Source: Acidobacteriota bacterium (lineage in GTDB: Bacteria; Acidobacteriota; G020349885). Taken from it: 64,000 bases of DNA. The DNA is taken from contig CP070701.1 of the NCBI GenBank assembly GCA_020349885.1, positions 115,120 through 179,119 on the forward strand, given 5' to 3'. The position numbers and the translations under genes were made by a program. Positions 1-64,000 of the stretch are shown piece after piece. Numbering within the stretch: position 1 is the stretch's first letter; each line of letters opens with the position of its first letter. The notes beneath the pieces are model-generated. The model had not been told where the DNA came from. It did not search any database and was given only the letters and a program-made list of their open reading frames with translations.

Positions 1-657
1 GCGAGCACCGTGACACTCCGGTTCGACCACTATTTCAAAGGCTATGCAACCGACGGTGTGAACGACGATTTTGGGACGGTGAGGGTGAGGAGCGCGCTGA
101 CGGGAGGTGTGTGGAGCGACCTCATTCAATGGGATGAAAACGACGATACGGGCGTTGAGACCATAACGCTGGACGCGACGGCGGAGTGCGCGGGGGCGGC
201 GGACTGCCAGTTTGGCTGGCGTTACGAGGGCAATTGGGACTGGTACTGGGCCGTGGACAACGTGGTGGTGGACGGGATAGGCGGATGCAGCCCGGCGACG
301 TGCGGCGGCGCGCCCTCCGAACCCTCCCCGCCCGGCGCGCTTGACCCTTTGATCATCCCAACCACCGACGCCGACCAGATCATCGTCGAGGACGTGGAAA
401 ACGAGACGGGCTACGTCGTCTACGAAGAGGCCATCGGCACGTGGTACGGGACGCCTTCGCAGGGGTGCCTGTGGGGGGCGGCGGACGTCGTGGACTTGGG
501 CGCGACGGTGCGGCTTAACTATTCCCTCGGGCTGGGCGACCGGTGGGTGGTGGTTTCGGCGGCGAACGCCTCCGGCGAATCAAGCTGCGGCACCGACAGC
601 GCGGGCATTGAGCGCAATACTGTAGGTGTGTGGCCCGCGCCGGGGCCCTGCCCGTAA
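1..657 (+). CDS. secreted multi-domain protein, C-terminal part (5' end outside window)
   Basis: The reading frame is open from the first base, so this is the 3' end of a longer gene that starts upstream of the window. The visible 218 residues begin with a beta-rich module ending in WYWAVDNVVVDG, the kind of ending seen in MAM-like or 'choice-of-anchor' jelly-roll domains of secreted proteins. A Cys-containing linker follows (CSPATCGG), then a second beta-sandwich resembling a fibronectin type III repeat, with a WVVVSAANASGESS strand near the end. Asp/Gly richness, paired cysteines and absence of membrane helices fit an extracellular or surface protein. The catalytic or binding N-terminal part is not in view, so no specific function can be given. 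The gene ends with TAA. Confidence 0.6.
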   Translation, partial: ASTVTLRFDHYFKGYATDGVNDDFGTVRVRSALTGGVWSDLIQWDENDDTGVETITLDATAECAGAADCQFGWRYEGNWDWYWAVDNVVVDGIGGCSPATCGGAPSEPSPPGALDPLIIPTTDADQIIVEDVENETGYVVYEEAIGTWYGTPSQGCLWGAADVVDLGATVRLNYSLGLGDRWVVVSAANASGESSCGTDSAGIERNTVGVWPAPGPCP

Positions 658-664
658 GCAAGGG

Positions 665-685
665 GCCAACCCGTTCGGGGCTGGT
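665..685 (+). terminator. candidate hairpin terminator after the secreted protein gene
   Basis: Arms at 665-672 and 678-685 form an eight-pair stem with one A-C mismatch and one G-T pair around a five-base loop. A short T-containing stretch (TAATCTTTC) follows. It starts 8 bases after the TAA stop. A second small hairpin (CCCCG/CGGGG, 718-734) lies between the two convergent genes. Neither has a full U-tract, so the call is tentative. Confidence 0.3.
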
Positions 686-745
686 TAATCTTTCACGTAG
701 TGGTTTGAAGGGGGTTACCCCGACATTGCCGGGGCAAGAATCTCC

Positions 746-1675
746 TTAGGGCTCTTCCCCACGCTCAAGCCCGCCCGTGAGCTCGCGCACTGAGGAGATT
801 TCCTCCTCCTCGCAGTACTCTCGAAGCTCCCTGACGAGCCGCCCGGCGATCCCGGGCTCCACGAACGTCATGGTCCCCACCTGGACGGCCGTGGCGCCGA
901 CGAGGAGGAATTCCACGACGTCCCGCACCGAGGCGATCCCCCCCACGCCCATTATGGGCACGTCGGGGAGCGCCCGCGCCGTCTGATAGACCATCCGCAC
1001 GGCGACGGGCCGTATGGCGGGGCCGGAAAGCCCTCCCGTGCCGTAGGCGAGGGCGGGCTCCTTCAGCTCGACGTCCACCGCCATGCCGAGGAGCGTGTTG
1101 ATGAGCGAAAGGGCGGCCGCGCCGCCCTCGACGGCGGCCCCGGCAGGGACGGTGACGTCCGTGACGTTCGGCGTGAGCTTCACGGCGACGGGTTTGCTTG
1201 TCGCCTCCACCGCGGCTGCCGTGACCTCCTTGAGGAGCACCGGGTCGACGCCGAACGCCATGCCGCCGCGCTTGATGTTGGGACACGAGACGTTCAGCTC
1301 CAGCATGGCGACGCCCTCGGCGCCGTCGAGCGCCCGCGCCACGGCGGCGTACTCCTCGACCGTCGTGCCCCAGACGTTCGCCACTACGACGGTGTCGTGT
1401 TCTTTAAGGCGCGGCAGCTTCTCTTCGAGAAAAACCTCGACGCCGACGTTCTGCAGGCCGATGGCGTTCAGCATGCCCGCGGGCGTCTCGACCATGCGCG
1501 GAGGGGGCGCGCCTTCGCACGGCTCGAGTGAAAGGCCTTTCACACACACGCCGCCCACGGCGCCAAGGTCGAGGAAATTTTCCAGCTCGACGCCGTACCC
1601 GCACGTGCCGCTCGCGAGAAGGACGGGGTTCTTGAAGCGGACGCCCGCGATCTCGACGGAGAGGTCTACTCCCAC
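746..1675 (-). CDS. pyrD: dihydroorotate dehydrogenase, class 1B catalytic subunit
   Basis: Oxidises dihydroorotate to orotate in pyrimidine synthesis, with FMN in a TIM barrel, and passes electrons to PyrK. The 309-residue length is normal for the class. The active-site loop ELNVSCPN puts the catalytic cysteine at residue 131, as in class 1 enzymes (class 2 uses Ser). FMN-binding glycine stretches VGGIASV and LVGATAVQVGT are near the C-terminus. I chose the GTG at 1675 because it overlaps the pyrK stop (GTGGGAGTAG), has GGGAGGGGAG just upstream and begins the family's usual N-terminus (VDLSVEIAGVRFKNP). A longer open frame upstream only shadows pyrK. Translational coupling to PyrK fits the known heterotetramer. 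Confidence 0.93.
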   Translation of the reverse strand: MGVDLSVEIAGVRFKNPVLLASGTCGYGVELENFLDLGAVGGVCVKGLSLEPCEGAPPPRMVETPAGMLNAIGLQNVGVEVFLEEKLPRLKEHDTVVVANVWGTTVEEYAAVARALDGAEGVAMLELNVSCPNIKRGGMAFGVDPVLLKEVTAAAVEATSKPVAVKLTPNVTDVTVPAGAAVEGGAAALSLINTLLGMAVDVELKEPALAYGTGGLSGPAIRPVAVRMVYQTARALPDVPIMGVGGIASVRDVVEFLLVGATAVQVGTMTFVEPGIAGRLVRELREYCEEEEISSVRELTGGLERGEEP

Positions 1676-2493
1676 AGGAACTCCCCTCCCCGGAGCACCG
1701 CCCCGTCCCGGCAGGCCAGGATGTAGCGGCCGTCGGGCGCCTTCATGACGCAGGAAAGGCAGACGCCGATGCCGCAGCCCATGTAGTCGCCGAGCATGTA
1801 CTGCACGGGAATCCGCCTCTTGCGGCACAGGTCGTCCACGGCCTGCATCATGGGCGTCGAGCCGCACGAGAGAACGGCGCACTCCTCGCCGTAGCGGTCG
1901 ACGAACTTTTCGAAGGGCTCCGTGACGAGCCCCCGCTCGCCCAGCGTGCCGTCCTCCGTGACCGGGTGAAGGTCGAGGCCCAGGCGGGCGAATTCTTCGA
2001 GGTGAATGTGGCTCCGCGTGCTGCAGCCGTAGAAGAGGTGGACGGAGAGGGCGGAGCTTTCCTTTATGACGCGGGCCGCGAAGTAGAAGGGCGCGACGCC
2101 GCTGCTGCCCCCCACTATCACGACGCGCCGGACACTCTCTGGAAAATCGAGGTCGAAACCCCTCCCGAGCGGTCCCAGCACGTCGAGCGTCTGGCCCGGT
2201 TTCGCCCGCTGGAACAGCCTCGTCGCGGGGCCGATGGCGCTTATCAGGAACTCGACGCGCCCGTCCTCCTCCTGCGCGTTCCAGAAGCTTATTGGGCGGC
2301 GCACCAGGGGGGAGACCCCGTCGCCGGCGCGCAGCATGGCGAACTGCCCCGGGCGGGCGTTCCGCGCGATGTAGGGGCTTTCGAGAGATAGTATGAAATC
2401 GTCCGCCCCCAGATCGAACACTTCCAGAACCTTGGCCCTCTCGTCGCGGGGAAGAGCGGGGAGAGATTTTTCAGGAGAGGGCGCGCTTGCCAT
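1666..2493 (-). CDS. pyrK: dihydroorotate dehydrogenase electron transfer subunit
   Basis: FAD and [2Fe-2S] subunit that carries electrons from class 1B PyrD to NAD+. The 275-residue protein has the ferredoxin-reductase layout: an FAD-binding barrel with RRPISFWN at about 65-72, an NAD domain beginning VVIVGGSSGVAPF, and a C-terminal cluster with Cys240, Cys245, Cys248 and Cys261 (CX4CX2CX12C), the PyrK signature. It is the first gene of a pyrK-pyrD operon and overlaps pyrD by 10 bases. The ATG start has no clear ribosome site and lies only a few bases from a predicted transcription start, so the message may be nearly leaderless. Confidence 0.93.
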   Translation of the reverse strand: MASAPSPEKSLPALPRDERAKVLEVFDLGADDFILSLESPYIARNARPGQFAMLRAGDGVSPLVRRPISFWNAQEEDGRVEFLISAIGPATRLFQRAKPGQTLDVLGPLGRGFDLDFPESVRRVVIVGGSSGVAPFYFAARVIKESSALSVHLFYGCSTRSHIHLEEFARLGLDLHPVTEDGTLGERGLVTEPFEKFVDRYGEECAVLSCGSTPMMQAVDDLCRKRRIPVQYMLGDYMGCGIGVCLSCVMKAPDGRYILACRDGAVLRGGEFLWE

Positions 2494-2501
2494 TGCGCCT
2501 C

Positions 2502-2530
2502 AATATAGCAGGGGCCAGGGGGATAGGCAA
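2502..2530 (-). promoter_or_regulatory. candidate sigma70 promoter for pyrK-pyrD
   Basis: On the minus strand, TTGCCT (2530-2525), a 17-base spacer and TATATT (2507-2502). Transcription would begin around 2495, almost on the pyrK ATG at 2493. Confidence 0.4.
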
Positions 2531-2635
2531 GGCGCCCGGGAAGGGAAAAACCTTGCCTTCCCCCGGGGGGGCGGTGGTAGACTGTCGCACGGATACGAGT
2601 ATGCTTTTCCCCGACACAACAAGCGGCGTCGCCCG

Positions 2636-3715
2636 ATGAAAACGCCCGCATCACGCATAGCGGGCTACGACCTCGCCCGGGCGCTCGCCATCATGGGCAT
2701 GGTGGCGGTGCATTTCCGGTTGAAGATGGACGCCTACGAGGTCGGCCCGGACTGGCTCGCGTGGCTGGCGAACCTCATCGACGGCCGGGCGGCCGCGACG
2801 TTCGTCGTTCTTGCGGGCGTGGGAATTTCCCTGATGTCGCGGCGCGCGAGGGAGGAAGGCGACGCGCAGGCCCTGCTCCGCACAAGAAACAGGCTGCTCC
2901 GGCGCGCGCTGTTCCTCTTCGTCGTCGGGTACGCCTACGCCCCCATCTGGCAGGGCGACATCCTGCACTTCTACGGGGTCTTCCTGGCGGCCGGGGCGTT
3001 CCTGCTCGCGGCCCCGGGCCGGGTGCTCTGGCGCATCGCGGGCGCGCTCACGGTCGGGTACGTCCCGCTCGTTTTCGTTCTCGATTACGACTACGGCTGG
3101 GACTGGGAGACGCTGTACTATCACGGCTTCTGGACGCCGAAGGGGCTCGTCATGCACCTGTTCTTCAACGGGGTAAGCCCCGTGATCCCCTGGCTGGCCT
3201 TCCTGCTGGTCGGCATGTGGCTCGGGAGGCAGGACTTATTCAATCCGGCGGTGCGCAGGCGGATCCTGGTGCGTGCCGCGTCCGTCGCCCTCGCCGCCGA
3301 GGCGGTCTCGTCCCTCCTCGTGCACAGCTTCGCGACCGGCCCGGAGGACTATGAGGTCATCGCCGTGTTCGGCACCTGGTCCATGCCCCCGTTGCCGCTC
3401 TACATGCTCGCGGGCGGAGGAACGGCCATCGCCGTCATCACGCTCTGCGTGGCGTTCGCCCGGAGTCACCCCTCGTCGAAGCTGCTCGCCCCCATGGTCG
3501 CGGCCGGGCAGCTGGCCCTCACGCTGTACGTCGGCCACGTCGTCGTGGGCCTGGGCGCCCTGAACGCCGTCGGGCTCCTGAAAAAACAGCCCCTGCCGTT
3601 CGCCCTCGGGTGCGCGCTCGTCTTCTGCGCCCTCGCGGTCCTGTTCGCCTACGCGTGGAGACAACGGTACGAAAGGGGCCCCCTGGAATGGTTCATGCGG
3701 AAGGTGACGGGATAG
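2636..3715 (+). CDS. DUF418 / heparan-acetyltransferase-like membrane protein, copy 1
   Basis: Polytopic inner-membrane protein of 359 residues. It opens with RIAGYDLARALAIMGMV, the first helix typical of the DUF1624/HGSNAT-type acyltransferase fold. It ends in FAYAWRQRYERGPLEWFMRK, the C-terminal signature of the DUF418 (YeiB-like) family. About nine or ten hydrophobic segments are visible. Family members are thought to move acyl groups or small molecules across the membrane, but substrates are unknown. The ATG at 2636 is chosen because both duplicate copies are conserved from exactly this codon; the open frame upstream is non-hydrophobic and not homologous. It stands alone with its copy, with no obvious pathway partner. 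Confidence 0.8.
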   Translation: MKTPASRIAGYDLARALAIMGMVAVHFRLKMDAYEVGPDWLAWLANLIDGRAAATFVVLAGVGISLMSRRAREEGDAQALLRTRNRLLRRALFLFVVGYAYAPIWQGDILHFYGVFLAAGAFLLAAPGRVLWRIAGALTVGYVPLVFVLDYDYGWDWETLYYHGFWTPKGLVMHLFFNGVSPVIPWLAFLLVGMWLGRQDLFNPAVRRRILVRAASVALAAEAVSSLLVHSFATGPEDYEVIAVFGTWSMPPLPLYMLAGGGTAIAVITLCVAFARSHPSSKLLAPMVAAGQLALTLYVGHVVVGLGALNAVGLLKKQPLPFALGCALVFCALAVLFAYAWRQRYERGPLEWFMRKVTG

Positions 3716-3767
3716 ACTCTTTGGAAACGAATATGCTTTTCCCCGACACAACAAGCGGCGTCACCCG

Positions 3768-4859
3768 ATGAAAACTCCCGCATCACGCATAGCCGGCTAC
3801 GACCTCGCCCGGGCGCTCGCGATCATGGGGATGGTGGTGGCGCATTTCAGGTGGGTCATGGACGCCTACGGGGTCGGCCCGGCCTGGCTTGCGTGGCTGG
3901 CGGACCGTATCGACGGCCGGGCGGCCGCGACGTTCGTCGTTCTCGCCGGCGTGGGAATTTCGCTGATGTCGCGCCGCGCGCGGGAGGCCGGCGACGTCCA
4001 AGCCATGCTCCAGACGCGGAACAGGCTGCTCCGGCGCGCGCTGTTTCTCTTCGTCGTCGGGTACGCCTACGCCACCGTCTGGCAGGCCGACATCCTGCAC
4101 TGCTACGGGGTCTACATGGCCGTGGGGGCGTTCCTGCTCGCGGCCTCGGGCCGCGCGCTGTGGCGCATCGCGGCCGTGCTCGTGGCCGTGTACCTCCCGC
4201 TCATGGGCCTCTTCAATTACGAGTCCGGCTGGGAGTGGGAGTCGATGTTCTATCACGGCTTCTGGACGCCGAAGGGTCTTCTCATGAACCTGTTCTACAA
4301 CGGGTTCACCCCCGTGATCCCCTGGCTGGCCTTCCTGCTGGTCGGCATGTGGCTCGGGAGGCAGGACCTGTTCGACCCCGTCGTGCGCAAACGGATCCTG
4401 GTGCGGGCGGCGTCCGTCGCCCTGGCCACCGAAGCGGTCTCGTCCTTCCTCGTGCACCGCTTAACGGCCGGCGCGACCGAAATGGAAAAAATCTACATCG
4501 AGGTCATGGTCGGCACCTGGTCCATGCCCCCGTTGCCGCTCTACATGCTCGCGGGCGGAGGAACGGCCGTGACCGTCATCACGCTCTGCGTGGCGTTCGC
4601 CCGGAGTCATCCCTCGTCGAAGCTGCTTTCCCCCATGGTCGCGACCGGGCAGCTGGCCCTCACGCTGTACATAGGCCACGTCTTCATCGGCGTAAGCACC
4701 TTGAACGCCCTCGGGCTCCTGGGAAAACAGTCCCTGCCTTTCGCCCTGGCGAGCGCGGCCGTCTTCTGCGCGTGCGCGGTCCTGTTCGCGTACGCGTGGA
4801 GACAACGGTATGAAAAAGGCCCCCTGGAGTGGTTCATGCGGAAGGTGACTCGGAGTTAG
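3768..4859 (+). CDS. DUF418 / heparan-acetyltransferase-like membrane protein, copy 2
   Basis: Head-to-tail duplicate of the preceding gene (363 residues against 359), intact, with the same first helix and the same DUF418 C-terminus (WRQRYEKGPLEWFMRKVT). Differences cluster in the periplasmic loop before the FGTWSMPPLPLY-type helix: copy 2 has four extra residues there (around LTAGATEMEKIYIEVMVGTW). Other changes are conservative. Both copies keep full frames, so both are probably expressed. The loop divergence hints at a shift in partner or substrate, but that is inference. Copy 2 has its own copy of the leader sequence. Confidence 0.8.
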   Translation: MKTPASRIAGYDLARALAIMGMVVAHFRWVMDAYGVGPAWLAWLADRIDGRAAATFVVLAGVGISLMSRRAREAGDVQAMLQTRNRLLRRALFLFVVGYAYATVWQADILHCYGVYMAVGAFLLAASGRALWRIAAVLVAVYLPLMGLFNYESGWEWESMFYHGFWTPKGLLMNLFYNGFTPVIPWLAFLLVGMWLGRQDLFDPVVRKRILVRAASVALATEAVSSFLVHRLTAGATEMEKIYIEVMVGTWSMPPLPLYMLAGGGTAVTVITLCVAFARSHPSSKLLSPMVATGQLALTLYIGHVFIGVSTLNALGLLGKQSLPFALASAAVFCACAVLFAYAWRQRYEKGPLEWFMRKVTRS

Positions 4860-4864
4860 GGAAG

Positions 4865-4921
4865 GGATTAGGGATTAGCCGTTAGGGGTTAGCGAAAGGA
4901 ATTCTTACTAATCCCTATTCC
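4865..4921. repeat. intergenic inverted repeat
   Basis: GGATTAGGGATTAG (4865-4878) is answered by CTAATCCCTATTCC (4908-4921), 13 of 14 positions complementary, around a 29-base centre that itself contains GTTAGGGGTTAG. It lies between two convergent genes and could form a hairpin for either strand. No U-tract follows. A second long intergenic palindrome occurs at 20453-20487. Confidence 0.6.
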
Positions 4922-4994
4922 CTGGTTCCTGGCTACAACACGCCGTGCTTTGGCCCGCCGCCCCCCTCGGGCGTTACCCTTGAAAGCGCTCTGC

Positions 4995-5717
4995 TCAGTG
5001 GAGCTTGAAGTCGTCGCCGAGGTAGATGCGCCGCACCTCGGGGTCGGCCACCAGGCGCTCCGGCGTGTCCGCCTGGAAGATCTCGCCCTGGCTCAGGATG
5101 TAGGCGCGGTCGGTGATGCGCAGGGTCTCGCGCACGTTGTGGTCGGTGAGGAGGACGCCGATCCCGCGCTCCTTGAGGCGGGCGATGATTTTCTGAATCT
5201 CCAGCACGGCAATGGGGTCGATGCCGGAGAACGGCTCGTCGAGCAACAGGAATTTCGGCGAGAGCAGCAGGCCCCGCGCGATCTCGAGGCGGCGGCGCTC
5301 GCCCCCGCTCAGCGTGTAAGCCTTCTGGTCAGCGCGCTCCGTGAGGGAAAACTCTTCCAGGAGCGTCTCGGTCCGCTCGTCGCGCTCCTCCTCCTCGAGC
5401 GGCAGCGTTTCCAAGATGGCGAGAAGGTTCTCGCGCACCGTCATCCTCCGGAACACCGAAGGTTCCTGCGGGAGGTAGCCGATGCCCTTGCGCGCGCGGA
5501 TGTACATCGGCTCGTGCGTAATGTCCTCCTCGCCCAGGAAAACTTTTCCGCCCTCGGGATAGACCAGGCCCACGACTATGGAGAAGAGGGTGGTTTTCCC
5601 CGCGCCGTTGGGACCGAGAAGCCCCACCACCTCCGCCGGAGCAATCTCGAGCGAGACGTCCTGTACCACGGAGCGGTGGTTGTATGACTTGAAGATGCTC
5701 TCAGTACGCAGCTTCAC
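4995..5717 (-). CDS. lptB: LPS export ABC transporter ATP-binding protein
   Basis: Cytoplasmic ATPase that powers LPS extraction from the inner membrane with LptF/LptG (not in the window). The 240-residue protein has Walker [10 protein letters not shown] (35-43), Q-loop [12 protein letters not shown], signature LSGGERRR (from 136), Walker [13 protein letters not shown] (from about 156) and H-loop [11 protein letters not shown], all matching LptB. The GTG at 5717 is chosen because it overlaps the end of the LptC/LptA gene and gives the standard N-terminus ([17 protein letters not shown]). A longer open frame upstream is Arg/Pro-rich shadow of the neighbouring gene. The 17-base overlap implies coupled translation with the periplasmic component. 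Confidence 0.93.
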
Positions 5718-7593
5718 GGGAAGACTCCATGTCGATGTCGGCCGCCGCCGAGGCGGTCGTCGGCTCGGTCTCAGGCGGCGGCTCGGCGGCCTTCGAGGTC
5801 GAGACGGTGCGGCCATGCGCGTCGGTATAAACCCCGAGCGTGTCCCCCTTGAGGCTGTAGGTGAGCACGCGGCCCCTGGCGACGCGCCCCGTCTCGAGCT
5901 CGCGAATCTCGATTTCACGCTCCCCCCCAAGAGTGGCCTCCTCGCGGCCCATCAGGTATTCGGCCCAGTCGCCGCTCCCACGCCGGCCGGGGCTTTCGAG
6001 AATTACGTTCCCGCGCGCCATGAGGCGCTCGATGCGTGTCTCGTCCGTCTGCCCGCTCTCGCTGAAGTACGCGTAAAGGTCCTCGGAACGAAGCGACACG
6101 TCCCGCCGCATGAGCTGCGCTCCACCCCGGTAGACGGCCACGCGCTCCGCGTCCTCGTATCGGAGCGACTGGGAGGTCACCATCGTCGGCGCGCGCTCGT
6201 CGTCCACCGTGAGAAGCCGCGTCATGACGTGGTCGTCGGCCTGGAGCACGCTTTCCTTGAGATAGAAGTGGAGGACGGACGCGGTAATCGTGTCCTCGCC
6301 GTGGCGCATCACGGCCGAGCGGCGAAACTCCGCGTGTTCTTCCTCCTGCCACATGGTGACCTCGTCGGCATAGACGTAGACCGGCTCTTCGCTCTGGAAG
6401 GGAAAGCGCAGGGCCGGCAGGGGATCTTCCCGGCCGGGCTCCGGGCTTCGCGAGACGGCCTGCACGGTTCCCCGGCCTTCCAGGCGCCCCTCGCTTTGGT
6501 GGAATACCATGTGCTCGCTTCGGAGGATGTAGGACGGCGACTGGACCTCGGCGTTGCCCGAAAGCTCGAGCGCATCTTCCGCCACCTCGTACCGTATCTT
6601 GTCCGCGTAGGCCACGGCGTTCTCGCGCCGGAACGCGGTGTGGCCGGAGAACTCGAGGCTGGAGAACCGCGCCGAAGGGGCGTCGTAGCGGGCCAGGAGG
6701 CGCTCGCTTCGCAGCGTAGAGAGAGGGTCGTCGGGAAGGCCGGTCTGCGTCTCCACCTGCACGTCGCCGCGCGCCGCGATGCGGTCGAGCGCCTCGCCCG
6801 CGAAGTACGCCGTCATCACGGGCGCCCATACCCGGTAGTGCGTGGCGTCGGCCTCCGAGGGAAGGCTTTCGAGAAAGACGCAGGCGCGCTTCCACGCCTC
6901 CTCGTCCTCGCCGTTGTCGTCCGGAGCGGCGCCGCCGCGCAGCACGACGCGGTTCCTGGCGCGGTCGTACTCCAGGCGCTCCGCCTGCAGGAGAATGCGG
7001 GTGGCCTGGTCGGGAGGCTCGTCCTCTTGTAGGGCGTCCGCCCCCACCCGCCCCTCGAGGATCAGCATGCCGTCCGCCACGCTGTAGTGCAGGTGCCGCC
7101 CCGTGCCTTGAAGCGTGCTTCTGCGAAAACGCACGGGGCTGGGGGTGGAGGCCGCTTGCTCCTTGTCGTCGTAGCGGAGCTCTTCGGTTTGCACCTCAAG
7201 CCCCCGGTCGTCCCGGAGCGTCACGTCCCCCAGAAGGGTCAGGTCGCCGCTGCGCGCGTCGTAATCGGCTCTTTCGCTCGTGACGTAGAGTTCTCCCTCA
7301 TCGTCGTACAGCGTGGCGGAAACCTCTTCGAGGCTGCGCACGCCGTTCAGAAAATCGGCGACGCGGCGGGACTCGATGCGGAATACCTTCCGGCCCCCCT
7401 GGGTCCGCGTATGGGAGAATTCCGTGCCCTCGGCCGCGGCGTCGCGCCCCAGCATGGAAAACACGGCGTCTATGGAAACTCGACTAAGGGCGGAGATCGG
7501 CCGCCCCTTCTGCCACATGAACACCATGATTATGATGAACACTCCCCCCAGCCCCATGAGGGCCAACGCGACGTTTCTCTTCCTACGGTTCAT
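5701..7593 (-). CDS. lptC: large LptC/LptA-type LPS transport protein
   Basis: 630 residues with one N-terminal membrane helix (about 8-24, [21 protein letters not shown]), then a long periplasmic region of repeated beta-strand patterns typical of the OstA/LptC/LptA jelly-roll family, such as [32 protein letters not shown] and [17 protein letters not shown]. coli LptC and LptA are each under 200 residues, so this protein could supply both the membrane anchor and several bridge units in one chain. The ATG at 7593 precedes a basic MNRRKRN leader and is preferred over an upstream start that adds 27 unrelated residues. It directly precedes and overlaps lptB. The exact boundary between LptC-like and LptA-like parts cannot be fixed by eye. 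Confidence 0.8.
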
Positions 7594-7747
7594 CGTACAT
7601 CGTGTTTTCGTTCTATACGTGTTCCAGGCGCCCCGGCCGGGAACCATGCAACGGTTATTACATTTCAGCCACACGCTGAATCGGCGGGAAAGGCGAGCGC
7701 GGCATGCCTCTCCTCGCTGAGTCAGTGCTCCGTCCTAGAAACTCTAT

Positions 7748-7777
7748 ATTATCCCATAACTTACGGAAACTTGCCAA
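7748..7777 (-). promoter_or_regulatory. candidate sigma70 promoter for the lptC-lptB operon
   Basis: On the minus strand, TTGGCA (7777-7772), an 18-base spacer and GATAAT (7753-7748). It lies about 155 bases upstream of the lptC start and reads toward it. Confidence 0.45.
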
Positions 7778-7830
7778 CGCCGGGCCGGGTGAGGGCAGGG
7801 CAGGGGGGGGCGCGAGGCGCGCGTCGTACG

Positions 7831-7859
7831 TTGACACCTTCCGCGACGGCCGTTATACT
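7831..7859 (+). promoter_or_regulatory. strong sigma70-type promoter of the tRNA-Leu gene
   Basis: TTGACA (7831-7836), a 17-base spacer and TATACT (7854-7859). The predicted start near 7866 leaves a very short leader before the tRNA at 7874, as is usual for tRNA genes. Confidence 0.8.
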
Positions 7860-7873
7860 TTTTTTGCAAGCTC

Positions 7874-7958
<85 letters not shown>

Positions 7959-7980
7959 TTCGATGCCTTCGGAGGGCGGG

Positions 7981-7995
7981 CCCCCTTCGGCACCA
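7981..7995 (+). repeat. repeat of the tRNA-Leu 3' end, with CCA
   Basis: CCCCCTTCGGCA at 7981-7992 exactly repeats the last 12 bases of the tRNA gene (7945-7956), and here it is followed directly by CCA (7993-7995). Only 24 bases separate the copies. It looks like a leftover tRNA 3' end or attachment-site scar. No integrase is visible nearby. Confidence 0.6.
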
Positions 7996-8082
7996 CAAGT
8001 GCGCTGACACTCGTCATCTATTGCAAATAGAGGTTTTGAGGCTTTCGGCCCTCGGTCTCTGCTTCGGCCGGCCGGCTTCGCC

Positions 8083-8111
8083 TTGATGCGAACACTGCAA
8101 GCACGTAGGAT
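8083..8111 (+). promoter_or_regulatory. weak candidate promoter for the NTPase gene
   Basis: TTGATG (8083-8088), a 17-base spacer and TAGGAT (8106-8111), about 48 bases before the ATG at 8159. Confidence 0.3.
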
Positions 8112-8158
8112 GTTGCGTTCAGGAAGCGATAGGAGAACCTCGAAAACAATCTTTCGAA

Positions 8159-8680
8159 ATGGCCAAGAATATTATCCTCGTCGGCAAGCCAGGTGTCGGC
8201 AAGACCACGCTCGTGAAGAAGCTTCTCGCCCGCCTCGGGAGCCGGGCCGGCGGTTTCTACACGGGCGAAATCCGGCGGGACGGCAGGCGGGTGGGCTTCG
8301 ACATCACGACGACGTTCGGCGAGAGCGGGGTGCTTGCCCATATCGACGCAAAAAGCCCCCATCGGGTCGGAAAATACAGGGTCAACGTGAAGGACCTCGA
8401 CGGCATTGCCGTGGCCGCCGTCCGAAAGGCGCTTGAGAGCTGCCCGACCGCGGTGATCGATGAGGTCGCCAAGATGGAGCTCTTTTCCGAAAAATTCCGC
8501 GGGGCCGTGAAGGAGGCCCTGGATTCTTCCAAACGGGTGGTCGCCACGATGCAGCAGAGGAAGGAGCCGTTCCTCGAGGACATCAAGAGAAGGAAGGACG
8601 TGGAAGTGCTTCGCGTTACCGTTGAGAATCGGGATTCGCTGGCGCAAGAGGTGCTCGCCCGGCTGGGGTTGGAAAGTTAG
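8159..8680 (+). CDS. THEP1-like nucleoside-triphosphatase
   Basis: P-loop NTPase of 173 residues. Walker A GKPGVGKTTLV is at about 9-19, the substrate region GGFYTGEIRRDGRRVGFDI follows, and Walker B is AVIDEVAKMELF. This order and the length match the archaeal/bacterial THEP1 family (human NTPCR relatives), which hydrolyse several NTPs in vitro and whose cell role is unclear. It is a single gene between the tRNA and a convergent minus-strand pair. AGGAG lies too far upstream (about 24 bases) to be a normal ribosome site, but the N-terminus MAKNIILVGKPGVGKTT is typical, so the start is secure. Confidence 0.85.
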   Translation: MAKNIILVGKPGVGKTTLVKKLLARLGSRAGGFYTGEIRRDGRRVGFDITTTFGESGVLAHIDAKSPHRVGKYRVNVKDLDGIAVAAVRKALESCPTAVIDEVAKMELFSEKFRGAVKEALDSSKRVVATMQQRKEPFLEDIKRRKDVEVLRVTVENRDSLAQEVLARLGLES

Positions 8681-8786
8681 AAAAATTTTCTCAAAGCGAG
8701 CTTGTTTTTTTCGGTCACAATTCCAGAACCTCAATCGGCTGAGCTATTTTAGAGATGCTTCCGCCGCAGGATTGGAACCCGACAGC

Positions 8787-10169
8787 TTACTTTCCGTGAT
8801 CCACGGAGAACGTGACAGCCGCCTCGCTAACAAAATGCACACCATTCTTGAGGTTTCCGCGAACCTTGACGAGAACCTCCGCGTTTTCAGCGTCCGTCCG
8901 CATGTATCGAATGAGACTCCACCCATTGAAGACGCACGAGGTGGTTCCGTTGGAGCGGTCGAGCTCGATCGGCTTCACCGGCTCGGGCAATTCTAGATCC
9001 CCGACGGCGTACACCTCGACCTCGCCGAGTCCGTCGGCGGCAGTGATTTCGATTTGGATGTCCTTGAGTGTACGACGACCTTGGGGTTTAAAGGTCACCG
9101 GCGACTGGACACTTGCCTCCAGTGTCTCCGGCGCAGTGCCGTCGGAGCTTTCGTCGTCACTCTCTTCGGATGTGGCCGCCTCCGGCACCCAGGCATCCTC
9201 ACGCACCCGCACCTCCAGGATCTCGCCTACAAGGTGGTAAGACTCCTTCCCCTTGACGAACGCTCCCGCAATGGCCCCCCCGGCCGCCACCACGGCCGTC
9301 GCGGTATCGGTTTCGTCATCCCCGGCGGTCGCGATCTGGGCAACGAGAGGAAGCACACCACCCTCAGGCGTATAGATCGCCGGAATGACCACGTCGACCT
9401 CGCCCCCCGCTCCGTAAGCCTTGGCGCGCTGCGCCTGGCGTATCGTGCCCGAGAATCTCAACCCTTTGCGCAGGTAGGGCCGGCCTCCGACCGCATGGTC
9501 CTTCGCCACCTTGAACCATACCGTACCCCCGGTTTCGTTGTAGTAGGACGAAACGTTCTCCAGGAGCTCGAGCCGGATCTTCGTGGCTCCGGGAATCTTC
9601 ACCATCCCTTCCGTATCATCCGGTTTTTTCACCGTAGCAACGGTCTCGATCTCCGCCTTCTCTTTCTTTGCATCTCGTTTCTGGGCTCTTCCGTAGCGCT
9701 TCTCAATATGCCTTGCCGAGGTTGCCATCTCTCTATCCGTCGGCGTCACGTAGCGACCCTGCTGGGAGATCAGCGCCTTCCCCTGCACTTTGTCCACAAT
9801 GGAAATCTTCATCCAGACATCGAGATAGTAGGTCACTCCGGCCACCAGCTCCATTTCCTTCGAGATACGGGTCCAGTTCGTCCAGAAAAGATGATTGCCG
9901 GGCTCGACATAGGCAAAACTGTACGACTTGTTGTCGAGCGTTCCCAGGAACGTGTCATCGGCATAGAGAAACAGGGTGCGTGCGCTCCCCGTGAAATGGC
10001 CGGAGCGGATGAAATATACAAGCGCCATATCGTCCTTTGGTTCACCGTACACCATCTCATCGTGCTTCACTGCTCCGAAGACGGAGACAAAAAGAGGTGC
10101 AACCAAGGATACAAAGAAACCTAGGACGAAACATTTGATAGGGGTTACTTTACTCTGCTTGTTCATCAT
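8787..10169 (-). CDS. exported protein with DUF2846-like domain
   Basis: 460 residues, function unknown. An N-terminal hydrophobic segment (CFVLGFFVSLVAPLFVSVFGA) looks like a signal peptide or anchor. Next comes a beta-rich module (DMALVYFIRSGHFTGSA to VAGVTYYLDVW) that resembles DUF2846, found in exported proteins. A charged linker rich in Lys/Glu follows, then a section (LRKGLRFSGTIRQAQRAK, GGEVDVVIPAIYTPEGG) and a C-terminal part (VFNGWSLIRYMRTDAENAEV) that both echo the next gene's product. The second ATG of the frame (10169) is chosen because GGAGGT sits 7 bases upstream. It probably forms an operon with the paralogue at 10227-11222, 57 bases away. Confidence 0.65.
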   Translation of the reverse strand: MMNKQSKVTPIKCFVLGFFVSLVAPLFVSVFGAVKHDEMVYGEPKDDMALVYFIRSGHFTGSARTLFLYADDTFLGTLDNKSYSFAYVEPGNHLFWTNWTRISKEMELVAGVTYYLDVWMKISIVDKVQGKALISQQGRYVTPTDREMATSARHIEKRYGRAQKRDAKKEKAEIETVATVKKPDDTEGMVKIPGATKIRLELLENVSSYYNETGGTVWFKVAKDHAVGGRPYLRKGLRFSGTIRQAQRAKAYGAGGEVDVVIPAIYTPEGGVLPLVAQIATAGDDETDTATAVVAAGGAIAGAFVKGKESYHLVGEILEVRVREDAWVPEAATSEESDDESSDGTAPETLEASVQSPVTFKPQGRRTLKDIQIEITAADGLGEVEVYAVGDLELPEPVKPIELDRSNGTTSCVFNGWSLIRYMRTDAENAEVLVKVRGNLKNGVHFVSEAAVTFSVDHGK

Positions 10170-10226
10170 CAAATTTACCTCCAAATTGTAGTGGCTGTGT
10201 TTTCCGTATTGCGTTTTCTAGGCGCA

Positions 10227-11222
10227 TTATTTCTTCGCTTTGAGGTCCAGCGTCACCGAGTCGCTTCCCTGAAAAATTTCTCCGCCAGTTGCTTCGGAGC
10301 GAAACACCAGCGTGGACGGACCATTTGGAAGGAATCGCAATACGTCCCAGCCGTCAAACTGGAGTGCCAAAGAGCCATCCTCCTGTTCTTCTTGACCCTT
10401 TGCAAGAACTGGTCTAGAAGGATCAAGGATGTAGTCGTTGACTTGATAAAGCACTGTCCTTTTGATGGTTTCTGGGTTCCGATCTCCGGGCTTAAGAGTC
10501 ACAATCATCGGGGAAAGGGGGGTCTCTTTACCTAGGTTGAGATAAATTTCTTTTTCCGCGCACTCGAAATCCGCTTCAGCAATTTCTTCGCCTTCTTCGT
10601 CGCTTTCCGCTTCCTGCGCTTTATCTTCCAAAGTTATCACGGTATCGTTGTGGACTGTGGCCTGGTAAGGAGCCCCTTTTTGGGCAAAGCCTTGGCCTCC
10701 CTTTTTGAAACCAGACCCACCAACTCCGAACATGATTCCCGCGGCTGTTCCCGATTTCTGTTTTCCTAATTCCCTGATCAGGCCTTCCAGCGGCACCACG
10801 GTGCCGTCCACGGCTCGAGTTTCCTCTACTTGAAAGTCTATGCTTCCTCCTTTTCCCCCACGCTTGTTTGTTTTAGCAGATATAAAGCGGCCGGTTACGT
10901 ATGTTCCCTTAGAGATGGCAACGTGATCTCCTACAAGCACGTCTTTGGCAACGCGAAATTGGATTCTCTGGTCCGGAGCGTTGTATTTTGCGTTGAGGTG
11001 CTCCATCAGCTCAACATCAAACGTCATGTCCACTGGAAGAGTAATTTTTATTGTTGTTGGCTCTGCAGCTTCCTCTTGAGGGGAAGGCTCGGCAGCTTCC
11101 GGAATCACTATTGGCGCGTCGTCCGCGTCCTTAGGCTGCAGCTCGGTTTCTTCCGTCTGCTGTGCAGAAAGCACGGGAAAACAGAGCGTTGCGATTAGAA
11201 ACAGTGAAAATAAATTTTTCAT
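10227..11222 (-). CDS. exported protein, paralogue of the neighbouring gene
   Basis: 331 residues with a clear signal peptide (MKNLFSLFLIATLCFPVLSA, cleavage likely after SA) and a Glu/Pro-rich linker. A domain follows containing AISKGTYVTGRFISAKTNKR and VDGTVVPLEGLIRELGKQKS, a glycine-rich stretch (GIMFGVGGSGFKKGGQG), and a C-terminal module DGWDVLRFLPNGPSTLVF. The last two modules line up with the gene at 8787-10169 (FNGWSLIRYM), so the pair shares domain order apart from the extra DUF2846-like part there. AGGAG lies a few bases before the ATG. Likely periplasmic or surface located; the role is unknown. Confidence 0.65.
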   Translation of the reverse strand: MKNLFSLFLIATLCFPVLSAQQTEETELQPKDADDAPIVIPEAAEPSPQEEAAEPTTIKITLPVDMTFDVELMEHLNAKYNAPDQRIQFRVAKDVLVGDHVAISKGTYVTGRFISAKTNKRGGKGGSIDFQVEETRAVDGTVVPLEGLIRELGKQKSGTAAGIMFGVGGSGFKKGGQGFAQKGAPYQATVHNDTVITLEDKAQEAESDEEGEEIAEADFECAEKEIYLNLGKETPLSPMIVTLKPGDRNPETIKRTVLYQVNDYILDPSRPVLAKGQEEQEDGSLALQFDGWDVLRFLPNGPSTLVFRSEATGGEIFQGSDSVTLDLKAKK

Positions 11223-11262
11223 GAGTCTTTTCTCCTGAGTGAGTTAAAAGCGTATCCTCGCT

Positions 11263-11337
11263 TCACTTCTCCTTTGCCACACCCCACGACGCCAGGGCAG
11301 CCAGAAAAAGTAAGAGGGCAGTTGGTTTCTTGAGCAT
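11263..11337 (-). CDS. possible micro-ORF resembling a signal peptide
   Basis: A 24-codon frame encodes MLKKPTALLLFLAALASW followed by GVAKEK and TGA. It is a basic start plus a hydrophobic core, as in a signal peptide, and ends 40 bases before the ATG of the exported-protein gene on the same strand. There is no clear ribosome site. It may be a small membrane peptide, an upstream regulatory frame, or the remnant of a duplicated exported-protein start. Weakly supported. Confidence 0.25.
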   Translation of the reverse strand: MLKKPTALLLFLAALASWGVAKEK

Positions 11338-11370
11338 TGGCTCAGTTTTTTCCCAGGAGCTATTTTTACT

Positions 11371-11399
11371 ATAATAATCAAGCATCTCCTTGAATTCAA
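11371..11399 (-). promoter_or_regulatory. candidate sigma70 promoter for the exported-protein operon
   Basis: On the minus strand, TTGAAT (11399-11394), a 17-base spacer and TATTAT (11376-11371), in an AT-rich patch. It reads toward 11337 and 11222. Confidence 0.45.
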
Positions 11400-11620
11400 G
11401 TTAGGAAAACTTCTTAAAAGGCACTTACTTGCAGTGCCCCGCCACGGCGTTGATAGTGGTTTCTGGCCGCTTTATGGGGACGATTACACCACTTGATTGA
11501 GGACAAGGCCCAGTAGCGGGCCGGCCGATCGGGCATTGCGCTCCGCGCCCGATCCGCCGGGCGCGGCCTCTCCGTTTCTCTTGACTTGCCTCTCGCGGCC
11601 TTATAGGATAGTCTCCTTCT

Positions 11621-12328
11621 ATGGCCCGGCTGCACAAAAAAGACGTCCGCGAAGACGAATTCTACACGGCGGTGGACCGCGCCTATGTCTACCTTTCGGA
11701 AAACGCCGAGCGCTGGTTCTACCCCCTCGCGGCGGTCTTGCTCGTTGCCCTTGCCGTGTACGGCGTCTACGTGTACTGGCAGAGCCGCGAAAACAAGGCG
11801 TCCTTCCTGGTGTACGAGGCGTTTCGCGCCCAAGAAAACGACGAACCGCCCGAAGCGATTCTGGAGCGCTGGCAGACGGTGCTCAACCGCTATCCGCGCT
11901 CGGACGCGGCCCAGGTGGCGCGCTGGTACATGATGCACCATCGGCTGGAAGCGTGGGACGAAGAGGGCGCGCTTCCTACGTTGGAGGAAATGGCGGACCG
12001 CCCCGATGATTTGGGGCAGCTCGCGTCGTACAAATTGGCGCTCCTGTACGCCTCCAGCGAGCGTTACGACGAAGCCGATGAGATCCTAACCCGGCTTATG
12101 GAAACCGAGCAGGGCTTTTTTACGACCGATTTGCTTATCGTTGCGCGGGCGCGCGTATTCAGGGAAGCAGGCCGCCTGAGCGAGGCCGAGGAGCAATACA
12201 CCATCTTCCTGAACGAGTATCCGGCTTCCGCCATGCGAAGTCAGGTTTCCGATGAGTTTGACGCTCTGCGCGAGACCATGGTTGGGACCGTGGGCGAGAT
12301 CATGGGCGAGGTCGAGCCTGCATCCTAG
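11621..12328 (+). CDS. membrane-anchored TPR protein (YfgM-like)
   Basis: 235 residues. The order is a short cytoplasmic segment, one membrane helix at about 33-52 (WFYPLAAVLLVALAVYGVYVYW), then a periplasmic helical region with TPR-like pairs (LLYASSERYDEADEILTRLM, RARVFREAGRLSEAEEQYTI). This layout and length match the YfgM/TPR_21-type family, whose E. coli member is a SecYEG-linked periplasmic chaperone helper. That role is inferred from architecture only. It stands alone, 111 bases before potA. Confidence 0.65.
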   Translation: MARLHKKDVREDEFYTAVDRAYVYLSENAERWFYPLAAVLLVALAVYGVYVYWQSRENKASFLVYEAFRAQENDEPPEAILERWQTVLNRYPRSDAAQVARWYMMHHRLEAWDEEGALPTLEEMADRPDDLGQLASYKLALLYASSERYDEADEILTRLMETEQGFFTTDLLIVARARVFREAGRLSEAEEQYTIFLNEYPASAMRSQVSDEFDALRETMVGTVGEIMGEVEPAS

Positions 12329-12439
12329 GCCCGCTTTCTTTCTTACTTAGCTGTTTTCAGCCAATGGCCGGGTGACGAAGCGCCGGGGCGGGTCCCGGGA
12401 ACACAAGGGGCGGCTTTTTCGAAGGTTTCTTGGCAAGAT

Positions 12440-13612
12440 ATGGAAAATACGGGCACGCGAAGAAGTCCGGAAATACGGGGCGGGGCGAGCTTTCCCGGGC
12501 AAGGCGGCGCTGCCGGGGCTCCCGCGGCGGGCCGGCTTGAGGCCAAGGACCTCAGCAAAGTTCACGGCGAAACGACGGTCATCCGCCGGCTTTCCATCGA
12601 AATCCTGCCGGGGGAATTCTTTACGGTGCTCGGGCCGAGCGGGTCAGGAAAAACCACCTTGCTGCTGATGATCGCGGGTTTCGTGAAACCAACGGGCGGC
12701 CGCTTGTTTCTCGACGGCGAAGACGTCGCGCCCCTGCCGCCGCATCGGCGAGCCATGGGGATTGTCTTTCAGAATCTGGGCCTATTTCCCCACCTGAGCG
12801 TTGCGGGCAACGTCATGTTCCCGCTGCGGATGCATGGGGTCTCGCGGACGGAGGCCCGCAAGCGCGCCGAGGCGATGCTGGACCGCGTGGGCCTTTCGGC
12901 CTTCTCGGAGCGCAGGCCCCACACGCTGAGCGGAGGCGAGCAGCAGCGCGTCGCCCTCGCGAGGGTTCTCGTGCATCCTCCCAAGGTGCTCCTGATGGAC
13001 GAGCCGCTCGGCTCCCTGGACCCTCCCCTGAGGGAGGAGCTTCAAAAAGAAATTAAGAAAATTCATCGGGAGTACAGGCTGACGGTCTGCTACGTGACGC
13101 ACAACCGCGACGAGGCGCTTCGTCTCTCCGACCGGATTGCCGTGCTGCATGCCGGCGAAATCGTGCAGGTGGGCGCGCCGGCGGATCTGTACTATCGGCC
13201 GAATACCGCGTACGTGGCAAAATCGCTCGGGGAGGCGAACTTCATTCCCGCCACCGTGACGGACCGCGGCGGGGACACCGCATTGCTTGAGCTCCCCGGC
13301 GGACAGTCCGCGGTGGTGCCCGGCGACGCCGTTCCGAAGGAAGGCGGCCGTCGACTTCTCGCGGTCGTTCGTCCCGAGCAGGTTCTCATTCAATCCGCGG
13401 AAAACGCGCCGGAAGGAGGGAAGCCCGGGTGGCGCGGCCGCGTGGAAGAGATTGCTTTTTACGGCGGGCACAAGCGCGTGCTCGTGCGCACGGAAGGGGG
13501 GCTTCGAATCGTTGCAAGCTGCCAGGCCCAGACGCCCCTGCCGGCGGAGCCTTCCGTGTGGGCCGGCTTCGCCTCTTCCGCCGTGCATCTGATTCCGAAA
13601 AATTCCGAATAA
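12440..13612 (+). CDS. potA: polyamine-type ABC transporter ATP-binding protein
   Basis: ATPase of an importer, 390 residues. Walker [10 protein letters not shown] starts near 65, Q-loop [13 protein letters not shown], signature [15 protein letters not shown], Walker [14 protein letters not shown], and H-loop [16 protein letters not shown]. The C-terminal quarter ([10 protein letters not shown] to SAVHLIP) is the TOBE/OB-fold regulatory region of PotA/CysA-type proteins. The first 30 residues are a Gly/Ala-rich extension not usual in the family, but no later start precedes the ABC domain. It leads the operon potA-potD-potB-potC, with the next ATG immediately after its stop codon. Spermidine/putrescine specificity is inferred from the operon's family, not proven. 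Confidence 0.88.
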
Positions 13613-14713
13613 ATGAACATGAACATGAGAAAGCGAATACGAAAGAACGGTTGGGGACTCGGCGGGCGGTCGCTGCTCGTCCTGTCGGGTCTTTTGTGTT
13701 TGGTCTTGCAGGGGGGCTGCGGCACCGAGGAGGCGGCCGGGCCCACTCTCACCATTGCATCCTACGGCGGGGCCTATCAGGATTCGCAGCGGGCGGCTTT
13801 TTTCGAGCCTTTCCAGAAAGAGCGGAACGTGCGCCTCGTCGAGGTTTCCCACGCCGGGGAGTACTCCAAGCTCAAGGCCATGGTCGAGACCGGCAATTTG
13901 GAGTGGGACGTCGTGGACGCGGAGAGCCGCCTCGTGTACCGGGGGGCCAACGAGGGGATCTTGGAGCGCATCGATTATTCGGTCGTGCCGAAAGATGAGC
14001 TCCTGCCTTGGGCGGTGCACGAATACGGCGTCGCGAACATCGTGTATTCCAACATCATCGCCTACAGCCTGAAAGAATTCCCCCCGGGGAAGCCGCACCC
14101 GGCGACATGGGCGGAGTTCTGGGACGTGGAAAAATTCCCGGGAAGGAGGGGCCTCGAGAAGAGGCCCCACCTCACGTTGGAAGCCGCGCTTTTGGCCGAC
14201 GGCGTCGCCCCGGAAGAGCTCTATCCGCTCGACGTCGAGCGCGCGTTCCGCAGCCTTGACAGGCTCAGGCCTTCCGTGGCGGTCTGGTGGGACGCCGGCG
14301 CCGTTCCGCCGCAGCTGCTTGCCAACGAGGAAGTGGTTCTCACCTCCGCGTACAACGGAAGGATCTGGTCGGCGGTTCATGAGGAAAACATCCCCATCGC
14401 CGTGGAGTGGGGACAGGGCATCATGGACAGCGACTGGTGGGTGATTCCGCGGGGCCTGCCCGAGGAACGCCGCCGGTTGGCCATGGAATTCATCGCGTTC
14501 GCCGTTCGGGCGGAGCGCCAGGCGGACCAGGTGCGCCGCATTCCGTACGGCCCCACGAATCGCCTGGCGCTCGACATGGTTCCGCCCGGGATGAAGGTGC
14601 ACCTTCCGACCGCCGAGGAGAATCTGAAAAGACAGGTCTGGCTGGATTCGGCATGGTGGGCCGAGAACGAGGCCGAGGTGTTGAGCCGTTGGGACCTCTG
14701 GCGGATCGAGTGA
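13613..14713 (+). CDS. potD: polyamine-type ABC transporter substrate-binding protein
   Basis: Periplasmic solute-binding protein, 366 residues. The basic start and hydrophobic core end in LQGGC at residue 36, a lipobox-like site with Gln rather than Leu at -3, so lipidation is likely but atypical. The mature part begins LTIASYGGAYQDSQRAAFFEPF, typical of the PotD/PotF extracellular-binding family, and contains WDVVDAESR and TSAYNGRIW motifs of these clefts. Aromatic and acidic residues that bind polyamines are plausible, but I cannot map them individually. The ATG abuts the potA stop; another in-frame ATG six bases later gives MRKRIRKN and could be the true start. The stop overlaps the potB GTG. 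Confidence 0.85.
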   Translation: MNMNMRKRIRKNGWGLGGRSLLVLSGLLCLVLQGGCGTEEAAGPTLTIASYGGAYQDSQRAAFFEPFQKERNVRLVEVSHAGEYSKLKAMVETGNLEWDVVDAESRLVYRGANEGILERIDYSVVPKDELLPWAVHEYGVANIVYSNIIAYSLKEFPPGKPHPATWAEFWDVEKFPGRRGLEKRPHLTLEAALLADGVAPEELYPLDVERAFRSLDRLRPSVAVWWDAGAVPPQLLANEEVVLTSAYNGRIWSAVHEENIPIAVEWGQGIMDSDWWVIPRGLPEERRRLAMEFIAFAVRAERQADQVRRIPYGPTNRLALDMVPPGMKVHLPTAEENLKRQVWLDSAWWAENEAEVLSRWDLWRIE

Positions 14714-15579
14714 CCGGAGACGCGGCTGGCGCCGCGAGAAGGGGCGGTGAAGCCTGGCTGTTTCTTCTCGCCTTTCCCTGTGCGTTGCTCCTTCTGCTTT
14801 TTTTCCTCCTGCCCATAGGGGAGCTCGTCGTTCGGAGCTTTGCCGGCCACCCTACGGGCCTGCAGCACTACCGCCAGGTTTTCGCGGACACCGTCTATCA
14901 AGGTGTCTTCCTTAACTCGCTTAAGATAAGCCTCCTGGTCGCGACGGTGTGCACCCTCCTGGGCTACCCAGTGGGCGTCGTGCTGGGCAGCGCGAAGGGC
15001 ACGTGGCGGCTCACGCTCACCGTGATGGTCTACGTTCCCTTCCTCACGAGCATTCTCGTCCGCTCCTTTTCGTGGATTGTGATTTTGCAGAAAAACGGCC
15101 TCGTCAATTGGCTTCTGCAAGCGGGCGGTTTCGTTCGCGAACCCCTGCCGCTGGTCTACAACAGGCTGGGGGTCGTGATCGGCATGACGCACGTGCTTCT
15201 TCCCTTCACGATATATTGCGTTGCGACCGCCCTTCGCCGGGTCGAGCCCCAGATCCTCTGGGCCGCGGAGAGCCTGGGGGCTAGGCCGGCCGCCGTCTTT
15301 CGGAGAATCATTCTGCCTCTTTCCATGCCGGGCGTCGTGATCGGGTTCGGGCTGGTCTTTCTCCTTGCGCTCGGGTTCTACATTACGCCGGCCCTGCTCG
15401 GCGGTCCCGCCGACCTGATGGTTTCCCAGCTCATCGACGAGCAGATCACGCGGTTCGGGAACTGGGGGCTCGCGGCCGCCCTGAGCGTGATTCTGGTCGT
15501 CGTCACGCTCGGCCTGCTCTCGGCGGTGGCCTGGCTCGGATATCCCCATCTGAGAAGATTCAGCGGAATCAGGCCATGA
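14710..15579 (+). CDS. potB: ABC transporter permease PotB
   Basis: Inner-membrane permease, 289 residues, about six helices. The binding-protein-dependent (EAA) loop reads EPQILWAAESLGARPAAVFRRIILPLSMPG in family position (about 175-204), where it docks on PotA. I chose the GTG at 14710 because it overlaps the potD stop (GTGA) and is followed by a short polar leader and the first helix (WLFLLAFPCALLLLLFFLLP). The frame is open further upstream, but that translation is only a Gly/Pro/Arg-rich shadow of potD. The stop overlaps the potC ATG by four bases. Confidence 0.88.
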   Translation: MTGDAAGAARRGGEAWLFLLAFPCALLLLLFFLLPIGELVVRSFAGHPTGLQHYRQVFADTVYQGVFLNSLKISLLVATVCTLLGYPVGVVLGSAKGTWRLTLTVMVYVPFLTSILVRSFSWIVILQKNGLVNWLLQAGGFVREPLPLVYNRLGVVIGMTHVLLPFTIYCVATALRRVEPQILWAAESLGARPAAVFRRIILPLSMPGVVIGFGLVFLLALGFYITPALLGGPADLMVSQLIDEQITRFGNWGLAAALSVILVVVTLGLLSAVAWLGYPHLRRFSGIRP

Positions 15580-16433
15580 CGCTGCGCCGCTCGCCCACGA
15601 ACGTGTGCCTTCTGGCCGCCGCCTGTCTTATCGGCGTCTTCCTTCTCGTCCCGACCCTGATGGTCGTTCCCATGTCGCTTTCCTCCTCGCGGTTCTGGAT
15701 CTTTCCGATTCCCGCGCTGTCGCTGCGCTGGTACGGGGAATTCCTGAGCGACCCGGAGTGGCTGGGCTCCCTGACGCTCAGCCTGCGGATGGCGGCCCTG
15801 GCCGCGGCCGCGGCCACGGTGGCGGGCGTCTCCGCGGCGTGGACCATCGTGCGCAGCGACCTCCGCTCCATGAAAATTCTGGGGATCGGCATCTTGCTTC
15901 CTTTGCTCATGCCTTTGATCGCCCTCGCGGCGTCGTGTTATTTCCTGTTCTCCCGGCTCGGGTGGGTCGGCTCGCCGTGGGCCATGGCGATGGTCCACGC
16001 CGTGCTCGCGCTGCCCACGGTCGCCCTGACGACCTACCTGGGAATCCTGGGCATCGACATACGGGTGGAGTGGGCGGCGCGCAGCCTGGGCGCCACCACG
16101 CCCTCGGTCTTCTTCCTCGTGGTGCTGCCGCAGCTCTGGCCGTCCGTCCTGCTCGGGTATCTCCTGGCCTTCGGGATATCGATGGACGAGATCGTGATCG
16201 CCAACTTCCTCGCCGGAACGTCCGCCATCACGCTTCCGAAGCGGATGTTCGACGGCATCCGGTTCGACGTGGACCCGAAGGCCGCCGTCGCCGCCGTGTG
16301 CCTGCTCGCCGTCACGCTGCTCATCGTCGTCGTGAGCTCCGTGGTCACGCGGCTCGTGAAGGGGTACCTGGCGAGGCCCCAAGCCGCACCGGGCGAGCCG
16401 CCGCCGGCAGCCCCTTCCTCCTCGCGTCGATAG
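15576..16433 (+). CDS. potC: ABC transporter permease PotC
   Basis: Second permease, 285 residues, about six helices. Its EAA loop EWAARSLGATTPSVFFLVVL is followed by LPQLWPSVLLGYLLAFGISMDEIVIANF, a stretch typical of PotC/PotI. It completes an importer with PotA, PotD and PotB. ATGA overlap with potB indicates translational coupling. The C-terminus is a short Pro/Ala/Ser-rich tail. The operon appears to end here: a hairpin with a T-run lies 30 bases downstream, and the next gene has its own promoter. Confidence 0.88.
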   Translation: MTLRRSPTNVCLLAAACLIGVFLLVPTLMVVPMSLSSSRFWIFPIPALSLRWYGEFLSDPEWLGSLTLSLRMAALAAAAATVAGVSAAWTIVRSDLRSMKILGIGILLPLLMPLIALAASCYFLFSRLGWVGSPWAMAMVHAVLALPTVALTTYLGILGIDIRVEWAARSLGATTPSVFFLVVLPQLWPSVLLGYLLAFGISMDEIVIANFLAGTSAITLPKRMFDGIRFDVDPKAAVAAVCLLAVTLLIVVVSSVVTRLVKGYLARPQAAPGEPPPAAPSSSRR

Positions 16434-16462
16434 AAGGGCGCTCCCGCCGCTGAACTTTGGAT

Positions 16463-16507
16463 GAGCACATGACACTTAAAGTGATGTGTTCTCGGAATCT
16501 TTTTCCT
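16463..16507 (+). terminator. probable terminator of the pot operon
   Basis: An imperfect palindrome spans 16463-16493, pairing GAGCACATGACACTT with AAGTGATGTGTTCTC (bulged in two places; core CACTTAAAGTG perfect). It is followed by GGAATCTTTTTCC, which supplies a T-run. It lies between potC and the promoter of the antiterminator gene. Confidence 0.4.
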
Positions 16508-16552
16508 TCTTCGCGGGGGCGGGGGACTGTGAAATTCGTGAGGGCTTGTAAT

Positions 16553-16581
16553 TTGGCATGCCCCCCGTTTTCGGCTATAAT
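16553..16581 (+). promoter_or_regulatory. strong sigma70-type promoter of the polysaccharide locus
   Basis: TTGGCA (16553-16558), a 17-base spacer and a perfect TATAAT (16576-16581). The predicted start is near 16588, about 20 bases before the ATG of the NusG-like gene. It is among the best promoter matches in the window. No ops or JUMPstart element was recognised downstream of it. Confidence 0.75.
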
Positions 16582-16606
16582 GTCTTTTTGTGCATAGGGA
16601 CACTTT

Positions 16607-17116
16607 ATGTACGTCTCGCTGAGTGACGAACAGCCCCGCTGGTGCGTGGTTAGGACGAAGCCGAGGTGGGAAGAGCGCGTTGCCGCCCGCCTCGAGGCCG
16701 AAGAAATCTCGTCCTACGCGCCCAAGTTTGTGCGGAAGGAGCGCTACGAAAAGCCCAGGATGCTCTTTCCGGGCTACGTCTTCGTTCAGCTTGCGCCCCG
16801 CGACTGCGTTGAGCGGATGCGGTGGTTCCCCGGCGTTCGCCACACGCTCTCGCAATCGACGCTGGTCGCGGCCCTCGACGACGAGGACGTGCAGGAAATT
16901 CGCGGGCGCGAAAACGGCGAGGGCGTTATCGAGATTCCCGTTCCCCCGCTGCGGGCGGGCGAGCGGGTTTGCGTTGTAGAAGGACCGTTCGAGGGCCTGG
17001 AGGGGTTGTTCGAAAGGTACATGACGGGCGCGGAGCGCGTGCAGATTCTTCTGAGGCTGCTCGGCGCGCTGCGCCACGTCGAATTGCCGCGGCGGTCCGT
17101 GATGGCCGCGGCCTGA
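16607..17116 (+). CDS. NusG-family specialised antiterminator (RfaH/UpxY-type)
   Basis: 169 residues. The NGN domain (RWCVVRTKPRWEERVAARLE, then LFPGYVFVQL) binds RNA polymerase and the C-terminal KOW-type domain begins AGERVCVVEGPFEGLEG. Length and sequence match RfaH-like paralogues rather than housekeeping NusG, which lies beside secE/rplK and would end differently. Such paralogues let polymerase read through very long polysaccharide operons. Position supports this: first gene after a strong promoter, followed by some 45 kb of same-strand glycan genes. The start codon is fixed by the promoter and by the conserved N-terminus. Whether it acts here is inference. Confidence 0.8.
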   Translation: MYVSLSDEQPRWCVVRTKPRWEERVAARLEAEEISSYAPKFVRKERYEKPRMLFPGYVFVQLAPRDCVERMRWFPGVRHTLSQSTLVAALDDEDVQEIRGRENGEGVIEIPVPPLRAGERVCVVEGPFEGLEGLFERYMTGAERVQILLRLLGALRHVELPRRSVMAAA

Positions 17117-17209
17117 CATTCTGAAGGAAATTTCTTCCTCATTCCAATCCGAGCGAGGCCCGGCCTCGTTAAGGCGGAGCTTTGTGCCGCCGAGGGGGCG
17201 GCGCGCCGC

Positions 17210-18283
17210 ATGGACGTTCTCGTAACGGGCGGGGCGGGCTTCATCGGCTCCAATTTCGTCCGCCACTTGCTGGCCCGTACGCGCGCCCATCGCGTGGTCA
17301 ACCTCGATAAGCTCACCTACGCGGGCAATCTGGAAAGTCTGAAGGACGTCGAGGCGCGCTGGGGGGCTGGGGCGAAGCGGCCGCGCTACGCCTTCGTCCG
17401 GGGCGACGTCTGCGACGGGGCGCTCGTGGAGCGCCTGCTTTCGGGAAAATGGAAGGCCGCGCGCTGGAAGCCGCGGCCCGTCGGGGCCGTCTTCCACTTC
17501 GCGGCGGAAAGCCACGTGGACCGGAGCCTCCGCGACGCGGCGCCGTTTCTTCGCACGAACGTGGTGGGCACGCACGCCCTCCTCGAGGCGGCGCGCCGCG
17601 CGCCCGCGCTGCGACGGTTCCTTCACATCTCGACCGACGAGGTCTACGGCTCGCTCGGGCCGCGGGGGAAGTTTTCCGAAAAGAGCCCCCTTGCGCCGCG
17701 GAGCCCCTACGCCGCGAGCAAGGCGGCGGCGGACCTGCTCGTCCAGGTCTACGTGCACACGCACGGCGTTCCGGCCGTCATCACGCGCTCCTCGAACAAC
17801 TAGGGCCCGTACCAGTTTCCGGAGAAATTCATTCCCCTGATGGTGACGCGCCTTGCGAAGAATCGAAAAATTCCCGTCTACGGCCGTGGGCTGAACGTCC
17901 GCGATTGGCTTTACGTGGAGGACCACTGCGAGGCGCTCATGAAGGCGTTCCGGAAGGGCGGGGTGGGGCGCGTCTACAACATCGGCGGGCGGTGCGAGCG
18001 CCGCAACATAGACGTCGCCCGCCGGGTGCTGCGCATAATGGGAAAACCGGAGTCGCTCTTGCGCTTCGTGGCGGACCGCCCCGGGCACGACTTCCGCTAC
18101 GCGCTCGACGTGCGGAAGGCGGAGCGGGAGCTGGGGTGGAAGCCTAGGACGTCGTTCGCCGTGGGGCTGCGGAGGACCGTTGAGTGGTACGAGGAAAATT
18201 CCTCCTGGATCAAGCACGTCGCGTCGGGGGCCTACCGGAAGTATTTTAAAGAGATGTACGGCTGGCGGGGCATGAACCTTTGA
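17210..18283 (+). pseudogene. rmlB: dTDP-glucose 4,6-dehydratase interrupted by an amber codon
   Basis: Converts dTDP-glucose to the 4-keto-6-deoxy sugar used for rhamnose and related sugars. The frame is continuous over 357 codons except for TAG at 17801-17803 (codon 198). It lies in the conserved RSSNN-Y-GPYQFPEKFIP motif, exactly where Tyr (TAC or TAT) is expected. Before it are the NAD site TGGAGFIGS (6-14), STDEVYG (141-147) and YAASK (Tyr167, Lys171). After it the whole C-terminal substrate domain is intact and in frame. One base change therefore splits the gene: a recent nonsense mutation, a sequencing error or suppressed amber. TAG is used as a normal stop elsewhere here. Without readthrough the 197-residue product lacks the sugar-binding domain. 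Confidence 0.85.
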
Positions 18284-18307
18284 TAGGGCGTATAAAAGGT
18301 GACGAAG

Positions 18308-18370
18308 ATGAATTTTTCCGTTAGAATGGTTATGTTGTTGCTCCCGTTGCTTCTCGTTGGATTGTTGTAG
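18308..18370 (+). CDS. possible hydrophobic micro-ORF
   Basis: A 20-codon frame, MNFSVRMVMLLLPLLLVGLL then TAG, encodes little more than one hydrophobic helix. It ends 30 bases before the ankyrin gene, whose own N-terminus is also a membrane helix. No clear ribosome site. It could be a small membrane peptide, a leader peptide or a truncated copy of the anchor sequence. Low support. Confidence 0.2.
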   Translation: MNFSVRMVMLLLPLLLVGLL

Positions 18371-18400
18371 CCTTAACCGTGGAAAGGTGGTCCTGAACCC

Positions 18401-20422
18401 ATGAAGAAATTAAAAAAACTCGCTATTGCAGCAGGCTTCGTTCTGGTCGTTTTCCTGATGGTCTTCTTTTTGGTTGCCTATTTCTTGGGCGGGACCGCCT
18501 TGATGTCAGCGGCACATTTTGGTCAGACAAAGGCGGTGAAGTTCTGGATTGCTGCGGGCATGGACGTGAACGCGAAGGACGAAGACGGCCGGACCGCCCT
18601 GATGGCTGCGGCGGATAGGGGCCATGCGGAAACGGTGGAGGCTCTCATTGACGCGGGCGCGGATGTGAGCGCGAAGGACAAAGACGGCCGGACCGCCCTG
18701 ATGCTTGCGACGTTGGCCGCTTTGCGATCGGAGTTATTAATAAGCCGCACCGACCACGCGGTTGCCCTGATGAAGGAGGCATACAAGGGCTATCCCGTTG
18801 CGGTGAAGGCCCTAATTGATGCGGGCGCGGATGTGAACGCGAAGGATGAAAACGGCCAGACCGCCCTGATGTTTGCGGCATGGAAGGGCCACGCAGATAT
18901 GGCGAAAGCCTTGCTTGAGGCGGGGGCGGACGTGAGCGCGAAGAACAAAGACGGCCTGACCGCCCTGATGGCTGCTGCACAGGAAGGCCACACCGAGATG
19001 GTGAAGACCCTGATTGCCGCGGGGGCGGACGTGAACGCGGAGGACAAGGACGGCGTGACCGCCCTGATGGCTGCGGCACAGGAGAGTCACACCGCGACGG
19101 TGAAGGTTCTGATGGACGCGGGCGCGGACGTGAACGCGGAAAACGAAGACGGCATGACCCCCTTGATGCTTGCGGCATGGATGGGCGGCGCCGAGACGGT
19201 GATAACCCTGATTGAGGCGGGGGCGGGTGTGAACGCAAGACACAATGACGGCCAGACCGCCCTGATGGGGGCCGCGCGGAAGAGCCACACCGGGACGGTG
19301 AAGGTTCTGATTGATGCCGGCGCGGACGTGAACGCGGAAAACGAAGACGGCGTGACCGCGCTGATGCTTGCAGCACGGGAGAGTCACACCGGGATTGTAA
19401 AGGCCCTGATTGAGGCGGAGGCGGACGTGAACGCAAAGGCCGAAGACGGCGCGACCGCCCTGATGGGGGCGGCATTCGAAGGTTACACCGAGACAGTAAA
19501 GGCTCTAATTGACGCGGGCGCGGACGTGAACGTGGAGGATAAAGACGGCAAGACCGCCCTGATGATTGCGGCGCTGGGGGGCCACACCGGGATTGTGAGG
19601 ACCCTGATAAGGGCGGACACGGACGTGAACGCGGAGGACAAAGACGGCGTGACCGCCCTGATGCGTGCGGCACAGGAGAATCACGCCGGGATTGTGAAGG
19701 CCTTGAGAAGGGCGGGCGCGGACGTGAACGCGGAGGACAAAAACGGCCAGACCTCCCTGATGTTTGCGGCAGAGAAGGGCCACACCGAGGCCGTGAAGGC
19801 CCTGATAAGGGCAAGAGCGGACGTGAACGCGGAAAACGAAGACGGCGTGACCTCCTTGATGCTTGCGGCATGGATGGGCGGCACCGAGACGGCGAAGACC
19901 CTGCTTAGAGCGGGTGCCGACGTAAACGTGAAGCCCAAAGACGGCTGGACTGCCCTGATGGGGGCGGCATTGGGGGGCCACATCGAGGCGGTGAAGACCC
20001 TGATTGAAGCGGGCGCGGACGTGAATGCGGGAGACAAAGACGGCCGGACCGTCCTGATGGCTGCGGCACAGGAGAGCCACGCCGGGATTGTAGAGGCCCT
20101 GATTGCCGCGGGGGCGGACGTTAACGCGAAGGCCGAAGACGGCGTGACCGCCCTGATGGGGGCAGCGTTCGAGGGCCACATCGAGGCAGTAAAGGCTCTG
20201 ATTGCAGCGGGCGCGGACGTGAACGCGAAGGACAAATACGGCGAAACCGCCTTGATGGCCGCAGCACAGGAAGGCCACACCGAGATGGTGAAGGCCCTGA
20301 TTAATGCGGACGCGAACATGAACGCGAAAAACAATGACGGCGTGACCGCACTGATGTGGGCGACAAAAGGCGGCCACACTGAGATTGTAGAGTTCCTCGA
20401 ACGGGCCGAAGCAGGGGAATGA
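18401..20422 (+). CDS. membrane-anchored ankyrin-repeat protein (19 repeats)
   Basis: 673 residues. After a basic start (MKKLKKLAIAAG) one membrane helix covers about 10-28. The rest is 19 ankyrin repeats of 33 residues with consensus DG-TALM-AA-GH-E-VKALI-AGADVNA; only repeat 3 carries an insertion (around ALRSELLISRTDHAVALMKE). DNA repeats are also close (about 99 bases), so the array may expand or contract by recombination. There is no enzymatic domain. The helix plus basic N-terminus predicts a periplasmic, membrane-tethered solenoid for protein binding. It sits between rmlB and the first polymerase-like gene, in the same orientation, but a role in glycan assembly is only inferred from position. 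Confidence 0.85.
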   Translation: MKKLKKLAIAAGFVLVVFLMVFFLVAYFLGGTALMSAAHFGQTKAVKFWIAAGMDVNAKDEDGRTALMAAADRGHAETVEALIDAGADVSAKDKDGRTALMLATLAALRSELLISRTDHAVALMKEAYKGYPVAVKALIDAGADVNAKDENGQTALMFAAWKGHADMAKALLEAGADVSAKNKDGLTALMAAAQEGHTEMVKTLIAAGADVNAEDKDGVTALMAAAQESHTATVKVLMDAGADVNAENEDGMTPLMLAAWMGGAETVITLIEAGAGVNARHNDGQTALMGAARKSHTGTVKVLIDAGADVNAENEDGVTALMLAARESHTGIVKALIEAEADVNAKAEDGATALMGAAFEGYTETVKALIDAGADVNVEDKDGKTALMIAALGGHTGIVRTLIRADTDVNAEDKDGVTALMRAAQENHAGIVKALRRAGADVNAEDKNGQTSLMFAAEKGHTEAVKALIRARADVNAENEDGVTSLMLAAWMGGTETAKTLLRAGADVNVKPKDGWTALMGAALGGHIEAVKTLIEAGADVNAGDKDGRTVLMAAAQESHAGIVEALIAAGADVNAKAEDGVTALMGAAFEGHIEAVKALIAAGADVNAKDKYGETALMAAAQEGHTEMVKALINADANMNAKNNDGVTALMWATKGGHTEIVEFLERAEAGE

Positions 20423-20452
20423 CGGGAAGACCGAAGTAGTTCAATAGCTGAC

Positions 20453-20487
20453 GGTCAATGGTCGACGGTCCCTTTTGACCATTGACC
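20453..20487. repeat. perfect 11-base inverted repeat
   Basis: GGTCAATGGTC (20453-20463) and GACCATTGACC (20477-20487) are perfectly complementary around a 13-base loop. The element lies between the ankyrin gene and the polymerase-like gene. There is no T-run after it, so it is not a classical terminator; a regulator site or a small repeat element is possible. Confidence 0.7.
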
Positions 20488-20550
20488 AAGGCTTCTTAAC
20501 GTGCCGATAAAAGTTTTTTTGTTCCCGAAACTCCGGCGGGGCATGCGGGC

Positions 20551-22308
20551 ATGAGGCGGAAGTATATGGAAAAATGGCTGCGCTGGGGCGTCTATGCGCT
20601 CCTGTGGTTCGCGCCGCTCGCCTTCGCCTCGGTCGAGCTCTGGGCGCGCGCCGTGCTCGTCTCGGTGAGCGTGGGCATGTTCGGGGCGTGGCTGCTCATG
20701 CAAGCCTGGGTCGTCAGGGAAGGTGAGCAGGCGCGCTATCGCGCCGAGTGGCGGGAGCTGCGGGCGCTCGGCTGGAGGAAACGCCTCTGGGCGCGCCATC
20801 CGCGGCTGGCGCGCGCTCTCCAGCACCTCACGAGAGGGCGGTTTCCTTCGCGCAAGACGCTGCCGGATGAGCCGGTGCACGTTTACCGCCTCCAGAACTA
20901 CACCTACTGCGCCGGGCGCCGGTTTCTTCGCACGGGCGCGGAACTCCCGCTTCTCCTGTTCTTCGGCCTTTTGATTTTTCAGCTTCTGCCGATGCCTCCC
21001 GTGATGATGAAGATCGTCTCCCCGGGAACGTACCGCCTCTATGCGCAGACGCTTCCGGGCTACGGAACGGGCGCCGTCGTATGGGAGCCCGTGATTGCGG
21101 AAGGCCGCTGGCTTTCTCTGGGCCTTCCGAAGAACACGGATGAGCTCTGGAAAGAACTGGAGGTCGAGGAGGGGAGCGAGCCGCCGGACGCCGGATCCGT
21201 GGAGGCATGGCGGTTTTCCGACTGGCTGCCCCTGAGCGTCTATCCGGCGGCGACGCTGCGGGACGGCCTGCTGGTGGTGTCGCTCGGGATGGTATTCTTC
21301 CTATGTTTGCAGCTTTTTCCGACGTTCGAGCGGGCAAGGTGGGTGCTTTTCCACCTCGTCGGCTCGGGATTTGCCGTGGCTTTTGTCGGCATACTGCAGC
21401 ACGTGAGCGGCACGAGGCATCTCTACGGCTTTCGTGAAATTCCCTACGGTTTCATGGGCCCTTTCGTCAATCCCAATCACTTCTGCACCTTGATGGAACT
21501 GGTCTTTCCCGTCGCGCTCGGTTTTGTGTTTATCAATTTTATCCCTCCGGAGCAGAAGCATTTTCGCGTAACCCCCGACGGGGCGTCGGTGGTGCGGCGG
21601 CGCCGGAAAAAGCGTGAATTCACTCCGAACGATTTCGCCAAGAGCTTCTGCTTCTGCTTTTTGACGGTGGGGATGCTCGTCGCCGTGGGGCTTGCCCGCT
21701 CGCGGGGCGGGCTTCTGGTTACGGCATGGGGGCTGGTTTTGTTTGGACTGCTTTTCGTGATGTATCTGCAGCGCGGGCAGGGACCTTCCGTTACCGTCAT
21801 CGTCGTGATGGTAGGCTTGTTGGTGGCCCTGAGCCTGGGGGCGATTGTCTATCTTGGCTGGGAGGAAGCGCTCGTCCAGGAAGCCAGGCAGATTGACCTC
21901 ATGCACTTCGGCGAGGAAAAGCGTTTTTATTTGTGGCATGACGTCTGGAAGGGGATCCAGGAATTCCCTTTATGGGGCGCGGGATGGGGGACTTTTCGGA
22001 CCATCTTTCCGTACCGCAGAACGGTGCCTGGGGAGCGGAGCATTGCCGAACACGCCGAGTCCGATATTTTGGAAATCGGCCTGGAAGGCGGCCTCGCGGC
22101 ACTCGGGCTCTTGGGCTGGGCTATGGCCGCGGTAGCGATGCGCAGCAAGGTGCGGCTTTCGCCCCTCCATGCGGGTCTGGGGGTGGGACTGGCGAACGTG
22201 CTGTTCCATAGTGTCTTCGATTTCCCGCTTCGCATTCCCGCCGTGTCGTTTGTGTTTTCGGTCACCGCGGCCATTTCCGCGTCCCTGGGAAGGGTGCAAG
22301 AAGAATGA
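20551..22308 (+). CDS. O-antigen ligase/polymerase family membrane protein
   Basis: 585 residues with about 10-12 membrane helices in two blocks. The Wzy_C/WaaL-type region lies in the second half: LARSRGGLLVTAWGLVLFGL, then a large periplasmic loop ending in EFPLWGAGWGTFRTIFPYRR and HAESDILEIGLEGG, the classic ligase/polymerase pattern. An unusually long hydrophilic stretch (about 50-115) separates the first two helices from the rest. It probably polymerises or ligates lipid-linked glycan in the periplasm. It overlaps the next gene by ATGA. A second family member occurs at 44465-45901, and which of them is polymerase or ligase cannot be told from sequence. Confidence 0.78.
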   Translation: MRRKYMEKWLRWGVYALLWFAPLAFASVELWARAVLVSVSVGMFGAWLLMQAWVVREGEQARYRAEWRELRALGWRKRLWARHPRLARALQHLTRGRFPSRKTLPDEPVHVYRLQNYTYCAGRRFLRTGAELPLLLFFGLLIFQLLPMPPVMMKIVSPGTYRLYAQTLPGYGTGAVVWEPVIAEGRWLSLGLPKNTDELWKELEVEEGSEPPDAGSVEAWRFSDWLPLSVYPAATLRDGLLVVSLGMVFFLCLQLFPTFERARWVLFHLVGSGFAVAFVGILQHVSGTRHLYGFREIPYGFMGPFVNPNHFCTLMELVFPVALGFVFINFIPPEQKHFRVTPDGASVVRRRRKKREFTPNDFAKSFCFCFLTVGMLVAVGLARSRGGLLVTAWGLVLFGLLFVMYLQRGQGPSVTVIVVMVGLLVALSLGAIVYLGWEEALVQEARQIDLMHFGEEKRFYLWHDVWKGIQEFPLWGAGWGTFRTIFPYRRTVPGERSIAEHAESDILEIGLEGGLAALGLLGWAMAAVAMRSKVRLSPLHAGLGVGLANVLFHSVFDFPLRIPAVSFVFSVTAAISASLGRVQEE

Positions 22309-23675
22309 GTCGCAAAGCGCTGTTTTCCGCGGCGGTTTTGCTGGGCGTCGCGGCGGCGGCTTACGCGGTCGTTGCCGATGCATGGGCACACCATCTGGGA
22401 CGCAAGCACTTTGTCGCAGGGGAGCAGGACGTTTCGGAGGAGCACCATGCCAAGCTGCGGCTTGCCTCGCGGCTGGCTCCGTGGGACGGGGTTTTAAAAA
22501 AGCGGGCGTCGGACCTTGCCTTTGCTTTCGGAGAGAATCGTCCTCGCGAGAGATTCGAATGGTGGCAAGAGGCGGAGCGCGGCTACGTGCGGGCGTGGCG
22601 GCAAGCGCCGGGGCACTATCTGACGGCCTGGGCCCTTGGCGATATGGCCTTTCGGGCGGCACCGGAAGTCATAGCCCCATGGCATCAGGGCTACGGCGCC
22701 GCCGTGGCTTTATTTCCCGTCCACTCCGTGCTCCGGAAAGAGTTTGCCATCCGGCTCTGTGAAGCTTCCCTGGTGCTCACGGAGCACGGCGATTTCCCCG
22801 GGGCCAGGCAACTTCTGCGGGAATCGGAGCGGCTAATTCGCGTCGCGTTCTGGCAAACGCTTGCGCGGGGAGCGCTCTGGCTGGCGGAGAGGGCAGGCGA
22901 GGAGGACTGGACGCTTTTTCGAAAAGCTCTCGACGAAGTGGCTCAGGCGTCAAAGCAGGAATCCGACGCTCTCCAGCTGAAGGCGAAGGAATTTTTCCTC
23001 AAAGAGGCGCGGAAAGCCGTGGCGCTTGAGAAATGGGAACAAGCCAGGCGGTGCTTTGACCTGGCGGGGGTCTGCAGCCCGCAGATTGCACCCTATTTGC
23101 GCTGGCTGGATACCCGGTATGCGGCGCATCGGGAAAAAATTTGGGGCGGGAAACCATATGTTACTTTAGAAGATTTTGAAACCCAGCCGGTGCTGCGTTT
23201 TTGGCGCGGGGGATGGCGTGACGCGGAAGTCAAGGCGCGCCGCATCTCGCCTCCCGGCTACCGGAGTTCCCGAAGTGAAGAGGTGCTTATTCAACATCAA
23301 GTTGAGGATTCTCAATGGCGGGCGTATTGGAAGTCCGTTGACGTTCGACTCTTTCCGGAAGACCGTGTTCGCCTCGTCGCTTATGTGCGTATGGAGGGGG
23401 AATGCGCTTTGCCGGCGATTTTGATGCTTTACGTGCGTCTCAAGTTTCCGGAAAAATGGATAGGCTCTCCTGCAAGCGGGCCTGAGGCTGACGAAGACGC
23501 AGGAGGCGGCTGGAGACGTGTTGAGTTGGAGGATGTCGTAGGGGGTTTGACCGAGCGGCATGTTACCAACCGCGAGGAGCCGCTAAAGTACGTCAAGATT
23601 TTCTTTTGTGGAGTTGCCGTCCGTGGGCATTGCCCCGCCGTGCGTGTGGATGCCCTGGAGGTGCACCTGATCTAG
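22305..23675 (+). CDS. exported protein coupled to the polymerase-like gene
   Basis: 456 residues, not assigned to a named family. One N-terminal hydrophobic segment (ALFSAAVLLGVAAAAYAVV) suggests a signal anchor. Residues about 30-270 are helical and TPR-like (KLRLASRLAPWDGVLKK, EARKAVALEKWEQARRCFDLAG). The last 180 are beta-rich, like a carbohydrate-binding or galactose-binding-type fold (VTLEDFETQPVLRFW, VRLVAYVRMEGECALPAILMLY). TPR plus beta-sandwich fits a periplasmic partner of the polymerase whose stop codon it overlaps (ATGA). That pairing is inference from coupling. Confidence 0.6.
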   Translation: MSRKALFSAAVLLGVAAAAYAVVADAWAHHLGRKHFVAGEQDVSEEHHAKLRLASRLAPWDGVLKKRASDLAFAFGENRPRERFEWWQEAERGYVRAWRQAPGHYLTAWALGDMAFRAAPEVIAPWHQGYGAAVALFPVHSVLRKEFAIRLCEASLVLTEHGDFPGARQLLRESERLIRVAFWQTLARGALWLAERAGEEDWTLFRKALDEVAQASKQESDALQLKAKEFFLKEARKAVALEKWEQARRCFDLAGVCSPQIAPYLRWLDTRYAAHREKIWGGKPYVTLEDFETQPVLRFWRGGWRDAEVKARRISPPGYRSSRSEEVLIQHQVEDSQWRAYWKSVDVRLFPEDRVRLVAYVRMEGECALPAILMLYVRLKFPEKWIGSPASGPEADEDAGGGWRRVELEDVVGGLTERHVTNREEPLKYVKIFFCGVAVRGHCPAVRVDALEVHLI

Positions 23676-23677
23676 CG

Positions 23678-25696
23678 ATGTGCGGGATCGCGGGAATCTT
23701 TAAATTTCGGAAAGGCGATGCCGAGATTACGGAATCACTTTTGGAGCGCATGCGAGACACCATGGTGCATCGCGGCCCCGACGGCGCCGGCGTGTGGCGC
23801 TCCCCGGACGGCCGGGTCGGGCTGGCGCACCGGCGGCTGAGCATCGTTGACCTTTCCGAAGCGGGCGCCCAGCCCATGGCCAGCGCCGACGGCGCGCTTT
23901 GGATTGCCTATAACGGCGAGGTGTACAACCACGCTGAGCTTCGAACCGAGCTCGAGGCCGGAGGTTACCGCTATCGGTCGCGTACGGATACCGAAACCCT
24001 ACTCTACGCCTACGACCGATGGGGCCTCGAGTGCGTGCGTCGTCTTCAAGGGATGTTCGCCTTCGGCTTGTGGGACGCGCGCAGGAGGCGTCTCTGGCTT
24101 GTCCGCGACCGCATCGGCATCAAGCCCCTTTACTACACCTTCACGGGCGGCCAGGTGTTGTTTGCCTCCGAGATCAAGGCGCTGCTTGAGCATCCGCAGG
24201 TTTCGCGCGATGTGGACCCGACGGCACTGTATCACTATATGACGCTCTACACCGCGCCGGCGCCGCTCACCATGTTCAAGGGGATCTACAAGCTGCCCGC
24301 CGGGCATGCCATGGTGGTTGAGGAAGGCCGGGATCCACGCGTTTACCACTACTGGGATCCCATCGTGCCCCGCGAGCGCTTCGAGCGGGCATTTCGCGAG
24401 TCGGGGGAGCCGGGCGTCGAGGCGTACTGCACGAAGGAAATCCGACGCCTTCTGTCCGAATCCATCGAGAAGCGCATGATGAGCGACGTGCCGTTCGGCG
24501 TGTTCCTGAGCGGAGGCATCGACTCGAGCACCAACGTGGCTCTCATGGCGCGCCTGATGGACCGCCCCGTGGACACCTTTACCGTCGCGTTTAAGGACAA
24601 TCCGCAATACAACGAACTGGAATACGCGCGCCGCATCGCCCGCGAGTTCAAAACGAACCATCACGAGGTTCTCATTGGCGAGAGCGACCTTCTGGAGTAT
24701 CTTCCGGACCTCATCTACCACCAGGACGAGCCGATCGCCGATCCCGTCTGCGTGCCGCTCTATTATGTGTCGAAGCTCGCGCGCGACAACGGCACCATAG
24801 TGATTCAGGTGGGGGAGGGAAGCGACGAGCAGTTCTGTGGCTACCCGTGGAACGTCATCTTTCAGCGGATACATGAAGGCCCCTGGAAGTGGTTCCGCAG
24901 GCTGCCGCGGGCGGTGCGCGTCCCGGCGGCGCATATGGCGCTGCTTGCTTCGCGTTCGCGCTGGACGGGAAGGCGGTGGATGCCCGCGTTTGGCGCCGAA
25001 CTCGCCATGCGGGCGGCCTACGACCAGGAATTATTCTGGGGCGGCGCCATTGCTTTCCTGGAAACCGCCAAACAGCGCTACGTGAACAAGGACGCGTTCG
25101 GGAATGGGGTCACGGTGCCGTATTTTCAGGGCTTGGGAGATTCTTTTCTCGGCAATCATCAGCACCTCTCGTCGGCCACGGTGGTCGGAGCCCTCGCCGA
25201 CCATCTGCGCCGCGAGAAGCCGGAAGCCGATTTCCTGGAGCAGATGATTTATATGGAGCTCAAGCACCGCCTGCCGGAGCTTCTGCTCATGCGCGTGGAC
25301 AAGATTACCATGTCCACATCGGTTGAGGCCCGCGTTCCGTTCCTCGACCACGCGCTGGCCGAGTTCACCATGAACATTCCGCCGGCGCTCAAGATTCATC
25401 ACGGGGAAACGAAGCACATCCTCAAGAAGGCCGTCGAGGGCCTGATTCCCAACGACATCATCTATCGGCGAAAGCAGGGCTTCGCCGCGCCGGTGGACGC
25501 CTGGATGGACACGGAGCTTGGTCGGGAGATGCGCCATACGTTTCAAACGACGCGGTTTCGGCGGCGGGGCTTTCTGCGCTTCGACCGCGTGGACGCCGAG
25601 ATGAAGGGGCCCTCTTCGCGCCGCGACAGTTCCGCGTATTGGATTTTGTTCAACTTCCTGAAGTGGTACGACCGCTGGATTGAGGGGCAGACGTAA
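23678..25696 (+). CDS. asnB: glutamine-dependent asparagine synthase-like amidotransferase
   Basis: 672 residues with two domains. The N-terminal Ntn glutaminase begins MCGIAGIFKF, so Cys2 is the nucleophile, and includes RGPDGAGVW and YNGEVYNHAEL. The C-terminal synthetase has the PP-loop FLSGGIDSS near 275 and VEARVPFLDHALAEF. It starts 2 bases after the previous stop; a longer frame upstream lacks family similarity and would destroy the Cys2 requirement. In polysaccharide loci such enzymes often amidate sugar acids or glycan substituents rather than make free asparagine; that is inference. A second, more canonical copy lies at 36040-37929. One change stands out: the usual GGDGGDE appears here as GEGSDEQF. 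Confidence 0.85.
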   Translation: MCGIAGIFKFRKGDAEITESLLERMRDTMVHRGPDGAGVWRSPDGRVGLAHRRLSIVDLSEAGAQPMASADGALWIAYNGEVYNHAELRTELEAGGYRYRSRTDTETLLYAYDRWGLECVRRLQGMFAFGLWDARRRRLWLVRDRIGIKPLYYTFTGGQVLFASEIKALLEHPQVSRDVDPTALYHYMTLYTAPAPLTMFKGIYKLPAGHAMVVEEGRDPRVYHYWDPIVPRERFERAFRESGEPGVEAYCTKEIRRLLSESIEKRMMSDVPFGVFLSGGIDSSTNVALMARLMDRPVDTFTVAFKDNPQYNELEYARRIAREFKTNHHEVLIGESDLLEYLPDLIYHQDEPIADPVCVPLYYVSKLARDNGTIVIQVGEGSDEQFCGYPWNVIFQRIHEGPWKWFRRLPRAVRVPAAHMALLASRSRWTGRRWMPAFGAELAMRAAYDQELFWGGAIAFLETAKQRYVNKDAFGNGVTVPYFQGLGDSFLGNHQHLSSATVVGALADHLRREKPEADFLEQMIYMELKHRLPELLLMRVDKITMSTSVEARVPFLDHALAEFTMNIPPALKIHHGETKHILKKAVEGLIPNDIIYRRKQGFAAPVDAWMDTELGREMRHTFQTTRFRRRGFLRFDRVDAEMKGPSSRRDSSAYWILFNFLKWYDRWIEGQT

Positions 25697-25699
25697 ACC

Positions 25700-27235
25700 A
25701 TGACGCGTGCCCGTCTTTTACGCGCAGCCGGCACCATTGCCGTGGCCAACGCGCTCGGCCTGCCGCTAGGGCTGCTGGTGCAGATGTTGATGGCGCGAGC
25801 GTATGGGACTTCCGCCGCCATGGACGCCTTTAACATTGCCCTGCTAATTCCGAATTCCCTGACTACGGTCGTTGTCGCAAACGCTTCCGTTTTACTGGTT
25901 CCGGTCATCAACGAATATCTTGCCAATGAACAAAAGCAGGAATTGTCCCAAATGTTGAGTGCGATGTTCAAGGGACTTTTTCTGTTCGTCGTAGTGGGGC
26001 TGGGCGCATTGGCGTTTTGTACGCGTCCGCTGTTTGGCATCATCGCCCGCGGCTTTAATGCAGAAACGCAGGCCCTTACCGAGCGTCTTTTCTTGTATTT
26101 GCTTCCCGCCGCGTTCTTTATGCTGTTGGGCGGCGTGGTAGGGGTTATTCTGCAGGCGAACTACCATTTTGCAGGACCGGCGTTTGCTCCGTTTTTTTAT
26201 AAGATTTTGGCCATCACCTTCATCTTTTATTACGCAAATGAATGGGGCATCTTCGCCCTGTTAAATGCTCAAATCGTTTCCGCGATTGCCAGTGCAGTGC
26301 TCCTATGGTTCATCTTTCGGGGCTATCAGCGCCTTTCGTGGAGGGGAACAATGTGGCATCCTGTATTTCCCCAGTTCCTCGCGGTTATTTTCGGCCCCTT
26401 GCTGCTGTTTCGCATCCTGGATCAGCTGAACTATATTGTCCCGCAGGCCGTTGCAACGCATTTCCCCGAGGGAAGCGTGGCTGCCTTGGGATATGCTTTC
26501 AAACTCGTGAGCATTCCTTCCAGCCTCATGATGACAAGCCTTGCTACCGCAGTGTTTCCCATGTACTCCAGACTCATCGCAGAGGGGAATTGGGATGAAC
26601 TCAGGAACACGATTACGTTTGGAATAAAAACCGTTTTTTTGTTTTCCATTCCCTTGACCATTGGATTTGTCATTTTAGGGCGCGAAGTGGTGCGGACTCT
26701 CCTTGAGCGGGAAGCGTTCGGCGCGGACTCCACGGAGGCTGTGTACCGCTTGCTGGTCTTCTACGCAGCGGGCATCCTCGGCGTTGGATTAAATTCCATG
26801 CTGGGATACTATTTCTGGGCGAAGCGAGCACATTGGCGGGTCACGGAGATTATCTTGATCGGAGTGGGGCTGAATATGGCGGTGGTATTCGGATTAAGAG
26901 GTGGCCTGGGAGTTCTTGTGGTCCCTATTGGTATGGGTCTGGGCTACCTTGGACAGAGCATGTTTATGGCCCACTTTATACACAAGGACGGCATAACCAT
27001 GCCCTGGAAAGCTTTGGGAAGCGTTGTAGCACGGATGGCGCTTGGGGGATGTGTCATGGGTGGCGTGTTGGGGTTTTTGAAGTGGTATGTGCCGATGTTA
27101 AGTGCTTCTTTCATGGGCCTTGTGGTGCTGATTGCTGTTGGAAGTGTAGTATTTTTTGGTGGAATATTGTTGTTGGGTGTTTATGATTTGCGCCGGATCG
27201 CGGCTCTGTTTCTCCTTCTCAAAAGCAAGCAGTAG
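25700..27235 (+). CDS. MurJ/MviN-family lipid-linked oligosaccharide flippase
   Basis: 511 residues with about 14 membrane helices. The first helix region (GTIAVANALGLPLGLLVQMLMARAYG) and the FGADSTEAVYRLLVFYAAGILGVGLNSMLGYYF stretch are MurJ/MviN-like. In this setting it is the best candidate for the Wzx step, moving undecaprenyl-linked repeat units to the periplasm. The housekeeping lipid II flippase role cannot be excluded. It begins 3 bases after the asnB-like stop, so it is co-translated with that gene. From here the DNA becomes visibly richer in A+T than the flanks. Confidence 0.78.
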   Translation: MTRARLLRAAGTIAVANALGLPLGLLVQMLMARAYGTSAAMDAFNIALLIPNSLTTVVVANASVLLVPVINEYLANEQKQELSQMLSAMFKGLFLFVVVGLGALAFCTRPLFGIIARGFNAETQALTERLFLYLLPAAFFMLLGGVVGVILQANYHFAGPAFAPFFYKILAITFIFYYANEWGIFALLNAQIVSAIASAVLLWFIFRGYQRLSWRGTMWHPVFPQFLAVIFGPLLLFRILDQLNYIVPQAVATHFPEGSVAALGYAFKLVSIPSSLMMTSLATAVFPMYSRLIAEGNWDELRNTITFGIKTVFLFSIPLTIGFVILGREVVRTLLEREAFGADSTEAVYRLLVFYAAGILGVGLNSMLGYYFWAKRAHWRVTEIILIGVGLNMAVVFGLRGGLGVLVVPIGMGLGYLGQSMFMAHFIHKDGITMPWKALGSVVARMALGGCVMGGVLGFLKWYVPMLSASFMGLVVLIAVGSVVFFGGILLLGVYDLRRIAALFLLLKSKQ

Positions 27236-27353
27236 GGTTTGCGAGGTTTGCTGAGAGCAATTTTGAAATGCTTTTGAGAAAATTTCGTGTGGGAGAGACT
27301 CTCCATTGCAATTTATTCATCGCTCTAGTGCGTGGAAAGCAGGTTGAGGCCTG

Positions 27354-28091
27354 ATGAAATCAAGGGCAAGTTATTCTGATGCGGAGAAGGCGGTTCGTGA
27401 TGCCTACGACGTGTATCCGCAACGTTTCCTTAAGAAAGGCTATCGCTTCAACACCGTTTATTTAACGAATAAGGCATTAAGTGATTGGAGCTTGCTCGCT
27501 CCTATTGACCTTTGTGGTAAGCAGGTGCTTAATGTCGGCTGCGCAGAACCCATTGATGAGCTTCAATTTGGCAAATGTGCGGGGGCATGGCATGCCGTTG
27601 ATTTTTCGCTCAAGAATCTCCGAGGCGCAAGGCAAGTTCTTCAAGAAGAATTGTCTGCCTGCCTCCTTAACACCATTCATCTTTATGCGGCGGATGCCAG
27701 CGCGCTACCCTTTCAAAACGAGAGTTTTGATGTTGTGGTTGCCTTCTCGACCCTAGAACATATTCCTGACCCCGGCAAGCGAAGAAAGTCTTTTGAAGAA
27801 ATTGCACGCGTGTTGCGGCATGGTGGATATGCAGTAATTACAACGTCAAACGCCTGGAATCTGAAATACCGGCGACGGTCAATAAAGGATCAGCGTCTAG
27901 GCCAAACGGATTTTGGTTTCGAGTGTTTTTACAGTCCCTTAGAGCTGCGGCGGCTTCTGTGCGGGATGGGACTGCGCCCTTTGCGCTTTTACTCAGAATG
28001 GCGCATGCCTAATAATTCGTATATTCTTCAAGTCGCAACATACCTATTTCGCTTTTTTGGAACGCGAATAGGCTATCTTGCCCAAAAGTAG
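27354..28091 (+). CDS. SAM-dependent methyltransferase
   Basis: 245 residues with a class I Rossmann fold: motif I QVLNVGCAEPIDELQF at about 60-75, an acidic position (HAVDFSLKN), the post-I motif FDVVVAFSTLEHIPD and GGYAVITTSN. This Methyltransf_11-type family in glycan loci usually methylates sugars. A short polar N-terminus and a hydrophobic tail (YILQVATYLFRFFGTRIGYL) suggest membrane proximity. The 118-base gap before it holds a 13-base palindrome (GGAGAGACTCTCC, 27292-27304), a possible operator or small hairpin. Confidence 0.75.
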   Translation: MKSRASYSDAEKAVRDAYDVYPQRFLKKGYRFNTVYLTNKALSDWSLLAPIDLCGKQVLNVGCAEPIDELQFGKCAGAWHAVDFSLKNLRGARQVLQEELSACLLNTIHLYAADASALPFQNESFDVVVAFSTLEHIPDPGKRRKSFEEIARVLRHGGYAVITTSNAWNLKYRRRSIKDQRLGQTDFGFECFYSPLELRRLLCGMGLRPLRFYSEWRMPNNSYILQVATYLFRFFGTRIGYLAQK

Positions 28092-28204
28092 ATGGAGTCT
28101 GTGCGGTAAATATTTTTCCGATTTTTTTGGCAAGCGGATGGTGCTTTGCCGTGCGAAAAGACCAGCGCTGAAGCGAAAATCGTATAGGACGCCTGTTTAA
28201 GAAG

Positions 28205-29842
28205 ATGCTGCCTGGGAATCGCATAGTAGCAATTAATTTTTTTGGTGTTTCTTCTGCCCCGGTCATTCCTGAGGATGCACACGAGATTCGGCTTCCCTAT
28301 AGCGCACACACGCTCTTTGCAGGAAAGTATTTTCGCGCTCTCTGGGGCGCGCCATCATGCCGTGAGTTGCAAATTTACGTTCCTACGGTTCGCTTTTTGC
28401 GGTACCGGTTTTTTGTGGAGCTCGGCGCTTTTTTGGTGCGCGCCCAAGAGCGTCGGCTGGTCGATTCGCATGGACGGAGCTTCCGAATCTCGTATGGAGG
28501 ACTCGTCCTGCGGTTTATTCGGATGTTGTTGGAATTTGTTACGCTCCCGTTTTTAATTCTTTTGTCTCATAGTGTCCTGTTGGGGTTGGAGTTTTGCAGG
28601 CCACGGGAGCGTCGTGCTGCAAACCAAAAAAACCAACGAATGTTGTATTTGTTTCTCCCGTTCGATTTTGCGTCGGAAAAAGTCTTGGGCGGTGCGGGAG
28701 CGCACATGCGGGGCGCTTTGGAAGGGTTGCGGGATAGGGGCGTAAAGGTTTCGGTGATTTCGAGCCAGCGCAGAGAAAATTTTCCTTCCGCCGTAGATGC
28801 TGTTACAACGGTACTCCCATGGCGATGGGGAGAGCACGTTCCTAACGTTCCCATTATCTTATATAATGCTCGCGTTTTTCTGAAAGCATGGAAACTTCTT
28901 CGAAAGAAGCGTCCGGCGTTTATCTACCAGCGTCACCTGTTGTTTAACGTTTCTGGCCTCCTCTTATCCCGTGCTTTGCGGAGGTCTCTCGTTCTCGAAT
29001 ACAATTGCTCGGAGATTTGGATGGTTGAGCATTGGGGACGGGGCTGGACGTTTCTTATGCACCTCGCGCGGTGGATGGAGAGAGTAAACATCCGCTCTGC
29101 CGAACTGCTCGTCGTCGTGTCGGAGCGCGTCCGCGAGGAATTGCTGGCGCGGGGCGTTCCAAGCGAGCGCATTTTGGTCAACCCCAACGGGGCAAACCCC
29201 AAGACATTCCATCCCGGAATTGAGGGAAGATCTGTCCGCGAGCGTTATGGCATTTCGCAGAACAACATCGTGGCGGGTTTTATCGGCACGTTCTCCGTGT
29301 GGCATGGCGTGGAAGTGTTGGCCAAGGCCGTGCGGCAAGCCGTCGCGGCGTTTCCCGATGTTCGCTTTCTGCTCATCGGCGACGGGCCGTTGTGGACTTC
29401 GGTAAAGGAGCAAGTTAACCGAGACGGCTGCGAAGCGCACGTGACGTTCACCGGGCGCGTGCCGTCCGCAGAGGTGCCGGCGCACCTTGGGGCGTGCGAT
29501 ATTCTGCTATCGCCGCACGTGCAGAACCCGGACGGCTCGCCGTTCTTCGGCTCGCCCACCAAGCTTTTTGAATACATGGCCATGGGCAAGGCGGTTGTGG
29601 CAAGCGGCATCGAGCAGCTCGCGCAGGTGCTTGAGCACGAGAGGACGGCGCTCCTTGTGCCCCCCGGCAACCCCGAAGCTCTGGCGCGCTCGATCGTTCG
29701 GCTTGCCCGCGACAAAGAACTGCGCCTCCGCTTGGGAAGCTCCGCGCGCGACCACGTGGTCAAGCATTACACGTGGGACAGGCATGTGGCGCGCATCTTG
29801 GACCGGGTTCGAAAAATGGGCTGGCTCGATTTTTTTCCTTAA
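28205..29842 (+). CDS. GT4 glycosyltransferase with membrane N-terminal extension
   Basis: 545 residues. The GT4/GT-B part begins at about 145 (MLYLFLPFDFASEKVLGGAG) and carries the nucleotide-sugar half GTFSVWHGVEVLAKAVRQA, then GSPTKLFEYMAMGKAVVAS and the EX7E-like acceptor/donor motif near the end. The first 144 residues are odd for the family: a polar segment (INFFGVSSAPVIPEDAHEIR) and one strong membrane helix (FVTLPFLILLSHSVLLGLEF). A methionine at the start of the GT domain could be an alternative start, but no strong ribosome site distinguishes the two. Sugar specificity unknown. Confidence 0.75.
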   Translation: MLPGNRIVAINFFGVSSAPVIPEDAHEIRLPYSAHTLFAGKYFRALWGAPSCRELQIYVPTVRFLRYRFFVELGAFLVRAQERRLVDSHGRSFRISYGGLVLRFIRMLLEFVTLPFLILLSHSVLLGLEFCRPRERRAANQKNQRMLYLFLPFDFASEKVLGGAGAHMRGALEGLRDRGVKVSVISSQRRENFPSAVDAVTTVLPWRWGEHVPNVPIILYNARVFLKAWKLLRKKRPAFIYQRHLLFNVSGLLLSRALRRSLVLEYNCSEIWMVEHWGRGWTFLMHLARWMERVNIRSAELLVVVSERVREELLARGVPSERILVNPNGANPKTFHPGIEGRSVRERYGISQNNIVAGFIGTFSVWHGVEVLAKAVRQAVAAFPDVRFLLIGDGPLWTSVKEQVNRDGCEAHVTFTGRVPSAEVPAHLGACDILLSPHVQNPDGSPFFGSPTKLFEYMAMGKAVVASGIEQLAQVLEHERTALLVPPGNPEALARSIVRLARDKELRLRLGSSARDHVVKHYTWDRHVARILDRVRKMGWLDFFP

Positions 29843-29960
29843 CCGAATTTCAACATATCTTGACAGTGTCGAAATGATGTTCCATAATGGCTGGCTCCGC
29901 GCCTTGTAAAGCTTCGGCGTGTCCATGGGGCTCGAGGGTTGGAATTTTCTATCCTAATCC

Positions 29961-30557
29961 ATGATCGCTAAATCCGATTCGTCGACCCAGTTAAACGGCC
30001 TGTTTTCCCCATGGCTCCAGTCGCTCCGTTTTCGGAAAGCCGTGCCATGGGTTCGAGGTGAACGTCTTCTTGACGTCGGGTGTTCCCAGGGTGAGCTCCT
30101 CCAGTGGCTTTCGGATGTGGAAGATTACGTTGGGGTGGAGGGACGGGAAGACGTCTGCGCCCAGGCCAAGGCGAAGTATCCCCAACACCGGTTTATCAAT
30201 CTCTATTTAGACAAAAACAACGTGACGTCCTTGGACATCAAAGATCGAGATACTATCCTGATGCTGGCCGTTCTTGAGCACCTCGAACATCCCTCTGAAG
30301 TGCTGGCGGGGCTGGGCCGGTATCTGGCTCCCGGGGGACGGATTGTCATTACCACCCCGAGCCCCCTCGGCAAACCTATTCTAGATGTCGGATCTATGTT
30401 CGGATTCTTTATGAGTGAGATGGACGAGCATCACAGTTATTTTTCCCGAAAACAGCTTCGTGGGTTGTGTCGTCAGGCGGGGTACCGCATGCTCCGCCTG
30501 ACAAGCTTCGAAGCCGGACTGAACCATCTGGCCGTAATGGAGAAAACGGAGCGGTGA
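29961..30557 (+). CDS. small SAM-dependent methyltransferase
   Basis: 198 residues. Motif I is ERLLDVGCSQGELLQWL, then YVGVEGREDVC, TILMLAVLEHLEHPSEVL and PGGRIVITTPSP, a Methyltransf_11/23-type core in minimal form. It overlaps the next gene by GTGA, which couples it to a GT39-like transferase. A sugar or lipid acceptor is likely from context, but not shown. Confidence 0.75.
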   Translation: MIAKSDSSTQLNGLFSPWLQSLRFRKAVPWVRGERLLDVGCSQGELLQWLSDVEDYVGVEGREDVCAQAKAKYPQHRFINLYLDKNNVTSLDIKDRDTILMLAVLEHLEHPSEVLAGLGRYLAPGGRIVITTPSPLGKPILDVGSMFGFFMSEMDEHHSYFSRKQLRGLCRQAGYRMLRLTSFEAGLNHLAVMEKTER

Positions 30558-31978
30558 ATTCCCGGCATTGGCTCTTTCTCTTTGTCTTGGCTTTTTCGGT
30601 CCGTCTTCTGGCCCTCGGTCTGGAGTGGAGCTCTCCCAATTACATTGGCGTCGGTATTCAAAATGCCGAGGCCACGAGACACCTTGCCCAGGGAGACGGT
30701 TATGCCTTTGATCGGAGCCGGGTCGCCGCAATTTACGAAGAACAAACTGAACGGGGCGGCTTGACCGACTTGAGGCACTTTCCCCTTTCCCGTTACCCGG
30801 AGCGCCGTGTCCAGCCCGTTTTCCAGTACCCCCCCGGATACGCCATATTCCTCTGGCTTTTCGGGGGATGGAAGACTTTCGTGTTTGCACGTTTGTTCCA
30901 GGTGGTGCTCGACAGTCTGGCTTGCCTGTGGTTGACCGGGCTGGCCCTGCGGATGCTCGGCCTCCGCGCGGCATGGGTGGCCGGGTTCGTATACGCCATG
31001 TGGCTGCCTTCGGCCATATCCAGCGCTACGGCTACTCCGGATGCTATGACACCGTTTTTTACCATCGGTGCCTTGGACTTTTTTATTCGCGGTATTAACG
31101 CTCGAGGACGCCGGGCGTGGTGGTTCTGGGCGCTTTCCGGTCTCTGGGTCGGCCTGGGCGGCTACTTACGCCCCACTTTCCTACTCTTGGGTTTGGCCAT
31201 GGGCGGGATGGGGTTCGTCTTTTCCCGCTTTTCATGGCGCCCGCTCGTCGCCGGCGCTCTGGTTTTTGGCGTCACCATGCTGGTTCTGGTGCCCTGGGCG
31301 TGGCGAAACCATCGGCTGGCCGACCGCTGGATGTTCACGTCTTCCATAGGAGGTTACGCTTTTTGGGAAGGCTTGGGAGATTTTCCGAACCCATGGGGTA
31401 TCGAGGCAAGCGATAAGATGGCCCAGGAATTCGTCGAGGCCCACGGCTACGAGTGGCACTCGCCTGAGAGCGACCGCTTTCTCAAAAGCGAGTTTTGGAA
31501 AAACGTCAAGGCGCATCCCGCCGCCTATGCATCCCAGGTTTTTCGTAGGTGCCTGAAAGTGGTGACGGCACGGAGTTACTACGGATTTGGGTGGCGAGTG
31601 CAGTTCGACCCGCCAATGCCTGGTTCGTTGCGCGAGCTGCCCGGCTGGCTTTTTCACCATGCTGGCAGCATAGCGATCCTTGTCCTTTGGCGGGGCTGGA
31701 ATATCTTGGAATTGGCGCTGGTGGCGCTGGCCGTAGGCGGGCTTTTTTCAGGAAACTGGCCCGGCGGACACTATTTTTATAAATTTAAGGCACCCGTTTT
31801 CGGAGTTATCGTTTACATCGCTTCCCTGTCCGCTTTCATCCATTTTCATCCTCGATACCTGGTTACGATCATTCCGTGCTATATTCTATTGGGAGCACCT
31901 GCGGGACTCCGTCTGTATGATGCGGCTAGAGAAAAACTTCTCTCCAGGTGGACGCCTTCCAGACCGGAAGGAGTATGA
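30554..31978 (+). CDS. GT39-like membrane glycosyltransferase, paralogue 1
   Basis: 474 residues and about 10-11 helices. The first periplasmic loop (YIGVGIQNAEATRHLAQGDGYAFD) and the segments RRVQPVFQYPPGYAIFLWL and GLGGYLRPTFLLLGLAMGG resemble PMT/ArnT-like (GT39/GT83) transferases, which use polyprenyl-phosphate sugars at the periplasmic face. The GTG at 30554 is preferred because it overlaps the methyltransferase stop and the helix-rich protein begins right after it. A second member of the family lies at 39389-40807, alike in the GYEWHSPESDRFLKSEFWK region. The GT2 genes that follow could make its polyprenyl-phosphate donor. Confidence 0.7.
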   Translation: MNSRHWLFLFVLAFSVRLLALGLEWSSPNYIGVGIQNAEATRHLAQGDGYAFDRSRVAAIYEEQTERGGLTDLRHFPLSRYPERRVQPVFQYPPGYAIFLWLFGGWKTFVFARLFQVVLDSLACLWLTGLALRMLGLRAAWVAGFVYAMWLPSAISSATATPDAMTPFFTIGALDFFIRGINARGRRAWWFWALSGLWVGLGGYLRPTFLLLGLAMGGMGFVFSRFSWRPLVAGALVFGVTMLVLVPWAWRNHRLADRWMFTSSIGGYAFWEGLGDFPNPWGIEASDKMAQEFVEAHGYEWHSPESDRFLKSEFWKNVKAHPAAYASQVFRRCLKVVTARSYYGFGWRVQFDPPMPGSLRELPGWLFHHAGSIAILVLWRGWNILELALVALAVGGLFSGNWPGGHYFYKFKAPVFGVIVYIASLSAFIHFHPRYLVTIIPCYILLGAPAGLRLYDAAREKLLSRWTPSRPEGV

Positions 31979-31980
31979 CC

Positions 31981-32943
31981 ATGACAAAGCTGATTATTCA
32001 AGTTCCCTGTTACAACGAAGAGGAGGTGCTTGGGCAGACCATTTCGGGGTTGCTGAAAGTGTCTGTCCCGGGCGTGGATCAAATCGAAATCATGGTGGTC
32101 GACGACGGCAGCACGGACCGAACGGTCGAAGTGGCTCGGAATGCCGGCGCCCATCACGTGGTTTCTCTGGGGGCCCATCAGGGCCTGGCGCGCGCTTTTT
32201 CTTTTGGTCTGGACCATGCCCTGTCGCTGGGTGCCGATGTTCTGGTCAACACTGACGCGGATAACCAGTACCCGGCCTCGGAAATACCGAACCTGATACG
32301 CCCAATTTTGGAAAAACAATATCACATCGTCATCGGCTGCCGTAAGATCGACGAGATCAGCAATTTTTCCCCTCTAAAGAAGTTTTTACAGAAACTCGGC
32401 AGCTGGGTCGTGCGCAGGGTGTCGGGCACCCGGGTGGAGGACACGACCACTGGGTTCCGCGCTTACAGCCGTTTCGCCATGATGAGAGTGAACGTCTTTT
32501 CGAATTTTTCCTATACGCTCGAAACCATCATCCAAGCCGGTGTCCTCAATATTCCGATGACGGCAATTCTGGTTTCTGCTAACCCCGAAACCCGAGAATC
32601 TCGCTTGGCGAAAAGCATTCTTCACTACCTCTGGCAGTCCGGGCGCACGATCCTCCGTATTGCCGCTATGTACCGGGCGTTCCTCATTTTTTTGACGCTC
32701 GGAGTGACGTTCCTGACGATAGGTGCTCTGGGATTCCTGGTTTTCCTTTATTACTACTTTACCGTTTCGGGGCCGACCGGTCATATCCAATTGGTGGTTT
32801 TTTCCGGCACCATGCTTGTGATTGGCATGTTTTTGACCCTTGCCGGCTTGCTTGCCGACATGATCAACACCAACCGTACTCTCATGCAGGATGCTCTGTT
32901 CAGGATCAAGCGTTTGGAAATGGAAGATCGTTCCCGCTCTTAG
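31981..32943 (+). CDS. GT2 polyprenyl-phosphate sugar synthase-like
   Basis: 320 residues. The GT-A domain begins LIIQVPCYNEEEVLGQT with VVDDGSTDRTVEVAR and the DXD-like VNTDADNQYPA. Two or three membrane helices follow at about 225-305 (FLIFLTLGVTFLTIGALGFLVF). This is the layout of DPM1/GtrB-type enzymes that load a sugar on polyprenyl phosphate. Two ATGs are six bases apart; I chose 31981 because AAGGAG lies 7 bases before it (1 base before the other, which overlaps the previous stop). Likely donor-maker for the neighbouring GT39-like transferase. Confidence 0.78.
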   Translation: MTKLIIQVPCYNEEEVLGQTISGLLKVSVPGVDQIEIMVVDDGSTDRTVEVARNAGAHHVVSLGAHQGLARAFSFGLDHALSLGADVLVNTDADNQYPASEIPNLIRPILEKQYHIVIGCRKIDEISNFSPLKKFLQKLGSWVVRRVSGTRVEDTTTGFRAYSRFAMMRVNVFSNFSYTLETIIQAGVLNIPMTAILVSANPETRESRLAKSILHYLWQSGRTILRIAAMYRAFLIFLTLGVTFLTIGALGFLVFLYYYFTVSGPTGHIQLVVFSGTMLVIGMFLTLAGLLADMINTNRTLMQDALFRIKRLEMEDRSRS

Positions 32944-33007
32944 GGCGAAATCCAATTCATAGGCGAACATTGGTCCTTTCCAACAAACGGGTTTTCGAGG
33001 AACTTAT

Positions 33008-33967
33008 ATGAAACGTCCGTCCCTTTCCCTTGTCGTCCCCGTTTATAACGAAGAGGAGAACCTGTCGATTCTGGCCGGCCGCCTGCAGGAAGCGGTGCAA
33101 GGGCGCGATTACGAAATCTTGTTCATCGACGACGGAAGCACGGACAAGAGTTTTGAGGTTATTCGAGCGCTTGCACAGAAGGATCAACGCGTGAAATGCC
33201 TCCGGTTTCGGAGGAATTTCGGCCAAACGGCGGCCATCAGCGCAGGAATCGAGATGGCGGAGGGCGATGTGATCATTCCGCTCGACGCCGACCTGCAGAA
33301 CGACCCGGCCGACGTTCCGCGCCTGCTCGAAAAACTGGACGAGGGCTACGACGTGGTAAGCGGCTGGCGCCGCGACCGCAAGGACAAAACGTGGACGCGG
33401 GTGATTCCCTCAAAAGTGGCGAACTGGCTCATCTCCCGCATAAGCGGCGTGCGCCTTCATGATTACGGGTGCACGTTGAAGACCTATAGGAAAGAAGTCA
33501 TCAAGGGCGTCCGCTTGTACGGCGAGATGCACCGTTTTATACCCATATATGCCGCTTGGGAAGGCGCTAGGGTGACCGAGATTGAAGTGACGCATCATCC
33601 ACGCCAGTTCGGCCAGTCGAAGTACGGCATCAATCGGACCGTCAAGGTGCTTCTCGACTTGGTGACCATTAAATTCCTGGGTTCTTACGCCACCAAGCCA
33701 ATCTATATGTTCGGCGGGCTGGGGATGCTTCTGTGCGTGGCAGGAGCGGGGTTTGCGGGCCTTACGCTCTATCACAAACTGGCGCTCGACATTTACGTCC
33801 ACCGCAATCCTTTTGTGCTCCTTTCCATCTTTCTCATACTGGTTGGCATGCAGCTCGTTATGATGGGGGTACTGGCGGAGATTCTCATCCGTATCTACCA
33901 CGAGACGCGAAAACGGCCGGTGTATTCTGTTCGGGAGAAAGTGAATATTTCCCCGGCTGGGGAATGA
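33008..33967 (+). CDS. GT2 polyprenyl-phosphate sugar transferase (GtrB/ArnC-like)
   Basis: 319 residues. The catalytic domain opens SLSLVVPVYNEEENLS, with FIDDGSTDKSFEVI, ADLQNDPADVPRLL and the membrane-facing RNFGQTAAISAGI. Two helices near 230-300 (MLLCVAGAGFAGLTLY, LLSIFLILVGMQLVMMGVL) complete the DPM1/GtrB topology. Compared with the preceding gene it is closer to GtrB/ArnC, and together they look like a pair of polyprenyl-phosphate loaders. The stop lies 1 base before the next ATG. Confidence 0.82.
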   Translation: MKRPSLSLVVPVYNEEENLSILAGRLQEAVQGRDYEILFIDDGSTDKSFEVIRALAQKDQRVKCLRFRRNFGQTAAISAGIEMAEGDVIIPLDADLQNDPADVPRLLEKLDEGYDVVSGWRRDRKDKTWTRVIPSKVANWLISRISGVRLHDYGCTLKTYRKEVIKGVRLYGEMHRFIPIYAAWEGARVTEIEVTHHPRQFGQSKYGINRTVKVLLDLVTIKFLGSYATKPIYMFGGLGMLLCVAGAGFAGLTLYHKLALDIYVHRNPFVLLSIFLILVGMQLVMMGVLAEILIRIYHETRKRPVYSVREKVNISPAGE

Positions 33968-33968
33968 G

Positions 33969-35942
33969 ATGTTTTTTCTTTTTTTGTTTTTCCTTTCGAC
34001 AACGTTATTAGGATTAGTGGCGATCGGCTTAGCGTGCCGACCGTTTTCCAATCGCTATCCTCGTCCCGCATCGATGTATTACGGCGCCGTCGCAGTAGGG
34101 TGTTCGCTCACTATTTTCTTCATCAACCTCATAAGTTACGCGATTCCTTTTGCATGGAGTGTGGTGTTGGGACACACCTTAGGGGTTTTGGTGTTGCTTT
34201 TTTCCTGGTGGAGTTCAAAAGATTTTCGGGAAGAGATGCGTTTGAGTTATGCACACTTTAGAAAGTTCTGGCCGACAATTCCAAAGTTGCTGCTTTCTCC
34301 TGTATGGTGGACAGTAGTTTTGACGGTGGCGCTGATGGCGTGTACAAGATTTTTCCTTCGCATTGTCGATTTCCCAGCGCATCACGCTTTCATTGGAACG
34401 ATTGCCCACGGAAACTTTCCTGTCATGTGTCCCTTTGCGCCGGATGAACCTCTTGCCTACCCGTATGGCTTTCATTTATTGGCTGCTCTTCTCTATCGAG
34501 CAACGGGGTGGGATATTGGTTTTGTCGCAGGAATTGTGGTGGCATGGGTCTTTATTGGTGCAGCGCTGGCGGTCGCAGGGTTCGTGAAAGCCTATTTTTT
34601 AGCCAAGCCTGCGGCGACCGTTGTGAGCATCCTGTTCTACTTTTTTGGGAGCAGCATTACCGGCGTGGCGGTTATTTTAACCCACGCGCGCCCGGGAAAA
34701 TTGATGGCAGCTAGCGCTCTCCCCTATATTCAGTTTGCCGGGATAGCGAGATCGGTGGCTTATGCCGTGCTTCCAATGCTTTTGTTATTGGTTGAGGCAT
34801 TCTGGAAACGCCGATTGGGAAGTTCCTTGCTACCTTGGTTTGTTTTGGTTGCATGCCTTATGGCATCGATTGGACTCACCTCTCCTGAGCTGTTGGCCGT
34901 AATGGGACTTGCAATTGTCGTTGTGGCTTTAAAAGATATTTGGAGAGGAAAAGAAGGCACCGCGCTCAAAGCCGCGCTGGTAGGGGTGCTTGCATTAAGT
35001 TTACTTCTCTCCTGTCTACAAGGAGGGGCGATCGACTTTTCTCAGTCCGCGGATAAAAATGTCGGCCTTGAGAGAGAGCAAGTCGCGCAGCCGTTACCCT
35101 CCAAAGTCAGGGCAAGCGATTTTTATCTTAGGTGGCCTACTATGATTCTAACTTATCCGGAAGGTTATGTAGGCGTATCTTCTCCGCTGTTTTGGCGTGT
35201 GGTGCTGCTGGAGTTCGGGCCTTTGTTTCTTCTTTTTCCTTATTATCTGAAGCCAAGAGGAGACCCTTTTAAACAAATCCTTCTTTTGTCAGTTTGTATC
35301 TCCCTCGCCGTACCTTTGTTCGTGGGCTATAGTGTCTTAGAATGGAACATGTCAAGATTTTTTCAAGTGAGTGTTTTAATTGTTCCTTTGTTTTCAGGCT
35401 CGTTTCTAGTTCGCATAATGCGCATGTGGGTCACGAACCCTTCTGTGCGCAGAATATCGCTGGCTATACTCGTGTCGATGATGATCCTAACCCCCATCGG
35501 TTATTGGACAGGCATTTTATGGCTCAGGGGTTCGAAAGCGCCATACGCTGTGGATAGCAAGATAGAAGTTATTGTTTCAGACTTTAAGCGTCTAGTCCCG
35601 CCTCCTACACGAATCCTTACAGTATCAGACTTCATCTACCCTCTACACAGGGATGGTTATTTTGCTCTTCATGATAGGCCGCCCCTTACGGTGGCCTATT
35701 TACTCAGGGACGGTAAAGAAGACTTTGACGCTTCACTGAAGTTTCGCGAAAGAGAAACCTTTCTCGCATGGAGGCCCGATTACCTTCTTGTCCCTGAGGA
35801 CGTCTTACGACGTTTTCAGGCTATGCTGCCAGAAGTTTCAACTAGTGTTTTACGAAGATACACCTATTCGAGAGGAGTGTCGCAAGATACGCATTCAAAT
35901 GGGCTATACTTTGTGAAAGTCGCTTATACCGGAGGAGGCTGA
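33969..35942 (+). CDS. polytopic membrane protein of unknown function
   Basis: 657 residues with about 12-14 membrane helices and a soluble C-terminal domain of about 150 residues (from IEVIVSDFKRLVPPPTRILTVSD to the end). I recognise no family motif by eye. The layout, helix bundle plus soluble tail with a DFPAHHAFIGTIAHG loop, is like GT-C transferases or uncharacterised O-unit membrane proteins. Base composition is noticeably AT-rich compared with the two ends of the locus. It starts 1 base after the GT2 gene, so is co-translated. Best described as a candidate GT-C enzyme. Confidence 0.55.
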   Translation: MFFLFLFFLSTTLLGLVAIGLACRPFSNRYPRPASMYYGAVAVGCSLTIFFINLISYAIPFAWSVVLGHTLGVLVLLFSWWSSKDFREEMRLSYAHFRKFWPTIPKLLLSPVWWTVVLTVALMACTRFFLRIVDFPAHHAFIGTIAHGNFPVMCPFAPDEPLAYPYGFHLLAALLYRATGWDIGFVAGIVVAWVFIGAALAVAGFVKAYFLAKPAATVVSILFYFFGSSITGVAVILTHARPGKLMAASALPYIQFAGIARSVAYAVLPMLLLLVEAFWKRRLGSSLLPWFVLVACLMASIGLTSPELLAVMGLAIVVVALKDIWRGKEGTALKAALVGVLALSLLLSCLQGGAIDFSQSADKNVGLEREQVAQPLPSKVRASDFYLRWPTMILTYPEGYVGVSSPLFWRVVLLEFGPLFLLFPYYLKPRGDPFKQILLLSVCISLAVPLFVGYSVLEWNMSRFFQVSVLIVPLFSGSFLVRIMRMWVTNPSVRRISLAILVSMMILTPIGYWTGILWLRGSKAPYAVDSKIEVIVSDFKRLVPPPTRILTVSDFIYPLHRDGYFALHDRPPLTVAYLLRDGKEDFDASLKFRERETFLAWRPDYLLVPEDVLRRFQAMLPEVSTSVLRRYTYSRGVSQDTHSNGLYFVKVAYTGGG

Positions 35943-36039
35943 ATTTGTGAGAGTCGTCCCTGGGTCGCTGCGGTGGGGGAGTATTTGCCCTCACGGGGAA
36001 GACGGCGATTCATGAAGTGACAACAAGTTAAGATATAAA

Positions 36040-37929
36040 ATGTGCGGCATTGCAGGCTGGATCGGCGCCTATCCCTCTTCCTCTCGGCATGAGGCGGAGC
36101 GGGCGCTGCGCGCCATGGGCGACGCGCTCCGCCATCGCGGGCCCGACGACAGCGGTTTCTACCTGGACGAGCACGTAGCGCTGGGACATCGGCGCCTCAG
36201 CATCATTGATCTTGGGGGAGGGCACCAGCCCATGTGGAGTGCGGACGGCGCCGCTGGCATTGTCTTCAACGGAGAGATTTACAACTTCCTTGAGTTGCGC
36301 CCCGAACTCGAACGCAAAGGCTACCGCTTTCGAACGCGCTCCGATACCGAAGTGCTGCTTTACCTCTACCTTGAGTACGGGGAAAGCATGCTCAGCCGCC
36401 TGAACGGCATGTTTTCTTTCGCGCTCTGGGACGCGCGAAAGCGGGAGTTGTTTGTGGCGCGCGACCGCATGGGCAAGAAACCCTTCTACTACGTGCGGAA
36501 GAACGGGACGTTTCTCTTTGCTTCGGAGCTCAAAGCGCTTTTGAAGCATCCGCTCGTGTCGCGTGACGTGGACCGGGTTGCGCTCACGAGGTATCTCGCC
36601 CATGAATACATTCCCGCCCCCCATTCCATTTTTCAAGACATCCGGAAATTGCCCGGAGGCTGCGCGCTCAAGGTTTCCGTGGACGGTTTTCGAATTCAAA
36701 ATTATTGGCCGTGCCCGTTTGGCGAAGACGGGCGGCACGTGGACGAGCGGGAGGTGATGGACCGCCTCCGGGAGCTTCTGCGGGACGCCGTGGCGAAGCG
36801 CCTCATCAGCGATGTTCCCCTGGGCGTCTTTTTGAGCGGCGGCATCGATTCGAGCACGGTGGTCGCCATGATGGCCGAGCTTGTCCCGCCGGAGCGGATC
36901 GAGACGTTCTCCATCGGATTCAAGGAGCGCTCGTACGACGAGTCGCGGTACGCACGCACCGTAGCCGATCATTTCGGCACTAATCATCACGAGGAGGTTC
37001 TTCATCCGCGGCGCATGCTCGAAATTCTTCCCGATGTGGTGGAGCGTCTGGATGAGCCGTTCGCCGATCCTTCCATCGTGCCTACGTACCTTCTTTCCGG
37101 GTTGACTCGCCGCTACGTGACGGTCGCGCTGGGAGGCGACGGGGGAGACGAATTGTTTGCCGGCTATCCTACTTTTTTGGCGGAGAAGATAGCCCGCTGG
37201 TATGAGAAATTGGTGCCGCCGTTTTTGCACCGACAGTTGGAGGCGTGGGTGGGGCGGTGGCCGCCGTCGCTCTCCAACTTCAGCTTGGACTTCAAGGCCA
37301 AACGCTTTCTTGCGGGGATTCCTTATTCCGAAGAGACCCGGCATCAAGTCTGGATGAGTGCTTTCTATCCCAAGATGCAGGCGGAGTTGTGGAACGAGGC
37401 CGATGGACAGCTTGAATGGGTGTATCGCGCCTTGGGAGCCTACGGGGATGAAGTTCCGAGTCGCGACGCGTTGCAGCGCTCTCTCTACATCTATTACAAG
37501 GGATATCTTCAGGACGACATTCTCGTCAAAGCGGACCGGGCAAGCATGATGCATTCCTTGGAGGTGCGGGCGCCTTTTCTGGACGTGCGCGTCGTCGAGT
37601 ATGTGAGCCGCCTGCCGGCGCGCCTTAAACTGCGGGGCAAAACCACGAAATACATTCTTAAGAAAGCCATGCGCCGCCGGCTGCCTGACAAGATTCTTTA
37701 TCGTTCCAAGAAGGGTTTCGGCATTCCTACTGGAAAGTGGTTCAAGGAAGATCTCCGCGAATATCTCCGGGACGTGCTCTCGGAGAAGCGGATTCAGAAA
37801 CTTGGCTTTTTCCACCCGCCGTACGTATCGCGCCTCGTGGAAGAGCATATTTCCGGCAAGCGCGACTGGCGCAAGCCTCTCTGGGCGCTCTTCATGTTTG
37901 AGCTTTGGCGCGAGAGGTGGCTCCGATGA
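36040..37929 (+). CDS. asnB: asparagine synthase (glutamine-hydrolysing), canonical copy
   Basis: 629 residues. MCGIAGWIGA gives Cys2 as glutaminase nucleophile; RHRGPDDSGFY, FNGEIYNFLELR and RSDTEVLL are family motifs. The synthetase half has FLSGGIDSSTVVAMMAEL, LGGDGGDELFAGY and DRASMMHSLEVRAPFLD, all intact. Length is normal for AsnB-type enzymes, and this copy keeps motifs that the other locus copy (23678-25696) alters. It may make asparagine or amidate a glycan acid. It overlaps the next gene by ATGA and follows a 97-base gap, where ATATAAAATG precedes the start. Confidence 0.88.
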   Translation: MCGIAGWIGAYPSSSRHEAERALRAMGDALRHRGPDDSGFYLDEHVALGHRRLSIIDLGGGHQPMWSADGAAGIVFNGEIYNFLELRPELERKGYRFRTRSDTEVLLYLYLEYGESMLSRLNGMFSFALWDARKRELFVARDRMGKKPFYYVRKNGTFLFASELKALLKHPLVSRDVDRVALTRYLAHEYIPAPHSIFQDIRKLPGGCALKVSVDGFRIQNYWPCPFGEDGRHVDEREVMDRLRELLRDAVAKRLISDVPLGVFLSGGIDSSTVVAMMAELVPPERIETFSIGFKERSYDESRYARTVADHFGTNHHEEVLHPRRMLEILPDVVERLDEPFADPSIVPTYLLSGLTRRYVTVALGGDGGDELFAGYPTFLAEKIARWYEKLVPPFLHRQLEAWVGRWPPSLSNFSLDFKAKRFLAGIPYSEETRHQVWMSAFYPKMQAELWNEADGQLEWVYRALGAYGDEVPSRDALQRSLYIYYKGYLQDDILVKADRASMMHSLEVRAPFLDVRVVEYVSRLPARLKLRGKTTKYILKKAMRRRLPDKILYRSKKGFGIPTGKWFKEDLREYLRDVLSEKRIQKLGFFHPPYVSRLVEEHISGKRDWRKPLWALFMFELWRERWLR

Positions 37930-39359
37930 AATTGAGTGAATACGACGCGGAGGCGGCCAGGGAGAAGCGCCATTGGTGGTTTCGCGGTCGTCGGCGCCTT
38001 CTCGACGACGTTTTGCGGAATCTTGTCGGCGATGTGGCGCATTCGAAAACGATCTACGACATCGGCTGCGGCGTAGGCAACAATTGCCAGGTTCTCGCTT
38101 CGTACGGAAGGGTAATAGGGATTGACATAAGCCCGCAAGCACTGGAATATTGCAAGAACCAGGGCTACACCAATCTTTTGTTGCGCAATGCGGAAAACCT
38201 GGAAGGAATTCCCGATGATAGCGCGGACCTCGTCGTCGCGATGGACGTTTTGGAGCACCTTGACGATCGGGCCGCGCTTGCCGAATTTGTGCGTATTCTG
38301 AAACCGTCGGGCCATTTGGTGGTTACCGTGCCCGCCTTCTCGTTGCTTCGGGGGCTTCAGGACGAGGTGGGGGAGCATCGCCGACGCTACCGCATGGGAC
38401 CGCTTACGCGTCTGGTGGAAGAAGCAGGCTGCGTGCCCGTGCGGAAAACACATTTCAATTTTTTCTTTTTTCTTCCCATTTACTTCGTGCGCACCATCAC
38501 GAGGCTGTTTCGTCTTGACCCCTGGCTAGAGCGGAAGGCCGGCACTCTGTTTTTGAACGATTTTCTTCATGCCATTTTTGGAGCGGAGATATTTTTTCTC
38601 AGGTGGATTTCCTATCCTTACGGCGTTTCCATCCTGTTGGTGTGTACGAAAGGCCGCCGCCATGGAGAAAAGAAGGGCAACCGGCGATTTGATGAGTTTC
38701 GACAGTGGAACGAGCGAATGTTTAAAAAATACGATCCCGATTATTTCCACCGCCATCCGAATCTGTTTATACGATGGGTGGAGGCGCTGCGCGCCCGCGC
38801 GATCGTTCGCTTTCTGGCTCTGTCTCCCGCGGAGCGAATTCTGGAGGTGGGCTGCGGAGCGGGAAACCTGCTCGAGCGTTTGTCGAGCGACCGGCTGGTG
38901 GGAATCGACCTTTCCGAGACCGGCGTCAGGAAAACACGAGAGCGGATGGAGGGGCGCGCGAGCGTGGCCTTGGCGGCGGCCGAGAACTTGCCTTTCAGAG
39001 CGGATTCCTTTGATAAAGTGTACTGTTCGGAGGTGCTGGAGCACGTCCTTAATCCTGAGGTTGTCTTGGCGGAGATGTGCCGGGTAACGAAACCCGGAGG
39101 AACGATGGTTGTCTCTGTTCCCAACGACGGGCTGATTGATTTCCTCAAGGATTGGCTTCGCAAGTTACGCCTCTACAACTTGGTTCTGGGAAAGACGGAG
39201 CGCAAGGCCGGTTTTGCCGGTGAAGAATGGCACCTGCATGAAATAAGCAAGGCCGAGTTGTGCCGCATGCTGGAACGGCAAGGCCGCATTCGGCGCATTC
39301 GCTCCATCCCATGGCTTGGCTTGCCTCTTCGGTATGTGATGCAAGTCATAGTCCAGTAA
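37926..39359 (+). CDS. double-domain SAM methyltransferase
   Basis: 477 residues made of two class I methyltransferase domains in tandem. Domain 1 (1 to about 235) has TIYDIGCGVGNNCQVLAS and DLVVAMDVLEHLDDRAAL and ends in hydrophobic helices (FFFFLPIYFVRTITRLF). Domain 2 (about 250-477) has RILEVGCGAGNLLERLSSD, VYCSEVLEHVLNPEVVLAEM and KPGGTMVVSVPND. The join (VCTKGRRHGEKKGNRRFDEF) has no stop or start, so it reads as one protein. Each half is the length of a separate enzyme, suggesting a fusion of two glycan methyltransferases or two methylation steps on one chain. Its start overlaps the AsnB stop (ATGA). Confidence 0.75.
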   Translation: MKLSEYDAEAAREKRHWWFRGRRRLLDDVLRNLVGDVAHSKTIYDIGCGVGNNCQVLASYGRVIGIDISPQALEYCKNQGYTNLLLRNAENLEGIPDDSADLVVAMDVLEHLDDRAALAEFVRILKPSGHLVVTVPAFSLLRGLQDEVGEHRRRYRMGPLTRLVEEAGCVPVRKTHFNFFFFLPIYFVRTITRLFRLDPWLERKAGTLFLNDFLHAIFGAEIFFLRWISYPYGVSILLVCTKGRRHGEKKGNRRFDEFRQWNERMFKKYDPDYFHRHPNLFIRWVEALRARAIVRFLALSPAERILEVGCGAGNLLERLSSDRLVGIDLSETGVRKTRERMEGRASVALAAAENLPFRADSFDKVYCSEVLEHVLNPEVVLAEMCRVTKPGGTMVVSVPNDGLIDFLKDWLRKLRLYNLVLGKTERKAGFAGEEWHLHEISKAELCRMLERQGRIRRIRSIPWLGLPLRYVMQVIVQ

Positions 39360-39388
39360 GGCGGAAAATATCCGGGCAGACTTGTACG

Positions 39389-40807
39389 GTGGCTGTTTTG
39401 GAAGGTAGAAGGATTATCTTTTGGTGTGTCGCACTGTTTGTCGTGGCCCTAGGGTGGCGTGTGGTGTGGGCATGGCATCTCGACGGTTACGGCTACTTTG
39501 CCAGCATCGCGCTCAATTCCTCACGTGCCGCGCAGCATCTTCTTGAGGGACAGGGATTTGCCGTTGATCGGGAAGGAATGCCTGTTGTTGCGGAGGCACA
39601 AAACGCTTACGGGGTTCTTATCGAGCCGCTATTTTATCCTCCCTTGAGTGCGAATGTCGAACCTGTGCTGGGGTATATGCCGGGATATGTCCTTGGTGTG
39701 GCAGCGGTTTTTTCCCTTGTTGAGGCGCAATATTTTCCCGTTCGCCTTGTACAGGCTCTTGTGGATTCGGCGGCCTGCGTCTTACTGTTTTCGCTTGCGT
39801 GGCAAATGCTGGGCCTGGGGGTCGCGCGCGTGGCCGGTGTTCTGTATGCGCTGTGGCCTCCCATTGCCGTTTCGTCGGTTTTAGCGCATGCCGACGCCTT
39901 CATGGTTCCGCTGACGGTGTTTATGTTATGGGCGGTCTGGCGGGCGGTAAAAGGAGGCGGTTACCGATGGTGGCTGCTCTCCGCTCTGGTGGTGGCCGCT
40001 CAGAGCTATTTCCGCCCTACGGTGCTTTTGTTCGCGCCATTTCTGGCGGCGGCGTCCTTTGCCTCCGCCGAAAAGAACCGCTGGAAGAGCGCCACGGTTG
40101 TTTTCGTGTTGACAACGATTGTTATTGGGAGTTGTCTCTTGCCATGGGGATTTTACAATTGGCAACGAACGGGGCATTTCCTATTGACTTCCACCTCCGC
40201 AGGTTGGGCTCTTTGGGCGGCCTTGGGCGAATGTCAAAACCCATGGGGCGTCGTGGTAGATGACCAGTACATGCAGGCACGGCTTGCGGAAAAGGGTTAC
40301 CGTTGGCACAGCGTGGAAGCCGATCAATTTTTGAAGAGGGAATTTACAAAGGCGTTCATGGAGCATCCGTTGTTTTACGCGAAAACTTACGCTCTGCGTT
40401 TCGCCAAGGTGCTTTTCCCGCGGCATTTTTGGGGTTTTGTGCCGGAGGTGACACCAGAAGGGGTTCAATCGTTCATGCAGCGGGAAGGCATGGTGCTCGG
40501 AGCCGTCCTGTATTTTCAAAGTTATGCGCGCCCTTTTGTGGAACGTTTGCTTAATCTGATACTTCAAGGATTTGACTGGGTGCTGTTGGGAGTGGCCGCG
40601 GCGGGGGGAGTGCTTTTGTGGCGTCAAAACCGTCGGCGCGCCTTGACGGTCGCGTGCTTGCCCTTCGCCTATTTTCTTCTTACAGGCCCTATCATGCATG
40701 TCGAGCCGCGGTATATTCTCCCGATGGAAATCACCTATGTTCTTTTGGCAAGCGTTGCCTTGAGAGAATGGTGGAATGCAAGCAAGCCACTAGGGCGTGC
40801 CTCGTGA
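39389..40807 (+). CDS. GT39-like membrane glycosyltransferase, paralogue 2
   Basis: 472 residues, about 11 helices. Aligns with paralogue 1 (30554-31978): NSSRAAQHLLEGQGFAVDRE, the GYRWHSVEADQFLKREFTK loop and the MHVEPRYILPMEITYVLL ending all have counterparts there. A catalytic acidic loop after the first helix is expected in GT39/GT83 enzymes, and the DGYGYFAS segment fits that position, though alignment is needed. The start is uncertain: the GTG at 39389 begins just before the first helix (IIFWCVALFVVALGWRVVW), while a longer frame would overlap the methyltransferase by about 100 bases and is unlikely. Confidence 0.65.
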   Translation: MAVLEGRRIIFWCVALFVVALGWRVVWAWHLDGYGYFASIALNSSRAAQHLLEGQGFAVDREGMPVVAEAQNAYGVLIEPLFYPPLSANVEPVLGYMPGYVLGVAAVFSLVEAQYFPVRLVQALVDSAACVLLFSLAWQMLGLGVARVAGVLYALWPPIAVSSVLAHADAFMVPLTVFMLWAVWRAVKGGGYRWWLLSALVVAAQSYFRPTVLLFAPFLAAASFASAEKNRWKSATVVFVLTTIVIGSCLLPWGFYNWQRTGHFLLTSTSAGWALWAALGECQNPWGVVVDDQYMQARLAEKGYRWHSVEADQFLKREFTKAFMEHPLFYAKTYALRFAKVLFPRHFWGFVPEVTPEGVQSFMQREGMVLGAVLYFQSYARPFVERLLNLILQGFDWVLLGVAAAGGVLLWRQNRRRALTVACLPFAYFLLTGPIMHVEPRYILPMEITYVLLASVALREWWNASKPLGRAS

Positions 40808-40937
40808 GCGGCCTTTACGGCATTCGAGCTCGTCGGATTTTCCTTCACCCCTGCTTTCGGCGGCGTCTTCGCTCTTGAACGGACCGCTGAACGGGATGTC
40901 CAACTCTCGGGTTGAGATGGGGTTGAGATTTTTTTGC

Positions 40938-43058
40938 ATGGATTATTCATATTATTTGAGAAGGATTCGAGAAACCCCCGTGCGCATCCTCGCGCGCAAG
41001 CTCCTAGTGCGTTTGCGCGGGTACGGCGCGGGGCAGTGGGAGCGGTGCAGCGCCTTTTTGTTCCCGGATGCGCTTACGCTTCAGGCGTTCGCCCGGGTGT
41101 TTCCCGCCGCGATGCGAGCGTCTCTTGCGAAAGAAATCTGGGCGCGTTCGAATTCCTGCTTGATGATCGCGGACCGCCAGCGCTCGAGCTTTCGCAAAGT
41201 GTTCGGTGGTGAACCCTATGTGAGGGAGATTCTCCGGCGCGCGGATAAAATTTGCGATCACGAGTTTGACATACTGGGCTCGGGCCCGGTGCCGCTGGGC
41301 AGAACGATCGACTGGAGGCAGGATTTCAAATCCGGGCATCGCTGGAAGCTTCGCTACCACAAAGCCCTCTGGGTGTACAACCCGTCCGACGATTCTGACA
41401 TTAAAGTCCCCTGGGAGTTGTCGCGATTCCAGCACATCCCGACGCTGGGAAAAGCGTTTTGGCTGAGTCGGGATATGAGATACGCCGAGGAATTTGCATT
41501 GCAGGTTGCGGATTGGATGAACAAGAATCCCGTAGAATACGGGCCCAATTGGAAATGCCCGATGGACGTGGCCATTCGGGCCGTTAACTGGATTTACGGC
41601 TACGGCTTTTTCTATGAGGTCATGCGGGATCGGGAGGAATTTTGGGAAAAATTTCTTCTTTGCCTTTACGAGCATGGCCGGTTTATCCGCTCCAACTTGG
41701 AGTACGACCCGGCGAGGCGCGGCAACCATTATCTTTCCAACCTTGTTGGCCTCGTTTATTTGGGCTCGCTGTTCACGGAGACCGAAGAGGGCAGGGCGTG
41801 GCTTGAATTCGGGACGCAGGAGTTGCGCAAGGAGATGGCGTTTCAGGTGCATGCCGACGGGACGAGTTACGAGATGTCCACGGCGTATCACCATCTTGTG
41901 CTGGAGCTTTTTGTGATGGGGAGCATCGCGGCGGCGCGAAGGAATCAGGACCCGGAAACGCAGCCGACGCCGCAGAACGACGCCCAGGCGATTCGGCGGA
42001 TGATGGGCGAAGAATTCACGGAACTTCTGGAAAAAATGTTCGAGTTTGTATACCGGACGAGGTGTCCCGACGGCACATCTCCTTTGATCGGCGACCATGA
42101 CGACGGGCGGCTTCACATTCTGGCCGGATACGGGTCGCAGAAAAAGGATGATTTCCGTCATCTTTTGGTCGTCGGCGGTCGGCTGTTTGAGCGGGATGAG
42201 TGGTTGCGGGCCGCCTCCCCTGAAGGCCGGGAGACGGCCTGGTGGCTGTGGCCCTCCGGGGAATTTCCTTCTTCTTCGGCCGGTGATGGTGCGGCCGACG
42301 GCCTGGAGAGCCGAGCGTATCCGCAAGGGGGCTTTTACGTGATGCGCCACAACGAGGATTTCGTTTTGGTCCGCTGCGGCGGCGTCGGCTTGAACGGGGG
42401 AGGGGGCCATGCGCACTGTGACGCGCTGAGTATGGAAATTTGGCTCGGTGGCCAGGCCTTGATTGTCGATCCCGGTTGCTACCTCTACACGGCGGATCCC
42501 AAGATGCGCTGCCTGCTTCGTTCCACCCGTTATCATAATACGGTGTGCGTGGACGGGACGGAGCAGAATCGGTTCGACGGGTACAACCTGTTTTCCATGG
42601 AGGAATGTGCTTTTCCACGTGCTCGGCAATGGAAGACGGGTAACGACGAGGACATTTTCGAGGGCGAGCATTACGGCTACGAGCGGCTCGAGAAAGGCCT
42701 GGTGCACCGCAGGCGCATGATTTTTGACAAGAGGAATCGATTGTTCCGCTGGGAGGATACGTTGACCGCTTCGGGGCCGCACCGCTACGAATGGAATCTG
42801 CACCTTGCCCCCGGCTGTTTTGTGGCTGGTGCGGAGCCCAAGGCGGACGGCGAGCCAAGAGATGCGGCCATGCCCGTCCACCTGCGTGCGGGGGAGAGGC
42901 AATTCTTGCTTGAGGCCAATCTGGCGTCTTCTCCCGAGGTCGTAGAAGGGTGGGTTTCCCGATCCTATGGCTGCAAAGCGCCGGCTCTCATTCTGCGATG
43001 GCGCGTCACGGCCGCGGGAGAAATGCGGGCAGCTTTTGCGCTTCGTGCGGATAATTGA
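40938..43058 (+). CDS. heparinase II/III-family protein (putative polysaccharide lyase)
   Basis: 706 residues. The N-terminal alpha/alpha barrel (YLRRIRETPVRILARKLLVR, then EYDPARRGNHYLSNLVGLVYLG and DGTSYEMSTAYHHLVLELF) and the C-terminal beta-sandwich (GGGGHAHCDALSMEIWLGGQ, YHNTVCVDGTEQNRFDG) match heparinase II/III-like proteins that commonly sit in polysaccharide clusters. They may trim or edit the glycan during export. His and Tyr residues of the active site are plausible within NHYLSN, SYEMSTAYHH and GHAHCD, but no lyase activity can be inferred with certainty. No signal peptide is visible from the chosen ATG, so its location is unclear. An upstream ATG at 40896 is an alternative start. 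Confidence 0.75.
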   Translation: MDYSYYLRRIRETPVRILARKLLVRLRGYGAGQWERCSAFLFPDALTLQAFARVFPAAMRASLAKEIWARSNSCLMIADRQRSSFRKVFGGEPYVREILRRADKICDHEFDILGSGPVPLGRTIDWRQDFKSGHRWKLRYHKALWVYNPSDDSDIKVPWELSRFQHIPTLGKAFWLSRDMRYAEEFALQVADWMNKNPVEYGPNWKCPMDVAIRAVNWIYGYGFFYEVMRDREEFWEKFLLCLYEHGRFIRSNLEYDPARRGNHYLSNLVGLVYLGSLFTETEEGRAWLEFGTQELRKEMAFQVHADGTSYEMSTAYHHLVLELFVMGSIAAARRNQDPETQPTPQNDAQAIRRMMGEEFTELLEKMFEFVYRTRCPDGTSPLIGDHDDGRLHILAGYGSQKKDDFRHLLVVGGRLFERDEWLRAASPEGRETAWWLWPSGEFPSSSAGDGAADGLESRAYPQGGFYVMRHNEDFVLVRCGGVGLNGGGGHAHCDALSMEIWLGGQALIVDPGCYLYTADPKMRCLLRSTRYHNTVCVDGTEQNRFDGYNLFSMEECAFPRARQWKTGNDEDIFEGEHYGYERLEKGLVHRRRMIFDKRNRLFRWEDTLTASGPHRYEWNLHLAPGCFVAGAEPKADGEPRDAAMPVHLRAGERQFLLEANLASSPEVVEGWVSRSYGCKAPALILRWRVTAAGEMRAAFALRADN

Positions 43059-43070
43059 AGCGAGCATGCC

Positions 43071-44387
43071 GTGCGCAATCTTCTGATGGTATGCCACGAT
43101 TTTCCGCCCACGATGGTGGGCGGTGTCCTGCGTCCTCTTAAATTCGCAAAATATCTGCCATCTTTCGGTTGGAAGCCGTTGGTGCTTACGCACCGTAACC
43201 TATCTCCCCTTTTGCACGATGAAGGGTTGCTTAGTGAGCTGCCCGAGGAGGCGGAGATCGTGACCACGGCGCCCTATGTGCCGGCGTTTTTGGTTCGATG
43301 GGTGCGTCGACGCGACACCGTGGCGTCGCGGTTGATTGAAGAGGAGGCCTCGCATGCCTCCGCGGCGTCTTCCGAGGAGTCTCTTCGGCGGCGAATATGG
43401 TCGAGGGCGTTTTTGTGGGTGCGCAAATATGTTTTTGTTCCCGACCGTGAGCGTCTATGGAAGCGTACGGCGGTGGCGGAGGCCGGGAAAATTTTCGCCT
43501 CCTGCAAGGCGGACGCCCTCTACACGACGTCGCCGCCCTATAGCGTTCACCTTATCGGATTGGCCCTTAAGCGACGGTACGGCCTTTCCTGGATTGCCGA
43601 TTTCCGGGATCAATGGGCGACAAACGTGGGGTTTAATCCCTTCCTCAAGAATCCGTATCGACGGTGGCGCGAGCAGCGGATGGAGCGCCGCGTCGTTGAG
43701 GCCGCCGATTGGGTGATCGCCGTCACGGAGCCGGCGGCCGAAGATTTTCGTTCTCGATATCCGCAGCACGCCTCGAAAATTTGCGTTCTTCCCAACGGGT
43801 TTGACGAGGCTGACTTTGGCTCGATGGACGGGGTGGGCCAGGATCGAAATAAATTTCGCGTGCGCTCGTTCGGAAGCATAGGAAGCGGGCGAAGGCCGGA
43901 CGCCGTGCTTCGAGCGTTCGAAAGTCTGCGCGGATCACCGGTTTGGCGTGACCTGGAAGTGGAGTTTTTCGGCCTCTTCGGCTACGACCAGAGGCCGTGG
44001 CGGGAGGTTTTAAAAGACAAGGTTCGATTTGTGCGGCACATCCCCCATGCCGAGGTGGCACGTGAGATGCGGAGAGCGGGCGCGCTGTTCGTCTTTCAAT
44101 GTGTAAGAGGTAGCGCCAATTTTGCCGTTCCGGGAAAACTCTACGAGTGCGGGCGTGCCGCGGTGCCCGTCATCGGTGGGGTCGAGGGCGGTCCGACCAA
44201 GGACATCATCGAGCGGTATGGGTTGGGCTGGGCCTGCTATTCCGAGGACGCTTCAGCCATTGCGGGCGCTCTGCAAGAGGCTCACGCGATGTGGCGCCGC
44301 GGCGTGCGCACGCAGCCGGCCAAGGAATTTTTCGAGGTTTTCGACCGAAAGGAACTTACCCGCAATTTGGCCACCCTTCTTTCGTAG
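43071..44387 (+). CDS. GT4 glycosyltransferase
   Basis: 438 residues, a GT-B fold. N-terminal domain MVCHDFPPTMVGGVLRPLKF and SWIADFRDQW; C-terminal donor domain with FGSIGSGRRPDAVLRAFESL and FAVPGKLYECGRAAVPVIG. The pattern 'HDFPP...GG...K' is common in sugar transferases of polysaccharide loci. Starts on GTG, 12 bases after the heparinase-like stop. Donor sugar unknown. Confidence 0.75.
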   Translation: MRNLLMVCHDFPPTMVGGVLRPLKFAKYLPSFGWKPLVLTHRNLSPLLHDEGLLSELPEEAEIVTTAPYVPAFLVRWVRRRDTVASRLIEEEASHASAASSEESLRRRIWSRAFLWVRKYVFVPDRERLWKRTAVAEAGKIFASCKADALYTTSPPYSVHLIGLALKRRYGLSWIADFRDQWATNVGFNPFLKNPYRRWREQRMERRVVEAADWVIAVTEPAAEDFRSRYPQHASKICVLPNGFDEADFGSMDGVGQDRNKFRVRSFGSIGSGRRPDAVLRAFESLRGSPVWRDLEVEFFGLFGYDQRPWREVLKDKVRFVRHIPHAEVAREMRRAGALFVFQCVRGSANFAVPGKLYECGRAAVPVIGGVEGGPTKDIIERYGLGWACYSEDASAIAGALQEAHAMWRRGVRTQPAKEFFEVFDRKELTRNLATLLS

Positions 44388-44429
44388 AGCCGTAGAGGAA
44401 GCTTCCTGTTTCTCTGCCGGCGATTAATG

Positions 44430-44438
44430 TGCTATAGT
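44430..44438 (+). promoter_or_regulatory. candidate internal extended -10 promoter
   Basis: TGCTATAGT: TATAGT (44433-44438) with TG one base upstream, an extended -10. The -35 region is poor. It lies 27 bases before the second polymerase-like gene and might restart transcription within the locus. Confidence 0.3.
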
Positions 44439-44464
44439 CGAGGAAGAATTATGAGGTTTCGGTG

Positions 44465-45901
44465 ATGCAAGCCTTTGCGTTTCGTATGGGGCAATGGGAG
44501 CGGCCTCTTACGGCGGCCCGCACCATTTTGCTCCCGCTCGTTCTGGGTGTTTTCGGCGTGTATGTTGTGGCCCAGATTGCCGTCCAGAGGGGATGGTATT
44601 CCATTTTTAGCCTGACCGCAGTTTTGTTTTTGGTCGGCTTCGCGGTCAAGCGTCTGCATGTGGCGTTAATGGCTATTATCATCGTAAATGTTCTGCACAG
44701 CACCTTTCATTTTATGCAGGAGCGCTGGCTTGTTCTCGCGGTAGGCCTGCTACCGTTTGTCTGGCGCGCGGTATCACAATATAGAGGGCGCATGGTTTTG
44801 ACGCGGTATCATCTTGCGTGGATAGCGTTTCTTGTGTTCATTTTTACCTCCAGTCTTTATTCGGAGAATTTTCTTCTCACGTTTGCCAAGTCCATCAGCG
44901 TTTTGTTGGTATTCCTGGCTATGGCGGTGATGCTTTATTATCATCTGAAGTTTAATCCGAAGGATTTTGGGACCCTCATGGTGATGCTGGCCTATTCCAA
45001 TGTCGTGGTCACGGTGTGGTCGTTTCTGCATGTAATAGGAGCAGCGGGAGCGGTAGGTAAAACGGTTCTGGGCAATCCCAATTCCTTGGGGGCGTTTCTC
45101 ACTCTCACCTTGCCGTATGTGGTCTATCAGTTTTACAACTCCATGAACCGTCCTGTCAGAATCTCGTGGCTTGTGCTTGTGGGGATGAATTTCTTCTTTC
45201 TGCTCCGGACGCACTCCCGCGCAAGTCTCCTTGGAGTTTTGGTCGGTGTTTCGTTGTATTGGTTCGCTCGGAATCGTGCTGGATTTGCTTATTTCGTGGG
45301 GCTTCTGTTCCTTGCGTTCGTGATGCAGATAACCTTTTCCCCTGCCATGCGCCATAGCTTCTTGCAGACCTATATCTACAAGGGCTCTGTCACCGGCGAT
45401 GCGCTCCGCTCTCGGAGGTCAACCTGGGAGCGTCAGTGGGACGTTTTTAAAAAATATCCCCTGACCGGTGTGGGGTTTGGGTTGAGCGAAGGATGTGGGA
45501 AATACTGGACTTTTTCTCTTAGTTCCGGGGCCGCGATGAAAGAGTCGGGCAGCAGCTTGATGATGCTTATGGAGGGAGGGGGGCTGCCGGCGGCGGTTTT
45601 GGGATACTTGCCTCCCCTTATGCTCATTTACTATGGGGGGCAACGCTATCGCCGTATTATTTTGGAGAGGAGCACCCTATCGGAAGAGGAAGACCGCATG
45701 TGCGTCCTGCTGGCGGGCTGTGTGGGAGGTTTTATTAATTGCCAATTTGAGGGATGGCTCTATGCCGCGGGCAGCATGTGGTCGATTTTCTTTTGGTATC
45801 AGGCCGCCTTGCTGCTGTACGTTCTGACGAGCATGGAAGAGAAAGAGCTGGGCCTCGTTCCTTCGCAAGCTGTTGAGGGAGAAAGTCCGCCCCCGGCGTA
45901 A
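44465..45901 (+). CDS. O-antigen polymerase/ligase family membrane protein, second copy
   Basis: 478 residues with about 11-12 helices. Wzy/WaaL-type features are LRTHSRASLLGVLVGVSLYWFA (the conserved loop before the large periplasmic segment), a RSRRSTWERQWDVFKKYPLTGVGFGLSEG periplasmic part, and KESGSSLMMLMEGGGLPAAVLGYL. It is shorter than the protein at 20551-22308 and resembles it in topology more than in sequence. One of the two may polymerise repeat units and the other ligate them. ATG at 44465 is preferred; a GTG one codon earlier is possible. Confidence 0.75.
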   Translation: MQAFAFRMGQWERPLTAARTILLPLVLGVFGVYVVAQIAVQRGWYSIFSLTAVLFLVGFAVKRLHVALMAIIIVNVLHSTFHFMQERWLVLAVGLLPFVWRAVSQYRGRMVLTRYHLAWIAFLVFIFTSSLYSENFLLTFAKSISVLLVFLAMAVMLYYHLKFNPKDFGTLMVMLAYSNVVVTVWSFLHVIGAAGAVGKTVLGNPNSLGAFLTLTLPYVVYQFYNSMNRPVRISWLVLVGMNFFFLLRTHSRASLLGVLVGVSLYWFARNRAGFAYFVGLLFLAFVMQITFSPAMRHSFLQTYIYKGSVTGDALRSRRSTWERQWDVFKKYPLTGVGFGLSEGCGKYWTFSLSSGAAMKESGSSLMMLMEGGGLPAAVLGYLPPLMLIYYGGQRYRRIILERSTLSEEEDRMCVLLAGCVGGFINCQFEGWLYAAGSMWSIFFWYQAALLLYVLTSMEEKELGLVPSQAVEGESPPPA

Positions 45902-45984
45902 TTATCAACTTTTGCCCAAACAAGTTCGTATCTTCTCAATTCAACCCTTCCGTTCTTTAAACAAACGTCATTAATAAGAAGACC

Positions 45985-47124
45985 GTGCGGATTGCTGTTG
46001 TCGCAATTTCCCCCGCTCCTTATCGTGAGCATATATTCTCTCGCCTGGTCCGGGATGGGCAGTTTCGGCTGGAGGTTTTCTATGCGCAGGAGCCGGTGCT
46101 ATGGAACAACGGGCGGTTTCCTTATCCCGTAACGTGGCTGCCCGAGGCGCGAAGAGCTTGGCTTCGGCGGAAGACTCGCGTTCGCCACATGCACGGCGCC
46201 GTTTTCCGTGAGTTGTCGCGCTTTGGGCCGGACGTGGTGGTTTCCTACGGCTATGACCGATGGCCTATGATGGGGGCGTTGCTCTGGGCGTTCTGTGGTC
46301 AGATCCCCGTGCTGTTGCGGAACGACGCCAACGCACTCCAGCCCTTTCGCGGGTTTCGAAAATGGCGCCGGCGCTGCCTGGCGCATTGCCTGGACAGCCA
46401 GCGTATGGGAGCCCTTGTGATCGGGCGCTCCAACGCCCGGTACTGGACGGAGCAGATGAGCTTTCCCGCCGACCGGCTGTTCTGGGCGCCGTACAGCGTG
46501 GACAACGCCTATTTTGAGCGCGAGAGCGCCCGCTGGAGGCCGGAGCGCGAGGCGGTCAAAACGCGCTGGCGGATTGGCGGCAGGCGGGTGATCCTTTTCG
46601 TGGGCCGCCTGGAAAAAGTCAAGGGCCTTTCGTGTCTCCTGCGCGCCTACAGCCGCCTCCGCAAGCATCGCTCGGACGCGGCCCTTGTGCTTGCCGGCGA
46701 GGGGAGTCTGCGCGCGTGGGTCGAGCGGGTGGTGTCGGAAGAGGGGATTCCGAACGTCGTCCTGGCGGGCTTTATGCAGCAGGAGGAAATTCCGCGGGCG
46801 TACGCGGCGGCGGATGTGTTCGTGCTGCCCTCGGAAGAGGAGCCGTGGGGACTGGTTGTGAACGAGGCGATGGCGTCCGGCCTTCCGGTCGTCGTCAGCG
46901 ATAGGGTCGGAGCCTGGGTTGACCTGGTGCGGGACGGTGAGAACGGTTATGTGACTCCCGCGGGAGACGCCGCCGTCTTGGCCGAGGCCATGGAGCGGGT
47001 GCTTTCCGGCGATGCGCATGCGATGGGAGAGCGGTCCCGGCGGATGGTGCAAAACCACAGCATTGAGCTTGAAGCGAAAGGATTCATAAAGGCCTTCCAG
47101 GCGGTGGAAGAGGGGAGGCTTTGA
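45985..47124 (+). CDS. GT4 glycosyltransferase
   Basis: 379 residues. N-terminal MRIAVVAISPAPYREHIFSRL; the donor half carries VILFVGRLEKVKGLSCLLRAYS, AGFMQQEEIPRAYAAADVFVLPS and EEPWGLVVNEAMASGLPVVVS, the classical GT4 EX7E region. It starts on GTG, and its stop overlaps the TTG start of alanine racemase, a tight coupling between a glycosyltransferase and a D-alanine-making enzyme. Confidence 0.8.
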   Translation: MRIAVVAISPAPYREHIFSRLVRDGQFRLEVFYAQEPVLWNNGRFPYPVTWLPEARRAWLRRKTRVRHMHGAVFRELSRFGPDVVVSYGYDRWPMMGALLWAFCGQIPVLLRNDANALQPFRGFRKWRRRCLAHCLDSQRMGALVIGRSNARYWTEQMSFPADRLFWAPYSVDNAYFERESARWRPEREAVKTRWRIGGRRVILFVGRLEKVKGLSCLLRAYSRLRKHRSDAALVLAGEGSLRAWVERVVSEEGIPNVVLAGFMQQEEIPRAYAAADVFVLPSEEEPWGLVVNEAMASGLPVVVSDRVGAWVDLVRDGENGYVTPAGDAAVLAEAMERVLSGDAHAMGERSRRMVQNHSIELEAKGFIKAFQAVEEGRL

Positions 47125-48263
47125 AGCCCGTGTTTCGCGCCTGGGCGGAGATCGATTTGGACCGATTGGGCGAGAACGTCCGGCGGATCCGCACCCTGTT
47201 GGCGCCGTCGGTCAAGTTGCTGGTTCCGATTAAGGCCAACGCCTACGGGCACGGCGTGATTCCCGTGGCCCAGGAAATGGAGGCCCTCGGGGTCGACGCA
47301 TTCGGCGTGGCTTCGGTCGATGAGGGGGCGCGGCTTAGAAAGGCGGGGATTACGATGCCCGTTCTGGTCTTGTCACCTCCCTTTACCGGCGAATTTGAAG
47401 ATATTCTTCGCTTGAACCTTGCTGCGGCCGTGTGTGATTTGGAGGCGGCGCGCTCCCTGAGCCGCTGGGCGGACTCCCGCGGCCGGCGGATTCCCGTTCA
47501 CGTCAAGGTCGATACGGGCATGGGGCGCCTGGGCCTGCCATGGGAAGAAGCCACCGCCGCCGTCTCCGAGATGGCCGGCTTGCCGGGCGTGCATATGGAA
47601 GGGTGTTTCACCCACCTTGGCTGCGCGGAAGAGGAGGACGATTCTTGGAGCCGGACGCAGATCGAGCGTTTTCGCAAAATCCTCGACGCGCTCCGCGAGG
47701 CGGGGCACGACATTCCCATGATACACGCCCTCAACAGCGCGGGCCTTCAGCGCTTTCCCGAGGCCCATCACGGCGCCGTGCGGCCGGCGGGCGTCCTTTT
47801 CGGCATGCATCTTCTCGACCCTCACTTGCGCACCGTCGCGATCGAAGAGGTGTTCTCGCTGCGAAGCCGCATCCAGACGGTGAAGACGCTTTGCGAGGGA
47901 CACCCCGTGGGATACGGGGCTACGTTCCGCACGGCTGGGCCGACCCGCGTGGCCACGGTGCCGGTGGGCTACGGCGACGGTCTTTTTCGCAACGGATGCG
48001 CCGGCGCGCCCGTTCTCGTGCACGGCAGGCGCCGTCCCGTCCTGGGGCGCATTTCCATGGATTTGCTCACCGTGGGATTGGAGCCGGACGATCCGGTGCA
48101 GGTGGGCGACATCGTCACTTTGATCGGCGCGGACGGTGAGGAAAGAATCTCCGTGGAAGAAACGGCCCGGCGGTGCGGCACGATACCGTACGAGGTCACG
48201 TGCCACATCGGAATCCGCGTTCCACGTCTCTATCGACGCAATGGAAAACTCAAGGACTCCTGA
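47121..48263 (+). CDS. alr: alanine racemase
   Basis: PLP enzyme interconverting L- and D-alanine, 380 residues, full length. The PLP lysine is in IKANAYGHG (Lys38) and the second catalytic base in VGYGATF (Tyr265), with VPVGYGDG and GRISMD of the C-terminal beta domain present. Start is TTG at 47121, overlapping the previous stop (TTGA) with GGGGAGG very close upstream; an in-frame GTG nine bases on is an alternative. Finding alr inside a glycan locus, overlapped on both sides by glycosyltransferase genes, is unusual: it may supply D-Ala for peptidoglycan or for decorating the polymer. Confidence 0.9.
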   Translation: MKPVFRAWAEIDLDRLGENVRRIRTLLAPSVKLLVPIKANAYGHGVIPVAQEMEALGVDAFGVASVDEGARLRKAGITMPVLVLSPPFTGEFEDILRLNLAAAVCDLEAARSLSRWADSRGRRIPVHVKVDTGMGRLGLPWEEATAAVSEMAGLPGVHMEGCFTHLGCAEEEDDSWSRTQIERFRKILDALREAGHDIPMIHALNSAGLQRFPEAHHGAVRPAGVLFGMHLLDPHLRTVAIEEVFSLRSRIQTVKTLCEGHPVGYGATFRTAGPTRVATVPVGYGDGLFRNGCAGAPVLVHGRRRPVLGRISMDLLTVGLEPDDPVQVGDIVTLIGADGEERISVEETARRCGTIPYEVTCHIGIRVPRLYRRNGKLKDS

Positions 48264-49416
48264 GACTCGCCCCCTTCGTGTCCTCATCAATGCGACCCCC
48301 GCCAAGATGAGCGGGCTGCTGACGTATGTGCTCAATTTCGCGCTGTCCTTGAGCCGCCACGGAACGCCGCACACGTATATTATTTATGTTCCGCCGGAGC
48401 ACGTGCGCCGTTTCGCGAACATGCCGCCCAATTTCGACGTTCGGCCCAATCCCGCGAGCCACTGGTTCTTTCTGGGTCGATTCGCCTGGGACCAGTGCGC
48501 GCTTCGCCGAATCCTGAAGCGGGAAAACGTGGACGTTTTGGTTTCGATCAATTTCGCCCTGCACGCCTCGCCGTGCCCCCAGGCGCTCTGGATTCAGAAC
48601 GCGCTCTATTTCTCGCCGCTGCATTTTCGCGTGCTTCGCAAGCAGCGGGCGTGGCGGGAATATATGCGCATGCGGTTTCGCCGCTGGCTCACATGGGCCG
48701 CCGTTCGCTCGACGGACATGCTTCTTTTTCCCACCGAGGCCCTGCGGCGGGAGGTGCTGAAGCAGTGGCCCTGGATCAAGCAGCCCAGCGCCGCAGCGCC
48801 GTACGGGTGGAAATTGCCCGGATTCGCAACGGACGGCGCGTGTCCGGAAGACGTTTTGCGCCGCCTGGAAGATCTGCGCCGTTCCGGAAAGGTGCTCCAC
48901 TATCCTTCGCTTTTAAACATTCACAAGGATTTGCCCACCGTGCTTCGGGCGTTCGAGCGCGTGCTTCGGGAAGAACCCGATTGCTGGCTTCTGCTCACCC
49001 CCGATTTTGATGTGGATCCCATGCTGACGCCCGCGACCCGCGACCGGGTCGTATGGTACCGCACACTGCCTTACGGATGCGTGCCGTCCCTCTACCGGGC
49101 CTCGGACCTCGTTCTTTTCTCCTCTTATTGCGAGTCTTTCGGCTTTCCCCTTATCGAGGCCATGGGTTATGGACTGCCCATCGTGGCAGCGGACATTCCC
49201 ACGACGCGGGAACTGTGTGGGGAAGCCGTTCGCTATGTGCCGGTCTTTGACGACGAGACGATGGCGCGGGAGGTTGTGGCTCTGCTTCGCGACGAGAAAG
49301 CCCGCAAGCAGCTGGGAGCGGCGGGGCGTGCACAGGCGGAGAAATTTCAATGGGAGGAGCACCTCGACATCGTTCTTGGAAACCTGGAAAAAATTGCATA
49401 CCACGGTGAAGCGTAA
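48241..49416 (+). CDS. GT4 glycosyltransferase
   Basis: 391 residues. The N-terminal domain starts LRVLINATPAKMSGLLTYVL; the donor half holds LHYPSLLNIHKDLPTVLRAFERVL, VVWYRTLPYGCVPSLYRASDLVLFSS and ESFGFPLIEAMGYGLPIVAAD with the EX7E motif. The ATG at 48241 is preferred because it gives the usual start; it overlaps the alr 3' end by 23 bases. Upstream extension in the same frame is Arg-rich shadow of alr. Co-translated with alr. Confidence 0.78.
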   Translation: MENSRTPETRPLRVLINATPAKMSGLLTYVLNFALSLSRHGTPHTYIIYVPPEHVRRFANMPPNFDVRPNPASHWFFLGRFAWDQCALRRILKRENVDVLVSINFALHASPCPQALWIQNALYFSPLHFRVLRKQRAWREYMRMRFRRWLTWAAVRSTDMLLFPTEALRREVLKQWPWIKQPSAAAPYGWKLPGFATDGACPEDVLRRLEDLRRSGKVLHYPSLLNIHKDLPTVLRAFERVLREEPDCWLLLTPDFDVDPMLTPATRDRVVWYRTLPYGCVPSLYRASDLVLFSSYCESFGFPLIEAMGYGLPIVAADIPTTRELCGEAVRYVPVFDDETMAREVVALLRDEKARKQLGAAGRAQAEKFQWEEHLDIVLGNLEKIAYHGEA

Positions 49417-49435
49417 ACAGGGCGATGCGGTCCAC

Positions 49436-49654
49436 ATGGAAAGCCCCGGCACGAAGGCTTTCACGGTGCGGGAAGTGTGTGCTATGTTTAAGGACCTTGA
49501 AAAATTGCACGTCGAGACTGTTGTGACTCCATACGATTTGAGGATCGGGCGGCGCCTCTTCTTTTCTTCGTTCGTTCGGAGGTTCGTGCCGAAGCAGATT
49601 GGCTTTAATCTTCTCTTGCAGGGCTGCAAGCCCCTCGCGGATAAGAGGGCGTAG
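49436..49654 (+). pseudogene. remnant of a SAM methyltransferase (C-terminal part)
   Basis: A 72-residue frame, beginning MESPGTKAFTVREVCAMFKD and ending in a FNLLLQGCKPLADKRA tail, reads like the C-terminal end of Methyltransf_11-type enzymes (the SPGTKAYT...V..LF..F pattern followed by a hydrophobic tail and CKP). The SAM-binding domain is missing: the preceding 5' sequence is the 3' end of the glycosyltransferase in another frame. It looks like a deletion that removed most of a methyltransferase gene and left this scar. Confidence 0.55.
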
Positions 49655-49675
49655 CGGCTCGGGTCGGGCGTTTTT

Positions 49676-50608
49676 ATGGCTATGATTCGAAACATCCTCG
49701 TGACCGGAAGCAGCGGAACCATAGGCACCAGGCTATGCGAGAAGCTGCTGGAGCGAAATTATACGGTGAGGGGCGTGGATTGGGTGCCCAATAAATGGTC
49801 CGAGCGCATCAATTCGCTGACGACAAACGTCGATTTGCGCAGCCGGGAACAGATGGAGGTTTTGCCTACGGATGCCGACTTGGTTATTCACCTGGCGGCA
49901 AACGCCAGGGTGTACAACCTGGTCTTGGATCCGGTTTTGGCCAGAGATAATTTCGAGACGCTGTTCAATACCTTGGAGTTTTGCAGAAGGAACGCCATAA
50001 AAAGGATTCTCTTCGCTTCCAGCCGGGAGGTGTACGGCAATTCGAACCAAATTGTTCACTTCGAAAACGAAGCGTACGTCCGCAATTGCGAAAGCCCTTA
50101 CACGGCGTCGAAGGTGGGGGGCGAGGCCTTGGTGCATGCCTATCACCAGTGCTACGACCTGGACTTCGTCATCGTGCGGTTCTCCAACGTGTACGGTATG
50201 TACGACGACACCGACAGGATTATTCCGCTCTTCATCAAGAAGACGACCGAAGGGGCGGATATCGTCGTTTACGGTGAAGAGAAACTGCTGGATTTCACCT
50301 ACATCGACGACGCGGTTTGCGGCGTGCTCAAGTGCATTGAGAATTTCGACGAGGTGCAAAACGACGTGTTTAATATCGCGTCGGGCCAGGGGCTTTCCCT
50401 TGTTGAGGTGGCACGGAAGATCCAAGGCGCCATGGCGGGAAGAACCGAACTTTCCATCGGACCGAGTCGAATCGGCGAGGTGGAAAAATTCGTTGCGGAT
50501 ATTTCCAAGGCAAGGCGGATACTGGGATACAGCCCTGAAACCATGATTGACAAAGGCATCGAGAGATCGGTTCGGTGGTACCGGGAAAATTTATACAAGA
50601 ATGTGTAG
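49676..50608 (+). CDS. NAD-dependent nucleotide-sugar epimerase/dehydratase
   Basis: 310 residues, extended SDR fold. The NAD motif is ILVTGSSGTIGTRL (about 7-20), the serine/Tyr-Lys region is SSREVYGNSN and SPYTASKVGGEAL (YxxxK intact), and LLDFTYIDDAVCGVL and SRIGEVEKFVADISKA sit in the substrate half. Resembles UDP-glucose/UDP-GlcNAc 4-epimerase-like enzymes, but the exact product cannot be fixed by eye. ATG follows directly after a T-run; ribosome site weak. Confidence 0.78.
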   Translation: MAMIRNILVTGSSGTIGTRLCEKLLERNYTVRGVDWVPNKWSERINSLTTNVDLRSREQMEVLPTDADLVIHLAANARVYNLVLDPVLARDNFETLFNTLEFCRRNAIKRILFASSREVYGNSNQIVHFENEAYVRNCESPYTASKVGGEALVHAYHQCYDLDFVIVRFSNVYGMYDDTDRIIPLFIKKTTEGADIVVYGEEKLLDFTYIDDAVCGVLKCIENFDEVQNDVFNIASGQGLSLVEVARKIQGAMAGRTELSIGPSRIGEVEKFVADISKARRILGYSPETMIDKGIERSVRWYRENLYKNV

Positions 50609-50670
50609 GATCGGCGCGGGCGGCGATTTTCCGCCCGGCTGACAAGTTCTGAAAAGGCCTTTTTCTTTCC

Positions 50671-51528
50671 ATGGCGGCGCGGATTCCTGTTTCCGTTATC
50701 ATCATGACCTATAACGAGGAGAAGAATCTTCCCCATGCGCTGCGGAGCGTCGCCGATTGGGCCGACGAGGTTTTTATCGTCGATTCCTTCAGCACCGACC
50801 GCACCCTTGAAATCGCGCGCCAGCATACGGATAAAGATAAAATCGTTCAACATCCGTTCGAGGGATTCGGTCGCCAGCTCAACTGGGCTCTCGACACCAT
50901 GCCCATTCGGAACGACTGGGTCTACGTTCTCGACGCGGACGAGCAGATTACGCCGGGGCTCCGCGACGAGATTGCGGCCGCCGTTTCCGACCCGTCGCGC
51001 GAGGAGGCCGCTTACTGGGTGACGTGGAAGGTCATGTTCATGGGGAAGTGGATCAAATACTCATCGTGCTATCCGACCTGGTTCGTCCGCCTCATACGAA
51101 AGGACAAGGCCCGCCGGGAGGAACACAGCGTCAATCCGCACATGATCGTGCAGGGAAAGATAGGCTACCTTCGCCAGCCGATGATCCATGAAAACCATAA
51201 GGGGATCTCGGACTGGGTGGCGAAGCACAATGTGTACGCGACGGGAGAAGCGGAAGAGTACTTTAAGCACAACGTCGGGCGGTACATTCCGCTTCGCTTT
51301 TGGCGCGGCTCCCAGGCCGAGCGCAAGCGCTTCATTCGCTACAAGATTTATCCCTGTCTTCCCGCGCGAAGCTTCTTGTATTTTCTGTACCTGTACGTCT
51401 ATCGCAGGGGCTTCCTCGACGGCATCGCCGGCTTCCACTTCAGCGTGCTGAAAGCGTTCTTTTTCTACCTGATTGAGCTCAAAATCAAAGAGAAATCGCA
51501 GGAGAAGCAAAAAGCTTCTTCGTCCTGA
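50671..51528 (+). CDS. GT2 glycosyltransferase (WaaE/KdtX-like)
   Basis: 285 residues. GT-A start VSVIIMTYNEEKNLPHALRSV, then VIDSFSTDRT-type motif (IVDSFSTDRTLEIAR) and LDADEQITPGL. The IHENHKGISDWVAKHNVYATGEAEEY part and the lysine-rich C-terminal amphipathic region (YLIELKIKEKSQEKQK) are typical of the WaaE-like heptose or sugar transferases at the membrane surface. Precedes a GT4 gene by 6 bases. Confidence 0.8.
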   Translation: MAARIPVSVIIMTYNEEKNLPHALRSVADWADEVFIVDSFSTDRTLEIARQHTDKDKIVQHPFEGFGRQLNWALDTMPIRNDWVYVLDADEQITPGLRDEIAAAVSDPSREEAAYWVTWKVMFMGKWIKYSSCYPTWFVRLIRKDKARREEHSVNPHMIVQGKIGYLRQPMIHENHKGISDWVAKHNVYATGEAEEYFKHNVGRYIPLRFWRGSQAERKRFIRYKIYPCLPARSFLYFLYLYVYRRGFLDGIAGFHFSVLKAFFFYLIELKIKEKSQEKQKASSS

Positions 51529-51534
51529 ATTGCC

Positions 51535-52653
51535 ATGCATTTGGCCGTAAACGCACTGGCGGCGATGGAGGGGGGGAGCGCGACCTACGCCGCGAGCCTC
51601 CTCGACGGGTTTTCGAGGCGGACCGACCACCGCTTTACCGTCTTCCTGCCTCCCACGTGGGATGCCGCGCCGTACCGCGCCCCGCACGTGAGCATTGTTC
51701 AACCGAAGGTCTGCCGAACGCTTGCCGGTCGTCTGCTGTATGAGCATTTTTATCTGAGCGAAGAGGCGCGCCTAGGCGGCGCGGAAATGCTCTACTGTAT
51801 GTCGGACGTCGTCTCTTTGCGCTGCCAGATGCCATGTGTGGTGGCGGCACGCGATGAGACGATTTACAATGCGAGGCCGCACGGGATATCCCTTCGGGGG
51901 CGGCTGCGCCTTCTTGCTTTGCGTCGTTTGGGCGAAAGATCGCTACGGGAAGCCGCAGGGCTGGTCTGCGAAACAAAAGCCTTTCTTGCTGCGCTTGCGG
52001 ACTTGGGACTGCCCATTCCCAAGCAGCGGGCCGTGGTGCATCATGGGATCCCGCAGTTCGCCTGCGATTCCCCGAACAAGTCTTGGAAGGATTCGTCCTA
52101 TGTGCTTTACGTGGGCGGCGTTTACGTGCACAAGAATCTGTATACCCTGCTTGAGGCCTATGCGTTCCTGATTCGCAGGTTTCGGCTTCCCCATGATTTG
52201 GTCATGGTGGGAAAGGTCTTTCACCGAGGGTACTTCCGACGCTTGCAGCGGCTTGTGCGTAGCCATGGCCTGAGCGGGCGTGTGCATTTTGCAGGAAAAT
52301 GTCTGCCGTCTTCCGTGAGAGAATGGTACCGGAATGCCGGTCTGATGGTGCTTCCGTCTTTGCAGGAAAGCTTCGGCTATCCTATACTCGAAGCAATGGC
52401 GCAGAACCTCCCGATGGTGCTTTCGGACATTCCCGTATTTCAGGAAGTCGCTGGGGACGCCGCCCTGTACGTCGAGCCGCGGGACGCGGAGGGCATGGCG
52501 AAGGCCATCCATCGAGTGCTTTTCGACGAACCGCTGCGAGAGCGGTTGCGACAAGCGAGGCAGGAACGGATAAAGGATTTTTCCGTGGATACCGAAATTG
52601 CGCGGCTGCTGGATGCATTCACAACATGGAGCCGCGCGCGTGATGGCCGTTAA
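51535..52653 (+). CDS. GT4 glycosyltransferase
   Basis: 372 residues. Starts MHLAVNALAAMEGGSATYAA, with YVLYVGGVYVHKNLYTLLEAYAFL and VLPSLQESFGYPILEAMAQNLPMVLSD in the donor domain, giving the EX7E-type motif. Similar in plan to the glycosyltransferases at 45985 and 48241. Donor and acceptor unknown. Confidence 0.78.
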   Translation: MHLAVNALAAMEGGSATYAASLLDGFSRRTDHRFTVFLPPTWDAAPYRAPHVSIVQPKVCRTLAGRLLYEHFYLSEEARLGGAEMLYCMSDVVSLRCQMPCVVAARDETIYNARPHGISLRGRLRLLALRRLGERSLREAAGLVCETKAFLAALADLGLPIPKQRAVVHHGIPQFACDSPNKSWKDSSYVLYVGGVYVHKNLYTLLEAYAFLIRRFRLPHDLVMVGKVFHRGYFRRLQRLVRSHGLSGRVHFAGKCLPSSVREWYRNAGLMVLPSLQESFGYPILEAMAQNLPMVLSDIPVFQEVAGDAALYVEPRDAEGMAKAIHRVLFDEPLRERLRQARQERIKDFSVDTEIARLLDAFTTWSRARDGR

Positions 52654-52722
52654 TTCAAGACTCATTTGCAGGCCCTTTTCCCCTTTTGTTAAGATAATCT
52701 CTTGTTATAACTCCGACATCTT

Positions 52723-54885
52723 ATGAAACAAGTAGTCCAGCAGCCGAAGGCGGGGGTGGTCGTGGAAGAAGTTCCCGCGCCGATGATTCGGGGCGAGGGC
52801 GTGTTGGTGCGAAACCATGCGTCGCTCATCAGCGCGGGCACGGAGCGCGCCACGATAAGCGTTGGGAGCAAGAGCCTCATCACGACGGCCCGCGAGCGCC
52901 CCGATTTGGTGCAGCGCGTCTTGAAGATGGTGCGCACCCAAGGGTGGCGCGCGACGCTTCAAAAGGTGCGGGCGCGCATGGGCGCCTCGACACCCCTGGG
53001 CTATAGTTGCTCGGGCGAGGTGCTGGCCGCCTCTCCCGGGCTCGGCGAATTCTCCGTCGGGGAGCGCGTGGCATGCGCCGGTGCCTCCTACGCGAACCAT
53101 GCCGAGGTGGTGTTTATTCCCAAAAACCTCTGTGTGCGGATTCCCGACGGCGTCTCGTACGAGGACGCCGCGTACGTCACGGTGGGCGCCATCGCCATGC
53201 AGGGGGTCCGGCAGGCCGATGTGAGGATGGGGGAAAGCGTTGCGGTCGTCGGCCTGGGGCTGCTCGGTCAGCTCGCGGTGCAGATCTTGAAAGCCTCGGG
53301 TGTGCGCGTGGTGGGCGTGGACCTCGACGAGGAAAAGGTCAAGCTCGCCCAGGAGCACGGTGCCGACTTGGCGCTTTCCAGAACGGACGAGGTTGAGGAT
53401 AAAATCAAGCGCTTTACGGGCGGCCGGGGCGTGGACGCCGCCATCTTGACGGCCTCCACGACGAGCAACGACCCGATTGAGCTGGCCGGAGAGATTACGC
53501 GCGAGAGGGGGCGCGTCGTCGTCGTGGGTGCCATGGGATTGAACGTGCCGCGGCAGCCCTATTATATGAAAGAGCTCGATATGCGCCTTTCCCGCTCCTA
53601 CGGGCCGGGCCGCTACGACCCCGAATACGAGGAGAAAGGAAATGATTATCCTTACGGCTACGTGCGGTGGACGGAGCGCCGCAACATGGAGCACTTTTTG
53701 CGCCTCGTGGCGGAAGGAGCGGTTCGCCTACAGAGAATTACCACCCATCGCTTTCCCATCGAGGAAGCCCAGAAGGCCTACGCCTTGCTGACGGGAGAAT
53801 CCAAAGAATCTTACTTGGGCCTCGTCCTTACCTACGACGCCAAAAAACCCCTCGAGACCAAAGTCACGTTCCCCGTGCGCAGGGTGGCTCCGGCCGCACC
53901 AGTGCGAATGAGCGTTCTCGGCGCGGGCAATTTCGCGCAGGGGGTGCTCCTTCCCAAGCTGCGCGAACTGGGCACCGTCCAATTCCGCGGTCTGGTCACC
54001 GCAGAGAGCATTCCGACGAAGCGCGTCGCCTCGCAGTACGGTTTCGCTTTCGCCGGAAACGACGCGAACGACGTGTGGGAGGACGAGGAAACCAACGCCG
54101 TTCTCATTGCCACGCGCCACAACCTGCACGTCCCGCTCGCGCAGGAGGCGCTTCGACGCGGCAAGCACGTTTTCTTGGAAAAGCCGCTTGCGCTCAACGA
54201 CGAGGAACTACAGGCCATGGTCGAAGCGTACGCCCGCGCCTCCGCGATTCTCAGCGTCGGATTCAACCGCCGGTTCGCGCCGGCGACGCAGAAGATACGG
54301 GACCACTTCTCCGGGCGCGCGGAGCCGCTCTTCATCCACTATCGGGTGAACGCCGGCTTCATCCCCAAGGAGCACTGGGTCCACGACCCCGTCGAAGGCG
54401 GAGGGCGCATCGTGGGCGAGGTTTGCCATTTCGTCAATTGGATTCTCTATCTCACGGGGTCGGACGCCCGTTCCGTCTACGCCGAGAGCCTCAAGAGCGC
54501 GGACCCCGGCGCGGTGAACGAAGACAGCATCGCGGTCACGCTTTCGCTCTCGGACGGTTCCGTGGGCACCGTTCATTATCTCGCATGCGGCCCGGAAACC
54601 GTGGCCAAGGAGCGGGTTGAGGTCTTCGGCGAGAGGCGTTACGCCCACCTCGACGATTATCGGGCCGTCACGCTGGGCTACAAGGATAGAACGGACACCA
54701 CGCGCTTTTCGGTACAGGACAAGGGCCACAGGGAGGAATTGCGGTGTTTCGTGGACGCGATCGCGAAGGGTGGGGAGTCGCCCGTGCCGTTCGACGAGGC
54801 CGCGCATACGACGGAAGTGACGTTTCGCGTTTTGGATTCGCTCCGCACCGGGGAGAAAATCTTGATGGAGGAGCCTGTTCCATGA
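52723..54885 (+). CDS. bi-domain oxidoreductase (dehydrogenase plus Gfo/Idh/MocA)
   Basis: 720 residues. N-terminal half (1 to about 370) is a zinc-dehydrogenase/quinone-reductase-type MDR: LGYSCSGEVLAASPGLGEFSVG and the NAD(P) motif AVVGLGLLGQLAVQILK. The C-terminal half (about 385-720) is Gfo/Idh/MocA-like: MSVLGAGNFAQGVLLPKLRE, HVFLEKPLALND (with the EKP lysine) and EGGGRIVGEVCHFVNWILYL. Such fusions are frequent beside heparinase II/III and WecB genes in glycan clusters, where they probably oxidise and re-reduce a sugar. It overlaps wecB by ATGA. Substrate unknown. Confidence 0.82.
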   Translation: MKQVVQQPKAGVVVEEVPAPMIRGEGVLVRNHASLISAGTERATISVGSKSLITTARERPDLVQRVLKMVRTQGWRATLQKVRARMGASTPLGYSCSGEVLAASPGLGEFSVGERVACAGASYANHAEVVFIPKNLCVRIPDGVSYEDAAYVTVGAIAMQGVRQADVRMGESVAVVGLGLLGQLAVQILKASGVRVVGVDLDEEKVKLAQEHGADLALSRTDEVEDKIKRFTGGRGVDAAILTASTTSNDPIELAGEITRERGRVVVVGAMGLNVPRQPYYMKELDMRLSRSYGPGRYDPEYEEKGNDYPYGYVRWTERRNMEHFLRLVAEGAVRLQRITTHRFPIEEAQKAYALLTGESKESYLGLVLTYDAKKPLETKVTFPVRRVAPAAPVRMSVLGAGNFAQGVLLPKLRELGTVQFRGLVTAESIPTKRVASQYGFAFAGNDANDVWEDEETNAVLIATRHNLHVPLAQEALRRGKHVFLEKPLALNDEELQAMVEAYARASAILSVGFNRRFAPATQKIRDHFSGRAEPLFIHYRVNAGFIPKEHWVHDPVEGGGRIVGEVCHFVNWILYLTGSDARSVYAESLKSADPGAVNEDSIAVTLSLSDGSVGTVHYLACGPETVAKERVEVFGERRYAHLDDYRAVTLGYKDRTDTTRFSVQDKGHREELRCFVDAIAKGGESPVPFDEAAHTTEVTFRVLDSLRTGEKILMEEPVP

Positions 54886-55988
54886 GGGTGATTCACGTGG
54901 CGGGCGCACGTCCCAATTTCATGAAGATTGCGCCCTTGATGGAAGCGGTGGTGCACTACAACCGGGAGCACACGCAGCGGCCCATGGAGCAATTCCTGGT
55001 GCACACCGGCCAGCACTACGACGAACCCATGTCAAAGCTTTTTTTCGACGAGCTCGGCATTTCTAAGCCCGACGTCAATCTCGAGGTGGGCTCGGCGAGC
55101 CATGCCCGGCAGACAGCGGAAATCATGAAGCGGTTCGAGCCGGTGGTCGAGCAATGGCGCCCCGACGTCGTTTCGGTGGTCGGCGACGTGAATTCGACGG
55201 CGGCATGCGCCATGACGGCGGCGAAAATGGGGATCCGGACGGCCCATGTCGAGGCCGGCCTTCGCAGCCACGACCGCGAGATGCCCGAGGAGATCAACCG
55301 CCTCGTGACGGACGCTCTGTCGGATTTCCTGTTTGCGACCTCGCGCGGGGCATGCGAGAATTTACGGCGGGAAGGAATCCCGGACGAAAAGATTTTCTTC
55401 GTGGGGAACACGATGATCGACACCCTTATGCGGCACCGGGAGCTGGCGCGCCGCCCGGCGTTTTTGGACGGGCGGTCGATGGGCCAATTTGCGGTCGTAA
55501 CGCTGCACCGCCCCTCCAACGTGGACCAGCCGCGCGTGTTCGAGGAAATCCTGGACGCGTTCGAGGAGCTGGGCAAGCGCATTCCCATAATCTTCTCGGT
55601 CCACCCCCGCACGCGGGATATGGCGGAAAAATTCGGCCTGCTGGAGCGGATGGAGCGCCAGGAAAATCTCACACTTACCGATCCGCTCGGGTATTTGGAA
55701 TTTCTCTACCTGCTGGCGCATGCCTCTTTCGCGATGACCGACTCGGGCGGCATCCAGGAGGAAACGACCGCGCTCGGTATTCCCTGCCTCACGATTCGCG
55801 AGAACACCGAGCGTCCGGAAACCGTCAAGGAGGGAACAAACGTCTTGGTCGGGGCGAACCACGCGCGTATTGTGCGCGAGGGAGAGGCCATTCTTGAGGG
55901 GCGCGGCAAGCGGGGCCGCATCCCCGAAAAATGGGACGGCCGCGCGGCCCAGAGGATCGTGCGGGTGCTCGCGGAACTCGCCGACTAA
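54882..55988 (+). CDS. wecB: UDP-N-acetylglucosamine 2-epimerase (non-hydrolysing)
   Basis: Interconverts UDP-GlcNAc and UDP-ManNAc, supplying ManNAc for surface glycans. 368 residues starting MRVIHVAGARPNFMKIAPL; conserved motifs HTGQHYDEPMSKLFF, GDVNSTAACAMTAAKMG, HVEAGLRSHDREMPEE (acidic catalytic residues), TLHRPSNVD (His) and DSGGIQEE are all present. ATG overlaps the preceding stop (ATGA). A longer frame upstream is shadow. Confidence 0.9.
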   Translation: MRVIHVAGARPNFMKIAPLMEAVVHYNREHTQRPMEQFLVHTGQHYDEPMSKLFFDELGISKPDVNLEVGSASHARQTAEIMKRFEPVVEQWRPDVVSVVGDVNSTAACAMTAAKMGIRTAHVEAGLRSHDREMPEEINRLVTDALSDFLFATSRGACENLRREGIPDEKIFFVGNTMIDTLMRHRELARRPAFLDGRSMGQFAVVTLHRPSNVDQPRVFEEILDAFEELGKRIPIIFSVHPRTRDMAEKFGLLERMERQENLTLTDPLGYLEFLYLLAHASFAMTDSGGIQEETTALGIPCLTIRENTERPETVKEGTNVLVGANHARIVREGEAILEGRGKRGRIPEKWDGRAAQRIVRVLAELAD

Positions 55989-56005
55989 TTTTTTCAGGCT
56001 CTCTT

Positions 56006-57214
56006 ATGCGAATTCTCTACCTCAGCCAGTATTTTCCGCCGGAGATGGGGGCTCCGTCGGCCCGGGTCTGCGAGCTCTCGAGGCACTGGGCGAACGCGGG
56101 CCATGACGTTACCGTTCTCACGGCGTTTCCCCATCATCCGACGGGCGTCAAGCCCCCGCACTATCGTTGGCGTCTCTGGGCTCGGGAGCGGCATTATGGC
56201 GTTCGGGTGATACGCACTTACGTTCTGGCCACGCCGAACCGGGGGCTCAGGCGCGCCGTTAGCTACGCTTCGTTTTTCCTGTCGTCGATGCTTTTGGGCA
56301 TGTGGCTTGCACCGCGTCCGGACGTCCTCGTGGCCACTTCCCCGCAGCTTCTCGTGGCCTTGGCGGGCTACGGCCTCAGCCGCCTCAAGCGATGTCCGTT
56401 CGTGTTCGAAGTACGCGACCTGTGGCCGCGGGTCATCGTCGAGGTCGGCGCCATGCGCAGAGGGTGGTTCATTCGGTGGCTGGAACGCGTCGAGCTTGCC
56501 CTTTATCACCGCGCCGTGCGCGTGGTGGTGGTCACGGAAGGGCTGAAGCGCAACCTCGTGGGGCGCGGAATCCCGGCGGACAAGGTGGGCGTGATTCCGA
56601 ACGGCGTGGATTCCCGGTCTCCTTGTCCAGCTTCTTCGATTCGCTCCGAGCTGGGGCTCGACGGGAAATTCCTCGTGGCCTACGTAGGAACGCACGGCAT
56701 GAGCCACGGCCTGGAGGTGGTGCTCGACGCGGCGGAAAAGCTTCGGGAGCGTTCGGATGTGCAATTTGTTATGGTCGGAGAGGGCGCCCGCAAGGACGCC
56801 CTCAAGGAGCAGGCCCGGGCGCGGGGCCTCGCCAACGTCCATTTCCTGCCCGAACAGCCGCGTGAGCGGGCGCAGGCGATTCTGGCCGCGTCCGATGCGG
56901 TGGTGGTGCCCCTGCGAAAACTTCCCCTTTTTGAGATTACCGTTCCCTCGAAGTTGTTCGAGGGCATGGCGGCCGCGAGGCCCGTTTTGCTTGGTGTACA
57001 GGGAGAGGCGCGGCGCCTCGTCGAGGAGGCCGCCTGCGGGTACGCGTTCGAGCCAGAAAACGGAGCCGCGCTCGCCGATTCCATCCACCTTCTTTTGCAG
57101 GCCCCGGACGAGGGGCGCCGTCTTGGGGAAGCGGGGCGCGCCTACGTCTTGAAGCACTATAGCCGCCAGAAACAGGCCGAGCGTTATGCGGCGCTTTTGG
57201 AGGCGGCGGCATGA
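56006..57214 (+). CDS. GT4 glycosyltransferase (WbuB-like)
   Basis: 402 residues. MRILYLSQYFPPEMGAPSARVCELSRHW and VLTAFPHHPTGVKPP are typical of WbuB-type aminosugar transferases that act after WecB/WecA. Donor half: LVAYVGTHGMSHGLEVVLDAAEKL, HFLPEQPRERAQAILAASDAVVVPL and PSKLFEGMAAARPVLLGVQG. The start is fixed by family N-terminus and sits 17 bases after wecB. Placement between wecB and the WecA-like transferase supports a role in building the first sugars on the lipid carrier. Confidence 0.82.
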   Translation: MRILYLSQYFPPEMGAPSARVCELSRHWANAGHDVTVLTAFPHHPTGVKPPHYRWRLWARERHYGVRVIRTYVLATPNRGLRRAVSYASFFLSSMLLGMWLAPRPDVLVATSPQLLVALAGYGLSRLKRCPFVFEVRDLWPRVIVEVGAMRRGWFIRWLERVELALYHRAVRVVVVTEGLKRNLVGRGIPADKVGVIPNGVDSRSPCPASSIRSELGLDGKFLVAYVGTHGMSHGLEVVLDAAEKLRERSDVQFVMVGEGARKDALKEQARARGLANVHFLPEQPRERAQAILAASDAVVVPLRKLPLFEITVPSKLFEGMAAARPVLLGVQGEARRLVEEAACGYAFEPENGAALADSIHLLLQAPDEGRRLGEAGRAYVLKHYSRQKQAERYAALLEAAA

Positions 57215-57224
57215 GGGAAACACC

Positions 57225-58358
57225 ATGATCCGGTGGCGATTCATTTACCTTTACTTTTTCCTCGTGAGCGCGGGGGTTTCTCTCTTCCTCGTTCCGCTGT
57301 TTCGGCGATTCGCCCTACGATTTCAGGTGATGGACCATCCGGGGGAGCGAAAGCTTCACACGGAGCCCCTTCCCCTTTTTGGGGGCGGGGCGATCTTCTG
57401 CGCCATCGTGGCCGTGGTGGCGTTTCACTACGCGGTGCAACCCATGATGGCCCAGAGCGGATTCGTGCAGACGGTCGTGCCGGAATTCTACCGCTCCTAT
57501 TTGCATGGCATCTGGGCCTTTTCGGGGAGGATGTGGACGATTTTTCTGGGAGCGGCTTTCATCTCGGCGCTCGGTCTCCTGGACGACGTGCGGGGCGTCT
57601 CAATTCGGATGCGGTTCCTCTTCGAAATTCTAATCGCCGTCGCGGTCGTAGCCATCGGGATCAAGCCGGACATTGCAGTTTTTCCCCAACCCCTGGTTTG
57701 GCTCGTTTCCGTAATCTGGATTGTGGGGATTACGAATTCGATGAATCTTCTGGACGGCGCTGACGGGCTGGCGGCCGGCGTAGGGGCCATCGCGGCGCTT
57801 CTCTTGGCGTGGGTTATGGCGTTGGGCGGTCAGCCGCTCCCGGCGGTTTTCCTGCTTGTGCTGGCGGGAGCGGTCGCCGGATTCCTCCGTTACAACTTTC
57901 CTCCGGCGCGCATTTTTATGGGAAGCTGGGGCAGCATGCTCATCGGGTATCTTCTCGCCGTGGCAGTGCTTCTCACGACGGACGTCGCGGCCGGGGAAAA
58001 TTGGCTGCTCCCGATTTTGATCCCCCTGCTGATTTTGGGCATTCCGCTCTACGACACGTTTTCCGTAATTGCGATTCGCCTTGCGCAGGGTCGCTCGCCG
58101 GTGCTCGCCGATCAGAATCACTTCGTGCACCGGCTCATGCGCTTCGGCTTTTCGCCGAAGCAGGCGGTGCTCTTTATCTATCTGCTGACACTGTGCATCG
58201 GCATCAACGCCACGCTGCTGCTCAGGGCGGATGCGAGGACGAGCTTCATCCTGCTCCTTCAAATTCTGATGACGTTCGGTGTGATCGTCGTTCTCGAAAG
58301 GGTGCTGCTTGCGCATGCGGCGGCGCTTCGGAAAAAGCGTAAGGAGACCAAAACATGA
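57225..58358 (+). CDS. WecA/MraY-type initiating sugar-phosphate transferase
   Basis: 377 residues, about 11 helices. Transfers a sugar-1-phosphate (GlcNAc or related) from its UDP form to undecaprenyl phosphate. Family motifs: LGLLDDVRGVS (first Asp pair), GITNSMNLLDGADGLAAG, FMGSWGSMLIGYLLA and DQNHFVHRLMRFGFSPKQ (the HxxHR-type region near the active site). ATG at 57225 is chosen: GAGGG lies 7 bases upstream; a frame extending further back only shadows the GT4 gene. ATGA overlap with the next epimerase. Confidence 0.83.
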   Translation: MIRWRFIYLYFFLVSAGVSLFLVPLFRRFALRFQVMDHPGERKLHTEPLPLFGGGAIFCAIVAVVAFHYAVQPMMAQSGFVQTVVPEFYRSYLHGIWAFSGRMWTIFLGAAFISALGLLDDVRGVSIRMRFLFEILIAVAVVAIGIKPDIAVFPQPLVWLVSVIWIVGITNSMNLLDGADGLAAGVGAIAALLLAWVMALGGQPLPAVFLLVLAGAVAGFLRYNFPPARIFMGSWGSMLIGYLLAVAVLLTTDVAAGENWLLPILIPLLILGIPLYDTFSVIAIRLAQGRSPVLADQNHFVHRLMRFGFSPKQAVLFIYLLTLCIGINATLLLRADARTSFILLLQILMTFGVIVVLERVLLAHAAALRKKRKETKT

Positions 58359-59326
58359 ACGTGTTGATTACGGGAGGAGCGGGCTTCATCGGCTCCCACC
58401 TCGCCGAGCACTATTTGAAGCAAGGGCACAAGGTGACCGTGTTGGACAATTTGTCGACGGGGAGCATGCAGAACATCGAGGCCTTAAAAAAGAAGCCCAA
58501 TTTCGAATACGTCATCGACTCCATCATGAATCGCCCAGTGCTTGCGGAGCTCGTGGATCTGGCGGATGTGGTCTTTCATCTGGCGGCGGCGGTGGGCGTT
58601 CGGCTCATCGTGGAAAGCCCGGTCAACACGATCGAGACCAATATCAAAGGCACGGAGGTTATTCTTGAGCTTGCGAACCATAAGAAAAAGAAGGTGCTCA
58701 TTGCCTCGACGTCCGAAGTCTACGGAAAGAATTCGAAAGTCCCGTTCGTCGAGAGCGACGATATGGTGCTCGGTCCGAGCAACAAGTCGCGGTGGAGCTA
58801 CGCCTGCTCTAAAGCCATCGACGAATTTTTGGCGCTCGCTTACTGGAAAGAGAAGAAACTCCCCGTCGTAATCGCCCGCATCTTCAACACCGTGGGGCCG
58901 CGCCAGACCGGCCGCTACGGCATGGTAATCCCGACGTTCGCAAAGCAGGCCCTTCAGGAAAAGCCCATCACCGTCTTCGGGGACGGAACGCAGAGCCGTT
59001 CCTTCCTTCACGTTCATGACGGGGTACAGGCGCTCTCGGCATTGATGGAGAGTGACAAGACGGTGGGGGCCGTGATAAACGTGGGGCACAACACCGAAAT
59101 TGCCATTCTGGAGCTCGCCCGCCAGGTCAAGAGTGTCGCGGGCAGCCGCTCCGAGATAAAGCTTATTCCCTACGACGAAGCCTACGAGGAGGGCTTTGAG
59201 GACATGCATCGCCGCGTACCGAGCATCGAAAAGGCGCACCGCCTTATCGGCTTCGAGCCTACCAAGAACGTAGAGGAGATACTGCGCGACGTCGTCGAGT
59301 ATTTCCGCAACGGGGACATCCTGTAG
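58355..59326 (+). CDS. NAD-dependent sugar epimerase/dehydratase
   Basis: 323 residues, extended SDR. NAD motif LITGGAGFIGSHLAEHYLKQG, then LIASTSEVYGKNSKVPFVES, RWSYACSKAIDEFLALAY (YxxxK intact), RIFNTVGPRQTGRYGMVIPTFA and FGDGTQSRSFLHVHDGVQAL. It resembles UDP-glucuronate decarboxylase and GDP-mannose dehydratase relatives; the product sugar is not determined. Overlaps the WecA-like gene by four bases. Confidence 0.8.
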   Translation: MNVLITGGAGFIGSHLAEHYLKQGHKVTVLDNLSTGSMQNIEALKKKPNFEYVIDSIMNRPVLAELVDLADVVFHLAAAVGVRLIVESPVNTIETNIKGTEVILELANHKKKKVLIASTSEVYGKNSKVPFVESDDMVLGPSNKSRWSYACSKAIDEFLALAYWKEKKLPVVIARIFNTVGPRQTGRYGMVIPTFAKQALQEKPITVFGDGTQSRSFLHVHDGVQALSALMESDKTVGAVINVGHNTEIAILELARQVKSVAGSRSEIKLIPYDEAYEEGFEDMHRRVPSIEKAHRLIGFEPTKNVEEILRDVVEYFRNGDIL

Positions 59327-59349
59327 GAAAAACCGCGGGAAACATTCCT

Positions 59350-60498
59350 ATGGAATCGCTTTTCTGGGCCTGTTTGATTCTGGTCGCCTACGTCTACGTC
59401 GGTTATCCGACGCTGGCATGGTTTGCGGCGCGTGTGAAGCCGCGGGCGTGGAAACGGGACGAGGAATACCTTCCCTCGCTCACACTGGTCATATCGGCGC
59501 ACAACGAAGCGGGGATTCTTCCCGCGAAGCTCGAGAACACCCTCGCGCTGGACTATCCCCAGGAACGCCTTCAGGCGTTGGTGGTCAGCGACGGCTCGGA
59601 TGACGCGACGGCGGACATCGCGGAAAAGTCCCCGCGCATAGAGGTCCACGAAACCGGCGAACGCCTGGGGAAGAGCGAGTCGCTCAACCGCGCGTGGCCA
59701 CGCGTCAGGGGCGAGGTGGTCGCCTTTTCCGATGCGAACGTCATGTACGAGGGCGATGCCTTGAGGAAGTTTGTCCGGAATTTTTCCGACCCGCGCGTGG
59801 GCTGCGTGTGCGGAGAGCTTCGCTATCGGGACGCCCGCACGCCTTCGAGCCGTGGTGAAAACCTTTACTGGCTCTACGAGAGCCGCCTGCGGGAGTGGGA
59901 AGGGCGCCGAGGGGCGCTTCTTTCTCCCAACGGCACGCTTTTTGCCGTTCGGCGCGAGTTGTTTCGCCCCCTTTCTCCCCGGGCGGCCAACGACTTTCAG
60001 ACCGCGGAGGATGTGGCGGAGCAGGGAGCGTGGGTCGTCTACGACCGCGATGTCCGCGCCTGGGAGAGCAGCGTCGGCACGCACGTGGAGGAATTTTTGC
60101 GAAAAGCGCGGATTATCGCGGGCTGCGCCGAAGTGGCGTTTCTGCGGCTGGGGCGCATGCGGCCGGCGCGGACGCTTCGCATGCTCTCGCACAAGATCCT
60201 TCGCTGGCTGGTGCCGGTGTTTTTGGGGGGCATATTGTCGGGAAGCGCGGCCCTCGCGCCGGCCCGCCCGGAATGGGCGTTTGTCCTCGGCGTGCAAGCC
60301 CTGTTCTACGGGTGCGCCCTTTTGGGAATGTTGCCGGGCTTTCGGCGCGTGCCTTTCTTCTATCTCCCTCTATATTTCGTCGTGGTCAACGCCGCCTCCG
60401 TGGTCGGCCTCTGGCGCTTTGCCACGCGCACGCAGAAACCTGCGTGGGAAAGCCCCCGCTCGAATCGCGCAGACGTAACGGCCCAAAGCCATGGATAG
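59350..60498 (+). CDS. GT2 membrane glycosyltransferase
   Basis: 382 residues. One helix at the N-terminus (LFWACLILVAYVYVGYPTLAWF), a GT-A core with LTLVISAHNEAGILPAKLENTL, VSDGSDDATADIA and FSDANVMYEGDALRKF, then LLSPNGTLFAVRRELFRPL (a QXXRW-like area in related enzymes) and several C-terminal helices (LVPVFLGGILSGSAALAP, FVLGVQALFYGCALLGML). Resembles processive or cellulose-synthase-like GT2 proteins. Overlaps the next gene by 8 bases. Confidence 0.78.
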   Translation: MESLFWACLILVAYVYVGYPTLAWFAARVKPRAWKRDEEYLPSLTLVISAHNEAGILPAKLENTLALDYPQERLQALVVSDGSDDATADIAEKSPRIEVHETGERLGKSESLNRAWPRVRGEVVAFSDANVMYEGDALRKFVRNFSDPRVGCVCGELRYRDARTPSSRGENLYWLYESRLREWEGRRGALLSPNGTLFAVRRELFRPLSPRAANDFQTAEDVAEQGAWVVYDRDVRAWESSVGTHVEEFLRKARIIAGCAEVAFLRLGRMRPARTLRMLSHKILRWLVPVFLGGILSGSAALAPARPEWAFVLGVQALFYGCALLGMLPGFRRVPFFYLPLYFVVVNAASVVGLWRFATRTQKPAWESPRSNRADVTAQSHG

Positions 60499-61639
60499 CC
60501 CACAGGTGCAAGTTCTTTGCTCCGAGTACCTGGATGCCCTTCTTTGCGGGGCTCCGGAGGAGCGCCTTGAGGCTCTTCGGGAAAGGCACGCCTCGCTCTC
60601 CGTGGCCGAATGGCAGGTATGGCTGCAGCACGTTCAGGACGCCGATGCGGTAATGTACGTGCGCGAGCACTTGTCGGCACATCCCGAAGTGATTTTCATG
60701 CCCGCCGAAGTGTTGGAAGTGCTTGAGCAAAAGCACAAGAGAATTCAGACTCGCCTTGCCTATATGCTGGAGGAATTCCAAAAGCTGGTGCGTGCCCTTG
60801 GAGAAAAAAGGATTTCGTGTATCTTCTTGAAAGGAGTTTACTTGTCCCAGGCTGTTTATAAGAGCGTGACTCAGCGCCCTTTTAGAGACATTGACATCCT
60901 TTGCCGCCCCTGCGATGTGAAAAGCGTGATGGAAACGGCATATGGGCTTGGATATGGTCCCCCGCCGCCGAAACTGCAGCACTGGCTTGAACGCTGCTAT
61001 TTCGAGGTGCCCGTGGTCCATTGTGCCGATCGGACGCATTTCCTTCTGGACATTCACTGGCACCTTGCTCCTTCCCATCGCTATCGTATTGACCTTGGCG
61101 GCGTATGGCAACGAAGCGTGCCGTGGCAAGGGGAGGCCCTTCGTGTCCTTTGCCCCGAGGATTTGCTCTTGCATTTGGCTCTGCATGCGGCGAAGAGCTA
61201 TTTTGCGCTTCCTTGGACTCGCTGGGACGATTTTGCGCAGGTATTGCGAACCTTGCCCGTGGACGTGGATGTGTTAACGGCGCGAGCGGAAAAATGGCGG
61301 ATGCGTACTGTTCTCTACACGGCTCTGAGGATGGCTGCGCTTTGGACACCGGATACGGTTCTTGATAAGGTGCTTGATCGGTATCCTATATCTCCCTTTC
61401 GGAAGGCGGCGCTGGAAAAATGGATTGTGTGTGATAGCAAGCGCACTCGCTCAAGCTGGAAACATATTGAAGCGGTACCCAGGTTGCGTAAGGAGTTGGT
61501 AAACGTTCTTGTTTGTGATCACCCTCTTGCCAGCTTGGGCGCGGAATTTCCTCGTTTTTGTAAATGGCTTCGCTACGGTAGCGAGCCTCGTGGGGAGGTC
61601 CAGCGTTGGAGGAAAACATGGCCGGGGCTCGCGGGATGA
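60491..61639 (+). CDS. NTP_transf_5-type nucleotidyltransferase family protein
   Basis: 382 residues. The nucleotidyltransferase-fold motif KRISCIFLKGVYLSQAVYKS, followed by RPFRDIDILCRP, is the hallmark of the PF14907-type 'uncharacterised nucleotidyltransferase' family: a Gly-X and D-X-D pattern around residues 110-140. The rest is helical with a conserved LLDIHWHLAPSHRY and CPEDLLLHLALHAAKSYF. These proteins recur in polysaccharide and secretion gene clusters without a known reaction. Its stop is overlapped by the next (broken) epimerase start. Confidence 0.72.
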   Translation: MDSPQVQVLCSEYLDALLCGAPEERLEALRERHASLSVAEWQVWLQHVQDADAVMYVREHLSAHPEVIFMPAEVLEVLEQKHKRIQTRLAYMLEEFQKLVRALGEKRISCIFLKGVYLSQAVYKSVTQRPFRDIDILCRPCDVKSVMETAYGLGYGPPPPKLQHWLERCYFEVPVVHCADRTHFLLDIHWHLAPSHRYRIDLGGVWQRSVPWQGEALRVLCPEDLLLHLALHAAKSYFALPWTRWDDFAQVLRTLPVDVDVLTARAEKWRMRTVLYTALRMAALWTPDTVLDKVLDRYPISPFRKAALEKWIVCDSKRTRSSWKHIEAVPRLRKELVNVLVCDHPLASLGAEFPRFCKWLRYGSEPRGEVQRWRKTWPGLAG

Positions 61640-61735
61640 GCGAACGAAAGCGCTGTGCTGCGGTTTTTGGGGGGGGGCGGTTTTGTCGGCTCGCACCTCG
61701 TCGAAACGCTGCTATCGCGCGGGTGGAGGGGGCGG
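61636..61735 (+). pseudogene. frameshifted, truncated start of an SDR epimerase
   Basis: An ATG overlaps the previous stop (ATGA), the same coupling as the intact neighbours. The frame reads MSERKRCAAVFGGG and hits a run of nine G (61669-61677). With one G fewer it would continue GGFVGSHLVETLLSRGW, the N-terminal NAD motif of nucleotide-sugar epimerases. As given it is frameshifted and homology is lost after about 30 codons, so the gene is both frameshifted and truncated. A homopolymer sequencing slip could explain the frameshift but not the missing rest. Confidence 0.6.
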
Positions 61736-62143
61736 AAGAAAAGGCTGACTATATCTCGTGCATGCCTTGGGAGGGGGAGGGCAGGGGCCGGAAAAAGCTG
61801 TTGCTACGGAAATTGCCCTTCATTCTCCGGCTGTGGAGCGGTGGCTTCACGAAGCAAAGAAGCGTCACGCCGTATTTTTGTGTCTTTCCGGTTAATCTCC
61901 TTTTGATCAACCACACGCGTCCTGTAACTCTCTGTAAACAAGAACGAATTTCACTTCAGGCGTTGGCTGAGCAAGCCGTCCGAGCGGCCAGGGGCCGTTG
62001 CTTTGAGCAAGCCCGCCCGGGGTCGGATGCCTCATGTCGGCGTGGAGGAGCGCAGCGTGGCTTGGTGCTTGCATGTTTCATAGAGGGAGGTGCCCGCCAC
62101 CTTGGGAAGCCTGAAAAAGGAAAAAATTCCGCCTTAAAAAAGC
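61736..62143. other. degenerate region, no convincing gene
   Basis: About 400 bases after the epimerase remnant. An open frame runs through most of it, but its translation is Arg/Gly-rich and shows no family motif or start signal. It looks like decayed coding or non-coding sequence. It ends in an AT-rich patch that holds the next promoter. Confidence 0.45.
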
Positions 62144-62171
62144 TTGACAACGGCACTTGAGGTGTGCTAAT
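62144..62171 (+). promoter_or_regulatory. sigma70-type promoter of the outer-membrane protein gene
   Basis: Perfect TTGACA (62144-62149), a 16-base spacer and GCTAAT (62166-62171) with an upstream TGT giving an extended -10. Start near 62178, leaving a 5' leader of about 70 bases before the ATG. Confidence 0.65.
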
Positions 62172-62248
62172 GTTGAAGCTTCTTTATGTGGGAAACTATG
62201 GAGGTTTGTGGGGGAAGCTGCAGAAGCTTTCGTCGCTGAAAGTGTGAC

Positions 62249-63526
62249 ATGCCGTCTAGGTGGATTCGTTTCGTAATTATTGTACTGATGATGGTGCCTG
62301 CGGGGACGGTGCAGGCGCTTGATTCAGGATCGGGCTTGCCTGGAGGGAATGCAGGGCAGGGGATTCCGGCGGGCAACTTTGTCATTTATCCCACCCTTGA
62401 GCTTATTTATCAATATGAAGACAATCTATTTCTGACCCCTAGTTACGTCAGGCGGGTGAAATCGGCCAGCTATGCGGTTCGTCCCAAGATTATGGTTGAG
62501 ATGCCGTTTCTGACGAGTTACTTTCGTGTGGGGTATGCGGGCGAGTACCGTGAGTACGACGAATACGCGATGCGGGACAATTGGACGCATACAGCCATAG
62601 CGGATTTGCGACTTATCCTGAGCAGCGGAATGACCGTTACCGCGCAGGACCGCTATATGCGAACCACGCTGTACACTGAGGCATTTGATAAAAATCGTGA
62701 GGTGGTGTGGGGACGCCAGCCTTTCGTCTCGAATACGATGGTGCTGCAGGTACGACAACGGGTTAAGCGGCAGCTTGCAGTTGTTGGGGGAGGGGCTTTT
62801 ACCACCGTGCGTTTTGACGAGCCTGCCACGGCGAGCGAACCCATAGCTTTTTTCGATTACACTACTCGAAGGGCGTACCTAGGCATGGATCTTGAGATTA
62901 GTCCATTAACCAAGTTTGAAATTTCTGCTAGCCGTACCTGGGTGGAGCAGGATCGAAGCGCTCAAGGCCTGGATGAGGAACGCAAATCGACAGCCGAGGC
63001 CATTCAAGCCTCTCTGGGAGAGGGCTTGACACCGACGCTTTCTGGAAAGATATCCGTGGGCTACAGAAGGTCGCATTATGACCAATTTCAAACCGCCGGC
63101 CAAGCTTCTGCAGGGCAGGGTCAATATCGCGGCCTTGTGTACGGGCTCCAGCTCAACAATCGGTTTTCGCCGAAAACCACGGCGGTGGCAAATTTCTCCC
63201 GAGCGGAAAATCAATCTTCCTTCCTGGGAAGCAACTATTATGTTTCGGCGACAGGCATGTTAACGGTGACCCAAAACCTTTCCCAAGTCACCTTCTGGTC
63301 TCTGGGGATAAGTTATCAGCAAAACAGTTATCCTGCTCTAAGCACGGAGTTTCCGGGAGAGAGGCGCGACGACGATACTTCAGGCGTGAAGGTGGGCGTT
63401 GGAATGTATTTTCTTGAGCGTGGAAGCGCGCGCTTCAACTATACATATCAAGACAGAGACAGCTCCATTGGCGCCTACAGCTACGTAAGCAACCGTTACA
63501 CGGTGCAAGTGCAGGTGGGGTGGTAA
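62249..63526 (+). CDS. beta-barrel outer-membrane protein of the polysaccharide locus
   Basis: 425 residues with a signal peptide (MPSRWIRFVIIVLMMVPAGT then VQA, cleavage likely after VQA). The rest alternates polar and aromatic residues in barrel strands (TLELIYQYEDNLFLTPSYV, GYAGEYREYDEYAM, SARFNYTYQDRDSS) and ends in VQVQVGW with a terminal aromatic residue, as needed for BAM-dependent insertion. It is like BBP2-type porins and outer-membrane proteins of exosortase/PEP-CTERM or EPS loci. Likely helps secrete or anchor the polymer; this is inferred. It has its own promoter rather than being part of the long operon. Confidence 0.75.
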   Translation: MPSRWIRFVIIVLMMVPAGTVQALDSGSGLPGGNAGQGIPAGNFVIYPTLELIYQYEDNLFLTPSYVRRVKSASYAVRPKIMVEMPFLTSYFRVGYAGEYREYDEYAMRDNWTHTAIADLRLILSSGMTVTAQDRYMRTTLYTEAFDKNREVVWGRQPFVSNTMVLQVRQRVKRQLAVVGGGAFTTVRFDEPATASEPIAFFDYTTRRAYLGMDLEISPLTKFEISASRTWVEQDRSAQGLDEERKSTAEAIQASLGEGLTPTLSGKISVGYRRSHYDQFQTAGQASAGQGQYRGLVYGLQLNNRFSPKTTAVANFSRAENQSSFLGSNYYVSATGMLTVTQNLSQVTFWSLGISYQQNSYPALSTEFPGERRDDDTSGVKVGVGMYFLERGSARFNYTYQDRDSSIGAYSYVSNRYTVQVQVGW

Positions 63527-63892
63527 ATACTTTGACGTTGTAGGGTGCGGTTGGTAACCGCTGGAAGGTTTCCGGTAGAAAGCACGGGGAGCAAGCAATT
63601 TCTGCCGAAAGCTCCTGCTGCTGTATTCCATGAAACATGCGGTTCTAAAAACGCGGTTAGGGTTTCCATACCAGAGTGAAACAGGGGATCGCCACGCTGT
63701 AACCTGAACCGCTTATCAGGAAAGTTGTAATGTCGCGATTCTTTGAGGTGGTGGCCGGCCCCGGCTGCCCCGTAACGCTATCGACGCCGGCCTGCCCTTT
63801 GCCGCGGGAAGATTTTTTTCTTATTTTTTCGGTTTCTTTTTTGGTATAATAAACCCATGTGGTTTGATTGGCGGATACGAAAGGGGCGTTCC
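63527..63892. other. intergenic region with minus-strand coding-like frame
   Basis: 366 bases between two plus-strand genes. On the minus strand the frame ending at TAA 63657-63659 is open for 46 or more codons up to about 63800 and translates to protein-like sequence ending ITTFLISGSGYSVAIPCFTL then VWKP, but there is no good start or ribosome site. A GCCGGC-rich stem-like sequence (around 63755-63791) and a T-rich run (63812-63842) precede the next promoter. I recognise no RNA family. Confidence 0.4.
63845..63850 (+). promoter_or_regulatory. -10 element of the final gene
   Basis: A perfect TATAAT in a T-rich tract with no good -35 box. Transcription would start near 63857, about 36 bases before the ATG at 63893. 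Confidence 0.4.
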
Positions 63893-64000
63893 ATGGCCCT
63901 ATTGGGCGTGATAGGGGGGGTAATTCTGTGCCTCGGAGCCAGGGGAGGGGGGGTGTTGACGGATTTTCGCTTTGCCCAGAAGGAAAACTTATTTCGCGTG
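63893..64000 (+). CDS. exported protein, N-terminal part only (runs off the window)
   Basis: The first 36 codons of a gene cut by the window edge. The ATG at 63893 has AAGGGG 6 bases upstream; the earlier in-frame ATG (63857) would sit on the predicted transcription start and lacks a ribosome site. The translation MALLGVIGGVILCLGARGGG is a hydrophobic signal or anchor, possibly a lipoprotein start (LCLGA region). The remainder is not visible, so no function is given. Its place after the outer-membrane protein suggests a polysaccharide export component, as inference. Confidence 0.5.
   Translation, partial: MALLGVIGGVILCLGARGGGVLTDFRFAQKENLFRV

Follow-up and report, generated by a model that had tools for sequence, protein, structure and literature searches.

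A single in-frame TAG in an otherwise conserved rmlB gene of an Acidobacteriota draft assembly: consensus error or recent mutation?

Results

An in-frame stop within rmlB

The rmlB gene in the 64,000-base stretch of DNA analyzed here (the window) has a single TAG codon in the middle of its reading frame. Does the living cell carry this stop, and if it does, is the codon read as a stop or as an amino acid? The scaffold that contains the window is 2,398,617 bases long and belongs to a 2.4-Mb genome that is 95.3% complete. The frame and its two parts are as follows.

17210..18283, + strand: rmlB (dTDP-glucose 4,6-dehydratase) frame with one TAG inside, 357 codons; identified from its TIGR01181 match, its PDB relatives 6bi4, 1g1a and 1bxk, and its translation
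17210..17803, + strand: upstream open part of rmlB, 197 codons; NAD-binding Rossmann part with T-D-E, YxxxK and Asn196
17804..18283, + strand: downstream part of rmlB; substrate-binding domain with Arg231 and Asn266

The TAG, at 17801-17803 on the + strand, is codon 198 and is in frame with the ATG at 17210; the natural stop of the frame is the TGA at 18281-18283. Masking the TAG gives a 357-residue product that matches TIGR01181, the equivalog model for dTDP-glucose 4,6-dehydratase, at 443.9 bits (cut-off 365.1), in an alignment that spans model positions 2-320 of 321, and the RmlB structures 1g1a and 6bi4 align over nearly the whole product. This is not a chance frame; the uninterrupted frame expected of an RmlB is broken at codon 198. 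The stop falls in the motif RSSNN-*-GPYQFPEK, where both structures have Tyr. We compared 109 relatives, some of the same phylum and some of other lineages: 96 have Tyr here and 13 have Phe, and none has any other residue. The first-pass annotation had described an isolated amber codon inside an otherwise intact rmlB, and the in-frame TAG, the model score and the aromatic residue in every relative all bear this out.

We considered whether a TAG at codon 198 might be common to relatives, and rejected the idea. In L020 and L021 the 'one TAG' flag marks a stop close to the C-terminus (query position 353), and L032, the third flagged relative, has no stop in its alignment.

Conservation on both sides of the stop

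In an alignment of 108 relatives, rmlB keeps 73 of the 74 columns that are at least 95% conserved, the sole departure being a conservative I-to-L change. After the TAG, all 31 highly conserved positions are kept. Before the stop, residues 7-13 (the SDR glycine motif), T142-D143-E144, Y167, K171 and N196 are conserved; after it, so is the substrate-binding domain, R231 and N266 included. The product has both the [ST]DE...YxxxK motif, the catalytic motif of RmlB (PMC8987622), and the nucleotide-sugar contacts Asn196, Arg231 and Asn266 (PMC12136496), which agrees with the earlier claim that the catalytic residues before the stop and the substrate domain after it are intact. Third-position GC remains 0.86 after the stop, and there is neither an indel nor a second stop. 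The rest of the gene looks to be under full selection; the lesion is therefore isolated, and either young or not real.

A product ending at residue 197, without the substrate-binding domain, would not be expected to work. The only possible restart of the open reading frame after the TAG is an ATG at 17840; we rejected a functional split gene by this route, as the fragment would be without the catalytic half.

TAG as a stop codon in this genome

The first-pass annotation had raised the possibility of an amber-suppressor tRNA. None of the 48 Rfam tRNA hits in this genome (95% complete) has a CUA anticodon. ARAGORN typed all but one of these hits, the untyped one being a broken tRNA-Gly(TCC), and no UUA anticodon occurs among those typed. 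There is a single tRNA-Tyr, with anticodon GTA, and a search of the genome gave no match to PylS of the pyrrolysine system. Release factor 1 is intact (515.6 bits, with its GGQ and PxT motifs present), as is tgt (439 bits). In 783 coding segments, covering about 1.28 Mb, the terminal stop is TAG in 298, TGA in 278 and TAA in 207. TAG is a normal stop in this genome, and suppression or recoding of the rmlB TAG is strongly disfavoured. ARAGORN also predicted a selenocysteine tRNA (TCA) at L047:2192-2291 on the - strand.

Pathway partners and neighborhood

A search for other rml genes, proposed in the earlier annotation, found no second rmlB above the RmlB cut-off in the 95.3% complete, gapped genome. 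Four other SDR epimerase/dehydratases were rejected as rmlB, with 142-170 bits against a cut-off of 365. Because the genome is 95% complete and gapped, a second copy may be absent from the assembly. The same search found rmlD intact elsewhere in the genome (289 bits, cut-off 224), along with candidates for the remaining steps: a 244-residue RmlA-like nucleotidyltransferase (244 bits to TIGR01207, below cut-off, and 190.7 bits to PF00483) and, also elsewhere in the genome, an RmlC-like cupin (PF00908, 51.8 bits).

Two features lie upstream of rmlB.

16553..16581, + strand: sigma-70-like promoter match ahead of the antiterminator gene, 11/12, a consensus match only
16607..17116, + strand: NusG paralogue (RfaH/UpxY/LoaP-like antiterminator) directly upstream of rmlB, PF02357 50.4 bits

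The NusG paralogue, which also matches TIGR01955 (61.3 bits) and NF033644 (60.0 bits), both below cut-off, is probably the first gene of the transcript. Downstream of rmlB come an ankyrin-repeat gene and then a long run of glycosyltransferase, O-antigen ligase and sugar-nucleotide genes. The ankyrin-repeat protein (window 18401-20422), between rmlB and the O-antigen ligase gene, is made up mostly of a 99-base repeat, present in 15.7 copies. Two asparagine-synthase-like (AsnB-type) genes are found in a polysaccharide cluster, at window 23606-25696 and 36040-37929.

Other interrupted genes and assembly faults

We scanned about 1.28 Mb, about half of the genome taken as stretches, for in-frame stops using a codon model with a power of about 63%, and inspected the results by eye. 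Internal stops were found in three genes of this sample: rmlB, the dihydrolipoyl dehydrogenase gene lpdA, and a probable EamA transporter, a rate of two to three interrupted genes per about 740 scanned. In a first sample, rmlB alone had an internal stop among the genes covered by reference proteins. The lpdA gene (L182:2775-4184, + strand), the only dihydrolipoyl dehydrogenase gene in the genome (TIGR01350, 532.8 bits, cut-off 408.8), has an isolated in-frame TAA at 3324 (G000:C1:563324), in GGG-*-IGLELG. The site is Tyr in 1ebd and Ala in 2eq6, and is less constrained than that in rmlB. The third gene (L190:12551-13456, - strand), probably an EamA-family transporter, has one TAG at 13241-13243, near codon 72 of its open stretch. 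A further candidate, L188:19405, is a normal gene end. There were no frameshifts in 39 genes with good homologues. Separately, two groups of neighboring large open reading frames (G000:C1:1215353-1223443 and 1620811-1629653), each frame about 530-570 codons long with a Rossmann start of the FAD type, match lipoamide dehydrogenase weakly and look like expanded paralogues.

Gaps of 100 Ns interrupt the scaffolded assembly, five of them in 484 kb; the rmlB stretch is without Ns. The only tRNA-Gly(TCC) (L198:9876-9945; G000:C1:1824876 onward) keeps its first ~43 bases and has lost its 3' half, which a pattern search did not find. The break is followed by about 570 bases of lower-GC sequence and then by a 100-N gap (L198:10489-10588). 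GGA codons are common in the genome, and because the cell uses them so freely, the broken tRNA is unlikely to be its true state, unless the assembly lacks a further copy.

Weighing the explanations

We infer that the rmlB TAG is a wrong consensus base in a scaffolded draft assembly, with a probability of roughly 55%. The base would be a miscall or one contributed by a minority strain; the living cell would then probably encode an aromatic residue at codon 198 and is predicted to make a normal dehydratase. The isolation of the lesion amid such complete conservation favors this reading, as does the fact that the sole rmlB-grade gene is hit while rmlD is intact and candidates for rmlA and rmlC remain. 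The sole copy of lpdA bears the same kind of lesion, which would be expected to be costly, and this argues for a technical cause; the gaps and the truncated tRNA-Gly(TCC) show that the assembly has other faults. However, the tRNA fault differs in kind, being a junction rather than a base change, there are no frameshifts in the 39 genes checked, and no Ns occur near the stop. Moreover, for all three stops to be random base errors, about one base in every 6.5-10 kb would have to be wrong, a high figure for an assembly with good coverage, and a real recent mutation therefore stays a strong rival. Under that explanation, the sequenced strain genuinely acquired the nonsense mutation, and very recently; translation would end after residue 197 and the substrate-binding domain would be lost. 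A recent event would look like this, a single-base nonsense change in a gene with no other decay. Surface-sugar genes are often lost in nature, and two to three interrupted genes per about 740 is not abnormal for bacterial genomes. On the other hand, rmlD, useless without the RmlB product, is intact, and the parallel lesion in lpdA points to a cause shared by both genes that is technical. We consider a recent mutation a serious possibility, somewhat less probable than the base error.

Readthrough, in which a suppressor or near-cognate tRNA-Tyr inserts Tyr at the TAG and full-length RmlB is made, draws some support from the two clearest stops, the TAG in rmlB and the TAA in lpdA, both of which lie at sites where Tyr is the usual residue or a common one. 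Of the single-base routes to a stop, 18.8% start from Tyr codons, and two of two would arise by chance about 3.5% of the time; in V. cholerae, queuosine-free tRNA pools (tgt mutant) raise UAA and UAG readthrough (PMC11703503). Yet this coincidence was spotted only in hindsight, with n=2. Neither a CUA nor a UUA anticodon occurs among the typed tRNAs, and the genome has only one tRNA-Tyr, no PylS, and intact RF1 and tgt; TAG and TAA end 298 and 207 of the 783 coding segments. We regard readthrough as very improbable, and still more so its particular form in which UAG and UAA at some Tyr positions (those in rmlB and lpdA) would be read as Tyr by a near-cognate mechanism while also serving as normal stops. 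Least probable of all is an old pseudogene with a long-fixed stop. Mean identity to relatives does drop slightly, from 0.552 before the stop to 0.516 after it, but the drop is within the range of intact relatives (16th percentile for this measure), and because conservation after the stop is complete, long-standing decay is disfavoured; the undiminished third-position GC and the single lesion likewise speak against it. Of the decay, assembly error and suppressed amber offered by the first-pass annotation, suppression is strongly disfavoured and decay of long standing disfavoured, which leaves an assembly error or a very recent mutation.

Implications

If the cell really carries the stop, dTDP-4-keto-6-deoxyglucose and rhamnose-type sugars would not be made, unless an unassembled second rmlB exists. 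The loss of dTDP-4-keto-6-deoxyglucose stated in the earlier annotation agrees with the lack of a second rmlB in the assembly, but follows only on that condition. The case matters mainly for annotation: rmlB and lpdA should be flagged 'one in-frame stop, possibly erroneous', and should not be taken as evidence that rhamnose synthesis or 2-oxo-acid dehydrogenase function has been lost. Should the stops prove real and full-length proteins be found, the two genes would become a test case for stop-codon readthrough at Tyr sites.

Comparison with known systems

The window gene resembles RmlB/RfbB/RffG (TIGR01181; 1g1a, 1bxk, 6bi4) in its full-length homology, glycine motif, TDE, YxxxK, two-domain layout and the positions of Asn196, Arg231 and Asn266, and differs in having TAG in the NN-Y-GP motif. 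It is not part of an rmlABCD cluster, its partners being scattered in the genome. With amber suppression and recoding (supF-type tRNA, the pyrrolysine system, reassigned UAG) it shares an in-frame TAG at a conserved sense position; in contrast to those systems, no suppressor tRNA or PylS was found here, RF1 is intact and TAG is a normal stop. It also resembles single-nonsense pseudogene calls in draft genomes, which share one isolated in-frame stop, a gene otherwise conserved and a gapped scaffold assembly, and from which nothing specific sets the window rmlB apart. The feature is ordinary, a lone stop in a gene that is in other respects unremarkable.
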